Source of the DNA: an uncultured Alphaproteobacteria bacterium
GTDB lineage: Bacteria > Pseudomonadota > Alphaproteobacteria > Caulobacterales > Caulobacteraceae
Length of the DNA: 64,000 nt
Reading direction: 5' to 3'
Assembly (NCBI GenBank): GCA_903860975.1
Contig: CAIOSI010000019.1
Coordinates: 1 to 64,000 of the forward strand
Numbering within the stretch: the first letter of the stretch is position 1; each line of letters opens with the position of its first letter. A model generated the notes under the pieces. The model worked only from the letters and a program-made list of their open reading frames with translations, was not told where the DNA came from and searched no databases. The position numbers and the translations under genes are program-made. Shown here one piece after another: positions 1 to 64,000 of this stretch.

Positions 1-394
<394 letters not shown>

Positions 395-686
395 GTTGAG
401 CACTGACTTATAGCTCTTCCAATTCCGAAGAATTGGCTGGCATATAGTCTGCGTATTTCTTGACGAGTTCCCATTCACATCGATGCTCCTGAGCCGAAGC
501 CCAAGAGTATTGATATTCATGGTATTGTCTTCAAGAGACCGCAAGTTCGTCAGTGTCGAGATTACCTGGTTAAGGTAATCGCCAGAACACCGCCGCCTGC
601 GTTTCTCTTTCCAATTCAACGATGTCAAAGACCTGACCGGCTCTCGCCCGCCCCACTGTTTAGCGCCGGTGGTCGGCGGAGGCGGC

Positions 687-715
687 TATCTATTGGCCGG
701 CCTCTTTAGTGTCAA
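687..715 (-). promoter_or_regulatory. rrn promoter P2 (proximal)
   Basis: This is a second TTGACA (715-710), 17-base spacer and TAGATA (692-687) facing the 16S gene. Both hexamers and the spacer length are identical to the distal promoter 235 bases upstream, giving a tandem promoter pair typical of highly expressed rRNA operons. Confidence 0.7.
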
Positions 716-921
716 TCGGTCTTTTCAGACTTTCTTGCGAGACCCTGGAAAGTCCAGAAAACAGCGCAAAAACCACACCGGGCGGCCAGAGGGGCAACCC
801 TCGTACAGTCGGTAGCGATTCGATTGAAGCCCGGGAAAATATCCATTTCTAGGAGAAAAGCAAGGGGGAATTTGCCCCCTTCCGAACCGCCTGGAATTGG
901 CCCCGCCCGAGCGGGAGGCGC

Positions 922-950
922 TATCTAGGGGTCGGGCCCTAGCCTGTCAA
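922..950 (-). promoter_or_regulatory. rrn promoter P1 (distal)
   Basis: On the minus strand TTGACA (950-945) and TAGATA (927-922) are separated by exactly 17 bases. This is a near-consensus housekeeping sigma promoter pointing toward the 16S gene. The function is inferred from position and match; no transcript start is known. Confidence 0.7.
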
Positions 951-1042
951 TCGCCGTCTTCCCACGGAACGAAATTCGGCTCGGCCGCACCTTGGCTTGC
1001 GGATGTCCGCAGCGCCCCTAAAAAGGATGGCTAGGAGGCGCG

Positions 1043-1489
1043 ATGCTCTCGCAGAAGGCCAAATACGCGTTACGCGCCCTTGTGCAACTGACGCGCGCTC
1101 AGGGTGGCCAGCTGACGGCTGGCGAACTCGCTCTACAGGCGGGCGCACCGCGCAAATTTCTTGAAGCTATTCTGCGGGAGCTATCCCGCAATCGCCTCTT
1201 GACCAGCCGGCGTGGAAAGTTTGGCGGCTATGTCCTGGCGCGCTCTGCCTGCAAGATCAGTTTCGCCGAGGTAATCCGGGTGGTGGACGGCCCGCTCGCG
1301 CTCGCGCCCTGCGTCAGCCCGCGCTTAGGGTTCCGCAAGTGCGACGACTGCCCCGATCTTCAACTTTGCACCTTGCGCGAGGCGCTTTCGCGCGCCCGCG
1401 ATTCAACAGCCGAGGTGCTTGAGGCCTATTCGCTCGCCGAAGCTGCAGCCTCGACGGTTGAGTCTGTCGATCAACTCGCAGCGATATAG
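1043..1489 (+). CDS. Rrf2-family transcriptional regulator
   Basis: A 148-residue DNA-binding regulator of the Rrf2 family, which includes IscR, NsrR and CymR. The N-terminal winged helix opens with MLSQKAKYALRAL, typical of the family. Cysteines at about 90, 100, 103 and 109 form a C-x9-C-x2-C-x5-C cluster that could hold an iron-sulfur cluster, as in redox- or NO-sensing members; cluster binding is inferred. ATG at 1043 has a good ribosome site (TAGGAGG at 1031-1037). It is divergent from the rRNA operon, and its 3' end overlaps the convergent CBS gene by 19 bases. The target is unknown. A palindrome upstream of the sulfate operon at 26332 is a possible site for a protein of this class, but nothing ties it to this gene. 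Confidence 0.88.
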   Translation: MLSQKAKYALRALVQLTRAQGGQLTAGELALQAGAPRKFLEAILRELSRNRLLTSRRGKFGGYVLARSACKISFAEVIRVVDGPLALAPCVSPRLGFRKCDDCPDLQLCTLREALSRARDSTAEVLEAYSLAEAAASTVESVDQLAAI

Positions 1490-1899
1490 GCCTTCAGTCC
1501 GTCGGCTTCGGCTTCGACCTCAGAGATCTTCGACTTCACCAGGTCGCCAATAGAGACAATGCCTACCAGCCGATCTTTTTGGCAGACCGGCAGGTGGCGG
1601 ATACGTCGATCCGTCATTCGGGTCAGGAGCGAATCGACCGTCTCACCTGGTGCAGCAAACAACACGTCCTTGGTCATGACGGTTGATATCGCTCGCTCCA
1701 GCGCCGCAGCCCCGCCTTCGGCCAATGCGCGCACGACATCGCGTTCTGACACGATACCAACCACGCGTTCGGCCGCCAGGACGATGAGCGCGCCCACTTT
1801 CCTGGAGTGCAACAACGCCGCAATGGCTGCGATGGTCTCATCTGGCGATACGGTGAACACCGTATCGCCCTTGGATCGTAGAATCTGCGAGACAAGCAT
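1471..1899 (-). CDS. CBS-domain pair protein
   Basis: A 142-residue cytoplasmic protein consisting almost entirely of two CBS domains (about residues 8-62 and 72-130). Both show family signatures: VGIVSERDVVRAL in the first and RHLPV...LVGIVSIGDLV in the second. Such pairs bind adenosyl ligands (AMP, ATP or SAM) and act as energy-sensing modules. No catalytic domain is attached, so its partner is unknown. ATG at 1899 is preceded on the minus strand by GAGGAGCG, a good ribosome site. The next gene upstream on this strand is the broken phosphoesterase, whose 3' end lies 94 bases away. Confidence 0.88.
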   Translation of the reverse strand: MLVSQILRSKGDTVFTVSPDETIAAIAALLHSRKVGALIVLAAERVVGIVSERDVVRALAEGGAAALERAISTVMTKDVLFAAPGETVDSLLTRMTDRRIRHLPVCQKDRLVGIVSIGDLVKSKISEVEAEADGLKAYIAAS

Positions 1900-1992
1900 C
1901 AGACGCTCCTCATGTTCCCTGATCTCTTAGAGGACAGCGTCACCCCGAATGGCCGGGCCTTCAATGCACGCTCGCGTGAGGCGAGCGCATCT

Positions 1993-3470
1993 CTAGGGAT
2001 GCGGCGAGCAATCCTGAGCCGGCAGGCCTGCCGTTGGAGGCAGCTGCGCATCGAGCGACGCAGAAGCGTTGAAGTCGAACATGTCTTCCAGCGTCCAGGC
2101 GTTAGCGTCGCGCAATGTCAGATGCGGGTGTCTACCGTCAGGACCGGTCAGGAACCGCTTCCCTAGCAAATGGGGAATCGCCACGAGCGGCGTCCGAAAG
2201 CCCAACTGGTCGTAGCTTGGGCAGGTCACAGGATACGACTTAGCGGGGTCATATTGCGGGCAAAGGCCCAAAATCTCGTCGTAGGTCGCGCCAATCTTGC
2301 GTTTATGAAAGCCGTGAGCGCCACGGCCTGGCTTGGCGCTTTCGGATAAGCTTGCGGCGTCGGCGCAGGCGCCGGGATCGAGGCCATCGGGTGTATGTTT
2401 ATTGCCTTGCCGCGCGCGTGGCGGCTTCACGTGATCATAGAAACCGCCGCCCTCGTCGTACGTGAGGAGGACCAGCGAATCCTTACAGTACGGCCCGAGG
2501 CGAAGGTCATTGAGGAGTTCTGACACCCACGCCTGGCCGCGCTGAATGTCATTGGAGGGATGTTCCTAGTTGCTAGATTCCTTCTGGAAATAGCCCTTGC
2601 GGGCACCACCGACGGCAAGGCCTTCGCATCGGGCGCGCCCTTCAGGCGATCGAGAAGGTCTGCGTGGCGGATAAAATGCGGGTCGCCGAGTTTGAGGCAG
2701 GCCAAGCCCTCCGGCACATCTTGGGATGACCCGGCCCAAACTACCCGCGCAGCGTTGAGCAAATCATAGATCGTACCCTGCAGCGGCCGGTAGCCTCCGC
2801 TCGGCGGCCCAACCGCTTCGTCAGTAAGGTGACCAAAGAACCTACCGGCCAGATGGAAGGCAGAGTTGGGGTCGCTCGCCCCCAACAGCGAGCTGAAATA
2901 GCGGTCGCTGATCGCGATGCGCTCGGCCACAGCGTAATAAAAGGAGATGTCCGCCTGGGTGTGGAAGGCCATGGCCAGACCTCCATCGGCCGGATCGCTG
3001 CGGTGGGAGTCCGGTGCCATGATGTCGTTTTGCATCACGAAGCCGTCGTTCCGCGTGTCCGTCAGGCTGCGTTCCGGGTGAGTGTCGTTGGCGTCTCGAT
3101 GACTGCCCTGCCACTCGTGATCCAGGTCCGCGGTTATACAGCCCGTTGCAACAGGGAAGGCATAGACACGTCGCCCCTCGGCGTGATGGTTCCAATCGAG
3201 GCAATCCAGCGCTCCAACGGCGCTCAGTCTGCACTTAAGTCCGTCGACGCACGCGTGATCGTTTGACGCACCCGAGGCTTTCGCCGGATGACAAGATGAG
3301 CCCTGGGCATAGCGCAAAGCACCGAAGTCGTGATCGAAGGAGCGGTTTTCCTGGAAGATGGTGATGATCTGCTGGAGATTCGAAAGGCCGGTGCCGAGCT
3401 GAGCCGCCTGAGCCGAGTTCGCCATGACTAGCAGCAATGCGCCAAGGACGACCGGCCAGATTCGCCTCAT
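1993..3470 (-). pseudogene. Secreted phosphoesterase (phospholipase C / acid phosphatase family), frameshifted
   Basis: The N-terminal part (3470 to about 2610) has a signal peptide (MRRIWPVVLGALLLVMANSAQA) and the family motif IFQENRSFDHDFG, placing it in the PF04185-type phosphoesterases. The C-terminal part, in another frame (to 1993), carries LLTYDEGGGFYDHV, a conserved metal-site motif. Between them the reading frame appears to shift near 2600-2612, after ALPSVV and before ARKGYFQ, and an in-frame TAG follows at 2568-2566. Joined, the pieces give about 490 residues, normal for the family. As read it cannot make a full protein. A sequencing error cannot be excluded for a single indel, but an indel plus a nonsense codon favours real decay. 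Confidence 0.75.
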
Positions 3471-3565
3471 TCTCTCGCCCCGACCTACCGTCTATCAGAC
3501 TGCGGCAAGCTACCCAGGCTTTGTGACAGGCGAACGTCACCTCGCCTCAGATGAGAGCGATTAGA

Positions 3566-4285
3566 TTAGCTGCGCGGCGCGAAGCGGGCAAAGGGACCGA
3601 CCAACAGGACCCCAACAATGAACCCGGCGATATGGGCTTCCCATGCGACGCCGGCATTGCCGGACCCTGGCAGGAACGCGCCGCCGAACGCGGCGATGAT
3701 TAAGTTGATCGCAAGCCAGCCGCCACCCATGCTCAACACGGCCTTGGAAAAGATCGCGCCAGGCCGTCCACCTCCGCCCATCAAACGCGACGTCGCACCC
3801 ATCAGGCCTGATACCGCGCCGGACGCACCGACCACGAGCCCCTGCCCGCCTGAGTGAACCGCGGCATAACCGAGGTTAGCCAGCACACCGGCCAGCACGT
3901 AAAAGGAGAAGAAGAGAAGCGCGCCTTCCACCTTCGGCCCAAACAGCCTGGCCAGCGGCGCGGAAAAGGCCAGCGCAAAGGCGCCGTTCATCAACGCGTG
4001 CGCCCAGCTTCCATGCAGGAAAATCGAGGTGATTAACGTCTCCCAGCGACCAGGCACCAAGTTCACCGGCGCAAAGGCGTAGGCTGATAAGACAGTGTCT
4101 GCGGGGAACAGCGTTTGGATCGCGTAACCCCCTACGATCAGCACCACCACGGCCACGGCCTGCCAAGGCGCGTTGAACACCGGCTCGCGCTCGTGGCGTC
4201 CGTCGGGCGTTGGCCCCGATCCTGCTGACCACGGCTGAGGCTCAGGCCGCGGTGGGGTCTCTTCGAAACGTGATTCCGTCATCAC
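3566..4285 (-). CDS. Rhomboid-family intramembrane serine protease
   Basis: A 239-residue polytopic inner-membrane protease that cuts substrates within or near their membrane segments. The catalytic dyad is visible: Ser155 in GASGAVSG and His218 in WEAHIAGF. The HGSWAHALMN stretch (91-100) matches the HxxxN oxyanion region. About six hydrophobic segments follow a proline-rich cytoplasmic N-terminus (residues 1-38). The start could be either of two adjacent ATGs. It is divergent from the M16 peptidase across about 110 bases. The substrate is unknown. Confidence 0.9.
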   Translation of the reverse strand: MMTESRFEETPPRPEPQPWSAGSGPTPDGRHEREPVFNAPWQAVAVVVLIVGGYAIQTLFPADTVLSAYAFAPVNLVPGRWETLITSIFLHGSWAHALMNGAFALAFSAPLARLFGPKVEGALLFFSFYVLAGVLANLGYAAVHSGGQGLVVGASGAVSGLMGATSRLMGGGGRPGAIFSKAVLSMGGGWLAINLIIAAFGGAFLPGSGNAGVAWEAHIAGFIVGVLLVGPFARFAPRS

Positions 4286-4395
4286 CCTAATTTAATCGCT
4301 TTACCATCGTTGCAACACCGCCGCCTTCTTGCCTTGCCGCGGCCACTTCACTTGGCGATGGTGGCGACCTTATCGAACGACTTCAGGACTTTTTT

Positions 4396-7293
4396 ATGAT
4401 CCGTTCCTTGCGCGCGAGTGTCTCTTTCGCCGCCCTGCTTGCCCTGACAGTCCCCGGCTCTGCCCAAGCGGTAAGTCTGCCGCACCTGCCATATCTGGGA
4501 ATGGGTCACCCCGCGCCCCATGGAGAAGCTTTCAAAAAACTGCCGGCCGGCGTCTGGCCTCAGACGCTATCTGACGTCCGCGCCGACCCCGACATCCGCT
4601 TCGGTTCGCTTTCCAACGGCATGCGATACGCCATCAAGCGTCAGGCGATCCCGGCCGGCCAGGCCGCCTTACGCCTGCGCTTCGATGCTGGCTCTTTGAT
4701 GGAGACTGACGCCCAGCAGGGCCTTGCCCACTTCCTGGAACACATGGCCTTCAATGGCTCTAAAGCCGTTCCGGAAGGCGAGATGGTCAAGATCCTCGAG
4801 CGCCATGGCCTAGCCTTCGGAGCCGACACCAACGCGTCCACCAATTTCGACGAGACTGTCTATAAACTCGACTTGCCCAAAACAGATGACGATACGGTCG
4901 ATACGACACTCAAGCTGCTCCGGGAGGTCGCCTCGGAGCTGACCATCGCCCCGGCCGCCGTTGATCGCGAACGCGGCGTCGTGCTTTCGGAAGAGCGTAC
5001 GAGCGACAGCCCAGCCTTTAGGGTCTTTAAAGAGCGCTTGGGCTTTGAGCTGCCTGGCCAACGGATGCCCAACCGGCTGCCGATCGGCAAGGTGGACATC
5101 CTGCAGAAGGCCCCTGCGGGTCTAATCGCCGATTTCTATCATCAGTATTACCGGCCTGAGCGGGCGACCCTGGTGGCGGTGGGCGACTTTGACCCCGTGG
5201 CCATGGAGGCCAAGATCCGAGCCAAATTCGGTGATTGGAAAGCTATCGGTCCGGCCGGGCCGGAACCAGATCTCGGCAAGGTCAAAGACCGCAAGGTCGA
5301 GGCCAAGTTGGTGGTCGCACCTGGCGTATCGCTCAACCTGCAGGTCGCCTGGGTTCGTCCGCCAGACTTGCGCCCGGATCGGTTCGCAAAGCGGCGCGAG
5401 GATGTCCTCGAACAGCTGGGCTTTGCCGTGCTGAACCGACGAATGTCGGCGCTGTCTCGCTCACCGCAACCCCCGTTCCTGGCTGCGGGGGCGTTTAAGG
5501 CTGATCAAGGCCACTCTGCTCAAGTCACGATGCTCAGCCTGGCGGCCCAGTCGGACGGCTGGCGCCAAGCCTTGGCGGCCGTCGATCAGGAGGAGCGGCG
5601 CGCTGTGCAATACGGTGTCCGCCAAGACGAACTCGACCGCGAGGTCGCCGAACTTCGGGCTCAGGCGCAGGCTGCGGTGGCCGGCAGAGCCACACGTCGC
5701 CCCGCTCAGATCGCCGATGAAATCGTAGGATCCTTGGGCGACCAAGAGGTGGTCACCAGCCCTACCGACGATCTCGCCTTTCTGGAGACGACCGTGAAGG
5801 GATTGAAGGCCGAAACGGTATCCGTCGCGTTGAAGGCCGCCTTCTCCGGCGAAGGCCCGTTAGTTTTCATGTCCTCGCCCAAGCCTGTTGCGGGCGCAGA
5901 AACCGCAATCCTCGCCGAATATGCTTCGACGCAAAAGGTCGCGGTCACCGCGCCTAGCGCCCCGCATGAGGTCGCTTGGCCCTATTCAGGCTTCGGGAAC
6001 CCGGGCAAAGTCGTCGAGCGTAAAGACGTCACCGACCTCGACACCGTCTTCGTTGGCTTCGAAAACGGCGTGCGCCTGACCCTGAAACCCACCAAATTCC
6101 GCGACGATGAGGTGCTCGTTCGGGTCAACATTGGTAATGGTCTCCAAGATCTGCCCAAGGACCGCCAAAGCCTGTCCTATTTCGGCAATGCCCTTATCGA
6201 GGGTGGCCTCAAACAGATCGACAACGAAGACACCGAACGCGTCCTCGCCTCCAAGGTCTACAGCGCTCGCTTCAACATCGCGGAAGATGCATTTGTGCTT
6301 TCGGGCGCGACGCGCACCGGCGACCTGCCAACTGAAATGCAAGTGCTCAGCGCCTACGTGTCCGATCCGGGCTGGCGCAGCGAAGCCTTCAAGCGCCAAC
6401 AAACGGCGGGCAAGACCGTTCACGAACAGATGGAAGGCACCGATGGCGGCGTGTTGGGCCGCGAGCTCTCTGGCTTGCTGCACGCCGGCGACCGCCGCTT
6501 CACCTTCCCAAGTCGCGAGGATATCGCATCGGCCCAACTGTCGGACCTGCAGGCGCAAGTGTCGCCACACCTGGCTAACGACCCCATCGAGGTGGTGATC
6601 GTGGGCGATATCAGCGTGGACAAGGCCATCGAGGCCGTCGCGCGCACGCTGGGCTCGCTACCCGCCCGTCAGGCCGCTCAACAGAAGCCCGCCACCCAAA
6701 GCCTTGTCGGCTTCCCTGCCGCCAACAGCGCGCCGACCATCTTTACTCACAAGGGCCGAGCCGATCAGGCGATCGGTTATGTGGCCTGGCCGACAAATGA
6801 CCTTTGGGCCAATCCGCAGCAGGCCCTGGACAACGACATCCTGGGTGAAATCATGGATCTGCGGCTGATCGATGAACTTCGCGAGAACCAGGGCATCACC
6901 TATTCGCCCTCGGTCAGTTATGCACACAGCCTGACCTGGACCGGCTGGGGTTATCTGGCCGCCAGCGTCGAGGTGCCGCCCGCCAAGCTCGAGGGCTTCT
7001 TCCATGATGTGGGCAAGATCGCGGGCGACCTTCGCACCAACGATGTAACCGCAGACGAGTTGAGCCGCGCAAAGAAGCCTCGCATCGACAAGCTGGAAAA
7101 GGCCCGCGTCACCAACCAATATTGGTTACAGGAACTCTCCGGTGCCCAAGTCGATTCGCGGCGCCTCGACTTTATCCGCCACATCATCCCCGGCACCGAA
7201 CGGGTCACGGCCGATGACGTTAAACGTGCCGCCCAACGCGTCCTGAAGGACGACAAGGCCTACAGGCTGGAGATCAAACCGCAGGCCAAATAG
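4396..7293 (+). CDS. Exported M16-family (insulinase-type) zinc peptidase
   Basis: A 965-residue secreted or periplasmic peptidase. A signal peptide (residues 1-25) precedes the inverted zinc motif HFLEH (112-116), with the third ligand Glu at about 192 in DRERGVVLSEE. This is the full HxxEH-x76-E signature of M16. A second M16 half lies in the C-terminal ~400 residues and ends in the RDELREN-like segment LIDELRENQGITYSP. The length is that of the two-lobed PqqL/pitrilysin-like periplasmic members, which degrade peptides inside a closed chamber. It appears monocistronic. ATG at 4396 gives a proper signal peptide. Confidence 0.92.
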   Translation: MIRSLRASVSFAALLALTVPGSAQAVSLPHLPYLGMGHPAPHGEAFKKLPAGVWPQTLSDVRADPDIRFGSLSNGMRYAIKRQAIPAGQAALRLRFDAGSLMETDAQQGLAHFLEHMAFNGSKAVPEGEMVKILERHGLAFGADTNASTNFDETVYKLDLPKTDDDTVDTTLKLLREVASELTIAPAAVDRERGVVLSEERTSDSPAFRVFKERLGFELPGQRMPNRLPIGKVDILQKAPAGLIADFYHQYYRPERATLVAVGDFDPVAMEAKIRAKFGDWKAIGPAGPEPDLGKVKDRKVEAKLVVAPGVSLNLQVAWVRPPDLRPDRFAKRREDVLEQLGFAVLNRRMSALSRSPQPPFLAAGAFKADQGHSAQVTMLSLAAQSDGWRQALAAVDQEERRAVQYGVRQDELDREVAELRAQAQAAVAGRATRRPAQIADEIVGSLGDQEVVTSPTDDLAFLETTVKGLKAETVSVALKAAFSGEGPLVFMSSPKPVAGAETAILAEYASTQKVAVTAPSAPHEVAWPYSGFGNPGKVVERKDVTDLDTVFVGFENGVRLTLKPTKFRDDEVLVRVNIGNGLQDLPKDRQSLSYFGNALIEGGLKQIDNEDTERVLASKVYSARFNIAEDAFVLSGATRTGDLPTEMQVLSAYVSDPGWRSEAFKRQQTAGKTVHEQMEGTDGGVLGRELSGLLHAGDRRFTFPSREDIASAQLSDLQAQVSPHLANDPIEVVIVGDISVDKAIEAVARTLGSLPARQAAQQKPATQSLVGFPAANSAPTIFTHKGRADQAIGYVAWPTNDLWANPQQALDNDILGEIMDLRLIDELRENQGITYSPSVSYAHSLTWTGWGYLAASVEVPPAKLEGFFHDVGKIAGDLRTNDVTADELSRAKKPRIDKLEKARVTNQYWLQELSGAQVDSRRLDFIRHIIPGTERVTADDVKRAAQRVLKDDKAYRLEIKPQAK

Positions 7294-7392
7294 CGATCCC
7301 GCAGATAGCCCGCGCGTCGAGACAGGCGCAACACTCGTAATAATGAGTCCATCGGTAAGTCTGGATTCACCATAACCCGGGATGCTTCATCG

Positions 7393-8469
7393 ATGGGAAT
7401 AGCACCTTTGCCTTTCGTTATCGGGAACCGGGCGCCTGAATTTGTTGGTGCCACCGCATCTGGACGCTTCTTCTCGTTGGACGCTCAGGCCGGGCGCCCC
7501 GCGTTGATCGTCCCTCTGGGCGCGGTCGGACCTGAGGCGGCGGCCAACCTGTTAGGCCGTCTGATCGCCATCTTGCCTCAGCTGTCAGAACTGGGCGTCG
7601 ATCTGCTGCCGCTGGCGCCTGCGACCATGCCCTTCACCGAGCGATTTTCGACAGATCGGAGCGTCATCGACCTGCTGATTTATTTAACGACGGAACCCGA
7701 AGTGGCGTTCCGTCAGCTCGACGGCGCTGCAGTGGCGGTTCTGATCGACCGAAGCGCCCGGGTCGTCGATGCCTTCGCGCTAGGCGAGCAGACAGACATT
7801 TCACAAACTCTAGCCTCGTCGATCGGCCGGGTTCGCTCAAGTGCTCCAACGATTCGTTCTGCCACCGCACCGGCTCTGATCATCCCCAACGTCGCCTCGC
7901 CTGGACTTTGTCGCGCACTGATCGACCATTTTGAGGCGTCGCCCCACGAAGCTGGCGTCATGGCCTCGTTCAGAGATGGCTATGCCCACGCCAAGCTCGA
8001 CGAGTCTAAAAAGAAGCGTCGCGACATGGAGTTGACGCCTGACAGCCTTTTGCACGCTGAAGTCGTCAGCCTGCTTGGCGCGCGAATTGCCCCTGAAATC
8101 AAGCGTGTCTTCCAGACCGATATTCTCAATGCCGACCGCATTTTGATCGCACGCTACGACGACACCGGCGGCTATTTTAGGCGCCACCGCGACAACGCTG
8201 CCCCGCACACTGCCTTCCGGGAATTTGCGGTCTCTTTGAACCTGAATACCGACGAGTACGAAGGTGGAGAGCTGATGTTCGCGGAGTTTGATGATGATCG
8301 CTATAACCCACCCGCCGGCGGCGCGATCGTATTCTCCGCAGCCCTGCTGCATGAGGCTGCACCCGTGACCAAGGGCAGCCGCTATGTTCTCCTGACCTTC
8401 CTCGGCGGCGCTGAGGCCCAGGCTCGCCACGCCGCATGGTCCGAAAGCCAAAATACGAAAGTGTCTTAA
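7393..8469 (+). CDS. 2-oxoglutarate/Fe(II) oxygenase with redoxin-like N-terminal domain
   Basis: A 358-residue two-domain protein. The C-terminal half is a prolyl-4-hydroxylase-type oxygenase: His265 and Asp267 in FRRHRDN, distal His320 in LLHEAAPV, and Arg330 for 2-oxoglutarate. The N-terminal ~150 residues start like a peroxiredoxin (GNRAPEF...), but I see no Cys where the peroxidatic residue should be, so this half is probably a non-catalytic thioredoxin fold. The next gene, an FkbH-like protein, begins 57 bases downstream on the same strand, suggesting an operon. The substrate is unknown; protein or peptide hydroxylation is possible. Confidence 0.85.
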   Translation: MGIAPLPFVIGNRAPEFVGATASGRFFSLDAQAGRPALIVPLGAVGPEAAANLLGRLIAILPQLSELGVDLLPLAPATMPFTERFSTDRSVIDLLIYLTTEPEVAFRQLDGAAVAVLIDRSARVVDAFALGEQTDISQTLASSIGRVRSSAPTIRSATAPALIIPNVASPGLCRALIDHFEASPHEAGVMASFRDGYAHAKLDESKKKRRDMELTPDSLLHAEVVSLLGARIAPEIKRVFQTDILNADRILIARYDDTGGYFRRHRDNAAPHTAFREFAVSLNLNTDEYEGGELMFAEFDDDRYNPPAGGAIVFSAALLHEAAPVTKGSRYVLLTFLGGAEAQARHAAWSESQNTKVS

Positions 8470-8526
8470 CCCTAAGGCAGCTTGCTGGCCCTAGCTTTGC
8501 GTCAAACTTCGCGGAGCGCTCTTGCG

Positions 8527-10632
8527 ATGCTGATTCGCCGTTCGACCTACGTCCATCTAGCCCCGCTTACCGGGGACCGGGTGCTGATCGTCCATGCGAT
8601 CAGTCATTTGCGCCTGGTGGTCGATACTGAGGTCGCTGGCATCGTGGATTGGTTCGCAACGCCTCGGGACATGCCGGGCGATCTTGCGGCCTTACGCAAA
8701 GGCTTGTCGATCGATGCCGATACGCTCGCCGGCTGTTTGGCGAGCCTGATGGAACGCGGTGTTCTGACCTCTGACGACGAGATTGCCGAAGGCGCAGCCG
8801 TTGCCGAACGGCTCGCTGAGCTGCACGGGCGCGACCCCGGTGAAGCACTTGATCAGCTGCGCCGGCAAGCCGGTGAAGGCTCCAATCCCTACTGGTCCGT
8901 AACGACAGCCTTGGGAGCCGATGACCTCGACGGCGCCAAGCGCCATCGATGGGATGTCCTGTTGTTCGGCGACTGCGATCTACAGATGGAAGCCGACTTC
9001 CTGCGCCGAGAAGCTGCCGCCCGGGATATTGACTTGCGCGTCGCGGCAAGTTTTCCAGACGACTTGCGGCTCGCAAGCGAGCGGCAACATCAGGCGATCT
9101 TCATTGGCGCGCTACGTTCACGTCACCTGGTGGCCCAAGGCTCATCCGCCGACCACGGAGGTGATCCGACGGCGGTTTATATCGCCGAGGCGCGTCATGT
9201 GATCGAAGGCCTGCGCGCCCATTCTGACGCCCCCATCTTGATCGACGGGTTGCCTGAGCCCACGGTCCAGCCCCTAGGTTTTGCCGAACGCGGCCCGCAC
9301 GGCCACCGCAATCGATTCCGCAACGTAAACGCTGGTTTGGAGGCGTTGGCCGACCAATTCAGCGGCGTCTATGTGGTCGATATCGCTGCCGCACTTTCCG
9401 CCCACGGCCTAAACCAGCTCATGGATGACGGCCTGGTCGGCTTCACCCACTTCGGCTCACCAGGTTGGATGCTGCAGCGACCGACCCGTGAACTTGCTGC
9501 CGTACACAATGCCTTCCCTGATCCTGCACCGCTAGCCGCCTTGGTCGGCCCCGACCTTTATCGGCGCGAAGCGGTCGCGGCCCGCGCCCACATGGATCTT
9601 CTTGCCGTCATCATGGGCCTTGGTCGCAAGAAGTGTGTGATCCTGGATCTCGATGGCACGCTTTGGCCGGGTGTCCTGGCCGAAACCGGCGCTCCCTTTG
9701 CCTGGACGCCGGAGATCAGCGGCCACAATTCCTACATCGGCCTCTACTTTGGCTTCCACGAAGCCCTGAAGGCGCTGAAGCGTCGCGGCATTTTGTTGGC
9801 CTGCGTCAGTAAGAACGACGAGGCCTTAGTCCGCGAGCTTTGGACCTACCCGGACCACTATCCGCTCGACCGCCTGCTCACTGCCGACGACTTCGTCACC
9901 TGGCGGGTGAACTGGAAGGACAAGCCCTCCAATATCGTATCGATCGCCGAAGAGCTGGGCTTTGCGCTTGATGCCTTCGTCTTCATCGACGACCACCCGG
10001 TGGAGCGCGAGCGCGTTCGCCAGGAACTGCCTGCAGTCGACGTGCTGGGCGAGGATCCCTTCGCGCTGCGCCGTATCCTGCTCACCGATCCGCGCTTCCA
10101 GACGCTAACGCTTACAGGGGAGTCTGCGGCGCGCACAGATCTGGTGAAGGCGCAATTAGGTCGCGAACGTGAACGCGCCGCTGGTGGCGATGACTTCTTA
10201 GCTTCGCTGCAGGTCGTCACCACATTCGAGCAGCCGACCGATCCGGCGATGCTTGTCCGGGTTGGCGAACTCTTACAGCGGACCACCCAATTCAACACCA
10301 CCGGCCGTACCTTCTCCGAAAGCGAACTCGTGCGGTACGCTGCGGCCGGCCAGGTCTTTGTCGCCCACTGCCGCGATCGTTTCGGTGACTATGGCCTCGT
10401 GGCTGCGGCCATCTTGGACGGCGCAGAAATCGCAGCCTTCGCGATGAGCTGCCGGGTCATCGGCCTGAAGGTCGAACACCAGTTCTTGGGCTATATCCTC
10501 GAGGCCATCGCTGACCAACACACCGAAATCTTGGCGCAAATCATCGAGACCGCGCGTAATGGGCCGGTTCGTCATCTCTACGCCGACAATGGCTTTAGTC
10601 TCGCCGATGGAACCTGGCGAAAAGCCCTCTGA
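8527..10632 (+). CDS. FkbH-like HAD-superfamily protein
   Basis: About 701 residues from ATG 8527, chosen over an upstream in-frame TTG at 8482 that adds 15 residues without a better ribosome site. The HAD motif I DLDGTLWPG lies at residues 374-382 with Asp374 and Asp376; VFIDDHPVERERV downstream is a family hallmark. This defines the HAD subfamily IIIC / FkbH group, whose studied members load a glyceryl unit from 1,3-bisphosphoglycerate onto a carrier protein for polyketides. The first ~110 residues look like a small helical or winged-helix extension, followed by the SGNH-like region usual in this group. The C-terminal ~150 residues resemble an acetyltransferase fold. No carrier protein or polyketide synthase is nearby, so the product is open. 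Confidence 0.85.
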   Translation: MLIRRSTYVHLAPLTGDRVLIVHAISHLRLVVDTEVAGIVDWFATPRDMPGDLAALRKGLSIDADTLAGCLASLMERGVLTSDDEIAEGAAVAERLAELHGRDPGEALDQLRRQAGEGSNPYWSVTTALGADDLDGAKRHRWDVLLFGDCDLQMEADFLRREAAARDIDLRVAASFPDDLRLASERQHQAIFIGALRSRHLVAQGSSADHGGDPTAVYIAEARHVIEGLRAHSDAPILIDGLPEPTVQPLGFAERGPHGHRNRFRNVNAGLEALADQFSGVYVVDIAAALSAHGLNQLMDDGLVGFTHFGSPGWMLQRPTRELAAVHNAFPDPAPLAALVGPDLYRREAVAARAHMDLLAVIMGLGRKKCVILDLDGTLWPGVLAETGAPFAWTPEISGHNSYIGLYFGFHEALKALKRRGILLACVSKNDEALVRELWTYPDHYPLDRLLTADDFVTWRVNWKDKPSNIVSIAEELGFALDAFVFIDDHPVERERVRQELPAVDVLGEDPFALRRILLTDPRFQTLTLTGESAARTDLVKAQLGRERERAAGGDDFLASLQVVTTFEQPTDPAMLVRVGELLQRTTQFNTTGRTFSESELVRYAAAGQVFVAHCRDRFGDYGLVAAAILDGAEIAAFAMSCRVIGLKVEHQFLGYILEAIADQHTEILAQIIETARNGPVRHLYADNGFSLADGTWRKAL

Positions 10633-10677
10633 CGATCGTCCCCACCCTGGACGTGCAGGGATAGGGAGCGCGTAGAG

Positions 10678-12336
10678 TTAGGCCGCCTTCAACCCGTCGC
10701 CATAGACCGGCGCGTCGTCCGACGACAGAAAAGCCCGGCCTCGGATCGCGTCGGAAATTTTCTCGGCGATCATGATCGTAGGCGCATTGGTGTTGCCGCC
10801 GACGAGCGTTGGCATAACCGATGCATCGACGACGCGAAGCCCGGCGATCCCCTGAACTCGGCATTCGGCGTCCACAACAGCCATCGGATCGCCGTCGGCT
10901 CCCATGCGGCAGGTGCCGACGGGATGGTAGATCGTCTCGGCGGTCTTCTTGATCCAGGCGTCGATCTCAGCATCGCTCTGGACGGCTGCACCTGGCGCAT
11001 ATTCTGATGTGCGATAAGGATCGAGCGCAGATTGCTCAGCCACCTTACGCATCATTTTCACGCCCTCACGCAGCGCGCGACGGTCCTCCTCGGCGGCCAG
11101 ATAGTTTGCGAAGATGGCCGGATCGTCGAGCGGGTCAGCAGACTTCAGACCGACCCGTCCGCGGCTTTCAGGTCTTAACTGGCAGACGTGGAAGGTGAAG
11201 CCGTCCTTTTCCACCTGCACCTTGCCATGGTCCTGCATGATCGCCAGCACTGTGTGGATCTGCAGATCAGGCCGGTCGAGATCGGGGCGAGAGCGCAGGA
11301 AAGCGCCCGATTCGAGGAATTGCTGGCGGCCAATTCCCTTGCCGAACAGCATATAGGAAAGCCCGACGCTCAGGGTTTTGATCAGACCCTTGCGCAGGGA
11401 ATAGAGCGTGATCGGCTTGGGGCACACCCACGACAGACAGACGTCCAGGTGATCTTGCAGGTTTGCGCCAACCCCCTTCAGCGCCTTGACGACCTTGATC
11501 CCGTGAGCCGCGAGCTCCTCCGGATCGCCGATGCCGGAAAGCTGCAGGATATGTGGTGACTGAACGGCGCCTGCGCAAAGCAGTACCTCGGCATTCGCGT
11601 AGATGATCTGCTTGGCCTTGGTCTTGTTGTCGTAGACCTCAACACCGCTCGCTCGGCCATCCTCGACGAGAATGCGGGTTGTCCGCATGCCGGTAAGGCA
11701 GGTCAGATTCGATCGCTCCAGCACCGGGTGCAGATAACCTCGCGCAGCGCTCCAACGTTGGCCGTCATGGATGGTCAGCTGGTAGGGCCCAAAGCCTTCC
11801 TGCTGGAAGCCGTTGAAGTCCTTCGTCAGCGGATAACCGGCCTGGGCACCCGCCTGGATCGTCGCGGAATAGATCGGATTTGGAGAAGAGGCCTTGGAGA
11901 CTTTCAACGGCCCCTCGCCGCCATGCCAGGCATCGCCCCCGCCCTCCAGACTTTCCGAGCGCTTGAAGTAAGGCAGCACGTCGGCGTAGCCCCAGCCCGG
12001 CAGACCCATCTGACGCCATTGGTCATAATCGCGGGCATGGCCGCGGATGTAGATCATGCCGTTGATCGAAGACGATCCTCCCCAGCCCTTACCGCGTGGC
12101 CACCAGAGTTTGCGGTCACTCAAATTCGGCTCAGGCTCTGTCCAAAAGCCCCAGTTCTGCGGGCCTTGCTTGCCGATCAGCCCGCCAACACCTGCCGGCA
12201 TCTTGATCATGAGAGAATTGTCCCTGCCGCCGGCCTCCAGCAGCAAAACCCGCTTATCGCCCGTCTCGGTGAGCCGGTTGGCCAATACGCATCCAGCCGA
12301 TCCTGCACCGATAATAATATAGTCGTAGCGATCCAT
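10678..12336 (-). CDS. GMC-family FAD-dependent oxidoreductase (choline/alcohol dehydrogenase type)
   Basis: A 552-residue flavoenzyme. The FAD-binding GAGSAGCVLANRL sits at residues 11-23, GMC signature 1 (GKGWGGSSSINGMIYIRGHA) near 83-102, and signature 2 (GAVQSPHILQLSGIG) near 257. The catalytic His region HPVGTCRMG and the C-terminal VGGNTNAPTIMIAEK complete the family pattern. Length and motifs match BetA/AlkJ-type dehydrogenases, which oxidise alcohols to aldehydes and pass electrons to the respiratory chain. No betaine genes are nearby, so a general alcohol dehydrogenase is as likely as choline dehydrogenase. ATG at 12336. An enoyl-CoA hydratase-like gene lies upstream on the same strand. 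Confidence 0.9.
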   Translation of the reverse strand: MDRYDYIIIGAGSAGCVLANRLTETGDKRVLLLEAGGRDNSLMIKMPAGVGGLIGKQGPQNWGFWTEPEPNLSDRKLWWPRGKGWGGSSSINGMIYIRGHARDYDQWRQMGLPGWGYADVLPYFKRSESLEGGGDAWHGGEGPLKVSKASSPNPIYSATIQAGAQAGYPLTKDFNGFQQEGFGPYQLTIHDGQRWSAARGYLHPVLERSNLTCLTGMRTTRILVEDGRASGVEVYDNKTKAKQIIYANAEVLLCAGAVQSPHILQLSGIGDPEELAAHGIKVVKALKGVGANLQDHLDVCLSWVCPKPITLYSLRKGLIKTLSVGLSYMLFGKGIGRQQFLESGAFLRSRPDLDRPDLQIHTVLAIMQDHGKVQVEKDGFTFHVCQLRPESRGRVGLKSADPLDDPAIFANYLAAEEDRRALREGVKMMRKVAEQSALDPYRTSEYAPGAAVQSDAEIDAWIKKTAETIYHPVGTCRMGADGDPMAVVDAECRVQGIAGLRVVDASVMPTLVGGNTNAPTIMIAEKISDAIRGRAFLSSDDAPVYGDGLKAA

Positions 12337-12527
12337 AGGCCGGGCACACTTCCCTGAACGTTGATTGGTCAGGAGGCGAACCTGACGCGAGCGTCAGGTT
12401 TAGGCAAGGGCTGCTCGATCGCGCCATTGCGGGATCGCGCCATACCGATTGACGCCACAACGCCCTTGGCGGCGGGATTTCGGCCGGCCCGCAGCCTAAG
12501 GCGCAGGGCGTTCCCAAATGTCAGCCA

Positions 12528-13310
12528 TCAACGGCCCTTCCATGCCGGCGCACGCTTCTGCGAGAACGCCAGCGGGCCCTCCACGAAGTCTTCGCTTCGG
12601 TAAAGTGCAGCGATGGCCGGATAGCGGTTCTGGCCCATGAGCGCAGCCTCAAGGCTCGGCTCGTCAAGTCCTCGATAGACCGCCTCCTTCGACGCGCGGA
12701 TCGACATTGGCCCGAGTTCGCAGATACCCTTGGCGAGGGTCCGAGCCGCTGCCATCAGGTCCTGTGGGGCGGTAACCTCGGCGACGAAGCCAAGTTCCCT
12801 TCCCTCTGCAGCAGAGACGCGCCGCGCTGTCAGGATCATGCTCATCGCCCGCTTCGTCCCGATCGCCCGCGGCAGGCGGTGCAAGCCGCCGGCGAGCGCG
12901 GCCAGCCCTACGCGCGGCTCAGGCAATGCGAAAACCGCCGTCTCCGAGGCCAGGATAATATCGCAGGCCAGCGCGATCTCGAACCCTCCGCCCATGGCTA
13001 TACCGTTCACCGCTGCAATCAGCGGCTTGGTCAGGTCGAAGCGGCTGGTGAGGCCCGCGAACCCGGATGGCGGGCTCTCCATCTTGCCACCGCTCGCCTG
13101 ATGTTTGAGGTCATTGCCGGCTGAGAAGGCCCGCTCACCCGCCCCGGTGACGATCGCAACCCATTGCTCCGGGTCGGCCGCGAAGGCGTCGAAAACCTCG
13201 TGCAATTCGAAGTGCGCCGCAGAATGCAGGGCGTTCATCACCTCCGGCCGGTTTAGAGTGACCACCGTCAGCGGTCCCTCGCGCTCCACCTTGATGAATT
13301 CATAGGCCAT
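12528..13310 (-). CDS. Enoyl-CoA hydratase/isomerase family protein
   Basis: A 260-residue crotonase-fold enzyme acting on CoA thioesters. The oxyanion-hole segments are visible: AFSAGNDLKHQ (about 61-71) and AAVNGIAMGGGFEIALACDI (about 98-117). The first catalytic-type acid would lie in PEPRVGLAALAGG. The AGNDL motif resembles carnitinyl-CoA dehydratase (CaiD)-type and other hydratases, but no carnitine genes are present. Substrate specificity cannot be told from sequence. It is transcribed toward the GMC oxidoreductase across about 190 bases. Confidence 0.88.
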   Translation of the reverse strand: MAYEFIKVEREGPLTVVTLNRPEVMNALHSAAHFELHEVFDAFAADPEQWVAIVTGAGERAFSAGNDLKHQASGGKMESPPSGFAGLTSRFDLTKPLIAAVNGIAMGGGFEIALACDIILASETAVFALPEPRVGLAALAGGLHRLPRAIGTKRAMSMILTARRVSAAEGRELGFVAEVTAPQDLMAAARTLAKGICELGPMSIRASKEAVYRGLDEPSLEAALMGQNRYPAIAALYRSEDFVEGPLAFSQKRAPAWKGR

Positions 13311-13464
13311 AGCGTACTCCCGTTTTCGCCACGCTCGACGGAGGCGAAGACTGCGTCAAGTCGATCCCCGAGACGACGCCCCATTATGAGACGTGGCCAC
13401 CAGGCTCAGATCTGACCTCCCAAAGGTCGAAGCGAACCTTCATCGCGGCCTCAAGGCCCAATTC

Positions 13465-13992
13465 TCAGACCGCCCTTAGTTCGCGCCGGTACCGCTTCCA
13501 GTTCTCAACGTAGTGCGCCGCACCACCGGCCAGCATCATTGCCTGGTCAGGTGATATTTCACGGATCACCTTGCCGGGAGCGCCCATGACCAAGGAATTG
13601 TCGGGAATCTCCTTGCCTTCGGTGATCAGGCAATTTGCACCAATCAGGCAATTCTTCCCGATTTTCGCGCCGTTCAGGATGATGGAACCGATACCCACCA
13701 ATGAATTGTCGCCGATTGTACAGCCGTGCAACATCACCATGTGCCCAACTGTCACATTGGCCCCGATCGTGAGAGGTGAACCGGTGTCGGTGTGCAGCAC
13801 CGAGCCATCCTGTACGTTGGAGTTCTCGCCCACGACGATCGGGTCGTTGTCTCCACGCAAGGTGGCGCTCCACCATATCGATGCATTCTTCTTAAGAATC
13901 ACGCGCCCAATAACCGAAGCACTCGGTGCAATCCAGTATTCGTCATCATTCGGTAATTCAGGTGTCACATTTCCCAAGTTGTAAATACTCAT
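13465..13992 (-). CDS. Gamma-class carbonic anhydrase family protein
   Basis: About 175 residues from ATG 13992 (an ATG two codons upstream is also possible). The protein is a left-handed beta-helix of hexapeptide repeats. The three zinc-type histidines lie in the stretch reading VLHTDTG...[10 protein letters not shown], as in Cam-type carbonic anhydrases and YrdA/PaaY proteins. These form trimers with metal at subunit interfaces and interconvert CO2 and bicarbonate, though many relatives have no proven activity. The gene stands alone between the enoyl-CoA hydratase-like gene and the divergent phoH leader. Confidence 0.9.
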
Positions 13993-13998
13993 CAGCAC

Positions 13999-14265
13999 AC
14001 CCCGTTTCTTGCAGTAATAGGACCGTTTAACATTTCAGAAACCACGCTACGTTCATTGTAGTCAGGCGATTCGAGAGGGCGATAACCCTTTTGAAATCCG
14101 CTGCGGGGTCGAAGTTCGGCTCTGTGTCTCGCGCTGGACGGAGTTGATGGCGCTAAGTGTGTTGTCCCCTCGGATCCTCGGATCCGGACCGGCATCCCGG
14201 GAAGACCCTCCCGGAACGAGTCTGGGACGCGCTTGTCACCGGCTTCGATTCACCCCGACCACCCA
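13999..14265 (+). other. Structured phoH leader / candidate small RNA
   Basis: This GC-rich region without a protein gene has several short perfect hairpins. Examples are CCGGGA-AGACCC-TCCCGG (about 14197-14214) and overlapping GGATCC repeats near 14171-14187. It ends directly at a terminator-like hairpin with a T-run (14265-14299) just before phoH. This is what an independent small RNA, or an attenuated phoH leader, would look like. I could not match it to a known RNA family; a TTCGATTCA stretch looks like a tRNA T-loop, but no tRNA can be folded around it. Confidence 0.35.
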
Positions 14266-14299
14266 AAGGGCGCTCCATGGCGGAGACGCCCTTTTTTCT
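14265..14299 (+). terminator. Terminator-like hairpin before phoH
   Basis: AAGGGCG-CTCC pairs with GGAG-A-CGCCCTT across a five-base loop, followed by CTTTTTTCTT. This is a strong intrinsic-terminator shape 20 bases upstream of the phoH start codon, so it would stop any transcript entering from upstream or act as an attenuator. Confidence 0.65.
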
Positions 14300-14319
14300 T
14301 GTCCCCACGGAGGCTTTTT

Positions 14320-15096
14320 ATGACCAAGCGAGCCCTGAAGCGACAGCTGCGCGAAGGCGCGTTCGACGCCGGACAATTTGCCGGTGATGATAAAATTCGT
14401 CGGCTTCCGCTTGATCGCGACCGGGGCTGGTCCCCGCTCGCCCATCATAATTCGAATGACGAACGCGACCAGGGCTACCTCAAGACGATCAAGGCCAAAT
14501 CTCCGGGCCAGGAACAGATGATCAAGGCCATCGATGACAAAAACCTGGTGATGGCGCTGGGGCCGGCAGGTACTGGCAAGACCTATTTGGCCATCGCAAA
14601 GGCTGTTGAAGCTTTGGAAAGTGGCAGCGTCGGTCGCATCGTCCTATCGCGTCCTGCCGTGGAGGCCGGCGAGAGCATCGGTTATCTGCCCGGTGACGCC
14701 GAAGATAAGCTCGCGCCCTATCTTCGGCCGCTCTACGACGCGCTCTCCGATCGCCTCAGCATGAAGCGCGTGCGCGCCCTGATGGCTGAAGGCGCCATCG
14801 AGATCGCGCCGGTCGGGTTCATGCGCGGGCGCACGCTGAACAACGCCTTCATCGTCATCGACGAGGCCCAGAACTGCACCTACGTGCAGCTCAAGATGCT
14901 GCTCACCCGCCTGGGCTGGCACTCGACTATGGTGGTCACCGGCGACCCGGACCAGTCGGACCTGCTGGCGGAATTCTCCGGCCTGCGGACCGTCGCCGAG
15001 AAGCTGGAAGCCGTCGGCAATATCGCCGTCGTCCGCCTCGCCGACCGCGACATCGTCCGCCACCCGCTGGTGGCCGAGATGCTGGGCGTTCTGTAG
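14320..15096 (+). CDS. PhoH-like ATPase
   Basis: About 258 residues from ATG 14320. This start was chosen because ACGGAGG (14307-14313) is well placed and the upstream extension lies inside a terminator hairpin. The P-loop GPAGTGKT and the Walker B-type VIDEAQN define the PhoH family of RNA-associated ATPases, with SRPAVEAGESIGYLPGD as another conserved block. In many alphaproteobacteria phoH adjoins ybeY and corC, but neither is here, so this is probably the stand-alone type. The cellular role of the family is still poorly defined. Confidence 0.92.
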   Translation: MTKRALKRQLREGAFDAGQFAGDDKIRRLPLDRDRGWSPLAHHNSNDERDQGYLKTIKAKSPGQEQMIKAIDDKNLVMALGPAGTGKTYLAIAKAVEALESGSVGRIVLSRPAVEAGESIGYLPGDAEDKLAPYLRPLYDALSDRLSMKRVRALMAEGAIEIAPVGFMRGRTLNNAFIVIDEAQNCTYVQLKMLLTRLGWHSTMVVTGDPDQSDLLAEFSGLRTVAEKLEAVGNIAVVRLADRDIVRHPLVAEMLGVL

Positions 15097-15272
15097 CCCA
15101 AGCCCCCTTTCGCCTCTTGCGAGAAGGGTTGCCTCAAAATCTGATGGATGGGGTCGCGCACCCCCTCGCGCGCGATCCCGCTCCAACCGATGGCAGCGGC
15201 TTAGCTCGCAGGCTTCGAGGGTCGCCCGATCTTCGCCGAAGCAGGTGCTTGATCGGATAGCTTCCGCCCTGT

Positions 15273-15297
15273 AGATAGTTAGTCAACCTAACTATCT
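15273..15297. promoter_or_regulatory. Palindromic operator for the MarR regulator
   Basis: A perfect 10-bp inverted repeat: AGATAGTTAG (15273-15282), spacer TCAAC, CTAACTATCT (15288-15297). It is AT-rich in a GC-rich setting and lies 11 bases before the start codon of the MarR regulator. Size and position fit an autoregulatory MarR operator covering the promoter of the regulator-efflux operon. Confidence 0.75.
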
Positions 15298-15308
15298 GAA
15301 CAGGTCTC

Positions 15309-15758
15309 ATGCCCGAGCCCGCGACCGAAGCTCTTGATATGGCCCTTCTTGCAGAAGCCTTGCGCGGGCCGTTGTTGCGGGTGTCGCGAAAGCTTCGTCA
15401 GGAAGCCCAAAAGATCGGACTTTCGGCTCAAGACGCACTCATTCTGGGCCACATCAGGAAAAACCCGGGCGTTGGTGTGAGCGGTCTGGCCGAGTTCGAT
15501 CAGATCTCGCGGCCCACCATGTCGAGCCACGTCAAACGGCTGGAGGCCTCTGGGTGGCTGAGCCGCACAGACCATGCCGATGACCGCCGCCGCTCGGGGC
15601 TGACGCTGACGGCGGCCGGACTTCGCAAGATCGAAATGCTTCGGCGTCGTCGCAACGACTGGCTCGCGGCACGCCTGGTTCACCTGTCGCCCTGCGAACG
15701 CGAAGCCCTGATGGCCGCAGCGGTCCCCCTGCTCAAGCTCGTGACCCTGGCTGCATGA
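15309..15758 (+). CDS. MarR-family transcriptional regulator
   Basis: A 149-residue winged-helix repressor. The recognition region SRPTMSSHVKRLEASGWLSR and the wing motif DHADDRRRSGLTLT are diagnostic for MarR. Such proteins are dimers that leave their palindromic operator when a phenolic or drug ligand binds. The operator candidate lies directly upstream. Its stop codon overlaps the start of the efflux gene (ATGA), so the two are translationally coupled. By inference it represses itself and the pump. Confidence 0.92.
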   Translation: MPEPATEALDMALLAEALRGPLLRVSRKLRQEAQKIGLSAQDALILGHIRKNPGVGVSGLAEFDQISRPTMSSHVKRLEASGWLSRTDHADDRRRSGLTLTAAGLRKIEMLRRRRNDWLAARLVHLSPCEREALMAAAVPLLKLVTLAA

Positions 15759-17236
15759 CCAAACAGGCTGAGGAGATTTTAGAAACAGACGCCCTTGACG
15801 AGGGCGCCGCCGACGCTGCCGCGGTCCTCAACGAGGGCCGTGACGCCAATCTCAGGGGCTGGGTCGTCCCAGCGATCATCGGCTCGGCGCTGCTCATGCA
15901 GACGCTGAACGCCACCTCGATCAACAACGCGCTTCCCAGTATGGCGCGCGCGGTGCACGTCGAGCCGCTGCGACTGAACCTTGCGATCACGATGTATCTG
16001 CTTGCCTCGGCGGTCTTCCTTCCGATCTCGGGGTGGATGGCCGACCGCTTTGGCGCCAAGCGTATTTTGATGATCGCCATGGTGCTCTACGCCACCACGT
16101 CGGCAGCTTGTGGCCTCGCCAACAACCTGACAGAGCTCGTCATTTTTCGCCTGGCTCAGGGTTGCGCCGGAGCCATGATGGGCCCTGTCGGCCGGCTCGT
16201 CCTGCTGCGTACGACACCAAAGAACGAGCTGGTCGGCGCCATGTCCGTGGTGACCATGCCCGCCCTTCTGGGGCCCGTCGTCGGACCCGTGCTGGGCGGC
16301 GCTATCGTCACCTTCGTCAGTTGGCGGTGGATCTTCTTCCTCAACTTGCCGTTGGCGTTCGCCGGCGTCCTGTTGGTCCGCGCGTTCGTACCGCAGGTGA
16401 AAGAACAAGTCGTCTCGCCGATCGACTGGCCGGGTATATTCCTAACAGGCTTTGGCCTGGCGGGATTGATTCTGGGGTTCGAGAACCTCGGCCGAAACGT
16501 CCTGCCGCCGCTGGCGGTCGCGGGCCTTTTCGGCGGAGGCTTGGCCTGCCTTGGCCTCTACTGGGTGCACGCACGGAATAATCCTCACGCCATCCTCGAT
16601 CTGTCGATATTTCGAATTCCCACATTCCAGGCCTCGGTGCTGGGCGGGGCTTTCTTCCGACTGGTTCCGGGCGCCACACCGTTCCTCCTGGCCATGTTGC
16701 TGCAAGTCGGGTTTGGAATGAGCGCTTTCGCCGCCGGCCTGATGACCTTTATTTCTGCCGTCGGGGCGCTCGTCATGAAGACGACGGCGCCTCCGATCCT
16801 GCGACGGTTTGGCTTTCGCAGTGTGCTGATCATTAACGGCGTCATCTGCGCAGCGACATTCATGGTCTACGCGCTTTTCAAGATCGATACGCCGCACTGG
16901 GTGATCATGGTGGCGCTGGCCGTAGGCGGCTTCTTCCGTTCCCTGCAGTTCACCAGTCTGAACGGCATGGCCTATGCCGATCTTGAGCAGACCCACATGA
17001 GTCGCGGCACCACCACCGCTTCCATGGCCCAGCAGTTCGTACAGTCAGTAAGCATCGGGCTGGCCGCGACATTGCTGCACTTCTTGATGCTGCAGCGAGG
17101 CGAAACGCATCTGACGGGCCAAGCCGTGGCACCGGCCTTCGCGATTATCGGAGCCCTGACCCTGGTCTCGCTGTTCTGGTTCATTCGCCTTCCGGCGAAC
17201 GCCGGCGACGAAATGAACAACCGCGTAAAGGCCTAG
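15755..17236 (+). CDS. MFS drug efflux transporter, DHA2 (EmrB/QacA) type
   Basis: A 493-residue inner-membrane proton antiporter with about 14 hydrophobic segments, as in the DHA2 family. The motif A-type loop GWMADRFGAKRILM follows the second segment, and a motif C-type stretch (GPVVGPVLGG) lies in segment five. Such pumps expel lipophilic compounds; EmrB types usually need an EmrA adaptor, which is absent here. It is coupled to the preceding MarR gene by a 4-base overlap and ends 4 bases into the convergent DUF2188 gene. Confidence 0.92.
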   Translation: MTKQAEEILETDALDEGAADAAAVLNEGRDANLRGWVVPAIIGSALLMQTLNATSINNALPSMARAVHVEPLRLNLAITMYLLASAVFLPISGWMADRFGAKRILMIAMVLYATTSAACGLANNLTELVIFRLAQGCAGAMMGPVGRLVLLRTTPKNELVGAMSVVTMPALLGPVVGPVLGGAIVTFVSWRWIFFLNLPLAFAGVLLVRAFVPQVKEQVVSPIDWPGIFLTGFGLAGLILGFENLGRNVLPPLAVAGLFGGGLACLGLYWVHARNNPHAILDLSIFRIPTFQASVLGGAFFRLVPGATPFLLAMLLQVGFGMSAFAAGLMTFISAVGALVMKTTAPPILRRFGFRSVLIINGVICAATFMVYALFKIDTPHWVIMVALAVGGFFRSLQFTSLNGMAYADLEQTHMSRGTTTASMAQQFVQSVSIGLAATLLHFLMLQRGETHLTGQAVAPAFAIIGALTLVSLFWFIRLPANAGDEMNNRVKA

Positions 17237-17472
17237 CCTTCGACGTCGCTGTGCGGCCGGTCGTGACCGTCGGAAAGTTCCTCACGCCACTGGCCATGGG
17301 CGTCCTCATAGACGATGCCGTGCGTGTCACCGCCAACCCGCTGTTCGTCAGCGGCACGCCGGGCGGCCTTCAACGCGACATCGTGACTTTGGACGGTCTC
17401 GGAATAGGACCCGTCAACCTGATAGGCCCAGCCGCCATCGTGCTGGACGATCTTGTAGGTGACGTGGCTCAT
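17233..17472 (-). CDS. DUF2188 family protein
   Basis: A small 79-residue soluble protein. It opens with VTYKIVQHDGGWAYQVDG and continues with a HDVALKAARRAADEQR helix and a C-terminal DAHGQWREE strand, the pattern I recall for DUF2188. Its function is unknown. The start at 17472 is preceded on the minus strand by a GGAGACG ribosome site. It converges on the efflux gene with a 4-base overlap. The 244 bases between it and the alkylsulfatase 3' end hold nothing I recognise. Confidence 0.75.
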   Translation of the reverse strand: MSHVTYKIVQHDGGWAYQVDGSYSETVQSHDVALKAARRAADEQRVGGDTHGIVYEDAHGQWREELSDGHDRPHSDVEG

Positions 17473-17716
17473 CTAACGTCTCCAAGAATGCTTCCCACCC
17501 TAGATGGGTAAGGCCTGAGGGCGCTGCAATCACCGGTCGCGCACTATTCGTAAAACGCGAAGACGGCTAAGGCCCATCGCCATACCGATCGTCGCCTCCA
17601 CGAGACGGCTCGGAGACAAACCTGCCGATGCCATCGGTCGTTGCGAACTGCGCTGAGGGCGAAACGCTGGTTTTGCAGACGCCCCAGAAGGCGCCTATGA
17701 AATCGTCACAACGCGT

Positions 17717-19582
17717 CTAGGGCGCTACGATTTCGAACCAGAAGTCGAACCTGTCGAGCAATGGCAGAAGCTTGGCCAAGACTAAGGTGCCATCGCCGAA
17801 AACGGCTCCCTTGGCCTGTAAAGCCTCCAGTGACGCCTCGCCGATGACCATGGCAATCAAGGTCTCCCGCGTCAGCGAGACTTCTGGACCTCCATCCCCG
17901 GGCACATGGTGCAAGACGGCATTCTCGACACTGACCGCGAAACGCTCACCGGTATCGACGAACGCCAGCGTCAGCGCGAGGTCACCGGCGGCCCCGGCCT
18001 TTTGCCCGTTCAGCCGCACGGAAAAGCTCTCGAGTAAAGCGTCAGCCGGTAGCGCCCGAAGTTGCCCAGCCGCCCCTTGCCTGGGCTCGTCGGATGGCGG
18101 CCGCGGATTGCGAAGCTCCAGGGCGCCGGTCAGGTAGAAGGCCCTCCAAGGCCCGCTCTCGGCCTGGTAGCCCATCTGCTCCAGGGCATCGGCTTGTAGC
18201 GCCCGCGCTTCTGCGTTGGCCGGGTCAGCGAACACGAGATGGTTCACCAGTTCGGCAACCCAGCGATACTCGCCGCGCGCAAAGGCCTCTCGGCCTTTCG
18301 CCAGCAGCGCCGCGGGCCCTCCGGCGAGTTCGACGTAGCGGTGCGCCGCCTCGACCGGTGGCAGCTTGTGAAGGTTGGCCGGATTGCCGTCGAACCAGCC
18401 AAGATAGCGCTGATAGACCGCCTTGGAGTTGTGGTTGAGGGTGCCGTAATAGCCCCGCGTGTGCCATTCGGCCGCGAGGCTAGGCGGCAGCTCGAGATGC
18501 TCTGCGATTTCTGTCGGGTTGAGGCCGTGGTTGGCCATTCGCAGCGTCTGGTCATGGATGTATTTGTACAGGTCGCGCTGCTGCCTGAGGAACCGCGCCG
18601 CCTCTCCCGAACCCCAGCGCGGCCAATGGTGGCTGGCAAACAACACCTCCGTATCGCCGGCGAACAACTCGACGGCTTCATTGATGTAGTGGCTCCAGGC
18701 TCGCGCATCACGAACCTGCGCGCCGCGCGGAGTGTAAATATTGTGCAGGTGGCAGGTGCAATTCTCCGCCATGCATAGCGCGCCAAACTGAGGGAAAAAG
18801 AAATTCATCTCGGCGGGTGCCTCCGTATCTGGCGTCACCTGGAAGATGATCTCCACGCCATCCATCGTCAGCCGCTCACCGGTCTCACGGATGCTTACGG
18901 TCGGAGGCACCAGGCTCACCGAGCCCATCGAAACCGTTTTACCAAGGCCAGCATCGACGTGTCCCTTGGCGTCGCGCGGCAGCAGTGCGCCGTACATGTA
19001 GGTCGCCCGCCGTCCCATGGCGTTGCCGGCCAGGACATTTTCGCTGACAGCCGCCTTCAGGAAGCCCTCTGGTGCCACGATCTGCATACCGGCATCGATA
19101 TCGTTTTGGCTGATGACACCGCGAATCCCGCCGTAGTGATCCACATGGCTGTGCGTGTAGATCACGCCAGTCACCGGCTTGTCGCCGCGATGCTCACGCA
19201 TCAGCTTTAGGGCTGCTGCCGCAGGCTGTGCCGAGATCAGCGGATCGATGACAACGAAGCCGGTCTTGCCTTCGATGAACGTGATGTTGGACAAATCAAA
19301 GCCGCGCACCTGGTAGACGCCCTCAGCCACCTCGAAGAGACCGTGCTGCATATTTAGTTTGGCTTGGCGCCAGAGGCTCGGGTTGACGGTGTCCGCTGGC
19401 TCGCCTTGGAGAAACGCGAAGGGTGCCATGCTCCAGGCGCCGGGCACAGCCGCATCCGCAATCGTGCCGATAAAGCCACGCGTCGCATTGGCCAGGTCCT
19501 GGCCTGTGTCTCTGGGCAGGCTCGCCACAAGTCTAGCATGAGCCGCCTTCGTAGCCTCGGTCGCATCGCGGCGCTGATCCAT
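17717..19582 (-). CDS. Alkyl/aryl-sulfatase, metallo-beta-lactamase fold (SdsA type)
   Basis: A 621-residue zinc hydrolase that releases sulfate from alkyl sulfates such as dodecyl sulfate. The metallo-beta-lactamase motif THSHVDHYGG lies around residue 140, and AENCTCHLHN adds the family's other metal ligands. A helical dimerisation region (about 400-500) and a C-terminal SCP2-like domain (about 510-620) complete the SdsA1 layout. SdsA1 is secreted, but no clear signal peptide is seen here; the N-terminus MDQRRDATEATKAA is hydrophilic, so it may be cytoplasmic or the start may be misplaced. The released sulfate could feed the sulfur pool served by the nearby cys operon. Confidence 0.92.
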   Translation of the reverse strand: MDQRRDATEATKAAHARLVASLPRDTGQDLANATRGFIGTIADAAVPGAWSMAPFAFLQGEPADTVNPSLWRQAKLNMQHGLFEVAEGVYQVRGFDLSNITFIEGKTGFVVIDPLISAQPAAAALKLMREHRGDKPVTGVIYTHSHVDHYGGIRGVISQNDIDAGMQIVAPEGFLKAAVSENVLAGNAMGRRATYMYGALLPRDAKGHVDAGLGKTVSMGSVSLVPPTVSIRETGERLTMDGVEIIFQVTPDTEAPAEMNFFFPQFGALCMAENCTCHLHNIYTPRGAQVRDARAWSHYINEAVELFAGDTEVLFASHHWPRWGSGEAARFLRQQRDLYKYIHDQTLRMANHGLNPTEIAEHLELPPSLAAEWHTRGYYGTLNHNSKAVYQRYLGWFDGNPANLHKLPPVEAAHRYVELAGGPAALLAKGREAFARGEYRWVAELVNHLVFADPANAEARALQADALEQMGYQAESGPWRAFYLTGALELRNPRPPSDEPRQGAAGQLRALPADALLESFSVRLNGQKAGAAGDLALTLAFVDTGERFAVSVENAVLHHVPGDGGPEVSLTRETLIAMVIGEASLEALQAKGAVFGDGTLVLAKLLPLLDRFDFWFEIVAP

Positions 19583-19696
19583 GTCGCTCTCCCCTTGAAC
19601 GCCAACCTAAGCCCGCAAACACAATTGCATAGAGGCCTAGCCGAACCCTCGGACGCTTCCTAAGGTGCGGCCGCTTTTTCTCTTGTGTGGTACGCT

Positions 19697-22315
19697 ATGA
19701 AATCTGGTCTGGCCCTCATTGTTGCGGTGCTGCTTGTCTGTTCGCCGGCCTGGGCCGAACACGCACGAAAGCCCGCGGGCAAGGCGGCTTCGGCCAACCA
19801 TGTGGCCTTGCCGCGGGACGTCAGCCCCGAGCGCTATCAGATCAATGTCAAGCCCAACGCCCAGAATCTGACGTTTGAGGGACATGAAGCGATCACCGTC
19901 ACGGTGAAGCACGCGACCCGGCGTATCGTCCTCAACGCCGCTGACATCACCATCCAGAGTGTGTCGATCTCCTGCCTGCCGGATGCGGCGACGATCACCT
20001 ACGACAAGGCCCAGCAGACCGCAGCCTTCACCTTCGAAAAAGCCATTTCGCCCGGCCGCTACACGCTGGCCATTGACTACAGTGGCATCATCTACAGGCA
20101 GGCCTCAGGCTTTTTCGCCCTCGATTATGCTGGAGACAAGGGCCAGCAGCGCGCGCTTTTCACCCAATTCGAAAACTCTGACGCGCGTCGTTTCGCGCCG
20201 ATGTGGGACGAGCCCGGCGTCAAATCGGTCTTCGCCCTAAGCGTCGAAACGCCCGCGGGCCAGATGGCGGTATCCAACATGCCCGTGATGGATGTCGTGA
20301 CGGTCGCCGGCAAGGCCATCACCCGGTTTTCCGACACCCCAAAAATGAGCTCTTACCTGCTCTTTTTGGCGCTCGGCGACTTCGAGCGCATTCACAAACT
20401 CGTCGGCAAAACAGATGTCGGCGTGGTCGTCCGGCGGGGCAAGACGGCCCAAGCTCAGTTCGCACTCGATGCGGCCGCTGAAATCCTGCCCTGGTACAAT
20501 GACTACTTTGGCACGCCCTACCCGCTGCCGAAGCTCGATTTTATTGCCGGCCCTGGTCGGAGCCAGTTCTTCGCCGCCATGGAGAATTGGGGGGCGATCT
20601 ACTATTTCGACTACGCGCTTCTCATCGACCCGAAGCTTTCAACCGAGGCGGACAAGCAGAACGTCTACGTCGATATAGCTCACGAAATGGCCCACCAGTG
20701 GTTTGGAGACCTGGTCACAATGGCCTGGTGGGACGACCTGTGGCTCAACGAGGGATTCGCCTCCTGGATGGAGAACAAGACCACCGACCACTTCCATCCC
20801 GAATGGAAAATCTGGCTGCAAACCAAGGCGGGCGAACAGAGCGCCATGCGCACCGACTCGCGCCATGGCGCTCACCCGATAATCGCCCCGATCCATGATG
20901 TCTTCGCCGCCGCTAATGCCTTCGACAACATCACCTATCAAAAGGGTCACGCGGTCATTCACATGCTTGAAGACTACGTCGGTCCCAAGGTGTTCCGGGC
21001 AGGCGTTCGCAACTACATCGCTCACCATGCCTACGAGAACACGGTCACCGACGACCTCTGGGCTGAGATCGACAAGGTGTCGCCCAAGAAAATCATTGGT
21101 ATCGCGCACGACTTCACCCTGCAGGCTGGCGTTCCTCTGGTCTCCGTCGACCGCAGCAAGGCTAGCCTTTCCCTCAGCCAAGGCCGGTTCGGCGCCGATG
21201 CTGCTTCGAAGGCACCGCGCGCCTGGCGCACGCCTATCGTTGTCGGCGGCCTGAGCGCCCAACCGTGGAAGACCGTCGTCAGCGCTAAGGCGCCAGTCTC
21301 CAGACCTGCCCAAGGCAACGCCACACCTGTGCTCAATTCAGGCCAGACCGGCTATTTCCGCAGCCGCTATTCGCCCGAACTGGAGCTTCAGATCCTGGCG
21401 GATTTCCCGAACCTGACGGCGGAAAATCAGCTTGGCCTGATCTATGACAGCCGAGCTTTAGGCGAGGCAGGCTACGCCCCGCTCAGTGATTTCCTGTGGG
21501 TGGCCAAGCAGGCGCAGGCGGCTGATGACCCCATCGTCCTGCGTGCGCTGATCAATCAACTCGACGCCATGGACGAGACCTATACCGGCTTGGCGGGACA
21601 GTCGGCCTTCCGCGCCTTTGCACGTGCGCGCCTCGCCCCGACCTTCGCGCGCCTGGGCTGGGGGGCCAAGCCAGGGGAGCCTGACAACGCCGCCCTACTG
21701 CGTCGCAGCCTGCTGTCCGTCCTGGGTAAGTTCGACGACCCAAGCGTCGTCGCTGAGGCTCGTGATCGCTTCACGGCCCTGATCGCCAATCCAGACAGTC
21801 TAAGGGGCGCAAGCCGCTTGACCGTTTTGCAGATCGTCGCGAGCCATGCCGACACAGCGACTTGGGACCAACTCCACGCCATGGCCAAGACCTCGAGCGA
21901 GAGCACCGACCGGGGCCGGCTCTACACCTATCTGGGCAGCAGCCATGACCCGGCGCTAGCGGACAGGGCGCTTGCGCTTGCGCTCACGAAGGAGCCGCCG
22001 CCCACCGATGCCCCGAACCTGATTTCAAGCGTCTCCAGGGTGTTCCCAGAAAAGGCGTACGACTTTGCGATGGCCCACCGCGCTGAGGTGGAAGCCATGA
22101 TCGAGCCCACCAGTCGCACGAGCTACTTTGCCGGCCTGGCGAACAGCTCCGTGAGCCCATTGATGGAAGCCAAGCTCAACGCGTTGGCCGAGACTGTGCC
22201 GACATCGGCCCGGCCCGCAATCACGCGGACGATCGCGACAATCAACGTCCGGCTCGATATCATCCGGAAGCGATTGCCGCAGGCAGACCGCTGGCTCGCG
22301 ACGCATCCAGGCTAG
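19697..22315 (+). CDS. Exported M1-family aminopeptidase
   Basis: About 872 residues from ATG 19697; an in-frame GTG at 19685 would add four residues before the signal peptide. A signal peptide ends near residue 20 (SPAWA). The exopeptidase motif AAMENWG is followed by the zinc site HEMAH (329-333) with the third ligand Glu352 in NEGFA. The C-terminal half is the helical ERAP1-type domain. It removes N-terminal residues from peptides, probably in the periplasm. It is divergent from the alkylsulfatase across 114 bases. Confidence 0.93.
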   Translation: MKSGLALIVAVLLVCSPAWAEHARKPAGKAASANHVALPRDVSPERYQINVKPNAQNLTFEGHEAITVTVKHATRRIVLNAADITIQSVSISCLPDAATITYDKAQQTAAFTFEKAISPGRYTLAIDYSGIIYRQASGFFALDYAGDKGQQRALFTQFENSDARRFAPMWDEPGVKSVFALSVETPAGQMAVSNMPVMDVVTVAGKAITRFSDTPKMSSYLLFLALGDFERIHKLVGKTDVGVVVRRGKTAQAQFALDAAAEILPWYNDYFGTPYPLPKLDFIAGPGRSQFFAAMENWGAIYYFDYALLIDPKLSTEADKQNVYVDIAHEMAHQWFGDLVTMAWWDDLWLNEGFASWMENKTTDHFHPEWKIWLQTKAGEQSAMRTDSRHGAHPIIAPIHDVFAAANAFDNITYQKGHAVIHMLEDYVGPKVFRAGVRNYIAHHAYENTVTDDLWAEIDKVSPKKIIGIAHDFTLQAGVPLVSVDRSKASLSLSQGRFGADAASKAPRAWRTPIVVGGLSAQPWKTVVSAKAPVSRPAQGNATPVLNSGQTGYFRSRYSPELELQILADFPNLTAENQLGLIYDSRALGEAGYAPLSDFLWVAKQAQAADDPIVLRALINQLDAMDETYTGLAGQSAFRAFARARLAPTFARLGWGAKPGEPDNAALLRRSLLSVLGKFDDPSVVAEARDRFTALIANPDSLRGASRLTVLQIVASHADTATWDQLHAMAKTSSESTDRGRLYTYLGSSHDPALADRALALALTKEPPPTDAPNLISSVSRVFPEKAYDFAMAHRAEVEAMIEPTSRTSYFAGLANSSVSPLMEAKLNALAETVPTSARPAITRTIATINVRLDIIRKRLPQADRWLATHPG

Positions 22316-22321
22316 ACGACG

Positions 22322-23413
22322 TCAGACCCTGGGCTGGGCGGCGTAGACCTTCGGTCGCAAGGGTTTGATCCGCAGCGCCAGACCCGGCGCGACGCCAGCC
22401 GGAATGCCGGGACCTCGAGATTCCAGCTCAAAAATCTGCCCCTCAATCAGGCATTCAATCCGCACGTCGGGACCGCGCGCCGCTACGGCCCTGACCTCGC
22501 CAGCCAAACCCGCGCCGTCCAGGGGTGCCAACACAACCTCATTGGGCCGGAAATACACCTCGACCCGACCTTGCGGAGCGTCCGTTTCGGCCTTGGTTTC
22601 CCAATCGGCCACCCTCAAACGCCCCCCCTCGACGATCCCCGGCAGGCGGCAGGCAGCGCCCAGGAAGTCATAGACGAAGGGATCCGCAGGATTTTCGTAG
22701 ACGTCATTCGGCGCACCCAGCTGGCGCAGCTCGCCATCCTTGAGAATCGCCACCCTGTCGGCGAGATCGAGGGCCTCGTCCTGGTCATGGGTGACGAAGA
22801 CCGTGGTGACGCCCGCGCGATCGTGGAGATCGCGCAGCCACCGACGCAGCTCGCGACGCACCTTGGCGTCGAGTGCCCCGAACGGCTCATCCAAAAGCAG
22901 CATTTTAGGTTCGATGGCCAGGGCACGCGCAAGCGCCACGCGCTGCCTTTGACCACCGGAAAGCTGGGCGGGAAAGCGTGATCCGAGACCCTCGAGCTGG
23001 ACCAGGCAAAGAAGGTCGGCGACCCGGTCAGCCACCTCAGATTTCGAAGGCCGCACCGAACGCGGCCGCACTGTCAGACCAAATGCGATGTTTTGGGCCA
23101 CGCTCATGTGTCGGAACAGGGCGTATTGCTGGAACACCATTCCGACCCTGCGATGGCGCACGGGGATCGAAAGGAAATCCTCGCCATCGAAGCGTACGTC
23201 TCCAGCGTCTGGTCGCTCAAGCCCGGCCAATACGCGCAAGAGCGTCGTCTTGCCCGATCCTGACGGCCCCAACAGCGCCAAGAATTCCTTGTCACGCGCC
23301 TGCAGCGAGACATTCCTCAAGGCGGGAAAACGGCCGAAGGATTTCGAAATGCCGCTGATCTCCAGCGACAAGGGAGACTTGGCTTCAGTGTTTGCGGTTG
23401 GCTGCAAGTTCAC
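22322..23413 (-). CDS. cysA: Sulfate/thiosulfate ABC transporter ATP-binding protein
   Basis: About 363 residues from a GTG at 23413, which overlaps the end of cysW; a longer reading in this frame runs on inside cysW and is unlikely. Walker [10 protein letters not shown], the signature [15 protein letters not shown] and Walker [13 protein letters not shown] are all present, followed by the C-terminal regulatory (TOBE-like) domain of CysA/MalK-type ATPases. It powers sulfate import. It is the last gene of the operon and overlaps cysW by about 29 bases. Confidence 0.92.
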
Positions 23414-24239
23414 CGGCGTGACGCCATTCGAGACCAGTCTTGAGGACCAGGGTGACAAGCCCAAGCGAGGCCAAGAGACTGGCCGTCGCAAAGGCACCGA
23501 CGAAGTCATAGTCATTATAAAGCACCTCGACGTGAAGCGGGAGCGTGGTGGTGAGGCCACGGATATGACCGGAAACTACGGAGACGGCGCCGAACTCGCC
23601 CATTGCCCGCGCATTGCACAGCAACACCCCGTAAAGCAGCGCCCATCGGATATTCGGAAGCGTGATCTTCCAAAACGTCGTGAAGCCGCTGGCCCCCAAA
23701 GTCAGCGCTGCAGCCTCTTCGTCAGCCCCCTGGTCCTGCATCAACGGGATCAGCTCGCGAGCCACAAAGGGGAAGGTCACCAGAATAGTCGCCAGGACCA
23801 GGCCGGTGGTGGCGAAGATGATCTTGATGTCGTGATCGATCAGCCAGGTCCCAAACCAGCCCTGCGCTCCGAACAGTAGAACCCAGACCAGGCCAGACAC
23901 GACGGGTGACATGGAGAACGGCAGGTCGATCAGAGTGAGCAGCACGCCCTTGCCGCGAAACTCGAACTTGGCGATGCACCAGGCTGCCGCAATTCCGAAG
24001 ATCGCATTCAGCGGTACGGCGATCCCTGCGACGAGCAGAGTCAGCTTCATCGCCGACACCGCGTCAGGGTCGCTGACTGCGGCAAGGTACTTGCCAATCC
24101 CCTTGTCGAAGGCGTCTCGGAACACGACGAATAAGGGCAACAACACCAGCGCGGCCATGACGATTGCTGAGGCCGCCACCAGCGCGAACGCCACACCGGG
24201 CAAGCGCACGCTGGAAATTGGTCGCGCTGCCGGGCTCAT
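23385..24239 (-). CDS. cysW: Sulfate ABC transporter permease
   Basis: A 284-residue inner-membrane permease with about six hydrophobic segments. The cytoplasmic coupling loop [20 protein letters not shown] is the EAA motif of ABC importers. It pairs with CysT to form the channel. ATG at 24239 overlaps the cysT stop by 4 bases (ATGA) and its 3' end overlaps cysA, so the operon is tightly coupled. Confidence 0.93.
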
Positions 24240-25108
24240 GCTTTTCCCCGCTTGGCCAAGGCCAGCTGCAGCCCATTGATCAAAACCAGTGAGCCGAAGG
24301 AAATCGCGACCATCGCCACGCCGACAGCCGCAGCCCCGGCGTAGTCGTAACTCTCCAACTTGATGACGATCAGGAGCGGCGCAATCTCGGTCTTGCCCGG
24401 AAGGTTGCCGGCAATGAACACCACCGATCCATATTCCCCAACGGCGCGTGCGAAGGCCAGGCTCACGCCCGAGATCAACGATGGGGCCATAGCCGGAAGG
24501 ATCACCCTGACCGCACGTTGTCGCGCATCAGCGCCCAGCGTGGTGGCGGCCTCCTCCACCTCATGGTCCAGCTCCTGCAAAACCGGCTGCAGGGAACGAA
24601 CGACGAAGGGAAGGCCGATGAAAACCAGCGCGATGAAAATGCCAAGGGCCGAATAGGCGGTCTTGATCCCCAGCTTCGCCGCAAGAGAGCCGAGTGGTCC
24701 GTTCGGTGCGTAGATCGCGGTAAGGGCAAGGCCCGCCACGGCGGTCGGCAGGGCAAACGGCAAGTCGACCAAAGCATCAAGGATCCGCCGACCGGGGAAC
24801 TCATAGCGCGAAAGGGTCCAGGCTAGCAGCAGGCCCAGCGGCGCGTTCAGAAGCGCTGCAAGTGCGGAAAGTCCAAAGCTTAACTTCAAGGCCGAAGCCA
24901 CGCGCGGCGCAGACAGCTCATGCCAAACCCCATGCAACCCCAGCTCCCAAGGCCGGATTGCAAGCGCCGTCAGAGGTAAAACGACGATCGCGCCCAGATA
25001 GGTCAGCGTGATCCCCAACGACAGGCCAAATCCCGGCAGGATCGAATGCTGCAGCCAGGGCCGGCGTCTCAGCTCAACGGAGCCAATATGGCGGGTTTGG
25101 TCACTCAC
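24236..25108 (-). CDS. cysT: Sulfate ABC transporter permease
   Basis: A 290-residue inner-membrane permease (also called CysU), about six segments. The EAA-type loop [20 protein letters not shown] is visible, as is the [16 protein letters not shown] stretch typical of CysT. It is the partner of CysW. ATG overlaps the stop of the binding-protein gene by 4 bases, and its own stop overlaps cysW by 4. Confidence 0.93.
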
Positions 25109-26142
25109 GCGGGTTTATAGATTTGGTCGAAGAGGCCGCCCTCGGCGAAGTGCGTAGCTTGGGCTTTCTTCCAACCGCCAAACGCCTGATCGATGGTGAC
25201 CATCGCAATTGGCTTAAGGTTGGCGGCGTACTTTGCGGCTGACGCTGCATTGCGCGGCCGATAGTGGTGCCTTGCGATGATGTCTTGCGCCTGCGGGCTG
25301 TAGAGGAAGTTCAGGTATCCGGTGGCGACAACTCGGGTCTTGTGTCGGTCAACATTCTTATCCAGCAGCGCCAAAGGGGGCTCGGCGAGGATCGAACTGG
25401 ACGGATAGACGATATCGAAGTTCGGGCCGAACTCGTGGATGGTCAGGAACGCCTCGTTTTCCCAGGCCAACAGCACATCGCCAATGCCGCGCTGCGCAAA
25501 GGTCGTGGTCGCATCACGCGCGCCGGCGCCCAGCACGGGCACGTTCCTGAAGAGCTTGGTGATGTAAGCTCTTGCGGCGGCTTGGCCGCCTTTGCTCTGG
25601 CCGTAGGCATAGGCAGCCAGATACGCCCAGCGCGCGCCTCCAGAGGTCTTGGGATTTGAGACAATCACACCTACGCCGGGCTTCACCAGGTCGGCCCAGT
25701 CGCGGATGGCTTTCGGGTTGCCCTTGCGAACTAGCAAGACAATGGTCGAGGTATAGGGCGTCGAATTGATCGGCAGGCGCGACTGCCAGTTTGCCGGCAA
25801 AAGTTTCGCCCGCGCCGCGATCTCGTCGATATCACCGGCCAACGCCAGGGTCACGACGTCGGCTTGCAGACCATCAATGACGGCTCGGGCCTGTTTGCCG
25901 GAGCCTCCATGGCTTTGTTTGATATCCAGGAATTCGCCCGTCCTGGCCTTCCAGAAGGCCGAGAATGCAACGTTGATTTCCTTGTAGAGTTCGCGCGTCG
26001 CATCGTAGCTGACGTTGAGCAAAGTGAGGGTCTTACTCTGCGCCTGGACCGGCGGGGCCAATAATAGCGGCAGGCCTGCGGCGGCGGCCATGCCGCCGCC
26101 CGCGGCGACCAGGCCTCTGCGCGTGATGTCGGGGCTCGTCAT
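25105..26142 (-). CDS. cysP: Periplasmic sulfate-binding protein
   Basis: About 345 residues from ATG 26142. That start gives a Tat-like signal ([11 protein letters not shown]...) ending near PPVQAQS; a longer reading starts in unlikely sequence. The mature part begins [17 protein letters not shown] and contains [26 protein letters not shown], the sulfate-binding pattern of the CysP/Sbp family. It delivers sulfate to CysTW and leads the operon. The twin-arginine signal differs from the Sec signal usual in enterobacterial homologues. Whether it is CysP or Sbp cannot be decided. Confidence 0.9.
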
Positions 26143-26331
26143 GCTGCTAGTCCACAGGGCCTTGGAGGCTGAACGCGTACGGATCACCGGCGAGGCGGTA
26201 TCCAGCCGGTAATCCAGCTCGCGACTCAAGCGGACGGTTCACCTGCCGCATCACGATTTCCTGTTCGACAGGCGAAATGATGCGGCTGCAGGCATGCCCA
26301 GTCCCTGGTTCAAGCCTGGGAAAGCTAGGCT

Positions 26332-26362
26332 GCTTATTCCTATCTAACGAGTAGGAATAAGC
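26332..26362. promoter_or_regulatory. 11-bp palindrome upstream of the sulfate operon
   Basis: GCTTATTCCTA (26332-26342) and TAGGAATAAGC (26352-26362) form a perfect inverted repeat with a 9-base spacer, flanked by direct AAGCTAGGC copies (26322-26330 and 26359-26367). It is AT-rich and lies 190 bases upstream of cysP. ATTCC...GGAAT symmetry recalls binding sites of Rrf2-type sulfur regulators. No T-run follows on the minus strand, so an operator fits better than a terminator. Confidence 0.6.
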
Positions 26363-26417
26363 TAGGCGGCTCTATAGAAAATCTGAACGTCCCCAGGACG
26401 GCAGCCCGACGCTTTTT

Positions 26418-27422
26418 CTACTCCGCCGCCATGAGCACGCGGCCAGCGGTAAAGGCCGTCTTTTCAGCAAGCGCGGCCTTGGCCTCCTCATATTCAGCAG
26501 CCAGGCGCGCCACGAGCTCGGCTGTGGATGGCACGTCCTTCACCGATCCGATGCCCTGACCGCATCCCCAAATGTCACGCCAGGCTTTGGCTTTCTGGTT
26601 TCCGCCTGATCCGAAATTCATGGCCGAAGCGTCGGATTTTGGCAGGTCATTTGGATCCAGGCCTGCCGCGACGATCGAAGGGGTCAGATAGTTGCCGTGA
26701 ACGCCCGTAAAGAGGTTCGTGTAAGTGATGTCTTCGCCGCTCGAGGCCACGATCATCGCCTGATAGGCGGGGTCAGCATTGGCTTCCTTGGTCGCAATGA
26801 AGGCTGAGCCCACATAAGCGAGGTCCGCACCCATCGCTTGAGCGGCCAGGATCGAGCGGCCATGGGCAATGGAGCCCGAAAGCGCGATCGGCCCATCGAA
26901 CCATTCGCGCAAGCCCTGGATCAAGGCGAAAGGCGAAAGTTGGCCTGCGTGCCCGCCTGCGCCGGCGGCCACAGGTATCAAACCATCGGCGCCCTTTTCG
27001 ATCGCCTTGCGTGCGAAGCGGTCGGTAATCACGTCATGCAGCACCGTCCCGCCATAGGAGTGCACCGCCTCGTTGACCGACTCCTGAGCGCCTAGCGAGG
27101 TGATGATAATAGGCACCTTCCACTTGGTGGTGGCCTCAACGTCGTGCGCCAAGCGGTCGGAGGACTTATGAACGATATGGTTCACCGCGAAGGGCGCAGA
27201 TGGCGTCTCCGGGTGGTCGCGATCCCAAGCCGCCAGCTCCTCGGTGATCCGGTGCAGCCACTCCTCAAGCATTGAAGCCGGCCGAGCGTTAAGCGCCGGA
27301 AACGATCCGACAATGCCAGCCTTGCACTGGGCGATCACCAAGTCCGGATTGGAAATGATAAACAGCGGCGATGCAATCACCGGCAAACGCAAGCGGTCAC
27401 GTAAAACGGGCGGCAAAGCCAT
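26418..27422 (-). CDS. Nitronate monooxygenase / NAD(P)H-dependent flavin oxidoreductase family
   Basis: A 334-residue FMN TIM-barrel enzyme. It opens with the substrate-channel strand LPVIASPLFIISN and contains GADGLIPVAAGAGGHAGQ, the FMN-phosphate and catalytic-histidine region of the 2-nitropropane dioxygenase family, plus GADLAYVGSAFIAT. Members oxidise alkyl nitronates with oxygen or act as flavin-dependent reductases; this one's substrate is not known. ATG at 27422. It is followed by the cys palindrome, and the glycosyltransferase 3' end lies 81 bases upstream. Confidence 0.88.
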   Translation of the reverse strand: MALPPVLRDRLRLPVIASPLFIISNPDLVIAQCKAGIVGSFPALNARPASMLEEWLHRITEELAAWDRDHPETPSAPFAVNHIVHKSSDRLAHDVEATTKWKVPIIITSLGAQESVNEAVHSYGGTVLHDVITDRFARKAIEKGADGLIPVAAGAGGHAGQLSPFALIQGLREWFDGPIALSGSIAHGRSILAAQAMGADLAYVGSAFIATKEANADPAYQAMIVASSGEDITYTNLFTGVHGNYLTPSIVAAGLDPNDLPKSDASAMNFGSGGNQKAKAWRDIWGCGQGIGSVKDVPSTAELVARLAAEYEEAKAALAEKTAFTAGRVLMAAE

Positions 27423-27503
27423 GGATTTCGTCCTCGATTTCTAATTTACGACGTACAGACGAACGTTTTTCCCAGCAACCGTTTTTCCCGGGCGGGGCCT
27501 GGA

Positions 27504-28736
27504 TCAGGGGTTCAGCGGAAAGACCGGGAAACGTTGCATTGTCTGCGCGATATCGCAGGTGAAATCCTGCGCACGCATCGAGGAGGTCTGCGTCTCCTCC
27601 AGCCGACAATAGGCGCGCACGCCGTCGCTTGCCCCGATTGCGTTTTCCCGGATGACCCTTGCGCCTTCAATTGGATTCATAAGGCCGAGTATTTCCTCCG
27701 GGACATTGTTGCTGACGACGATCTGGCTCGCGCCGCGCTGACGACATTCCAGCAATGCCGTCTCAATGGCAGCCAGCCTGGCCACATCATCCGCACCGAG
27801 ACCAATATTCGGCATCAGGTCGTAGGCGTGGAGCCGCCGCAGGATCTGGTAGGCGTTCGACCACCGCCGCGCTTGAACCTGCAGTTTCGCAGCCACGACC
27901 ATCCGTTCGAAGACGAATCCTTGGATCGCATCGCCCAGCGCTCCGGCGTCCGGCAGGGCGCCGGGGTTGAACTGGCGGGCGTAGGAGGCGATCAGCTCAA
28001 GCCCGCCACGGTAAACATCCCAGGACTCCATCGCCTCCATGTTGCCGATATGGGCATTTGAGCCCTTCGAAACCGACGTCGCGAGAAGATAAGGCTCTGG
28101 GCAGAACAGGACATCGCCCTGGGACAAGGCGTGGGCCAGCATGGCGAAGTAACTATAGGTGAAACGCGGCATGGGCCCCGCAATGTAGGGCAGGGCCGAG
28201 CGGCGCATCAGCCAGCATTCTGGAAAGACATGCTTCTGGATCACGAAGCCGAGGCAGTTGGAGAACTGTCCCCGCTCAAATTGCACCTCGCCATCAAAAT
28301 CGTAAAACTTACCGGTGACGGCGTTGTCTCGGGTCTCATCCATCAGAAACCAAGGCGCCTGGATCATGACGAGCGCCGGGTCGTCCTCCATGCGCCGAAC
28401 ATAGGTAAAGAGCTGATCAGGGATCGCCATGTCGTCGTCGGCGATGCTGACAATAACCTCGCCCCTGGCCTGATAAAGTGTGGTCAAAATATTAGGGTAG
28501 ACACCAACATTTTGAGCTTGGCGCGAGACTCGCATACGTGGAAAGCGGCTTACATAGCCGGCGAGAATTTCAGGCGTCTCATCGCTCGAGCCGTTGTCGG
28601 AGACCACCAGTTCATAGTCGACGCGCGCTGCGTCTAAGGCGGTCAGGTGGTGGGTCAGGTAGCGATCGAGGTAGCGCGCGCGGTTGTAGGTCGCCAGACA
28701 TAGACTAAGGCGCGGCGAGCTTAGCGATTGGGGCAT
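27504..28736 (-). CDS. Family 2 glycosyltransferase
   Basis: About 410 residues from ATG 28736 (MPQSLSSPRL); the longer frame upstream is low-complexity and unlikely to be coding. The GT-A fold is clear: SLCLATYNRARYLDRYL at the N-terminus, VVSDNGSSDETPEIL for the nucleotide, and ADDD (about residue 97) as the metal-binding motif. It should transfer a sugar from a nucleotide donor to an unknown acceptor, perhaps in surface polysaccharide. No other polysaccharide genes are adjacent. Confidence 0.85.
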   Translation of the reverse strand: MPQSLSSPRLSLCLATYNRARYLDRYLTHHLTALDAARVDYELVVSDNGSSDETPEILAGYVSRFPRMRVSRQAQNVGVYPNILTTLYQARGEVIVSIADDDMAIPDQLFTYVRRMEDDPALVMIQAPWFLMDETRDNAVTGKFYDFDGEVQFERGQFSNCLGFVIQKHVFPECWLMRRSALPYIAGPMPRFTYSYFAMLAHALSQGDVLFCPEPYLLATSVSKGSNAHIGNMEAMESWDVYRGGLELIASYARQFNPGALPDAGALGDAIQGFVFERMVVAAKLQVQARRWSNAYQILRRLHAYDLMPNIGLGADDVARLAAIETALLECRQRGASQIVVSNNVPEEILGLMNPIEGARVIRENAIGASDGVRAYCRLEETQTSSMRAQDFTCDIAQTMQRFPVFPLNP

Positions 28737-29112
28737 TTTCCGTCGCCTCATTTGCGCAGCCGGCGAAGAGCCCACTGCGTCTCTGCTGACAGGCCGCGCA
28801 AACTCGCGCGCAGGATACGAGTCGTCAACGAAGCGGGCGTCCAGACAAGCGCCAGGGCATCTGCCTGGTCGGCTTTCAAAGAGAGAAAATGCGTTCGCGA
28901 ACCTAAACCGTTGCGAAGCGTCCGAGCCCAACGCCTTTGCTCGTGTTGGCGAGCATCGGCGGCTTCCAACCGGCATCATCGCGGCCCGCCCAGCACCGCC
29001 GTGCCAAAAGACCTGCAATTGCGCAAACAGAGGTCGTCTCAGCCTGCCTTCCAAAGGCCTTTTGACCTTGCGTGAGCTTGACGCCAAGGGCGATGCGGGA
29101 CCATTTCGCGCC
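28737..29112. other. Intergenic region between glycosyltransferase and mutase genes
   Basis: The 376 bases separate two divergently read genes, so both promoters should lie here. The only short element I noticed is the palindrome TTGCGCAA (29019-29026) upstream of the mutase operon. I see no RNA gene or credible small protein. Confidence 0.3.
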
Positions 29113-30534
29113 ATGGCCGATGCCCCTGCCCTTGCTTCTGCACTTTCTGGTGCCTTCTCCGCCGTCTCGGAGGCGGACTGGCGCACGCTGGTCACCAAAA
29201 CTCTAGGCGATGTGCCGTTCAGCTCCCTGGAAAAGACCACTGCGGAGGGCTTGGCCGTCGACCCGCTTTACGGCGCTGCGCCTGCGCCTTTGGCACCAGC
29301 ACGCCGGGTTCCCGCTGAGCGGGCCTGGGAGGTTGCGACGCTTACCGCCAACCCCGATCCAGCTCGCGCGAATAGCGAAATTCTCGCTGATCTCCGCGGC
29401 AATTCGGCGGGTGTGATCATACGGATCGACGCAAGCGGCAGAAACGGCGTCGCCATCGGATCGGCCGACCACCTGGCTCGCGCGCTCGACGGCGTGATCC
29501 TCGAGCTTGCGCCTGTTGCACTGGACGCTGGGTTCTTAGGTCCTCAGGCGGCCGATTGGCTGGGCGCTGTCGCCAAGGCAGCCCCGGCAGCGCTAATCCG
29601 TCTCCACCTCGACCCCCTCAGCACCTATGCGGAAATGGGTATCAGCCCCGGACCGATAGATGCACATCTGATTTCGGCTGCGAATGTCGCCGCGCGCCTC
29701 GCAGAGACCTACCCCAAATCTCAGCTTTTCCTGGCGTCGGGTCGGGTCGTACACGAGGCTCGCGGGGGTGAAGCCGCTGAAGTCGCGTTCGCAGCTGCAG
29801 CCGCCGTAGCCTACGCCAAGGCTTTGGTGGGTGCCGGACTGCCAATGGATCGAGCCTTCGGCGGCATTGCACTCGGCCTGTCTGCCGACGCTGACTATTT
29901 TCTGACAATTGCGAAGCTACGGGCTGCTCGCGCCATCTGGGCCCGAATCGCAAACGCTTGTGGCGCCGATCCCGTCGCGCGCCTCGAGGCCCGCTCGTCG
30001 CGTCGGATGCTGACGGCCAAGGATGCTTGGACCAACATGATCCGCCTGACCACGGCTGGTTTTGGCGCGGCGGTCGGCGGCGCTGACACCGTCGTCCTTG
30101 GCAATTTCACCGACGCGCTGGGACTGCCGAGCGAGTTCGCGCGTCGCCAAAGTCGCAACTCGCAGCTCGTGCTGATGGAAGAAGCCCATATCGGACGGGT
30201 CAGCGATCCCGCGGCAGGTTCTGGCTACGTCGAGGCCCTGACGGACAAGATCGCCCGCGCCGCCTGGACCGAATTTCAGGCGATCGAAGCCGACGGCGGG
30301 CTCGTTGCAGCCCTAGCTGGCGGCCGGATCGCTCGCCAAATCAAGGCCGCCGTCGCCGCCAGGGAGGCGCCGAAGATTATTGGAGTGACCGTGTTTGCGC
30401 CCGACAAGGACGTTCCGGTCGAAGTCGAGATTGTCGCAGCCAAACCCGTTCCGTCACCGTCTACGCGACTTCCTGGCCCCGACAGCACCTGCCCCCCGCT
30501 CACGCCTGTGCGGATCTCGGAGGCATTTGAATGA
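29113..30534 (+). CDS. mutA: Methylmalonyl-CoA mutase small (beta) subunit
   Basis: About 473 residues from ATG 29113 ([11 protein letters not shown]); an in-frame extension upstream looks non-coding. It resembles the TIM-barrel half of the large subunit, including the [27 protein letters not shown] block, but has no B12-binding DxHxxG motif. That is the expected state of the structural, inactive subunit of the heterodimer. Its stop overlaps the large-subunit start (ATGA), ensuring paired synthesis. The pair converts (R)-methylmalonyl-CoA to succinyl-CoA in propionyl-CoA breakdown. Confidence 0.9.
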
Positions 30535-32687
30535 ACCGCTTTCCCGAGTTCGCGACCCTGCCCTTCGACGAACTTTCAGTGCAGACGCCCACGATTGGCG
30601 AGCCTTGGCAGACCCCAGAAGGCATTGCGGTTCGCCCAGCCTATGGGCCCGCGGATACGGCACAACTTGACACCCTTGGCGGCTACCCGGGCCTCGCGCC
30701 GTTTCTGCGCGGTCCCTATCCCACCATGTACCTGACCAACCCTTGGACGATCCGCCAGTATGCGGGTTTCTCTACAGCCGAAGACTCCAACGCCTTCTAT
30801 CGCCGCAATCTCGCGGCCGGACAGATGGGGCTTTCCATTGCTTTCGACCTGGCCACTCACCGGGGCTACGATAGCGACCATCCGCGCGTGAAGGGCGACG
30901 TCGGCATGGCGGGCGTGGCCATCGATTCCATCCTGGACATGCAGACACTCTTCGATGGTATCCCGCTCGACAAAATGAGCGTCTCGATGACCATGAACGG
31001 GGCGGTTCTGCCGATCCTGGCGCTCTACATCGTGGCCGGCGAAGAGCAGGGCGTGGCGCATGCCAAGCTCTCGGGCACAATCCAGAACGACATCTTGAAG
31101 GAGTTCCTGACGCGGAACACCTACATCTACCCACCGACACCCTCGATGCGGATCGTCTCGGACATCTTCGCCTACACCTCCAAGGAGATGCCGCGTTTCA
31201 ATTCGATCTCGATCAGCGGCTATCACATGCAAGAGGCTGGTGCGACGCTCGACCTGGAGCTCGCCTACACCTTGGCCGATGGGATAGAATACGTTCGCGC
31301 CGGCGTCGCCGCCGGCCTACCGGTCGACAGCTTTGCACCTCGCCTGTCGTTCTTCTGGAACGCCGGCATGAACACCTTCATGGAGATCGCCAAGCAGCGG
31401 GCAGCGCGTCTGCTTTGGGCCAGGCTGATGAAGGCTGAATTCGACCCGAAGGACGCACGTTCGCTTTCATTGCGCGCGCACACACAGACGTCCGGCTGGA
31501 GCCTCGCTGCCCACGACGTCTTCAACAATGTCGCCCGCACGACGGTGGAGGCCATGGCCGCTGTTGGTGGCCAAACCCAGAGTCTTCACACGAACTCTCT
31601 CGATGAAGCGCTTGCTTTGCCGACAGACTTTTCCGCCCGCATCAGTCGAAACACCCAGCTCTTCCTGCAGGCCGAGAGCGGCCAGACCCGGGTCATCGAT
31701 CCTTGGGGTGGCAGCTACTACATCGAGCGCCTCACCGCCGACCTGGCCGCTCGAGCCCTTGAGCACATCGCCGAGGTCGAAGCTCTGGGCGGCATGGCCA
31801 AGGCGATCGAGAACGGGCTGCCCAAACGCCGAATCGAGGAGGCTTCAGCCCGAGCCCAGGCGCGCATCGACGCCGGGATCCAAAGCGTCGTCGGCGTCAA
31901 CCGGTATCGCTCAGAGACGGCCGACGAAATCCCGATGCTGAAGGTGGACAATACCGCCGTTCGCGAACAGCAACTTGCCAAGCTTGCCCGCCTAAAGGCC
32001 GAGCGCGACCCTGTCGCTGTCACCGCGGCCCTCGAGGCCCTAACACAGGGCGCGGCGGGCAACGCAAACCTGCTTGAACTGTCGGTGAACGCCGCGCGGG
32101 CCCGCGCCACGCTCGGCGAGATTTCGCACGCCTTAGAAAAAGTGTTCAATCGCCATAAGGCCCACGCGGACGCGGTGAAGAACGTCTACCTGCGCGAAAG
32201 CGGCGTCACAGCCCAGGCCAGGCGCGCTCAGGAAATGGCTAAGGCCTTCGCCCAGGCCGACGGCAAGAAGCCCCGCATTCTTGTCGCCAAGATGGGACAA
32301 GACGGCCACGACCGCGGCCAGAAGGTGATCGCCTCGGGTTTCGCCGACCTGGGATTTGACGTCGAGATCGGCGACCTCTTCCAAACGCCCTTCGAGACCG
32401 CAGCTCAAGCCGTCGCTGACGGCGTCCATGTGGTGGGCGCAAGTTCACTGGCGGCCGGCCACCTGACGCTCGTCCCCGAACTCAAAGCGGAACTGAAGAA
32501 ACTCGGCCGCGCCGACATCATGGTGGTTGTGGGGGGCGTGATCCCTCCGGAAGATTTCCCGGCGCTCAAGGAGATGGGCGTCGCGGCGGTCTTCACGCCA
32601 GGCACGACCGTCCCCGACGCGGCCATTCGCGTCATCGAGCGGCTAAACGAATTGCTTGGCTACGCTCAGGAACAAGTCACCGAGTAG
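30531..32687 (+). CDS. mutB: Methylmalonyl-CoA mutase large (alpha) subunit, B12-dependent
   Basis: A 718-residue catalytic subunit. The N-terminal substrate barrel contains [19 protein letters not shown] and the conserved [10 protein letters not shown] stretch. The C-terminal cobalamin domain carries DGHDRG at residues 591-596, whose His593 ligates cobalt, followed by the usual GAS segment. Length is normal. It needs adenosylcobalamin, linking it to the cobalamin uptake operon at 40-45 kb. ATG overlaps the mutA stop by 4 bases. Neither an epimerase nor a MeaB-type chaperone gene is adjacent. Confidence 0.96.
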
Positions 32688-32738
32688 ACCGCGATCGCAG
32701 CGCATGCCACCGTTCAAGCAGGCAGCGGGGGCACAGCT

Positions 32739-34034
32739 TTGATCACATCAGATGAGGAGCTTGGTGCCTCGACTGTGCGCAAGGTAGCATGGCGGCTCCT
32801 GCCGCTGATCGCCCTTGGCTATGGCATCGCCTTCATTGATCGGGTGAACATTAGCTTCGCCTCGGTCCAGATGAACCGCGACCTGCACTTCAGCGCCACG
32901 ATTTATGGCTTTGGCGCGGGGCTCTTCTTCATCAGCTATGCGGTCCTGGAGGTGCCATCGAACCTCTTGCTCGTACGGTTCGGCGCGCGGCGCTGGATGG
33001 CCCGCATCATGCTGACTTGGGGCCTGCTGGCGGCAGGCATGATGTTCGTTCAAACGCCGCTGCACTTCTACATCATGCGTTTCCTGCTGGGCGCGGCTGA
33101 GGCGGGCTTTTTCCCCGGCGTGATCTACTATCTGAACCAGTGGTTTCCTGCAAAACACCGTGGCCGCGCGATCACTCGGTTCTATATCGCCGCCCCGTTG
33201 AGCGGCGTCGTCATGGGCGCGGTCGCCGGAACCTTGTTGGGGCTCCATGGACGGATGGGGTTGGCAGGATGGCAATGGCTCTTCCTGGTGGAAGGCCTTC
33301 CTGCCGTATTGATGAGCGTGGTCTTCCTGCTCTATCTACCCGACCGCCCATCGACCGTCCGTTGGCTGACGGAGGCCGAAAAGCTCTGGCTCGAGATCCG
33401 CCTCGACGCCGAGCGCGCGTTGGCCACCCCAGCCGGAGACTTCAAACACATCAAGGCGCTGCTCGATCCGCGGATCTTGGCCTTCACCGCCGTGAACTTC
33501 CTCTATCTCGGCTCTTACTATGCCTTCAACCTGTCGGCGCCGGCCGTCCTGTTGGCGGCGACCGGCCTCAGCACACAGGCCGTAGGCTTCCTGGTCGCGA
33601 TCGGGGGCCTGACGGGCGCGGCTGGGATGATCTTCATAGGATGGCACTCAGACCTGAGGAAAGAGCGCTACCTCCACCTGGCCGTGCCTCTGATGATCGT
33701 GGCAGGCTGTTTTGGGGTCATGGCCTTCGTCCACGCGCCAGTTGTCATCATGGCGACCTACCTGATCTTCATGGCCGCCTACTTCGCGGTCATCGGCGCC
33801 TTTTGGACTGCGCCTGGTGAAATCCTCGATCCACGCTCCCTTGCCGTGGCCGTGGCGGCAATTAATGGCGTGGGCCAGGTGGGTTCGTTCCTGATGCCCT
33901 TTGCCTGGGGCATCGTCCGAGACGCCACGGGCAACTTCCACGCGGGCCTGACTGCGTTGATTGTCCCCTATGTGCTTGCCGCGGTGATCGTCCTCATCCT
34001 GCGCCAGGACCACCTGCGCCGGCTCACCGCATAG
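32739..34034 (+). CDS. MFS transporter, anion:cation symporter type
   Basis: A 431-residue inner-membrane carrier with about 12 hydrophobic segments. It opens RRLLP-like (RKVAWRLLPLIALGYGIAFIDRVNISFA), the typical start of the ACS family that imports organic acids such as tartrate, phthalate or hexuronates. The loop between segments 2 and 3 reads LVRFGARRWMARIM. The start appears to be TTG at 32739; no better ATG precedes the first membrane segment. It follows the mutase genes by 51 bases on the same strand and could be in their operon. The substrate is unknown. Confidence 0.85.
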   Translation: MITSDEELGASTVRKVAWRLLPLIALGYGIAFIDRVNISFASVQMNRDLHFSATIYGFGAGLFFISYAVLEVPSNLLLVRFGARRWMARIMLTWGLLAAGMMFVQTPLHFYIMRFLLGAAEAGFFPGVIYYLNQWFPAKHRGRAITRFYIAAPLSGVVMGAVAGTLLGLHGRMGLAGWQWLFLVEGLPAVLMSVVFLLYLPDRPSTVRWLTEAEKLWLEIRLDAERALATPAGDFKHIKALLDPRILAFTAVNFLYLGSYYAFNLSAPAVLLAATGLSTQAVGFLVAIGGLTGAAGMIFIGWHSDLRKERYLHLAVPLMIVAGCFGVMAFVHAPVVIMATYLIFMAAYFAVIGAFWTAPGEILDPRSLAVAVAAINGVGQVGSFLMPFAWGIVRDATGNFHAGLTALIVPYVLAAVIVLILRQDHLRRLTA

Positions 34035-34044
34035 CCGAGACGAA

Positions 34045-34069
34045 AACGCCGGGCTTTCGGCCCGGCGTT
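34045..34069. terminator. Bidirectional terminator between convergent genes
   Basis: AACGCCGGGC and GCCCGGCGTT form a perfect 10-bp stem with a TTTCG loop, between the ends of the MFS gene (34034) and the lipoprotein gene (34093). A T-run follows on the minus strand (GTTTTCG) and a weaker TTCGTCGT on the plus strand. Confidence 0.8.
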
Positions 34070-34092
34070 CGTCGTCCTGAGGCCGTGAAGCC

Positions 34093-36129
34093 CTATTTTC
34101 CCCCGCCCGCTTTGGCATTGAAGGCCGCGGCCTGAGGGTCGGCTGAGGGCGGAGCGGCGGCCGATCGGCGCGGGCCCATCATGGCCTGGGCTGCGGCCAA
34201 TTCTTCGGCATCGAGCGCGCCGTCGTGGTTCTTATCGAGCACGTCGAAGTACTTCAGGAGCATGGCACCCATCTGGCCGCGCAGTTCGGTTTTCTGCAGC
34301 TTGCCGTCAAGGTTGTCATCCATCATGCCAACCAAGCGGGTCTTACCCATCTCCTCGTCATATTTGACGCGGTGTGAGGCGGTCTCGCCCACCCAGCGGT
34401 AGCTGAGCGAAGTGAACAGCATCTCTTGGAAGGATTGTTCGCCCCAGGAGACATTGATGCTGGGGTCGGGATTTGACGGATTTCGCTTAGAATTGTCGTA
34501 AACGTAGTGGGCGATGAGCTTCGACCCGGCCGGCACTTTAATCGGCTCGGCGAAGGTGTAGGAGCGCTGCCAGTTAAAGTCATAGCGCGGCAGGTCCAGC
34601 AGGAGCTTCTGGGTACCGTCGGGATACTGGATCCACAGGTCCGACGAATAGGCTCGGTAGTGGGCGTGCGGGAAGGCCGAGTAGAGCAGCGCATCCTTCG
34701 GGAACTGCACATAGGCCACTTCCTTGTGGCGGGCTTCGTTGGCCGGGATCTGGATCGTCGTGTCGATCACGACGATCGAATGCATGACCAGTTCAGGAGG
34801 CTTGTCGTAGAAGTACAGAGCGATCTGCGACTTATCGACCGCTTCCTTGCCAAAGGGCGTGTAGTGAGCCTGGAAGCCGTAGGCGCCGCCTGCCGGCAGA
34901 TAGACCCCGGCGTTCGCCGGCTCGATCGAAGACTCAGCGCCAACCGCATAACCCGCGCCCAGTGAAGCTGCCCACTTGGTTTCTGATGATTTCCCACTCG
35001 CTGGCATCTCGGCCATCCAGCCGGTGAGTAGGTGGTGCACCCCTTGGCGTGACCCAGGCTTCACAGTCGAGGCGCGGACCCATTTGCCCTCGGTCAGCGT
35101 CCCGGCAACCGCTGGTCGCTGATAGTCGACCACGCCCGAGGCTGGGATGGTGTAGGCCGGGACGTCAATAATCAGGTCTGGCTTACCGAGCGGCCATTCG
35201 GCGGCCACGCGCTTGACGGCGCCCAGTGGATCAGGACCCTCACCGCGCGGCGCGCCAGCTTCCACCCAGTGGACCAGCGTCTTGGTTTCTTCCGGCGTCA
35301 ACCGCTTGTCGTCGGAGAATTTTCCGACGTGCGGATCTGCGTGATAGGGCGGCATCCTGTCCGTGCGGATGACTTCGCGGATCATCGGCGAGAAGCCTTT
35401 GACCGTGGCGTAGTCCTTCATTGCGAAAGGACCGATCCCGCCTTCTTCATGGCAGGCCACACATTTCGCTTCGAGGATCGGAGCGACGTCCTTGGAATAG
35501 GAAACGTTGGTCGCCCCACGCTGCGGGAAAGAAATCGCAGCGCCCTTGCTGAGACTGGACGACGCCATCGTCACCGGCTGCCCCGCCGAAAGCGCATCCA
35601 AAGCCTTAGCCGCAGCACCGTCGGCGAGCGCGCCGTGGTAGGCGACTTTCCAGGTTTTCGGATCGATGATGACCACTTCAGCGGCGCGGGTCACACCGAG
35701 GCTCTCGCCAACCAGCTGGTAGGAGTCCATCAAGATCGGTGTGTCGTAGCCTGCCTTTTGCGCCTCGGCCTGGATGGCCGCGCGCGTGTCCTTCAAATTG
35801 GAGTTCAGCATCATGAACTCGACGCCCTTGGCGCCGTAGGCGGCCTTCAGCGCTTTCAGGTTCGGCGCGAGGCTGCGGGTGACCGCGTCGTCATTCGATT
35901 GGGAGACGATAACCACGGCCTTGGCGTCAGCCAAGCGATAGAGTTCGTGGGCTTCCATGTCGGCGTCAACCAGCATGAAATTGTCGACCCGCAAGGCCAT
36001 TGGCGCCGTCGTCGAGGCCGCCGCGCTGTGTGTCAGAGCGTTGGATGACGTCGTTGTGTTGCTTGCGCATCCGTAGACCGCCGCTGCGCTGGCTAGGAGC
36101 GCCAGAATACTAAGCTTTGCACCGTTCAT
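34093..36129 (-). CDS. Multidomain redox lipoprotein: redoxin-like, cytochrome c, PHM-like and EF-hand
   Basis: About 678 residues from ATG 36129. A lipobox (AVYGC, Cys21) predicts a lipid anchor. Residues about 45-185 look like a thioredoxin/peroxiredoxin fold without the usual active Cys. A c-type haem site CVACH follows at 223-227 with MPPYH downstream. Residues about 300-590 resemble the copper-type monooxygenase fold (HHLLTGWM; HAHYRAYSS). Two EF-hand loops, DDNLDGKLQKTEL and DKNHDGALDAEEL, precede a Pro/Ala tail. Periplasmic or outer-membrane redox chemistry is inferred; no activity is known to me for this combination. It reads toward a bidirectional terminator. Confidence 0.8.
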   Translation of the reverse strand: MNGAKLSILALLASAAAVYGCASNTTTSSNALTHSAAASTTAPMALRVDNFMLVDADMEAHELYRLADAKAVVIVSQSNDDAVTRSLAPNLKALKAAYGAKGVEFMMLNSNLKDTRAAIQAEAQKAGYDTPILMDSYQLVGESLGVTRAAEVVIIDPKTWKVAYHGALADGAAAKALDALSAGQPVTMASSSLSKGAAISFPQRGATNVSYSKDVAPILEAKCVACHEEGGIGPFAMKDYATVKGFSPMIREVIRTDRMPPYHADPHVGKFSDDKRLTPEETKTLVHWVEAGAPRGEGPDPLGAVKRVAAEWPLGKPDLIIDVPAYTIPASGVVDYQRPAVAGTLTEGKWVRASTVKPGSRQGVHHLLTGWMAEMPASGKSSETKWAASLGAGYAVGAESSIEPANAGVYLPAGGAYGFQAHYTPFGKEAVDKSQIALYFYDKPPELVMHSIVVIDTTIQIPANEARHKEVAYVQFPKDALLYSAFPHAHYRAYSSDLWIQYPDGTQKLLLDLPRYDFNWQRSYTFAEPIKVPAGSKLIAHYVYDNSKRNPSNPDPSINVSWGEQSFQEMLFTSLSYRWVGETASHRVKYDEEMGKTRLVGMMDDNLDGKLQKTELRGQMGAMLLKYFDVLDKNHDGALDAEELAAAQAMMGPRRSAAAPPSADPQAAAFNAKAGGGK

Positions 36130-36307
36130 CGAGACTGCTCCAAAGGCCATCGTTTGAGTCACGCAGATTACGCGAAATCCTAATTCATCTATCGCGCCCG
36201 CACATTACAGGAATATTGCGGTCTTCGCACCGGGGAACGGCCGTGGAGGGGCCGCAGCGCCCGGCAGGTTCGGCCGCCTGGGGAGATTTTCCGAACGCGG
36301 TCCAGCC

Positions 36308-37111
36308 CTAGGCCAGCTCTTCGCTGATCACCTTGAACCCGGCGAGTGTGTTGGAACCAAAGCATGTGGTGATTGCAGCGTCGGTCGCGTCACGTCCGCG
36401 GGCCATGAGAATTCGGCCGATGCGGGGCCGATCGTGACGCGCATCCAGAATATGCCAACGCCCGCCGAGGTAGACCTCAAACCATGCGCTGAAATCCACG
36501 TCGCCCTCGATGGGGATGCCGATATCGCCCATGTAGCCCGTGCAGTAGCGCGCCGGGATATTCATGCACCGGCAAAGCGTTATCGCAAGGTGAGCGAAGT
36601 CGCGGCAGACGCCCGATCGCTCCTGGTGCGCCTCAAACGCCGTCTTGGTCGCCCGAGCATGCTGGTAGCCGAACGTGATCCGCTCGTGGGTGTATTTGAC
36701 GATCGCCTGGGCCCGCGCCCAGCCGGGTGGAACGTCGCCGAACAATTTCCAGGCGAGGTTTGAAAGGTGTTCCGTTTCGCAATAGCGGCTGGCCAGCAGG
36801 AAGACGATCACCTCGTTGGGCAAGTCCTCGATGGCGTGCTGGATCGCGTCGGGGCTGATCGGATCTGGCTTACCGCTGTCGCGCACAATGAAATCAGCGG
36901 AAAACACGGTACGGCCAGCGGGTAGCACCAATCTGCTGCAGAGATTGCCAAACCCGTCGTGATACTGCGTGAGCGGAAGGTGAGGCTCGGTACGCACGAC
37001 ATCTGGTGTCTCAAGATCCTCATGGCGCGAGGCGTGGACGTTGAGCATCAGCAACATCGGCGTTGGCTGCGGACACTCATAGGTGATCTCGAAGCCGGTT
37101 CGGATGCGCAT
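36308..37111 (-). CDS. Transglutaminase-like domain protein (copy 2)
   Basis: About 267 residues from ATG 37111; the frame extends upstream into the neighbouring gene but the conserved N-terminus starts here. The papain-like core has Cys169 in RSGVCRDFAH and the Asp-containing ILDARH. Where canonical members read HAW, this one reads SAW, which I recall as usual for this subgroup. Such proteins may act as proteases or amidases rather than cross-linkers. It starts 20 bases after the stop of the other transglutaminase-like gene, so the two form an operon. Confidence 0.82.
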   Translation of the reverse strand: MRIRTGFEITYECPQPTPMLLMLNVHASRHEDLETPDVVRTEPHLPLTQYHDGFGNLCSRLVLPAGRTVFSADFIVRDSGKPDPISPDAIQHAIEDLPNEVIVFLLASRYCETEHLSNLAWKLFGDVPPGWARAQAIVKYTHERITFGYQHARATKTAFEAHQERSGVCRDFAHLAITLCRCMNIPARYCTGYMGDIGIPIEGDVDFSAWFEVYLGGRWHILDARHDRPRIGRILMARGRDATDAAITTCFGSNTLAGFKVISEELA

Positions 37112-37131
37112 GGGGACCTGAGCTGTGATGG

Positions 37132-38049
37132 CTACCCTTGCGCAACACGTCGCATCGGGGCTTGTTGCGTATCTGCGCAGGCTTCCACGGAAACCTCTAC
37201 CTCCACGTCCATTCCGAGATAGTCGGCGGGCAAGCCTGCCCAAGATCCGCGCAGCGGAACGGCTTGACGCGGATCGCGCGCAACCGCGACGCGCACGAGA
37301 TCGGCGTTGCCGACGATGCCGTTGGTCGGATCAAACTCGGTCCAACCGCAGGCGGGCAGAAAAACGCTGACCCAGGCGTGCGTGTGCCCTGCGCCTGCCC
37401 GGCCGGTTTTGGCGGAGGCCGAGTAGACGTAGCCGGAGACGAACCGCGCCGCCAGGCCAAGGCTTCTGACCGCCTCGATCATCAGCATGGCGAAATCACG
37501 GCAACTGCCGGTCCCCAGCGCCAGCGTTTCCAGCGGCGCTTGTGGCGCGCCGTAAAGCCTCGTCCCGTAGGTGAATTCACGGTGGATCGCGTGCGTCATA
37601 TCGCTGAGCAGCGTTCGCAGATTGGTCGGACCGGCGCGGCGTACAAATCGTCGCGCCCAGGCTTCAACCTCGCCTGCAGGATCGTCAAAGCAGCGCTCAA
37701 TGGACGGTGCCAGATCCGGTAAATCTTCAGCCACATAGGCAACCGGAGAGGTGGCACCATAGGCCTCACCGGCGAGATCGAAGGCGGGCTGAGGGGTGTG
37801 ATCCAGCCTCATCCGACTTTCTACGGCCAGTCGGTCGGTTCGGCCACAGAAGCGGGCGATGGAGACGCAATTGCCGAATACGTCCTGGACATTGCGAAGG
37901 CTGGACGGCTCCGGTGTAATTGAAAGTTCCGCCGAGAGCAGCCGTTGATCATAACTTTCGCGCGGCCGAAGCATCATCCGATGTTCGCCGAGCGCCACCG
38001 GATTTCGGTAGCGGTAGGCTGTCAGATGACGAATGGAGACGATAGGCAT
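37132..38049 (-). CDS. Transglutaminase-like protein with N-terminal beta domain (copy 1)
   Basis: A 305-residue cytoplasmic protein. The N-terminal ~80 residues match the bacterial transglutaminase N domain (SIRHLTAYRYRNPVALGEHRM). The catalytic core is canonical: Cys in GTGSCRDFAML, His in HTHAWVSV, Asp in EFDPTNG. It is upstream of, and probably co-transcribed with, the second transglutaminase-like gene. The divergent N-formylglutamate amidohydrolase begins only 35 bases away, so the three share a promoter region and may work on related gamma-glutamyl or amide substrates; this is inference. Confidence 0.87.
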   Translation of the reverse strand: MPIVSIRHLTAYRYRNPVALGEHRMMLRPRESYDQRLLSAELSITPEPSSLRNVQDVFGNCVSIARFCGRTDRLAVESRMRLDHTPQPAFDLAGEAYGATSPVAYVAEDLPDLAPSIERCFDDPAGEVEAWARRFVRRAGPTNLRTLLSDMTHAIHREFTYGTRLYGAPQAPLETLALGTGSCRDFAMLMIEAVRSLGLAARFVSGYVYSASAKTGRAGAGHTHAWVSVFLPACGWTEFDPTNGIVGNADLVRVAVARDPRQAVPLRGSWAGLPADYLGMDVEVEVSVEACADTQQAPMRRVAQG

Positions 38050-38084
38050 TGCGAAAGGTTGCGGGCGATTCCGTTAACGGGTCG

Positions 38085-38852
38085 ATGCCCCTGCTCGGGG
38101 CGGATGAATGCAACGTCGCGATTGCGACTAATCCAGGCGCCGATTCACCGTTTTTGCTGTTGGGCGACCACGCTGGCAGGGAGATTCCCCAAGCGCTGGG
38201 CGATCTTGGGCTTTCTGAAGTTGAGCAGCTGCGACATATCGCCTGGGACATCGGAGTGGCCGGCCTCGGAGCCCTTCTTTCCGCGGCGCTTGGCGCAACC
38301 TTCATCCAACAGCGCTTTTCCCGCCTAGTGATCGACTGCAATCGCGACCCAGCGCGTCCAGACGCCATCCCAGTCCTGAGCGACGGGACAGAGGTCGCAG
38401 GCAACCGCGGGCTTTCGAACGCCCAGCGCCAGGCTCGCTTCATCCAGATCGCCCAGCCTTACCACGCCGCCATTGCCGCTGAACTCGATGTGCGCGTCGG
38501 CCGCGAACTGCCCACGACCTTGATCTCCCTGCACTCCTTCACGCCGCGGATGAACGGAATCGATCGGCGATGCCGCTTCGGAGTCCTCCACGCCGAGGAC
38601 AGCCCTTATTCCTTCGCGATCCTGGCGCGCCTGCGAGGCGAGCTCGCCGAGGGTTTGGTGGGAGATAACGAACCCTACCGAATGGACGAGATCGATTTCA
38701 CAATTCCCCACCATGCCGGCGGCCGTGGCCTGGACTATCTAGAGCTGGAGATACGCCAAGACCTGATCACCGACGCCGCGGGCCAGGCTGAGATCGCCGA
38801 GCGGCTCGCACGCCTGCTGCCTGCGGCCTTGGCCGACACCCGCCCGCTCTAG
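38085..38852 (+). CDS. N-formylglutamate amidohydrolase family protein
   Basis: About 255 residues from ATG 38085; an in-frame TTG at 38049 is a less likely start. GDHAGREIP (about 28-36), LVIDCNRDPARPDA and SLHSFTPRMNG carry the family's metal and catalytic residues. Members hydrolyse N-formylglutamate, the last step of one histidine degradation route, or related N-acyl amino acids. No other hut genes are present, so its role here is probably different. It is divergent from the transglutaminase-like pair. Confidence 0.88.
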   Translation: MPLLGADECNVAIATNPGADSPFLLLGDHAGREIPQALGDLGLSEVEQLRHIAWDIGVAGLGALLSAALGATFIQQRFSRLVIDCNRDPARPDAIPVLSDGTEVAGNRGLSNAQRQARFIQIAQPYHAAIAAELDVRVGRELPTTLISLHSFTPRMNGIDRRCRFGVLHAEDSPYSFAILARLRGELAEGLVGDNEPYRMDEIDFTIPHHAGGRGLDYLELEIRQDLITDAAGQAEIAERLARLLPAALADTRPL

Positions 38853-38897
38853 CCGCGCCGCGCCTGAGCGCGCAGAGTGTCAGCAGGAGGGCCCCAA

Positions 38898-39326
38898 ATG
38901 AGCGAAACTGCCACAGCGCTGACGACACAGACGACGACGGCACCCACAGTCCGTTTTGGCTTCATGAAGTTCGTTGTCCGTGACCTCATCAAGATGCGCA
39001 GCTTCTACGAGCGCGCCCTTGGGCTCGTTGTCGCCCAGACCATCGATTTGCCAGACATCGTCGAGCTGGTGATGCGACGTCCCGGCGAAGAGACCGGCTT
39101 TAGCCTTATCCTTTATTGGAACAAAGACGGCCGCGAAATCGATGTCGGCACAGGCCACGGACCGCTCGGCCTCTACGTCCGCGACGTCGATGTGGCCTTC
39201 GCCCACGCCGTGAAGGAAGGCGCGACGCCACATCGTGAGCCTTGGGATGCGACCGGCATGCGAGTTGCCTTCCTCCTTGATCCTGAAGGACGCGAGCTTG
39301 AGCTGATATCTATGCTTCGCGGCTGA
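38898..39326 (+). CDS. Glyoxalase/VOC-superfamily protein
   Basis: About 142 residues from ATG 38898, chosen for the strong ribosome site AGGAGGG at 38885-38891. The fold begins FGFMKFVVRDLIKMRSFYERALG, the VOC strand-helix pattern, and ends VAFLLDPEGRELELI, which provides the typical metal-ligand Glu. It could be a lyase, isomerase or dioxygenase; the reaction is not predictable. It lies 45 bases after the amidohydrolase gene and 57 before superoxide dismutase. Confidence 0.85.
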   Translation: MSETATALTTQTTTAPTVRFGFMKFVVRDLIKMRSFYERALGLVVAQTIDLPDIVELVMRRPGEETGFSLILYWNKDGREIDVGTGHGPLGLYVRDVDVAFAHAVKEGATPHREPWDATGMRVAFLLDPEGRELELISMLRG

Positions 39327-39382
39327 TCGACGACGCATCAATCGCCGGTTTCTGAGGAACGGGTCCTTCTCCAGACCGTTGG

Positions 39383-40114
39383 ATGGGCAACGAATGGAAG
39401 AGTCCCAACGTGTTCATCCTGCCCAAACTCCCATACGATTTCGCAGCTCTGGAGCCAACGCTCTCGGCTGACACGCTGCATTTCCACCACGATAAGCACC
39501 ATCGCGCCTACGTCGAAAAGACGAACGGGCTCGCCAAAGCCGCACACCTTGACGACCGGCTTTTGGAAGACGTGATCCGTGAGGCTCATCGCGTCGGCGA
39601 CACAAAGCTATTTCACAATGCCGCTCAGGCATGGAACCACGCGTTCTTCTGGCAGTGTATGACGCCGAAAGCCGTAGCACCGTCGGGCACGCTCAGGGCG
39701 GCCATCGACCTGGCGTTTGGGAGCCTGGCTGCCTTCGAGGCGGCTTTCATTACCGAAGGCGTCGATCACTTCGGCTCAGGTTGGGTCTGGCTGGTAACGG
39801 GATCGGAAGGGCTGAAAGTCATCTCAACCCACGATGCTGATGACATGCTGATCAAGGACGGGCTGTTCCCGCTCCTCGTCTGCGACCTTTGGGAGCATGC
39901 CTACTACCTGGACTATAAGAACGACCGGAAGGCGTTCCTTGCCCGTTGGCTGGACAACGTGTGCAACTTCGCCTTCGCCGAGCGCCAACTTGCCGCCTCG
40001 GACGGCCGTCTCACCAAACCGCAGAGCGAAGCCTTCCACTACCCGTCGCCGAGCGGGATGGAGGCGGACGCGCCCGAGCGCCGCGAGGCGCCTAGCCAGG
40101 CCACCTACACCTAG
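39383..40114 (+). CDS. sodB: Iron-type superoxide dismutase
   Basis: A 243-residue enzyme removing superoxide. Metal ligands are His35 (HFHHDKHH), His86 (NHAFFW), Asp168 and His172 (CDLWEHAYY). A Gln in the AAQAWNH stretch suggests iron rather than manganese, though this family is often flexible. There is an unusual ~35-residue C-terminal extension rich in Pro, Glu and Arg, and a short N-terminal one, so the protein is longer than typical (about 195-200). Its 3' end overlaps the convergent btuD gene by 4 bases. Confidence 0.93.
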   Translation: MGNEWKSPNVFILPKLPYDFAALEPTLSADTLHFHHDKHHRAYVEKTNGLAKAAHLDDRLLEDVIREAHRVGDTKLFHNAAQAWNHAFFWQCMTPKAVAPSGTLRAAIDLAFGSLAAFEAAFITEGVDHFGSGWVWLVTGSEGLKVISTHDADDMLIKDGLFPLLVCDLWEHAYYLDYKNDRKAFLARWLDNVCNFAFAERQLAASDGRLTKPQSEAFHYPSPSGMEADAPERREAPSQATYT

Positions 40115-40893
40115 CTCTGGGTGGCGGGCCTGAGGTAGTCGACGAACGCATTTTCGCCGGCACCCTGGATCCTGGCCTCGACCTCAAACACGTGTCGTAG
40201 AAGTTCAGGTGTCAAGGTTTCGCCGATCGGTCCGAAGGCGACAAGCCGGCCGGTGTGAAGCGCCATCAAATGGGTCGCGTAGCGGGCGGCCAGCGTCAGG
40301 TCGTGCAGCGCGGCGACCACCAGCTTACCTTGAGAGGCAAGAGCCTTGAGCCGACCGACAGTGTCCAGAGCATGCCTGGGGTCCAAGCCCGAGGTTGGCT
40401 CATCGGCCAACACGATCTGCGGCTCGCCGATCAAGGCTCGCGCCAGCATAGCGCGGGCCAGTTCCCCGCCAGAAAGAGTTGTCGCCGGTTGGAAACGGTG
40501 GTCGCTCAGGTCGCAGGCGGCGATCGCCTCGGTGAGGCGAGGCTCCCAGCCTCCTGGCAGCTCACCAAATGTGGGCAGATGGGGCGTCAGGCCCAACGCC
40601 ACCAACCGCTCAACGGCGATCGGCCACTCCGCGCGCGGGGTCTGGGGCAGATAGGCGCGCCGTCGAGCCAAATCCCGCCGCTCAAGGCTTGCCAATGGCG
40701 CGCCATCAAGACGCACCTCGCCAGCATCAGCCTTGATCAGTCCAGACAACACAGACAGCAGGGTCGACTTCCCCGACCCGTTTGCCCCCACGAGCGCCAC
40801 GAAGCTGCCGCCCTCCAAAACGAACGAAACGTCGTCAAGGATGGCGCGGCCACTTCGCTTGAGGGCGACGTGCGATGCTGTGAGGCGGCTCAT
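40111..40893 (-). CDS. btuD: Cobalamin ABC transporter ATP-binding protein
   Basis: A 260-residue ATPase of the FecE/BtuD type. Walker A GANGSGKST, signature LSGGELARAMLARAL and Walker B IVLADEPTSGLD are intact. It is the last gene of the riboswitch-controlled operon and overlaps the permease gene by 4 bases. Haem and siderophore ATPases look alike; cobalamin is assigned from the riboswitch. Confidence 0.88.
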   Translation of the reverse strand: MSRLTASHVALKRSGRAILDDVSFVLEGGSFVALVGANGSGKSTLLSVLSGLIKADAGEVRLDGAPLASLERRDLARRRAYLPQTPRAEWPIAVERLVALGLTPHLPTFGELPGGWEPRLTEAIAACDLSDHRFQPATTLSGGELARAMLARALIGEPQIVLADEPTSGLDPRHALDTVGRLKALASQGKLVVAALHDLTLAARYATHLMALHTGRLVAFGPIGETLTPELLRHVFEVEARIQGAGENAFVDYLRPATQS

Positions 40894-41891
40894 GGCGCGG
40901 TCTTCTGCATGCGCACGATCAGCCAGAAAAAGAAGGGCGCGCCCAGAAGGCTGGTGAGCATCCCTAGCTTCAGTTCGGTGTTTGTCGGGATCACCCGGGT
41001 TCCGAGATCAGCCAGAAGCAACACGGCTGCCCCCAAGAACGTGGAGGGCAAAAGGGTCCGGCTTGGCTGATGCCCGACGAACGGGCGTACCAGGTGCGGC
41101 GCCACAAGGCCGATGAAACCAATCGATCCGGTCACGGACGTCGCCGCACCGACAGCCAATCCAACACCCAGCAGCACCAGAATCCGGGTTCGATTGAGAT
41201 GGATACCCAGGCTCAGCGCCTGCGTCTCACCCAGCGCCAAGGCATCGATTGCCTGACCCATCATTGCAAGGATCAGCATGCCGATAGCGATAAACGGCGC
41301 AGCCAGCATGATGTGGTCCCAACTGCGCTCAGACAGCGAACCCAACATCCAGGTGCTCATCTCGTAAGCGGCATAGGGGCTTGGCGCAAAGTTGAGCGCC
41401 ATAGCCAGGAACGAGGCCATCAGGCTTGAGACGGCTGCCCCAGCCAAGATCAGGCTGAGCGTGCTCGTGCGCCCGAAGGCGAACGTCAGCGCACCTGCGA
41501 TCATGGAGCCTGCCAACGCCAAAAGCGGAGTGGCGAGTGGAAAGGCGTGCGCCAGGCCAAAATAGATCGAGATCACAGCGCCCACGGCCGCCCCGTTCGA
41601 AACTCCGAGTAACCCAGGCTCAGCCAGCGGGTTGCGCAGCAGGCCCTGCAGCACGGCGCCGGAAAGCCCCAAGGATGCGCCCACAAGTATCGCTAAAACG
41701 GCTCGTGGCAGGCGCAGCTCCGTCACGACCAGGGCCGCGAGGGTGCTGTGAGACGACGCAAGGCCCGCAATCAGATCGACGGGGCTGACGTAAACGCGGC
41801 CGACGAACAGCGAGGCGGCTGCAAGAGCCAGCAGCACAATCAGGGACAGACCTGGAACCAGATAGCTCGGCGGACGGGATGGGCACTTCAA
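40890..41891 (-). CDS. btuC: Cobalamin ABC transporter permease (FecCD family)
   Basis: A 333-residue inner-membrane permease with about ten hydrophobic segments. ASLGLSGAVLQGLLRNPLAEPGLLGVSNGAAVGA and GSIGFIGLVAPHLVR are the FecCD family blocks. It overlaps both btuD (3' side) and btuF (5' side) by 4 bases. Family members carry B12, haem or siderophores; the upstream cobalamin riboswitch decides for B12. Confidence 0.9.
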   Translation of the reverse strand: MKCPSRPPSYLVPGLSLIVLLALAAASLFVGRVYVSPVDLIAGLASSHSTLAALVVTELRLPRAVLAILVGASLGLSGAVLQGLLRNPLAEPGLLGVSNGAAVGAVISIYFGLAHAFPLATPLLALAGSMIAGALTFAFGRTSTLSLILAGAAVSSLMASFLAMALNFAPSPYAAYEMSTWMLGSLSERSWDHIMLAAPFIAIGMLILAMMGQAIDALALGETQALSLGIHLNRTRILVLLGVGLAVGAATSVTGSIGFIGLVAPHLVRPFVGHQPSRTLLPSTFLGAAVLLLADLGTRVIPTNTELKLGMLTSLLGAPFFFWLIVRMQKTAP

Positions 41892-42760
41892 CGCTTGCGC
41901 CTCCGCTCAGGCAGCGCGTCCAGCGCGCGGCGCAGGTCTCGCGCGGCGTCGGCCGACTGCGGCAAGCCACAGCCATAGGCTGCCTGATTATAGGAAATCC
42001 GGCGTGCGCCATAGATCTTTCGCACCAGACGATGCTGGCCCTCGTCGCTGCGCAGCGACGGCGTGCCAGACGAAACGCCCTCAAAAAGCAGGGCGTCCGG
42101 GTCGGCTTGAAGCAAATCCTCAACGCCGAACGTCGTGTAACGCCGGCCCGGCAAGGCGGCGATGTTTACAGCGCCGGCCGCCTCAATGATCGCATTGGTC
42201 AAGCTCTCCCTGCCTGGCACCGATGAGCCCCCGGTCCAGGCCACAACCCGCGACAGCCGTCGCGGCGGGTTGGCGGCCAGTTCGCCCAGAGTCATGTCGA
42301 TATGCCTGACTAAGACCGCGGCGCGCGCCTGTTCGCCGACGGCCTCCCCAATCTGTTTAATAAAATCTCGAATATCTCTGAAATTATTAGATTCTTGCAC
42401 CTGAACGACCTGGGCTCCGACCCGCTTTGCTAGCGCCGTCGTTATCGGAGTCGAGGCCTGCCCAGCCAAAATCAGATCGGGCTTCTCTTTAAGCACATCC
42501 TCCGCCGTCCCACGGTTGATCGGCACCCCGGTGTCGGCACCGGGAAACAGCTCGGCTGCGCCGTCATGAGCCAGGTAGCTCACGGAGGCAATTCGTGATT
42601 TTGGGACCAACTGCAGCAGCAATAGATCCGCGCACATGTTGATCGACATGATGTGCTGGGGCTTTGCAGCCGGCGTCGAGGACGCCGCGCCAGCTCTGGG
42701 CGAACCCAGCAGTGCTGTGCAGGCAAGGCCAATCGCCGACAAGCGAAGGGCGAACCTCAT
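41888..42760 (-). CDS. btuF: Periplasmic cobalamin-binding protein
   Basis: A 290-residue class III substrate-binding protein with a signal peptide ending near SPRAGAAS. IMSINMCADLLLLQLVP and the DLILAG strand are typical of the BtuF/FhuD group. It hands cobalamin arriving through BtuB to BtuC-BtuD. It starts 3 bases after the btuB stop and overlaps btuC by 4 bases. Confidence 0.87.
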   Translation of the reverse strand: MRFALRLSAIGLACTALLGSPRAGAASSTPAAKPQHIMSINMCADLLLLQLVPKSRIASVSYLAHDGAAELFPGADTGVPINRGTAEDVLKEKPDLILAGQASTPITTALAKRVGAQVVQVQESNNFRDIRDFIKQIGEAVGEQARAAVLVRHIDMTLGELAANPPRRLSRVVAWTGGSSVPGRESLTNAIIEAAGAVNIAALPGRRYTTFGVEDLLQADPDALLFEGVSSGTPSLRSDEGQHRLVRKIYGARRISYNQAAYGCGLPQSADAARDLRRALDALPERRRKR

Positions 42761-42763
42761 TTG

Positions 42764-44758
42764 CTAGTACCTCAGTCTTACGCCGGCGTAGGCCGTTCGG
42801 CCCGGCGTGGCGAAGCTGAATACCTCCTGGTAGCTCTGGTCGAACAGGTTCTCGATCCGACCATAAAACTCAATCTGTGGGTTGAGCCGCCAGGTCGCGT
42901 TGAAATTGACCAGCGTGAACGCCTTAAGGTTCGCCAGGACTGGAACATACGACGGGTCGGTGAAGGCCAGGTCACCTTGTTTGCCGTTGTAGCGGACCGT
43001 CACGGTCGCAGCGTATGGCCGCCCCAACGGTGCCCAGCTGACGTTGAGGCTGGCGATGTCTCGCGCTCGGCGCACAGCTTGGCCATCGAAGTTGGTGAAC
43101 ACGCCGCCGATCAGCACCCTGCGATGCTGCGGCGCGTCGAGATAGGTGTAACCGGCGTCGAGCCGCCATTCGTCGCGGAATTGGGCGCTGGCGAACACCT
43201 CGACGCCACGCTGTGGACTTGAGCCCGCCAGGTTCACAGGCTGGGCCACGCCCGTGGCGAAGCTGGTCGTGATCGCGTTCGTCAGCTGGTCGCTGAAATA
43301 GGTCACCCCCACTTTGGCGTGGCTTGCGAGAACGCCTGCGTCGACACCGGCCTCCCAGCCGGTCGATTTCTCTGGCTGCAGGTTCGCATTGCCGATGAAG
43401 CGACCTGCGAAGAAATCGAATAACTCGCCGAAGCTCGGATTCTTCACGCCTGACCCAGCCGCCGCATGCAGACGCAATCCATCGCTAAACTTGTAGCTGC
43501 CCTCAATCCGATAGGTCGTGTCGTCGGAGAAGCGGCTATTCCAGTCATGGCGCACAGAGGCCCCGAATGACGTGCGATCAGCGACGGTCAAGTCGTACTC
43601 TGCGACTAAGCCATCCGTATCGATTTGTTCCTGACCAAGGAAAGCGCCGAAAGGTGAGACTGTGGTCTGGGAGCGGTTTTGTTCCGCATCAAAGGCCACG
43701 GTCACCCGCTGCTTCACGTGGGCATCGCCGAAGCGATAGGCGCTCTCGAATGATTCGCGGAAGCGCTCGCCATGATCACCTGAGGTCTTGGCGATCGGCT
43801 GGCCTGCGAGCGGCGCGTACGGATCTGCCACATCAAACAGGCTGCGGTGCGTGTCGGCGACCTGGACCGCAAGCGCGTTGGTCCAGCGGCCATCCATTAG
43901 GTCAAGCCGTCCACGCAGAAGCCCATAAAGCGCAGTGTTCACATAGTGGACACCGGGGCTATCCAGGGTTTGACCGAAGGTCTTGCTGGCGCTGTCGAGG
44001 TCGCTGTCGTCCGTGTCGGCGTTGGTGTAGCTGTAGCGTCCCACCGCCGTAATGTAGAGGTTCGGCGCTACAGACCAGATCACCTTGGTCGAGACTCCGG
44101 CGCTGTCTGAACCCACGTCTCGATGGCCGCCCGGCGCAACGCGATAGCCGTTTGTGTGCAGGCCGCTGGCAGACAGCGCAAAATCAAGATCACCATTAAC
44201 GCCTGCCACCCGAGCGCCGCCAGCATAGGTTCCCAAAGAGCCGCCCTCTGCGCGCAGACGCATGCCAGGCGCCTCGCTCCCCGTCAGCGTTATGTAGTTG
44301 ATCACTCCGCCGATCGCGTCCGAGCCATAGAGCGAGGATTGCTGGCCACGCACGACTTCGATCCTGGCGTCGGGGTCGGCGAGCAGTGTGCCAAAGTCGT
44401 ATTCGTCGAAGAATGGATCAGAGGCCTTTATCCCGTCGATCATAACCAGGGTGTGGTTGCCTTCGGCACCGCGGATGCGGACCTGTGTCAGGCCCCCGAC
44501 CGCGCCTATGCGGCTGACCGCAACGCCAGGCACGTCGCGCAGCACGTCAGAGACAATGAGCGTCTGCCGCTGCTGAAGCGCCTGATCATCGACGACCGTA
44601 ACAGAGGCACCAACGAGGTCCGCCGGCGTCAGGTCGCCCGAGCGGGAAGCGGTCACCACCAGAGGATCGACGATCGATGGTCCATCCGCCGCATAGGCTG
44701 AGAGCGGGGTTGCGATGGCAAGCGCCGCAAACCTGGCGCAGAAAAAATCATTAGGCAT
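42764..44758 (-). CDS. btuB: TonB-dependent cobalamin receptor
   Basis: About 664 residues from ATG 44758; upstream codons in frame lie in the riboswitch leader. A signal peptide ends near SAYAAD, and the TonB box region is DPLVVTASR. The plug domain (VSDVLRDVPGVAVSR...VRIRGAEGNHTLVMIDG) precedes a 22-strand barrel ending YAGVRLRY with the C-terminal aromatic outer-membrane signal. The cobalamin riboswitch upstream makes B12 the substrate. Its start region is folded into a hairpin (44759-44818) that could block translation. Confidence 0.93.
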   Translation of the reverse strand: MPNDFFCARFAALAIATPLSAYAADGPSIVDPLVVTASRSGDLTPADLVGASVTVVDDQALQQRQTLIVSDVLRDVPGVAVSRIGAVGGLTQVRIRGAEGNHTLVMIDGIKASDPFFDEYDFGTLLADPDARIEVVRGQQSSLYGSDAIGGVINYITLTGSEAPGMRLRAEGGSLGTYAGGARVAGVNGDLDFALSASGLHTNGYRVAPGGHRDVGSDSAGVSTKVIWSVAPNLYITAVGRYSYTNADTDDSDLDSASKTFGQTLDSPGVHYVNTALYGLLRGRLDLMDGRWTNALAVQVADTHRSLFDVADPYAPLAGQPIAKTSGDHGERFRESFESAYRFGDAHVKQRVTVAFDAEQNRSQTTVSPFGAFLGQEQIDTDGLVAEYDLTVADRTSFGASVRHDWNSRFSDDTTYRIEGSYKFSDGLRLHAAAGSGVKNPSFGELFDFFAGRFIGNANLQPEKSTGWEAGVDAGVLASHAKVGVTYFSDQLTNAITTSFATGVAQPVNLAGSSPQRGVEVFASAQFRDEWRLDAGYTYLDAPQHRRVLIGGVFTNFDGQAVRRARDIASLNVSWAPLGRPYAATVTVRYNGKQGDLAFTDPSYVPVLANLKAFTLVNFNATWRLNPQIEFYGRIENLFDQSYQEVFSFATPGRTAYAGVRLRY

Positions 44759-44818
44759 CAACGCCCCTCCGTTACTTGCGTCCTGAACGACAAGCGGAGA
44801 GCCTCCGTTGGGGCGTTG
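44759..44818 (-). promoter_or_regulatory. Ribosome-site-sequestering hairpin of the btuB leader
   Basis: In the btuB mRNA, CAACGCCCC (44818-44810) is perfectly complementary to GGGGCGTTG (44767-44759), which directly precedes the ATG and contains part of the ribosome site GGAGGGG. AACGGAGG is present twice, once as the real site and once in the loop. The arrangement would hide the ribosome site, as expected for the expression platform of a riboswitch acting on translation. Confidence 0.6.
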
Positions 44819-44965
44819 AACCCCAAAGGCTGACGGCCAGGCGGGCGCAGACGCGGAAAAATGCGCCAACCCGTACCGGTCGAAACGGCTCTCCACCGCT
44901 TCTGCTCGTCGCTCAGACGGAGTTCCGCGCCTCAGATTCCACTGATCCGAAGGCTCGAGCGACAC

Positions 44966-45163
44966 GCACCGACCGGTTTCCTGGCTCGCGGGTCGTCACG
45001 ACATACGCAGACCTTCCCGGGCCTATTCGCCCAGTGGCTGGAGGAGGCCAAAACCTTCCCCAATGCGTATGCGCTCGCCGCTCACAGTTGCAGGGACAGC
45101 CGCAGATCAGGCCCAGAAAACAGCCCTACTGCGTTCCCGATTAAGCCCGAAGGCATCGGTGCG
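44966..45163 (-). promoter_or_regulatory. Cobalamin riboswitch
   Basis: The minus strand carries the conserved cobalamin-aptamer blocks in order: AATCGGGAA (about 45130), GCAACTGTGAGCGGC (45091-45077), the B12 box GCCACTGG (45038-45031), GGGAAGG, and GACCCGCGAGCCAGGAAACC (44994-44975). When adenosylcobalamin binds, the btuB-F-C-D operon downstream is shut off. It acts through the hairpin at the btuB start. Confidence 0.95.
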
Positions 45164-45273
45164 CATTCTACACATCCACAATTACGCGCGGATGATCCAG
45201 GCCCGAACTGGGCCTCGGCGGTGCAGGGTGTGGCGCGGTTGTGGCCGCTTGTCCACGCCCATGGCTTGAAATT

Positions 45274-46182
45274 CTAGGCGACCAGGGCCCTCAGATAATC
45301 GACACTGATCTTCGCCGCTTCGATCCGTGGCCTGTCGAACGGTGCCTCTTGTTCGACGTAAAATTCGCGGACACCGGCCGCGTAGGCCGCAGGCAACAGG
45401 CTCTTCCAGTCGATGATGCCAGACCCGATCTCTGCTGGATCTTGCTTGAAGACGAAGTTCGGCTTGGTGGTGGCCTTTACGTCCTTGACGTGCATTTGGC
45501 GGAAGCGGCCCGGGTGTGCTTTCAAGAATGCGAAGGGGTCCTGGCCAGCCGCGACGACCCACCCCACATCCATCTCGAACTGAACCAGAGCCGGGTCGGT
45601 CCCCTGCAGTAGGATCTCCATTGGCGTGGTCGCGCCGACCGGCGCGAATTCGGCGTTGTGATTGTGGTAGCCCATCGTCAACCCAGCCGCTTTCAGCGTG
45701 ACGGCCGTCTTGTTAAGTAAGTCGACCGTGGCCTGCCAATAGGCCGGCGTCGCCTTGTCGGCGTCCATCGCGCCGACAGGTGCGACGAAGGACGGAAGAA
45801 CGACGTGGCGAATTCCGATCACATGGGCATCGCCGATCAGACGATCGAGGTCCGCAAGACTGGGCTCGGGCCCCCTTGGCCGGCCCTGGACATGGCTGCT
45901 CGGGCAGCCGAGCCCGGCCCTGTCGAAGGCGGCGCGAAGCTCTTTTGGCGTGCGACCGAGGTACCCGGCCATCTCCACAGTGCGGTAGCCCATCTTGGCA
46001 AGCTGACCCAGCTGCCCGTCGAAGTCGGCCTTCAAGTCGGCTCCCAGAGTGTAGAGCTGTATGCCAATCGGCAGGCCCGTACGCCCGAAGAATGGCGTCG
46101 CAGCCGTCGCCAGTCCCGAGACCCCCGTCGCTGCTGCGCCGAGGCAAAGCCCAATGACCCGTCGCCGGGACAAATCGCTCAT
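45274..46182 (-). CDS. Tat-exported sugar phosphate isomerase/epimerase-like protein
   Basis: About 302 residues from ATG 46182 (MSDLSRRRVIGL). A twin-arginine signal with SRRRVIGLCLGAAATG and a cut near ATAATP predicts export in folded form. The mature part is a xylose-isomerase-type TIM barrel (PIGIQLYTLG...MGYRTVEMAGYLG), with GYHNHNAEF and QFEMDVGWV supplying likely metal ligands. Cytoplasmic relatives act on inosose or sugar ketoses. Exported copies are common in Bacteroidetes and alphaproteobacteria and mostly of unknown substrate. It lies just downstream of the btu leader but reads away from it on the same strand. Confidence 0.85.
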   Translation of the reverse strand: MSDLSRRRVIGLCLGAAATGVSGLATAATPFFGRTGLPIGIQLYTLGADLKADFDGQLGQLAKMGYRTVEMAGYLGRTPKELRAAFDRAGLGCPSSHVQGRPRGPEPSLADLDRLIGDAHVIGIRHVVLPSFVAPVGAMDADKATPAYWQATVDLLNKTAVTLKAAGLTMGYHNHNAEFAPVGATTPMEILLQGTDPALVQFEMDVGWVVAAGQDPFAFLKAHPGRFRQMHVKDVKATTKPNFVFKQDPAEIGSGIIDWKSLLPAAYAAGVREFYVEQEAPFDRPRIEAAKISVDYLRALVA

Positions 46183-46440
46183 ATCCAACTCCCTATGCCC
46201 TTTTGACCAACAACCCATAGCCAACGCCAAACCGCAAGACAGCCAGAGCGTCGATATAGGCTGGTTTGCCCGCGGCAGGGGCCTACACGTGCGTCGTCCG
46301 GCATAGGGCGAACTCGCATCTGATCGCGGGCCAAGGTGTCGACAACGTCGGTGACAGGAAATACGTCCTGTTTCATGCGTTGCCCCAACGCACGACCATA
46401 GCCGACCGTTATTTCCTCTACCGATGGCAAGGAGCCCGAC

Positions 46441-46815
46441 ATGAAGACCTCAATCTGGATCGGCGTGCTGAGCATCGCATGTCTGGAGACGACCGCTATG
46501 GCCGCGCCCCCTATGCCTGCCGGCGTGAAGATTGTGGACGGTGCCCTTGCTGACGCCTCTGGCAAGCCTCTTTACACCTGGGACATCGATACGATGGTGG
46601 GCATGTCGCACTGCGAGGGTGACTGCGCTGCGATGTGGCCACCGCTCAAAGCGGCCAAGGGCGCCAAGCCCATTGGCGACTGGGCAACAATCAGCCGTGA
46701 GGACGGCTCCTTGCAGTGGACCTACAAAACCAAGCCGCTCTACACCTACTCCGCCGACACCGTCGGTATCCCTGCGACGGGCGAAAAAATCTCCACCTGG
46801 CACCTCGTCCATTAG
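46441..46815 (+). CDS. Small secreted protein of the PF03640-type repeat family
   Basis: 124 residues with a signal peptide (cut near AMAAPP). It has two YxWD-type segments, PLYTWDIDT and PLYTYSADT, each in the repeat known as Lipoprotein_15, and the intervening CEGDCAAMWPPL motif typical of the family. Function is unknown; some members sit with respiratory or stress genes. A ribosome site AAGGAG lies before ATG 46441. About 258 bases separate it from the divergent Tat-exported protein. Confidence 0.82.
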   Translation: MKTSIWIGVLSIACLETTAMAAPPMPAGVKIVDGALADASGKPLYTWDIDTMVGMSHCEGDCAAMWPPLKAAKGAKPIGDWATISREDGSLQWTYKTKPLYTYSADTVGIPATGEKISTWHLVH

Positions 46816-47343
46816 GAGGATCGCCAGAATTTATCGAAGATCTGATCGTCGCGGCGATACGGCGGGGTTTACCGCGATGACGATCGGGACTGTGGGCCCC
46901 GGATTTTCCGGTTGGCGTCACTAGGGATGAATTCAATGTTGGGCTCTTGGCGCTCGCACGACGCGTTTGCCAGCCAGCACGCGTTTCGTGGTTTCAAGCG
47001 GACAGGAGCCGCGGCCAGTCGTGTGAATGTTGGCATCTGCCTTTTTGAGACCTTTGTCCCGCGACCGAAATTCCACGCCTAGGCACACTTGAGCGAAAAA
47101 GATCGTCACTCATCGGGTGGCGGGCCCCGCCGTGATCTGCACCCCCACAGCTGCGAACCGATGCAGGTCGAACAGACCTGACCTTGAAAACCTGCACAGA
47201 ACGAATGCGAAGAGTGCCGATCAAGTGGCCTGAAAGCCCGATTGTGGCATGGGTCAGAATTTGCCGCGTCAAAAAGCGAGATTTATACCGCACCGCAACA
47301 TAGCGTAGGACGCGTTTTGCCTGAGTGGTTAGGGAGTTCATCC
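46816..47343. other. Non-coding gap before the zinc-ribbon gene
   Basis: The 528 bases hold no convincing gene, RNA or repeat. Open frames on either strand here are short, with compositions unlike the neighbouring proteins. Confidence 0.4.
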
Positions 47344-47775
47344 ATGCCGACTGTTAGCGGTGAGGAAACCGACAAGGTGGTCGACAATGAGCCGACACGC
47401 CGGAAAATCTTGAGCCTCAAGTCACCACTTGCCGCCGCCAAGGCTGCGATGTCGTGGAAGTGCAAGCCGTGCGGATCGGATCTCGAGATCGACCCGGGAC
47501 TTGCCGACGCCGAGGTCGTACGCTGCCCGTCTTGCCGAGCGAAGCTGGGCAAGGCTGGGCAATTCCGCAGCGATGGACCTGAGGCGCAACGTATTCGGGC
47601 ACGGCGTTCGGCCTCCCAAACGCCTAAACCTCTGCCGATGGCGGGAGATATTCGCCTCTCGCTTTCAAGGCGGACCAGTCCAAGCGCCTTGACCGTTGTC
47701 ACGCGGCGAAATCGGACGGCGAGCGATCACTCGGCTCGTGGTGCCGTCCAGACCATCTCAGGACGTGCTGAGTAG
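47344..47775 (+). CDS. Zinc-ribbon protein of unknown function
   Basis: A 143-residue protein from ATG 47344. A four-cysteine ribbon, WKCKPCGSDLEI...VVRCPSCRAKLG, spans about residues 40-70. It is preceded by RRKILSLKSPLAAAKA and followed by a basic, serine- and arginine-rich tail (about 80-143). The basic tail and ribbon suggest nucleic-acid binding. I do not recognise the family. The 3' end overlaps the convergent glutathione transferase gene by 49 bases, so the tail could be shorter if this frame is wrong. Confidence 0.6.
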   Translation: MPTVSGEETDKVVDNEPTRRKILSLKSPLAAAKAAMSWKCKPCGSDLEIDPGLADAEVVRCPSCRAKLGKAGQFRSDGPEAQRIRARRSASQTPKPLPMAGDIRLSLSRRTSPSALTVVTRRNRTASDHSARGAVQTISGRAE

Positions 47776-48341
47776 TCGTCGAAGAACTTTGCAAGACCGG
47801 GACAGCGCGTTCGCCAGTCCAGCTCTTCAAATCGGAAATCCAAGTAGCCAAGCGCACAAGCCACCACGATCCCGTTCAGCGCAGCACCTTCTTTCAACCG
47901 CAGGATATCAGCTTCTAGCGTTGCCAGCGCGCGCTGTACCTTTCGGCCCTGGCCATCGAGCCACTCACGCCACAAGAAACGGTCCGGCCTCAGCGCGACT
48001 TCGTAGCGCATCAGCAATGCCGCATCGAGGATCCCATCGGCCACCGCTTGGAGGCGCAGGGTTTGCCAGCGCTCGGGGTCGGAAGCGGGTGGCAGAAGGC
48101 CGCCGCCAGACAGGTGATCCAGATATTCTACGATCACTGGGCTGTCGAAGAGCAAAACTCCATCATCCAGGACGAGCGCCGGGATCTTACCCAACGGATT
48201 GATAGCGACCAGCGCCGTATCGTCAGCGATTGGGGTCGTTGTCGCCCCGATGAGTTCAAGACCGCCTGTGAGTCCAAGCTGTTCTGCCGCAAGTCTGACC
48301 TTGCGTGCGTAGGGCGAGGTCTGCGTCAAAAAGAGCTTCAT
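47727..48341 (-). CDS. Glutathione S-transferase family protein
   Basis: A 204-residue cytoplasmic enzyme. The N-terminal thioredoxin fold has the active-site region TSPYARKVRLAAEQLG (about 8-23) and the glutathione-binding NPLGKIPALVLDDG and LFDSPVIVEYL stretches. The C-terminal half is the usual helical domain. It conjugates or reduces electrophilic compounds; the substrate is unknown. The nitroreductase 3' end lies 84 bases upstream on the same strand. Confidence 0.9.
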   Translation of the reverse strand: MKLFLTQTSPYARKVRLAAEQLGLTGGLELIGATTTPIADDTALVAINPLGKIPALVLDDGVLLFDSPVIVEYLDHLSGGGLLPPASDPERWQTLRLQAVADGILDAALLMRYEVALRPDRFLWREWLDGQGRKVQRALATLEADILRLKEGAALNGIVVACALGYLDFRFEELDWRTRCPGLAKFFDDYSARPEMVWTAPRAE

Positions 48342-48425
48342 ATCGCGGGCCAGCCGTTACGTGCGATCATCAGGACGGTTTTTAATTTCAACTCAAAATG
48401 CTGCAGAGGCAAAACAGTCGCTCAC

Positions 48426-49103
48426 CTATTCGCTGAAGCCTACAAACACAGCAGCCTCAGCGACGGCCTTTCGTTCAGACACGACCGCATTGGCCGGGAA
48501 ACTCTCATCGGGCCAGCCCAATGCGATACTTTTCATGATGACTTGATCGTCGGCTATTCCAGCGTGCTCACGCACGACCGGCGATTGCATGATGCCCTGG
48601 CTATTGATCACCGCACCCAGACCGCGAGACCAGGCCGCATTGACAAGGGCCGTTGAAACAGCGCCGCAGTCGAAGGGCGTGTCATCACTTCCGTCCAGCA
48701 CGCGGTCGTAGGTAACGATCACGCACACAGGTGCATCGAATTGACGGAAGCCGCGCAGCACCCAGTCCTGGCGCATTTCCTTGTCGTCGCGCTCAATCCC
48801 CATCGCGGAGAACAGCTGCTTGGCAACGCCAATCTGCCGGTCCCGGTGCTGGCCTGCGAAGGCCTGACCTGTGCGGAACTCACGCGATTGCGGAACGCCG
48901 GCCACCGTACGCTCGGTGTTGCCGGCGCGGATCCGATCCAGCGGCTCGCCGGTGATGATGTAGAAATTCCAGGGCTGAGTGTTCATCGACGAGGGAGCAC
49001 GCATCGCCAAGCCGATGATTTCCTCAATCAACGCCTTTGGAACAGGATCGGGTTTGTAACCGCGGATGCTTCGGCGACCGAGTATGACGTCGTCAAATTG
49101 CAT
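48426..49103 (-). CDS. Nitroreductase family FMN enzyme
   Basis: A 225-residue flavoprotein. RRSIRGYKPDPVP at the N-terminus and MRAPSSMNTQPWNFYII are the FMN-binding blocks of the NfsB/nitroreductase superfamily, and GLGAVINSQGIM and ALGWPDESFPANAV match the C-terminal part. It would reduce nitro compounds or quinones with NAD(P)H. ATG at 49103 (MQFDDVILGRRS). It is next to a glutathione transferase, hinting at a detoxification pair. Confidence 0.9.
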   Translation of the reverse strand: MQFDDVILGRRSIRGYKPDPVPKALIEEIIGLAMRAPSSMNTQPWNFYIITGEPLDRIRAGNTERTVAGVPQSREFRTGQAFAGQHRDRQIGVAKQLFSAMGIERDDKEMRQDWVLRGFRQFDAPVCVIVTYDRVLDGSDDTPFDCGAVSTALVNAAWSRGLGAVINSQGIMQSPVVREHAGIADDQVIMKSIALGWPDESFPANAVVSERKAVAEAAVFVGFSE

Positions 49104-49400
49104 ATGTGGTCCTTGAGAAAGCTGATTTGGATTTGTTCAAGACAGAATGTTAGCCCAGCTCGGCTGAGCCTCACAAAGACCCACACGCACACACTTTGGC
49201 GTTCGGGCGGGACAGCTGAGCGCGAAGCGATATCATGCATTTTCCGCGACGCTACAAAAGTTGCTGCTGACGCGCGCTAAATCTGTTCGTGGGAAAGGCC
49301 GCGCGATCGGGGGCTCAGCAAACCGATCCGAAGGGCTGCCACAAACATTGCGCCCGCGATCAGCGTGACCAGGGCAGCGTTACCGGCGCGGACCGGCGGC

Positions 49401-49757
49401 CAGCGGCTCTTCCAGCTGATGTACAAGCTCTACGAGCGAACCTCGGTAATCATCACTACCTACCTGGCCTTCGGTGAGTGGCCGACGGTCCCCGGCAACG
49501 CCAAGATGACCAGGGCGCGACTTGACCGGCTCAACCACCATTGCGACATCGTCGGAGGGTTTCCATCCCTAGACCGGCTACGGGAGCTGGCGGTTCAAAA
49601 ACAGAGCCTGATCCGCCCACGCCTGGGGTGCGCCCGCCGGCTACGCGCTGCGCTACGCAAGGGCTCCGCGCTATGCCGCCGGGCGACTGCAAACACCGGA
49701 GCCAAGGGGGCTAACTTTCAACGCGAAAGGGGGTACAGATTTGCGCGCGAATTGACA
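49401..49757 (+). mobile_element. IS21-family remnant (3' part of istB and right end)
   Basis: Positions 49401-49560 translate to [20 protein letters not shown]...NHHCDIVGG, the C-terminal part of the IstB transposition ATPase of IS21-family elements. It is followed by decayed frame and then by GGGGGTACAGATTTGCGCGCGAATTGACA (broken here for length: the end is GCGCGCGAATTGACA at 49743-49757), which resembles the IS21 terminal repeat ending in ACA. istA, the left end and most of istB are missing. The remnant lies between the nitroreductase gene and the intron-split tRNA. Confidence 0.75.
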
Positions 49758-49855
49758 CCGGCCCTGATCACCGCAACGGCAGCAATGTTCGCAGCACTGG
49801 CGAACTTCGTAAGGGCGCTGAGACGACGCCGGTAGCGGTCGGCCGAAATGATGTG

Positions 49856-50164
49856 TGGTGCGGGCGGCCGGAATCGAACCGGCACGGGCTTACGCCCAAC
49901 GGATTTTCATCCCACTTCGGCTTTCGCCGCCGCGCCCGGAATGTTGGCGCGTTCGTGGTCTGGACTATCCCTTCACCGTGCGCCGGCGAAGCCGGCGGGT
50001 AGGTGCTGCCCGTCTAGTCTCTACACCTTCCCCCGAGGGGGCTTGGCTCGGGATTGCCATTTCACAGGGTTCCCCGACTTTGAGCAGTTCTACGTCTCGG
50101 ATTTCCCCGAGCGCACTCAATTTTTGGCTAAGTCCGTTGCGTCTACCAGTTCCGCCACGCCCGC
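49856..50164 (-). tRNA. tRNA-Leu(UAA), interrupted by a group I intron
   Basis: The 5' exon (50164-50130) begins GCGGGCGTGGCGGAACTGG and ends ACGGACTT; the 3' exon (49907-49856) reads AAAATCCGTTGGG..., has the T-loop GGTTCGATTCC, and ends in encoded CCA. Joined, the anticodon stem ACGGA/TCCGT encloses CTTAAAA, giving anticodon UAA between U34 and A35. Acceptor strands GCGGGCG/CGCCCGC pair perfectly and the long variable arm is typical of leucine tRNA. Ordinary tRNA searches would see only an odd half. It lies 45 bases past the stop of the unknown gene upstream, possibly co-transcribed. Confidence 0.93.
49908..50129 (-). other. Group I self-splicing intron inside tRNA-Leu(UAA)
   Basis: The 222-nt intron starts after a U and ends in G, as group I requires. 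The core is intact: GGCAATCCCGAGCCAAGCC (P/Q region, 50059-50041), GTAGAGACTAGACGGG (R, 50024-50009) and GGGATAGTCCAGACC (S, near 49960). GAGT in the intron pairs with exon ACTT with a U-G at the splice site (P1). GCGAAAGC forms a GNRA-capped stem, and a CCGGC-TTCG-CCGG-like stem caps another arm. Length and motif order match the tRNA-Leu(UAA) introns of cyanobacteria and plastids as I remember them. No homing endonuclease is present. Confidence 0.92.
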
Positions 50165-50209
50165 ATCCTGCACACGCTTATCCTACGCGCGATTTGCGGT
50201 CGATAGTCC

Positions 50210-51301
50210 CTATGCGGCGGCGAGCGCAGGCGCATCACCGCTAAGGCCCGCTTCAAAATCCTGAAGAATGTCCAACAGCTCGCCAACCTGGGCTTCCAGA
50301 CGCTTACTTTTTGGAAATCGGTGCTGCCAAAATGAAGCGATGTGACAGATCATGCCCGCGCCTTCCCCGAGCTTGACCAGTAGGTCGGGCGACTTCAGCA
50401 GGAAATCGCGGAAAGCCGTTACGTCGCCACCGCACGTCAGCTCTGCAAACATCTCGTCATAATTTCGCAAATAGTTGGCGATCGACCTCACCTGGCGCTC
50501 AATTTTTTCCTGCAATCTGACCTTCATCGCCCGGATCAAGGACTCGTTTTCGAAGTCGCGCGGGCCCACGGTCTTGACCTTCAACAGTTCAATCAGCACC
50601 TCGCGCATCTGCGGCCACATACTGTTGAGCACCCACTTGTAATAGAGAAAGCCCTTCCAAGCGAAGATACCTTCGCGGTAACTGTCGCCCTCGAGGCGAA
50701 GGGTCAAGCGAAGCGGTTCGAGCCGCTCGTCATTACGGCTGGAGAGTAGCGCCTCAACCAAACGGCCGGTGTTGGCTTCGTTCACGGTGCGGCCCTTGTA
50801 GGCCAGATCGATCAGCTTGCCGAGCTCGCCGCCGACGAACTTCTGCATCATGGCGAGGTCGTTAACCGAAATCTCGAAGTGAGTTTCGGAGACATCGAAA
50901 CCCCGCCGCTTCATGTGCTCGCGCAGCAAAAACGGGTCGAGCGAGGGCAACTCGTCCAAAGCCTCCAGAACCTGGGCATCGCGCCCCAAATCAGCGGCAT
51001 CGCCCGCAACTTCCCTCAGGCATTCCATCCAGCCTCGATCGCCAACGAAGAAGGAGCGACCGCCAAGGCTGAGATTCGAGCGTTCAAATGGCACGATAAG
51101 TTTTGTGGCTGTGCGATTTGGCGTTGAGACCGTGGCGATCTCGTTGGCGCGCAGCCTGTGTTTAAGAATCACAGAGGCGTTCAACGCCGCAGATTTAAAA
51201 AGCGGCCTGGCTTGATGTTCCGGGTTTTCGGCGTGTTTGACCGCGAGCGCGGCCAAGTTCAGCACACGGCTGGTCGAAGCCGTACGCTCGAGCGCCCGCA
51301 T
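50210..51301 (-). CDS. Protein of unknown function, about 363 residues
   Basis: The start is ATG 51301 (MRALERTAS), with an in-frame TTG at 51322 as alternative. The protein is largely helical and charged, with no signal peptide or membrane segment. Recognisable stretches are EHMKRRGFDVSETHFEISVNDL (broken: EHMKRRGFDVSE, then THFEISVNDL), AWKGFLYYKWVLNSMWPQM and ERQVRSIANYLRNYDEMFAEL. I do not know the family. It may be a conserved cytoplasmic protein; its stop lies 45 bases upstream of the tRNA-Leu gene on the same strand. Confidence 0.7.
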   Translation of the reverse strand: MRALERTASTSRVLNLAALAVKHAENPEHQARPLFKSAALNASVILKHRLRANEIATVSTPNRTATKLIVPFERSNLSLGGRSFFVGDRGWMECLREVAGDAADLGRDAQVLEALDELPSLDPFLLREHMKRRGFDVSETHFEISVNDLAMMQKFVGGELGKLIDLAYKGRTVNEANTGRLVEALLSSRNDERLEPLRLTLRLEGDSYREGIFAWKGFLYYKWVLNSMWPQMREVLIELLKVKTVGPRDFENESLIRAMKVRLQEKIERQVRSIANYLRNYDEMFAELTCGGDVTAFRDFLLKSPDLLVKLGEGAGMICHIASFWQHRFPKSKRLEAQVGELLDILQDFEAGLSGDAPALAAA

Positions 51302-51614
51302 GCTCCGAAATGTCTCAGCCAACCCACTCGCTCCTTCGGGCGCTTGAATTGGAAAAGCCCGAGATACAATCGAGCCGCCACTGTGAAGCCCAAAGACGAA
51401 AGGACGATTAATTCACAAGATGCGCTCATCGAACGCGCCGTCTGTGGCGCATCGGTTGGGTCGCTTAAAGATCATCAATTCGAGACAGGGCGCGCACCTA
51501 TCCGTTGAGGCCAAGGCGTGCCGATTTCGAAGGGTGCTGATCGGCACGCCGGCACGTGGTAGCGATGAAAACGCGGACCTGCTTGGTCACTCAGTTGCCC
51601 GGCTGTGCCGCATG
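51302..51614. other. Intergenic gap
   Basis: The 313 bases between the unknown gene and the MoCF-domain gene contain no credible gene, RNA or repeat that I can see. The promoter of the unknown gene should lie at its left end. Confidence 0.35.
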
Positions 51615-52382
51615 TCAGGTGCTGACGGCGACTTCGCGCACATTTTGCACACCATCGGCCCTTAGTGCGGCCATCAATTCTTCAACGGTCGCGGCCAGCT
51701 CGTCGGGATCGCGCCCGCGCAGCACAAGGTTCGCGCCATAGCCGTCAGCGCCGAAGAACGGATAGCTTCCAAGCGACATCGCTGGATGCGCCTTAGCGAC
51801 CGCTTCAAGAGGCGCAGCGATCGCACCCTCGCCGGAGCCTTCGACACGCACAGTGCGCGAGACCGTGACCGCCCCGCCCTTCAGTCGGGGACCCACATCT
51901 TCGAGCATACCGCGCATGATCTGCGGCACGCCGGCAAGCACAAACACATTGCCGATGGTGAAGCCGGGCGGCCCCTGCACGGGGTTTTTTACCAGCTCGC
52001 CGCCAACCGGGACCCGGGCCATCCGTCGCCTTGCCGCGTTGAGTTCAGAGCCCCAACGCGTGGTCATCATGGCGATGATGTCGGGGTGCTCGTAGAGTTC
52101 GACACCAAACGCAGCAGCCACCGCGTCTGCCGTGATGTCGTCGTGGGTCGGCCCTATGCCCCCTGTGGTGACAACGTAGTCGTAACGCGCACGCAGGGCG
52201 TCCAAGGCCGCAATGATTTCCTCGTGCACGTCCGGTACGGTCCGGGCCTCTGCCAAGTCGACGCCGTGCACACCCAGGTACTTTGCGATGTCGCGCAGAT
52301 TGGTATCCTGGGTTCGCCCCGACAGTATCTCGTCGCCGATGATCAGCACCGCTGCGGTGACACGTTCTGGCAGGCCGGTCAT
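51615..52382 (-). CDS. MoCF-domain protein (CinA / molybdopterin-binding type)
   Basis: A 255-residue cytoplasmic protein. GDEILSGRTQDTNLRDIAKYL and VVTTGGIGPTHDDITADAVA are the MoaB/MogA/CinA nucleotide-binding motifs. It is the single-domain type lacking the CinA deamidase half, comparable to stand-alone proteins found widely in alphaproteobacteria. Function is uncertain; relatives act on molybdopterin or hydrolyse nucleotide-linked compounds. No molybdenum cofactor genes are adjacent. Confidence 0.87.
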   Translation of the reverse strand: MTGLPERVTAAVLIIGDEILSGRTQDTNLRDIAKYLGVHGVDLAEARTVPDVHEEIIAALDALRARYDYVVTTGGIGPTHDDITADAVAAAFGVELYEHPDIIAMMTTRWGSELNAARRRMARVPVGGELVKNPVQGPPGFTIGNVFVLAGVPQIMRGMLEDVGPRLKGGAVTVSRTVRVEGSGEGAIAAPLEAVAKAHPAMSLGSYPFFGADGYGANLVLRGRDPDELAATVEELMAALRADGVQNVREVAVST

Positions 52383-52786
52383 GGGGTCATCCTATCAAAA
52401 ATCCGGCCAGTTTGACCGCACAAGCCTTCCATCGAGCTTTGCCGAGAAATCATCAAGTCAGCAGCGTACGCGCTTTCCCGATGAGGAAATGGGCTGCCTC
52501 ATTACCCGGCTTCTCAGCCATACCCAATCTCGTGTCGTTTGGCGGCCTTGCCGAGGGAATGTGCCAGGCGACCTGCGCGCCCTGGGGCTGGCGATCTTGG
52601 GGGCTGGCGATCTTGGGGGCTGGCGATCTTCGGGGCTGGCGGGCGAAGCGCCGTGCGCCGGTGGCCGCGCCGCCAGACGCTGTCGATGGCCCCGCAGAGG
52701 CCCAGCGATCAGCTTGGGCGAGACCAAAATCTTCAAAGTCTCGGTGAAGGCCGAGGCTTCTTTGATTCCTGGGCTAAGCTTGCTCC
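52383..52786. other. Non-coding gap with short tandem repeats
   Basis: A 404-base gap upstream of the small secreted protein. Frames exist on both strands but are low-complexity (Gly/Ala/Pro/Arg) and not protein-like. The one notable structure is the 16-bp tandem repeat at 52584-52641. Confidence 0.45.
52584..52641. repeat. 16-bp tandem repeat, 3.6 copies
   Basis: The unit GGGGCTGGCGATCTTG starts at 52584, 52600 and 52616 (the third copy ends in C), followed by a partial GGGGCTGGCG at 52632-52641. Copies are nearly identical, so the array is recent or still changing in length. Confidence 0.9.
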
Positions 52787-53197
52787 ATGGACTCAAAGCG
52801 CGCACCGAAAACGATCTATTGCGCCGTGCTTCTGGCGGTAGCTGGCCTGTTGGCGACGGCTCCCGCGCAGGCTGCGCCCCGCCGACATCATCCGTCACCC
52901 TACAACGCCGAGCTGAACCGACAGTGCCCCGGCCGTCGCCTTCAGGATCTGTCGCCAAGTGACCTCGAACTGATCATGGAGGACTTCGAACCGCGCCTCA
53001 CACTGAGCCAGCGACGCCAGATCGAAGCCGCCATCGGCGAGCGCTGTGTGCGTCTGGAGGCTGGCCTCAGCTGCAGCAACGCTGCGGCGATCGAGCAGTT
53101 CCGAGGCCAAGGCGTGCTGCCGTCCTTCGTCCACGCGGTCTGCGCCACGACCTGGTCCTGCGGCGCTTATTATACCTGCACTCAGACCAAGCCCTGA
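52787..53197 (+). CDS. Small secreted cysteine-rich protein, unknown function
   Basis: 136 residues with a signal peptide (cut near AQAAPR). The mature part has an even number of Cys, paired as [36 protein letters not shown], suggesting three disulfides in the periplasm, and a helical [13 protein letters not shown] stretch. I do not recognise the family. Its stop overlaps the sfsA start by one base (TGATG), so the two are translationally linked. Confidence 0.65.
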
Positions 53198-53925
53198 TGG
53201 ATTTCGCCTCGCCCCTCGCCTGCGGAACCCTTGTGCAGCGCTACAAGCGGTTTTTCGCAGACATCATTTTGGATGACGGGACTGAGATCACCGCTCACTG
53301 CCCAAACCCTGGCACCATGATTGGCCTGAACACCCCAGGCCTTCGGACTTGGATCTCCTGCTCGGACAACCCCAAGCGCAAGCTCGCCCACACTCTGGAG
53401 CTTGTAGAGGTTTGCGGCGGCTTGGTTGGCGTCAACACCATGACGCCAAACCGTTTGGTCGCTGAAGCCCTGGCCGCCGACCTCATCCCCGAGCTGGTTG
53501 GCTACACCTCGCATCGTCGTGAGGTGAAGTACGGTGCCAACTCGCGAGTGGACTTCCTGCTGGAAGCTCCAGGTCGCCAACCGTGTTGGCTGGAGGTCAA
53601 GAATTGCCACCTGCTTCGCGCCGGGGCCATCGCCGAATTCCCTGACTGCATCGCCGCCCGATCGCTCAAGCATCTCAAAGAGCTCACCTCCATGGTCGAG
53701 GCGGGCGAGCGAGCGGTCATGCTGTTCGTCATTCAGCGTACCGACTGCCAAACCTTCGCCGCTTGCCATGACATCGACCCGGCCTACGCCAGCGGCCTGC
53801 TCGAGGCCGCCAAGCTCGGCGTCGAAGTGCTGTCCTACGCCTGCGAGATCAGCACCCAGGCCATCCGCATCGCAGCGCCCCTGCCCTGGATCGGCGCCCG
53901 TGAACTCGGGCTGTCCGAACGGTGA
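53197..53925 (+). CDS. sfsA: SfsA-family nuclease
   Basis: A 242-residue protein of the sugar fermentation stimulation family, members of which bind DNA and have a restriction-nuclease-like core. It opens [36 protein letters not shown] and EVKNCHL are the conserved blocks, the last two forming the D...ExK nuclease signature. Its cellular role is unsettled. It is linked to the upstream secreted protein by a one-base overlap. Confidence 0.92.
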
Positions 53926-53974
53926 AATGCGCTCAGACTGGCGGCTGATGACAAATGAACGGGGAGTGCCAAAT

Positions 53975-54187
53975 ATGCGAAACACCTTCAACACCGTCAT
54001 GCGGATCATATCGAGCCTGCTCGGGCTACTTGTGGCCTGCATGGGCGCAGTCTGGATTCTTCAGGGACTGAATATCGCCTTCAAAGTCGGCTTCATGGTC
54101 GGCGACAAGCAATGGGTCGCCTGGGGCGCGCTGGCCTTGGTGATCGGTCTGTCCCAGATTGTCTGGAGCAACAAGCGTCAAACCTGA
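53975..54187 (+). CDS. Small integral membrane protein
   Basis: 70 residues from ATG 53975, supported by GGGGAG at 53961-53966; a longer same-frame reading lies inside sfsA and is spurious. Two hydrophobic segments (about 9-28 and 45-63) flank a short loop; the pattern GLLVACMGAVWILQGLNI followed by a second helix and a basic end is common in unannotated alphaproteobacterial membrane proteins. Function unknown. Confidence 0.7.
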   Translation: MRNTFNTVMRIISSLLGLLVACMGAVWILQGLNIAFKVGFMVGDKQWVAWGALALVIGLSQIVWSNKRQT

Positions 54188-54597
54188 GGCGAACTGACCC
54201 TAAGGTGGGTCAAAAACAGTGCTGGCATGATGTGAGGAAATCTCTCTTGACCTCTGTGATCTGGAGAGGGGTGTCGGCATAGGCGAAGCGGTGGCGGTGC
54301 TGGGCGTTTCGATCACGACGCTGCGGCGTTGAGGCCGACCTTGACCTCAATGGCGCCCACAATCTCGAACGCAGCGCCGCGGTGACAGCCTGTGGAGAGA
54401 AACGCTAGAGAAACGCTCTGGCGCGGCGCGCAAGAGCCGCGTGAAACGGGTCTCGGCGAAGCCGGAGCAGGCAGCAAGGCGGCCGCTTGGCTTTGGCGAG
54501 CTATCGGCGGATTTGCGCAGGTTCTGGAGAGCGGTGTTGACCTTTCGTGGTATCGTAGCGACTTAAGCGCGACCCCTTTCAGCCGAAGCTGCAATCC
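54188..54597. other. Gap before methionine aminopeptidase, with transposon debris
   Basis: The 410 bases hold an IS607-type remnant (54276-54408). The remaining sequence shows no gene. The map promoter should lie near its right end, where TTGACC is seen at 54537-54542. Confidence 0.4.
54276..54408 (+). mobile_element. IS607-type remnant: start of tnpA joined to end of tnpB
   Basis: Positions 54276-54332 read GIGEAVAVLGVSITTLRR then stop, the N-terminal helix-turn-helix of the IS607-family serine recombinase. Positions 54331-54408, in the next frame, read EADLDLNGAHNLERSAAVTACGEKR then stop (broken: EADLDLNGAHNLERS, AAVTACGEKR), the C-terminal tail of TnpB with its DLNGAHN active-site region. 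In an intact IS607 tnpA precedes tnpB, so a large internal deletion fused the two ends. Confidence 0.6.
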
Positions 54598-55416
54598 ATG
54601 ACCGATATCTTCGAGGCCGAGCACCGCACCGGTCAGATCAAGATCCATACTGCGCCCGAGTTCGACGGGATGCGCGCTGCCGGCAAGCTCGCCGCCGAAT
54701 GCCTGGATATGCTGACGCCCTATGTGGTTGCGGGCGCCGTCACCGACCGTCTCGATACGTTGGCCCGGGAGTTCATCCTGGATCACGGAGCGCTGCCGGC
54801 CTGCTTAGGCTATCGCGGCTATACCAAAACCGTCTGCATCAGCGCCAACCATGTGGTCTGCCACGGCATTCCCGGTGAACGGGTCCTGCGCGAGGGTGAC
54901 ATCGTCAATATTGACGTCACCGTGATCGTCGACGGTTGGCACGGCGACACCAGCCGCATGTATGGCATCGGGGCTGTTGCGCCCCGCGCCAAGCGCCTGA
55001 TCGATGTCACGTATGAGTCCATTCAGCGCGGAATGGACGCCGTTAAACCTGGTGCGCGCACCGGCGACATCGGCTTTGCGATCCAGCAATACGTCGAGTC
55101 CATGCGCTGCTCGGTCGTCCGCGACTTCTGCGGCCATGGCCTGGGCAAAGTCTTCCACGACGCCCCCAACATCTTGCACTTCGGCCAGCGCGGCACGGGA
55201 GAAGTCCTACGGCCCGGCATGTTCTTCACCATCGAGCCCATGGTGAACCTTGGCAAACATCAGGTGAAGCTGCTCTCCGACGGCTGGACCGCGGTCACGC
55301 GCGACAAGTCGCTTTCGGCGCAGTGCGAACACTCCATCGCAGTCACCGAGACCGGCTATGAGGTCTTCACGGGCTCTCCGGCCGGCCTATTCAAGCCTCC
55401 CGTGATCAGCGCATGA
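54598..55416 (+). CDS. map: Type I methionine aminopeptidase
   Basis: A 272-residue cytoplasmic metalloenzyme removing N-terminal methionine from new proteins. Metal ligands are the Asp pair in NIDVTVIVDGWHGDTSRM, His in CGHGLGKVFH, Glu in FTIEPMV and Glu in QCEHSIAV. The VCHGIP substrate block is present. Length is slightly longer than the E. coli enzyme. ATG at 54598. Confidence 0.95.
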   Translation: MTDIFEAEHRTGQIKIHTAPEFDGMRAAGKLAAECLDMLTPYVVAGAVTDRLDTLAREFILDHGALPACLGYRGYTKTVCISANHVVCHGIPGERVLREGDIVNIDVTVIVDGWHGDTSRMYGIGAVAPRAKRLIDVTYESIQRGMDAVKPGARTGDIGFAIQQYVESMRCSVVRDFCGHGLGKVFHDAPNILHFGQRGTGEVLRPGMFFTIEPMVNLGKHQVKLLSDGWTAVTRDKSLSAQCEHSIAVTETGYEVFTGSPAGLFKPPVISA

Positions 55417-55480
55417 TCTCGCCAGGCCCTTGCAGCGCCGCTGAAATCGCCTGACCGTCTTGGAGTCAGGAGGGATCGTT

Positions 55481-57178
55481 ATGAAAATCATCGCCGTAGC
55501 CATTGCCGCCCTGGCATTCGCCGTCCCAACCGTTGGGGGTGCTGATGCGACCCAGCTCGGTATAGCCTACATCTGTGGTGCGGAGCATCGTGGGCCGGTC
55601 GCCACGGCGGCCAATGCGGTCATGCTCTCAGGCGTTGGCAATGGGTCTTCGCGCGCCGACACCAACAACCGCCAGGCGCAGGCCTGGTTTGACGAAGGTT
55701 TAAACCTCTACCACGCCTTCAATCACAACGAGGCTCGGGCCGCCTTCGCCAAGGCTGCAGCGCTCGATCCAAACTGCGCGCTTTGCGAATGGGGCGTGGC
55801 CCTGGGTCTAGGTCCCACGCTGAACTACAGCGTCACGTCAGATGAAACAGCGCTGGCCCTGACCCACGTTCAGCGTGCCAAGAGCCTGGCAAAGCCCGGC
55901 GATACCCGGGCTCAAGCCCTGATCGACGCCCTTATCGTTCGATACGACAAGGACACACCTGGCAAACGCGATGCCTTATTCGGCAAGGCCATGGACGACC
56001 TTGCCCGCCGTTACCCGGCAGACGACGAGATCGCCAATCTGACCGCGCAAGCCTTGATGATTCCGGGCCGCGGCAGCGATGCAGCCGGCGTCGCGCGCGC
56101 CGAGGCACTCGCGAAAGAAGTTCTGGCCCGTCATCCCGACGACACAGCCGCGATCCATTATTTCATTCACGCCAGCGAGTTTGCCGGCCACCCCGCCGAT
56201 GCATTGCCTTATGCTGAACGCCTGGCCGGCCTCGCCCCCGGGGCCAGCCACCTGGTCCACATGGCGGCCCACACCTTGATGCACGTGGGAAAGTACGAAC
56301 AGGTCGCCATCGTTGACGCCGAGGCCCTGAAGGTCGACGCCGAAACCGAGGTTCGCCTGGGCTACCAGGGCGCGCTCTCCAGCCAGATGTACTATGTGCA
56401 CAATTACACCTTCGGCCTGGCGGGTGCGCTCATGGCCGGTGATGGCAAGCTGGCCATAAAATATGCCGACCACGCCGACGTCGCCTTCCCTGCGGCGGCC
56501 GACAGCGCCGTCGTCATGCTGCCAGCTGGGCTAACCCGAGCTGAGCGCGGTCAAGACCGGCGCACAACCGTCAATGCCAAGAGCCTGGTTGCCTACGGCC
56601 GCTACGCACCGGCTCAGGCGCTCGCTCTGATCGACGCCCAGTCCGATCCACGTCTTGTTCGCATCTATCGCCACTACGCCAAGGGCGAGGCGCTCGCCAC
56701 GCAAGGTGATGCCGCCGGCGTACGCCGAGAGGCTGATAAGGTCCTGTCTCTCCTCGTGGAATCCCTGAAGGCGGGTGAAACTGGCAACGCCGACCTCTCC
56801 AGCATCGCAGCCGATGTCCTGAACGGCCGAGCCGCATTGCTCAGTCACGCCCCGACTAAGGCCGCCGATTTCTACGCCCGGGCAGCGGCGCGTCAGGAGA
56901 AAGTCTATCCTGTCGCCAAGAACTTCGACCCCCCGCCCTGGTGGTATCCCGTGCGCCGCAGCCTGGCCGCCGCCCAGCTCGCCGCCGGCAGGCCCGAGGA
57001 CGCCATCCGCGAAGCCAAGGCGAGCCTGGTTGGCTGGCCAGATGACGCGCTGGCGCTAAAGGTGATCGCAGAGGCGGAGGCAAAACAAGGCCACACGACC
57101 GCAGCCCGGAACGATATGGCGCAAGCCCGGCGCGCCTGGCGCGGCGACCTCGCCAAGGTCTCCCTTGATCTGATCTGA
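55481..57178 (+). CDS. Exported TPR-repeat protein
   Basis: About 565 residues from ATG 55481, with ribosome site AGGAGGGA and a signal peptide ending near GGADA. Helical repeats begin at about 60 (AWFDEGLNLYHAFNHNEARAAFAKAAALDPN) and recur through AEALAKEVLARHPDD to the C-terminal region. The start resembles exported TPR proteins that are often encoded near redox or transport genes; a CxxC (LDPNCALCEWG) lies in the first repeat. Role unknown, probably protein binding in the periplasm. Confidence 0.83.
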   Translation: MKIIAVAIAALAFAVPTVGGADATQLGIAYICGAEHRGPVATAANAVMLSGVGNGSSRADTNNRQAQAWFDEGLNLYHAFNHNEARAAFAKAAALDPNCALCEWGVALGLGPTLNYSVTSDETALALTHVQRAKSLAKPGDTRAQALIDALIVRYDKDTPGKRDALFGKAMDDLARRYPADDEIANLTAQALMIPGRGSDAAGVARAEALAKEVLARHPDDTAAIHYFIHASEFAGHPADALPYAERLAGLAPGASHLVHMAAHTLMHVGKYEQVAIVDAEALKVDAETEVRLGYQGALSSQMYYVHNYTFGLAGALMAGDGKLAIKYADHADVAFPAAADSAVVMLPAGLTRAERGQDRRTTVNAKSLVAYGRYAPAQALALIDAQSDPRLVRIYRHYAKGEALATQGDAAGVRREADKVLSLLVESLKAGETGNADLSSIAADVLNGRAALLSHAPTKAADFYARAAARQEKVYPVAKNFDPPPWWYPVRRSLAAAQLAAGRPEDAIREAKASLVGWPDDALALKVIAEAEAKQGHTTAARNDMAQARRAWRGDLAKVSLDLI

Positions 57179-57347
57179 CGCGCCGCCCCGGCGGGCGGGT
57201 TGGGTGCAGTCACAGGCGCACGCGACGTTGGCGGCCGAATGCCAGTCCAGTTCCAAACCGCCTCGTCATCCCACGGGTTACCGTTCTCTCACTTGCCAGC
57301 CTGAGGGAAACCGGGGCAGCGTGACGGGTCATCTGGAGGGACGGCTT

Positions 57348-58226
57348 GTGCTTTCAATCAGAAACCTGACGCACATATATGCCAACGGCGTACGTGCGCT
57401 CGATGCTGTCGATCTGAAAGTTGAGAAGGGGATGTTCGGTCTGTTGGGACCCAACGGCGCTGGCAAATCGACGCTCATGCGCTCGATCGCCACGCTGCAA
57501 ACGCCGACCTCCGGTGAAATCCAATTCGGCGACATAGACGTGATCGCTCAGCCCGCGGCGCTGCGTCGAACGCTGGGCTACCTGCCACAGGATTTCGGCG
57601 TCTATCCGCGGGTCTCGGCTTTGGACATGCTCGATCACATGGCCATCTTGAAGGGTGTCGCCGAGCCAAGAGCGCGGCGCGAAACCGTCGAGGGCCTGCT
57701 GAACCAAACCAACCTGTGGGGTGTCCGTAAAAAAGCGCTGGCTGGATTTTCCGGCGGCATGCGGCAACGCTTTGGCATCGCCCAGGCGCTGATTGGCGAT
57801 CCCAGCCTGATCATTGTCGATGAACCCACGGCCGGCCTCGATCCTGAGGAGCGTAATCGTTTCCTGAACCTGCTGGCGGAGATAGGCGAGAACGTCGTGG
57901 TGATCTTATCGACCCATATTGTCGAAGACGTCGCTGACCTTTGCCCGGCTATGGCGATCATTGTTGAGGGCCGTATCGTACGCCAAGGCGCGCCTGGCGA
58001 CCTCATGATGGGCCTCAAGGGCCACATCTGGATGAAAACGATCGACAAGGCTGATCTCGACGCCGCAAGAGCGCGCTATCAGGTGATTTCGACCCGTCTC
58101 TTTGCCGGCCGCACCGTGATCCATATCTTCGCCGAGGCTGACCCCGGTGACGGGTTTGCTCAGGCCGACGGCGGGCTGGAAGACGTCTATTTTTCGACCC
58201 TCGCCTCGTCGCGCAAGGCGGCGTGA
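57348..58226 (+). CDS. ABC transporter ATP-binding protein
   Basis: About 292 residues from GTG 57348, chosen for the preceding GGAGGGACGG; a longer reading upstream lacks conserved sequence. Walker A GPNGAGKST, signature FSGGMRQRFGIAQAL and Walker B LIIVDEPTAGLDPEERN are intact, typical of exporter-type or lipid/antibiotic ABC systems. Its stop overlaps the permease fusion start by 4 bases, so the two are a unit. Confidence 0.9.
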   Translation: MLSIRNLTHIYANGVRALDAVDLKVEKGMFGLLGPNGAGKSTLMRSIATLQTPTSGEIQFGDIDVIAQPAALRRTLGYLPQDFGVYPRVSALDMLDHMAILKGVAEPRARRETVEGLLNQTNLWGVRKKALAGFSGGMRQRFGIAQALIGDPSLIIVDEPTAGLDPEERNRFLNLLAEIGENVVVILSTHIVEDVADLCPAMAIIVEGRIVRQGAPGDLMMGLKGHIWMKTIDKADLDAARARYQVISTRLFAGRTVIHIFAEADPGDGFAQADGGLEDVYFSTLASSRKAA

Positions 58227-61200
58227 TGTTCTTTAAGATTGCGGGCTTCGAATTCCGTTACCAAACGCGCCAGCCAATCTTCTGGGTGGCGGCGATCCTT
58301 TTCGTCCTGCTCGCGTTTGGAGCGGTCGCTTCAGACAACATCCAACTCGGCAACACCGCTAACGTCCACAAGAACGCGCCCTGGGTCATCGCTCAGTCGA
58401 GCCTGATGTTCGCGGTCATCTATATGTTTGTGACAACGGCCTTTGTCGCCAATGTCGTCGTGCGAGATGACGATACCGGCTTTGGCCCCCTGATCTATTC
58501 CACCCGCGTCACGAAGTTCGACTATCTAATCGGTCGTTTCACCGGGGCATACCTCGCCGCCGCGCTCAGCTTTATCGCCGTGCCGCTTGGCTTCCTCCTG
58601 GGCTCGCTGATGCCCTGGGTCGACAAGGAAACGCTGGGTCCGCTCATGCCCGGTGCCTACCTCTTCGCCTATTTCTTCCTGGCCCTGCCGATCTTGTTTT
58701 TGAGCTCGGCGATCTTCTTCACCTTGGCCACCGTCACCCGCTCGATGATGTGGGCCTATGTGGGCGTCGTGGGTTTCATCATCCTTCGCTCAATTTTCAG
58801 CCTGCCGCTCAACCGCCAGGGGATGGAGACGACCGCAGCCTTGTGGGAGCCCAACGGCAGCTCGGCCTTCGGCCTGGCAACGCGCTACTGGACCGCCAGC
58901 GAGCGAAACAGCCTGATCCCCACAATCAACGGCTACATTCTGTGGAATAAGCTTTTGTGGCTGTCGATCAGTTTCGGCTTCCTCGTGATGGCCTACCGGC
59001 TATTCCAATTCAAGACTGGGAAGGTCTCCCGCGACCAGCGCAAGGCTGCGAAGATCGCACTTCGTGAGGTCGAGGTGCCGTCAGAGCCGACCGTCGTGAC
59101 CCTGTCCAAGCCGGTGTTTAATGCCGCGACGGCCCGCGCCCAGCTTTGGGCCCGCACCCGGCTCGACATGGGCCAGGTGTTCAAAAGCCCCGCCTATTTC
59201 GTTCTGCTGGCACTTTCGGCGCTGCTGTCGATCGTCAACCTGTGGCTGAGCACCGAGATCAGCCTGTACGGCGGACGCACCTATCCGGTGGCCCGTGTGA
59301 TGATATCGGCGCTGGGCGGGATCTTCTCGGCAATGAGCGTCATCATCGCCATCTACTATGCCGGCGAACTGGTCTGGCGCGAACGAGAGCGGCGCACCGC
59401 CGAGATCATCGACGCCACCGCCGCACCCGACTGGGCCTTCCTCGCCCCCAAGACGCTCGCGATTTCGCTGGTGCTGATCTCGACCTTCGCAGTCAGCATC
59501 GTGGTCGCCATGATCATCCAAGCGATCAAGGGTTACTTCCATTTCGATCTGGGCGAGTACCTGCTCTGGTGGCTGATCCCCCAGTCGATCGACGTCATCC
59601 TAATCGCGATCCTGGCGATCTTCATCCAAGCGCTCAGCCCCCATAAGTTCGTTGGATGGGGACTGACGACGCTGTGGCTGATCTCAACGATGGTGTTCAG
59701 CAACCTTGGTTTCGAGCACAATCTCTATCAATACGGCAGCGGGCCTGGCGTCCCTCTGTCCGACCTCAACGGCCAAGGCCATTTCTGGATTGGCGCCTAC
59801 TGGTTCCGGCTCTACTGGATGGCCTTCGCCGTGGCCCTTCTCGTATTGACCGACAGCCTTTGGCCGCGGGGCACAGAGACCCGTTTCATGCCGCGCCTAC
59901 GCCGATTGCCCCGGCGCCTGAAGGGACCAGCGGGGGTGATCCTGGCCGCAGCGGTCATCACCCTCGCAGCATCCGGCGGCTATATTTTTCTCAACACCAA
60001 CGTCTGGAACGCCTACCGGAACCACCTCGACGACGAGCGGTTCATGGCCGATGCGGAAAAGACCTTGTGGAAATTCCACGATACGCCCCAGCCGACCATC
60101 ACGGCCGTCAAGCTCACCGTCGATCTTTATCCGCACACCGCGAAGGTCATAACCCAGGGCCGTTACACGATCCAAAACCGTACTGCAGCGCCGCTCAGCG
60201 AGGCGCATTTCCATTTCCTCGACCGCGACCTCAAGGTGCGTAGCCTTAGGGTCGAAGGCGCGCATGAAAAAGCTGCCTACGGCCGCTTCAACTACCGAAT
60301 CTTGGAATTCGACGTTCCGATGCAGCCGGGCGAGAGCCGAACCGTGACGTTCGACACGATGCGCGAGCAGCGTGGTTTCAAGAACGGCGCACCGCTGACG
60401 GCCGTCGTCGATAATGGGACCTTCATCAACAACTTCGAGATCGCACCAGAGTTGGGCATGGGTCGCCAGGGCCTGCTTGAGGACCGCTCGAAACGCCGCA
60501 AATATGGCCTGGCGTCTGAGCTACGGATACCGAAGCTTAGTGACCCAGCCGCAGCCCGCTTCAGCGAACTGCGTCGCGACTCCGATTGGGTGACATCGGA
60601 CATCACGCTAACCACAGACGCCGATCAGATCCCGATCGCACCTGGCGACCAGGTATCCTCGACGGTTTCCGCCGGACGTCGTACCGCACGCTTTATGACG
60701 CAGGCGCCGATCCTGCACTTCTTCTCCATGCAGTCGGCTCGCTATGCGGTAAAAACCGTCAATGAGCGTGGCGTCGCGGTCAGCGTCTATTACCACCCGG
60801 ATCATGCCTGGAACGTGGACCGGATGATCAAGACGGCCGACGCAGGCCTGGCCTATTACGACGATAACTTCAGTCCCTATCAGTTCCGCCAGCTTCGCTT
60901 CGTGGAATTCCCGGCGCCTGCCGGGACTTTCGCCCAATCCTTCGCCAACACAGTGCCCTGGTCTGAAGGCCTGGTGTTCATCTCTGACGCAAGTAGCGAC
61001 CCCTCGCGGATCGACATGGTGACATACGTCGGCGCCCACGAACTCGGTCACCAGTGGTGGGGCCATCAGGTCGTAGGCGCAGAAGAACAGGGCGGGACGA
61101 TGATCGTCGAAACGCTGGCGCAGTATTCTGCCCTCATGGTGATGAAGCATATGTACGGGCCGGACATGATCCGGAAATTTCTCAAGTACGAACTCGACAG

Positions 61201-61828
61201 CTACCTGAAGGCCCGCGGCGGCGACCCAGCTGAAGAACAGCCCCTCGAGCGTGTCGAAAACCAGCCTTATATCCACTACCGCAAGGGCTCGCTGGTCATG
61301 TACCGGCTGCAGGACGAGATCGGCGAAGACGCCGTCAACCGCGCGCTTCGCAAGTTCCTCCACGACCACGCCTTCAAGCCCGCGCCCTATCCGACGGCGC
61401 TGGAATTGGTGAATGACTTCCGCGCAGAAGCGCCGGCTGGCAAGCAGCAGATGATCACCGATCTCTTCGAGAAGATCACCCTCTATGACTTCAAGACCAA
61501 AACCGCGGTCGCCAAGCAGCGCCGCGATGGTCGATGGGACGTCACGCTGAGCGTCGAGGCCAAGAAGTTCTACGCCGACGGCAAGGGTAAGGAGACGGAG
61601 GCGCCGCTGAGCGGCGAGACCGTCGATGTTGGCGTCTTTTCGGCGGAGCCCGGCACGAAAAACTTCTCAGCCAAGGACGTTTTATCCCTGACCCGTCAGC
61701 CGATCCGCGCTGGGACGCAGACTTACACCATCACGGTTTCGAAGAAGCCGCTCTTTGGCGGCGTCGACCCCTACAACAAGCGCATCGACCGCAACTCAAG
61801 CGACAACGACATCAAGGTTACGAGCTGA
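58223..61828 (+). CDS. ABC permease fused to an M1-type peptidase domain
   Basis: A 1201-residue protein. Residues 1-580 form an ABC-2-type permease with about 12 hydrophobic segments in two blocks. A final membrane segment (about 570-590) leads to a large extracytoplasmic M1-peptidase domain with HELGH (939-943) and the third ligand Glu963. The usual GxMEN exopeptidase motif is missing; the corresponding place reads PAPAGTFAQSFANT. So an aminopeptidase activity is doubtful. It is coupled to the ATPase gene. Such fusions are known in alphaproteobacteria; a role in peptide export with trimming is a possibility. Confidence 0.87.
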   Translation: MMFFKIAGFEFRYQTRQPIFWVAAILFVLLAFGAVASDNIQLGNTANVHKNAPWVIAQSSLMFAVIYMFVTTAFVANVVVRDDDTGFGPLIYSTRVTKFDYLIGRFTGAYLAAALSFIAVPLGFLLGSLMPWVDKETLGPLMPGAYLFAYFFLALPILFLSSAIFFTLATVTRSMMWAYVGVVGFIILRSIFSLPLNRQGMETTAALWEPNGSSAFGLATRYWTASERNSLIPTINGYILWNKLLWLSISFGFLVMAYRLFQFKTGKVSRDQRKAAKIALREVEVPSEPTVVTLSKPVFNAATARAQLWARTRLDMGQVFKSPAYFVLLALSALLSIVNLWLSTEISLYGGRTYPVARVMISALGGIFSAMSVIIAIYYAGELVWRERERRTAEIIDATAAPDWAFLAPKTLAISLVLISTFAVSIVVAMIIQAIKGYFHFDLGEYLLWWLIPQSIDVILIAILAIFIQALSPHKFVGWGLTTLWLISTMVFSNLGFEHNLYQYGSGPGVPLSDLNGQGHFWIGAYWFRLYWMAFAVALLVLTDSLWPRGTETRFMPRLRRLPRRLKGPAGVILAAAVITLAASGGYIFLNTNVWNAYRNHLDDERFMADAEKTLWKFHDTPQPTITAVKLTVDLYPHTAKVITQGRYTIQNRTAAPLSEAHFHFLDRDLKVRSLRVEGAHEKAAYGRFNYRILEFDVPMQPGESRTVTFDTMREQRGFKNGAPLTAVVDNGTFINNFEIAPELGMGRQGLLEDRSKRRKYGLASELRIPKLSDPAAARFSELRRDSDWVTSDITLTTDADQIPIAPGDQVSSTVSAGRRTARFMTQAPILHFFSMQSARYAVKTVNERGVAVSVYYHPDHAWNVDRMIKTADAGLAYYDDNFSPYQFRQLRFVEFPAPAGTFAQSFANTVPWSEGLVFISDASSDPSRIDMVTYVGAHELGHQWWGHQVVGAEEQGGTMIVETLAQYSALMVMKHMYGPDMIRKFLKYELDSYLKARGGDPAEEQPLERVENQPYIHYRKGSLVMYRLQDEIGEDAVNRALRKFLHDHAFKPAPYPTALELVNDFRAEAPAGKQQMITDLFEKITLYDFKTKTAVAKQRRDGRWDVTLSVEAKKFYADGKGKETEAPLSGETVDVGVFSAEPGTKNFSAKDVLSLTRQPIRAGTQTYTITVSKKPLFGGVDPYNKRIDRNSSDNDIKVTS

Positions 61829-62704
61829 TAGCCGCCCGGTCTTTCCCTGCTGGAGGGCTTCGGACACGACGCTTCCCAAGGCGCGCGCGGCCTCGTCGCA
61901 CACACCGGCGCAAGACATCGGCGAGCGCGGCTGCATCGCGCAACGCGTCGGTGTCGCTTCAGATCACGTGATTGACGCGATGACCGGTGATTGGGGGCTG
62001 AAGTTGAAACTCAGACTGGGCCTGCTGGCCGTGCGGCTCAGGGGCCTTAGCGCGCGCGCCGCCCAGCACGCGGCTGGGCGGCGTGAAGACGAAAGGAGGT
62101 TGGCAGCCTTGTGATCGGACTGCGAGCTGAGCGCTGCTGGCGTTTCGATGTGTTGAACGACGGCGGCGGGCTACGCCTGGATAGAACGGATCAGGAAACT
62201 CGACATATGTCCGAACTTTCCAACACCAAGCCCCTATTGATCGGTCCATCAGCTTTAATTCGGCGTTCCAAAATGAGGTGAACGGCGAGGTTTGCCCTGA
62301 CTTCGCTCACGCCAAGTCTGAGCATTGGGACAGCACCACCCCTGCTCGTCGGCGTCAGCAGAGGCCTGATCCGCCTGATTTTGAATGTCGCCCGCCTCTT
62401 TCGCCGTGGCCTCGCCCAAGCCCGTCTATGAGGTGCCAGCCCTTATCTGTCGTCCATCGTCGTCACCGCAGCGCGTGCTGAGTCCAACGGCAAGGTCGCC
62501 GAGCCTGCCTGTCGTCCCGACTGACGACCTTAGCGATGGGTCAGGCTTGGGCGGTCTGTTGATCCGTCAGCTCGCCAACGCCTCGAAATTATTGAGCTGG
62601 ATCACCTATGGCGCGTTTATATCGAGAGGGGTTAGGCCTCACCTTGCCGTGCCATGCCGGCGCGCCCTAGGGTTTGTCCTCCGCCTTCACGCTTGGTACG
62701 CTTC
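61829..62704. other. Long non-coding gap
   Basis: The 876 bases between the permease fusion and the DUF885 gene contain only short frames whose composition does not resemble proteins, with many stops on both strands. I found no RNA, terminator or repeat with confidence. It may be decayed sequence. Confidence 0.4.
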
Positions 62705-64000
62705 ATGACCCTAGACCGTCGCCAGCTACTTTCCGCCGCCACGGCAAGCGGGTTCATCGCCGCCATCCCGAAGGGCGCGGCCCTTGCGGCCGGATCAGCG
62801 CCCGCAGACGCTGCGTTAAATCGTTACCTCGAGACCGTCGCCGAACATCTCCTCGTCGCCTCCCCCGAAGTCGCCACTGGCCTGGGCTTAGACACCGGCA
62901 AGCGCGCTGGGCTGAAGTCGAAACTGGCCGACGCTTCTATGTCCCACATCCTTGAGGACCGCGCCTGGTGCAGGACGGGCCTCGCGAATCTGGCGACGTT
63001 CCCAGATGCGAGCCTTTCGCCCGGCGCAAGACTGAACAAGGCGATCGTTGAATATGCCTTCGAAATCGGTCGTGACGCCGAACCGTTCGAATACGGCGAA
63101 AACACCATGGGCTCGGCGATGAATGAGGCTGCCAGTCCGTATGTCGTCAGTCAGCAGAGCGGGGCTTATTCCGCCGGGCCGGAATTCCTCGATAGCCAGC
63201 ACCAGGTTCACACCAAAGACGACGCTGAAGCCTATCTCTCTCGGGTCCACGCAATGGCGCGAACGATAGCCCAGGAGACGGAGCGGGTGCGCAAGGATGC
63301 GGGCGGGGGCGTCATCGCGCCCGACTTCATATTGTCCAACACGATCGGCCAGCAGACGGGGCTCTTGGCGGTTCCGGCGGCCCAAGCCCGTTTAGCCGTG
63401 GCGCTTGGACGCAAGGTCAAGGAGGCCGGGCTTGCAGGCGACTATCAGGCCCGCGCCACGGCTCTCGTCGAGAGGGAAGTTTATCCCGCACTGGCAGTCC
63501 AGCTGGCTACGCTGAAGGGCCTGCAGGCCAAGTCCGGCCATGACGCCGGTGTCTGGCGTCTTCCCAATGGCGAGAGCTATTATCGCTGGTTGCTGCGCGA
63601 AGGCACCACCACGAACCTGACGGCCGAAGAGGTCCACCAGATGGGCTTGGAGCAGAATAAAGCCATCGAGGCGCGGATGGACGGGCTCCTGAAAGCCCAA
63701 GGCCTCAGCCTGGGCTCGGTCGGCGAGCGGATGACGGCCCTGGGCAAAGATCCCAAATATCTATTTCCAAACACAGAGGCCGGACGCGAGCAGCTGATCG
63801 CCTATCTCAACGGCCTGATCACCGGTGTCCGGCCAAAACTCTCCAAGGCCTTCAATCTTAAGCTCCAGGCGCCAGTGGTCGTAAAGCGGGTGCCGGTCGA
63901 CATCCAGGATGGTGCCGGCCAAGGTTATATGAATACAGGCTCCTTGGATGGCTCGCGGCCCTCGACCTATTACATCAACCTGAAGTCGACGCAGAACTGG
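62705..64000 (+). CDS. Tat-exported DUF885-family protein (cut by window edge)
   Basis: At least 432 residues from ATG 62705; the frame is open to the last base, so the gene continues beyond the window. A twin-arginine signal (LDRRQLLSAATASGF) precedes a helical DUF885 domain, seen in LPNGESYYRWLLREGTTTNLTAEEVHQMGL (broken: LPNGESYYRWLLREG, then TTTNLTAEEVHQMG). The family is predicted to be metallopeptidase-like with a C-terminal HExxH, which would lie outside this window. Exported paralogues are common in Caulobacterales. Confidence 0.85.
   Translation, partial: MTLDRRQLLSAATASGFIAAIPKGAALAAGSAPADAALNRYLETVAEHLLVASPEVATGLGLDTGKRAGLKSKLADASMSHILEDRAWCRTGLANLATFPDASLSPGARLNKAIVEYAFEIGRDAEPFEYGENTMGSAMNEAASPYVVSQQSGAYSAGPEFLDSQHQVHTKDDAEAYLSRVHAMARTIAQETERVRKDAGGGVIAPDFILSNTIGQQTGLLAVPAAQARLAVALGRKVKEAGLAGDYQARATALVEREVYPALAVQLATLKGLQAKSGHDAGVWRLPNGESYYRWLLREGTTTNLTAEEVHQMGLEQNKAIEARMDGLLKAQGLSLGSVGERMTALGKDPKYLFPNTEAGREQLIAYLNGLITGVRPKLSKAFNLKLQAPVVVKRVPVDIQDGAGQGYMNTGSLDGSRPSTYYINLKSTQNW

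Follow-up and report, generated by a model that had tools for sequence, protein, structure and literature searches.

A group I intron in the tRNA-Leu(UAA) gene of an alphaproteobacterium, and introns at the same site in other bacteria and in phages

The locus described here lies in a 64,000-nucleotide stretch of DNA from an uncultured bacterium of the Caulobacteraceae (contig CAIOSI010000019.1), called the window below. Its minus strand carries the two halves of a leucine tRNA, separated by 222 nt. Do these halves make up a functional tRNA-Leu(UAA) gene that a group I intron interrupts and, if so, to which other introns is the insertion related?

The split gene and its intron

Run with default settings, ARAGORN reported no tRNA gene across the 64-kb window. 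With introns permitted, it returned a single interrupted gene with the junction and the 222-nt intron given here. The features of the gene are as follows.

49856..50164, minus strand: tRNA-Leu(UAA) gene with intron and encoded CCA (309 nt, ARAGORN)
50130..50164, minus strand: 5' exon (35 nt), whose last base is U34 of the anticodon
49908..50129, minus strand: group I intron (222 nt) with a terminal G, identified by RF00028, ARAGORN and comparative fold
49856..49907, minus strand: 3' exon (52 nt), beginning AAAATCC, whose first base is A35
49948..50139, minus strand: match to RF00028 (Intron_gpI) over the whole model, 46.0 bits, E 1.4e-10 for 601 bases
50115..50120, minus strand: P1 guide strand, within the intron, paired to 50133-50130 of the exon and to intron bases 1 and 2
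50015..50019, minus strand: 5' strand of P7, GACTA
49963..49967, minus strand: 3' strand of P7, TAGTC, forming a pseudoknot with P3

The intron is thus inserted between U34 and A35 of the anticodon. When the exons were joined, ARAGORN recognized a tRNA-Leu(taa) of 87 nt, CCA included, whose variable arm is long. Comparison of the joined exons with 11 uninterrupted tRNA-Leu(UAA) genes gave 67-79 identical positions per 87-89. No ORF reaching 90 aa lies within the intron on the minus strand, and its 222 nt are too few to encode a homing endonuclease.

The RF00028 match is beyond chance. Its score is below the Rfam gathering score of 50, which is a curated cut-off and not a defining feature of group I introns, so that a default Rfam run stays silent on this intron. 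A preliminary description of this DNA, made from the letters alone, had called for a covariance-model search as a check; the search did return a significant match, at a score under the gathering value. As a single sequence, the intron folds moderately better than its shuffles (z -1.94, 2 of 100 shuffles being equally good).

The comparative fold test is much stronger. We aligned 28 introns, 27 from a search of the genus (the window's included) and one from another family (L042). RNAalifold proposed 64 pairs, 20 of which are changed on both sides. We then scored, with controls, a group I structure of 59 pairs including the P3/P7 pseudoknot, which was derived in part from the same alignment and is favoured by it. 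In this structure, 98.1% of the cells are paired, as against 89.9% in shuffled alignments; changes on both sides are seen in 20 pairs (12.0 in shuffles) and the covariation is 0.251 (0.105 in shuffles). None of 500 shuffles reached the observed value on any of the three measures, and versions of the structure slid along the alignment were only 30-48% paired.

Several conserved elements complete this picture. P1 sets U34 opposite a G in 28/28 aligned introns. The two strands of P7 pair in all 28 and are invariant, as is most of P3 and P4; these helices are consistent with the fold but lie outside what covariation can test. A GAAA loop closes P2 in all 28. The terminal G is also found in 28/28, a count to be read with the fact that the row-extraction script itself required that G. 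Taken together, the model gives the window's intron a complete predicted group I core, P3/P7 pseudoknot included.

The preliminary description holds on these points. It had proposed that a group I intron splits the tRNA-Leu(UAA) gene of an alphaproteobacterium at U34|A35, and ARAGORN, RF00028 and covariation now agree with this; its coordinates, 222-nt intron and 87-nt product are those obtained with ARAGORN on the joined exons; the U at the 5' splice site and the intron-terminal G that it pointed out are seen in the window, with the U-G found throughout the alignment. It had also expected routine tRNA finders to miss the gene, as default ARAGORN did.

The locus is therefore very probably a functional tRNA-Leu(UAA) gene that carries a compact, ORF-less group I intron. 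Guanosine-initiated splicing in two steps is established group I chemistry. Applied to this transcript, folding would pair the end of the 5' exon with the guide sequence of the intron, with U34 opposite G. A guanosine bound at P7 would cut after U34. In the second step, attack of the freed 5' exon behind the terminal G would link CUU to AAAA, which makes the anticodon loop whole. We infer that the intron is spliced in the cell, that no protein is needed for catalysis and that it arrived by intron spread at a fixed tRNA site.

The same gene and intron could require a protein helper for splicing in the cell. Such helpers are known for group I introns, according to the accessible part of a review (PMC3984707). 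We consider this requirement unlikely, since the window's intron is small with a complete core, and a related intron, that of tRNA-Arg(CCU), self-splices in vitro in the part of the study available (PMC7717549).

Relatives of the intron in bacteria

The preliminary description had considered an intron in tRNA-Leu(UAA) noteworthy in this lineage. This view does not stand. RF00028 matches were found in 27/100 genomes of the genus (own genome included), 0/100 above the Rfam cut-off. All 27 correspond to tRNA-Leu(UAA) with an intron of 206-245 nt at the same U34|A35 site. In a BLAST search of 60 genomes with the gene, full-length matches were obtained in 11/36 genomes of the genus, again counting its own, and in 1/24 others of the order. 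Uninterrupted tRNA-Leu(UAA) genes were observed in the seven congeners examined (L044, L046, L047, L049, L050, L051 and L053). Across the class, RF00028 was matched in 34/387 genomes, 16 of them above the cut-off, with hosts that are not all leucine tRNAs.

A search of named genomes with a pattern of the intron core gave at least 119 stretches. Among the 119 matches listed, 69 are tRNA-Leu(UAA) genes with the intron at U34|A35 under a strict rule, making this the commonest host gene among them. Five further listed matches (L170, L186, L191, L196 and L207) resemble tRNA-Leu(UAA) by eye and fail the strict rule. A looser test on the same 119 listed matches gave 13 tRNA-Arg(CCU), 11 CAU tRNAs and 9 uncalled hosts; these labels are less sure than the strict tRNA-Leu(UAA) calls. 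The hosts of the leucine introns among the matches listed include Caulobacter, Brevundimonas, Sphingomonas, Sphingobium, Rhizobium, Bradyrhizobium, Devosia, Reyranella, Carnimonas, Rhodoferax, Paraburkholderia and Acidobacteria. With each of ten decoys, the strict rule matched 0-1/119 bacterial, 0-3/121 viral and 0-2/27 genus sequences.

Other ways of calling the host gene were abandoned. A loose tRNA-Leu(UAA) test was dropped when single decoy motifs matched up to 41/119 bacterial and 57/121 viral core matches. The tallies of ARAGORN in intron mode were not used for counts, since the program gave wrong labels (Tyr, Phe, Ser) to many such genes, and joining every candidate splice site through ARAGORN was too noisy. 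The window's intron is real, is not rare in its lineage and is of a kind already known.

Which introns does it resemble? Over aligned bases, it is 94% identical to that of the congener G065, 90% to one from a Caulobacter, 88% to one from Sphingobium and 88% to one from an Acidobacteria MAG. Identity is 81-83% with two Methylobacterium tRNA-Arg(CCU) introns, 81% with a phage tRNA-Lys intron, 71-79% with four phage leucine introns and 72-77% with three CAU introns. In the control, where another intron was shuffled, the mean was 63% and the maximum 74%; two of the three CAU values are at or near this maximum, and the lowest identities are therefore no evidence of kinship by themselves. Sequence identity thus suggests that the window's intron is related to the proteobacterial tRNA-Arg(CCU) introns and, more distantly, to those of CAU tRNAs.

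The alphaproteobacterial tRNA-Arg(CCU) family, with members in Agrobacterium and Bartonella bacilliformis (BbgpI), is similar in size, lies in an anticodon loop and belongs to the same class as the window's intron. Its members are likewise hidden from default tRNA finders. In contrast, they occupy another tRNA, at a site after the anticodon, and their splicing is known by experiment, whereas the window's intron is known from sequence. The Bartonella intron splices in vivo and in vitro, as described in the accessible part of the study (PMC7717549). A paper on tRNAscan-SE 2.0 attributes the apparent absence of fMet or Ile2 genes from 36 genomes to group I introns; in the part available, the program is described as not designed to find such introns, and bacterial tRNAs with potential self-splicing introns were excluded from its training (PMC8450103).

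The Azoarcus-type betaproteobacterial tRNA-Ile(CAU) intron shares with the window's intron the core pattern used for searching; it differs in the tRNA and in the position. The Azoarcus intron belongs to class IC3 and has a GAAA loop in P2.

The cyanobacterial and plastid trnL intron interrupts the same tRNA-Leu(UAA), presumably also at U34|A35. We compared it by tRNA and site, and what links the window's intron to cyanobacteria is the shared site only. In the accessible part of one source, group I introns are assigned to cyanobacteria and a few alpha- and betaproteobacteria, with tRNA-Leu(UAA) as the host in cyanobacteria and plastids (PMC4033280). This common host gene would favour a reading of the window's intron as a transferred cyanobacterial trnL intron. 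We regard such a transfer as quite improbable in view of the identity to the two Methylobacterium tRNA-Arg(CCU) introns, which exceeds the shuffled maximum.

The chromosomal locus and UUA reading in the genome

The surroundings of the tRNA gene in the window are the following.

1-393, minus strand: 5' end of a 16S rRNA gene, cut by the window start
44954-45175, minus strand: cobalamin riboswitch, 91.8 bits
49365-49835, plus strand: truncated remnant of IstB (IS21 helper), profile positions 170-223 of 238, just past the tRNA 3' end
50210-51322, minus strand: ORF of 370 aa beside the tRNA, with no Pfam match
51615-52382: gene with a molybdopterin-binding domain, near the tRNA

Relatives of the molybdopterin-domain gene are found near the uninterrupted tRNA-Leu(UAA) of a congener (L049) and of members of other families (L043 and L052). 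This shared neighbourhood indicates that the intron sits in an apparently native chromosomal tRNA gene, and the locus looks like the native tRNA-Leu(UAA) locus. Could the whole tRNA gene instead have been imported by a phage or another element? Many phages do carry intron-bearing tRNA-Leu(UAA) genes, and the IstB remnant lies just past the 3' end of the gene. Against these two points, the neighbourhood common to the three uninterrupted loci makes an import very unlikely.

Two further observations concern such surroundings. A 75% identical relative of the 370-aa ORF also flanks an intron-bearing tRNA in L092. In other genomes, extra copies of the 5' half of tRNA-Leu were seen 0.15-1.7 kb from the intron-bearing gene (G051:C28:31872-31907, G006:C249:19086-19122 and G024:C1:1415021-1415056). 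ARAGORN found no intact tRNA at the extra copies in L042 and L032. They are perhaps traces of integrations.

The source genome is assembled in 53 contigs and tabulated as 99.95% complete. Among its 40 intact typed tRNA genes, the leucine isoacceptors are UAG, CAA, CAG and GAG only. BLAST of the gene against the genome returned itself and the tRNA-Leu(UAG) gene, and RF00028 gave one match. An intact tRNA-Leu(UAA) elsewhere in the genome, which the preliminary description had named as the finding that would speak against its reading, was thus sought among the typed tRNAs and by BLAST, and none was found in the 53-contig assembly. The typed set is also without Ile(GAU), Ala(UGC) and a third CAU tRNA. 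These probably belong to unassembled rRNA operons, as judged from the 16S fragment that ends the window at base 1. With these tRNAs missing from 53 contigs, a second tRNA-Leu(UAA) gene may be hidden in an assembly gap. In the window, 35 long ORFs called mechanically contain 1,640 leucine codons, 36 of them UUA. That the gene is dead, its intron no longer splicing and another tRNA-Leu(UAA) reading UUA, has the draft state of the assembly on its side and is nevertheless hardly credible, given the exons that form a perfect tRNA, the core conserved over 28 introns, the UUA codons in use and the absence of another such gene from the assembly.

Introns at the same site in phage tRNA genes

The core pattern matched at least 120 stretches in IMG/VR. 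Among the 121 viral core matches listed, the strict rule identifies 92 tRNA-Leu(UAA) genes that are likewise interrupted at U34|A35. Of these listed genes, 75 have the D-arm type of long-arm leucine tRNAs and 17 a short-arm scaffold. An ordinary tRNA lies within 1 kb in 82/92 listed viral loci, versus 2/69 listed bacterial ones, and the median GC content of the listed leucine loci is 36% for the viral and 63% for the bacterial set. Nearby tRNAs and low GC argue that most viral loci are phage tRNA arrays and not host flanks. Two of them with Burkholderia-like exons (L328 and L348) may be prophage flanks. In PHROGs, 11/20 proteins from eight viral loci were matched, including a baseplate hub, a tail protein, UvsX, a phage single-strand binding protein and a Dda-like helicase; nine matched nothing. 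Examples of intron-bearing phage tRNA-Leu(UAA) loci, within L248-L367, are L250, L251, L291, L302, L313, L314 and L322. In the viral contigs, such introns also occur in Lys, Arg(UCU) and CAU tRNAs.

Some individual phages illustrate these introns. Agrobacterium phage Atu_ph07 has a tRNA-Leu(UAA) with a 278-nt intron (RF00028, 48.9 bits), in a stretch whose annotation gives hypothetical proteins only. An intron of 205 nt interrupts the tRNA-Leu(UAA) of a 735-kb phage, LR756501. The tRNA-Leu(UAA) halves of a 595-kb phage, LR756511 (L372, at about 1865-2650), are 700 nt apart, as seen by eye and not by ARAGORN; the insert between them holds an ORF matching HNH (PF01844, E 4.7e-6). In Gordonia phage Daredevil, a 238-nt intron interrupts a predicted tRNA-Lys(UUU) near an integrase. 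A search of eight loci with Rfam listed RF00028 for L308, L314 and L322 and not for L369, L371, L372 and L374; on a short stretch, L374 gave 48.9 bits.

In L322, the intron-bearing tRNA-Leu(UAA) is followed directly by a gene for a predicted HNH endonuclease (1081-1725, plus strand). In 17 phage loci (L261, L302 and similar), the same intron is found in tRNAs with a UAA anticodon and a short variable arm. An uninterrupted short-arm tRNA with a UAA anticodon in Synechococcus phage S-SRM01 is similar by eye to the intron-bearing one of L302; the tRNA-Leu(UAA) genes of S-SRM01 and of Synechococcus phage DSL-LC02 are uninterrupted at the corresponding place.

Other core matches were set aside. Pelagibacter phage HTVC120P, an uncultured marine phage and two crAss-like phages have their cores between annotated protein genes, with no intron-bearing tRNA; none was found either at the core matches of Alteromonas phage AD45-P1 and Pseudoalteromonas phage pYD6-A. 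ARAGORN reported no tRNA in L370, L375, L376 and L379. Two adjacent CDS flank the core in L370 and in L375 (from Pelagibacter phage HTVC120P and from a marine phage); since each is annotated as capsid protein, the core looks as though it interrupts the capsid gene. An 18-base pattern for the core of cyanobacterial introns had 0 viral matches, which says little.

In the accessible part of a 2014 review by Hausner, the known phage group I introns, some with homing endonucleases, are placed in protein genes, although phages have tRNA genes too (PMC3984707). The introns described here are, in contrast, in phage tRNA genes. The word "intron" is absent from the main text of a paper on huge phages (PMC7162821) and from that of a paper on phage tRNAs (PMC10264068). 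Among the papers listed in our search of the open literature, outside which most subscription papers lie, there was no description of a proteobacterial tRNA-Leu(UAA) intron or of group I introns in phage tRNA genes.

Trees of the intron core were built on 129 columns, and most forks were left open. Betaproteobacterial CAU introns group with phage CAU introns (SH-aLRT 89 and 94), and leucine introns of Burkholderiales group with viral L328, L348 and L352 in nested sets (SH-aLRT 97, 90 and 100). No phage leucine intron was among the nearest rows of the window's intron in these trees. Several gains within the genus had been considered from the 7-9 changes of genus label in the core trees. This idea was dropped: six rows labelled as other bacteria are identical to genus rows, which inflates the count. 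With whole bacterial leucine introns (108 rows after removal of the six duplicates), a single genus clade is not rejected by the AU test (p 0.447).

It is plausible that phages are the source of the bacterial introns. More tentatively, a single pool of group I introns that target U34|A35 of tRNA-Leu(UAA) might circulate among phages and bacteria. The tRNA arrays of phages, including those of jumbo phages and at least one HNH-containing intron, would be the carriers that seed bacterial chromosomes, and the cyanobacterial and plastid trnL intron would possibly be one old branch. We hold this wider scheme to be possible, with the balance somewhat against it.

The same-site introns of phages, one of them with an endonuclease, would offer a concrete route for the spread of introns too small to move themselves. 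Their presence in tRNA genes contrasts with the placing of phage introns outside such genes in the accessible part of the 2014 review (PMC3984707). The tRNA-Leu(UAA) intron, usually told as a story of cyanobacteria and plastids, is widespread in other bacteria. Genomes that carry it appear to lack a UUA-reading tRNA, because default tRNA finders and the Rfam cut-off pass over the intron-bearing gene.
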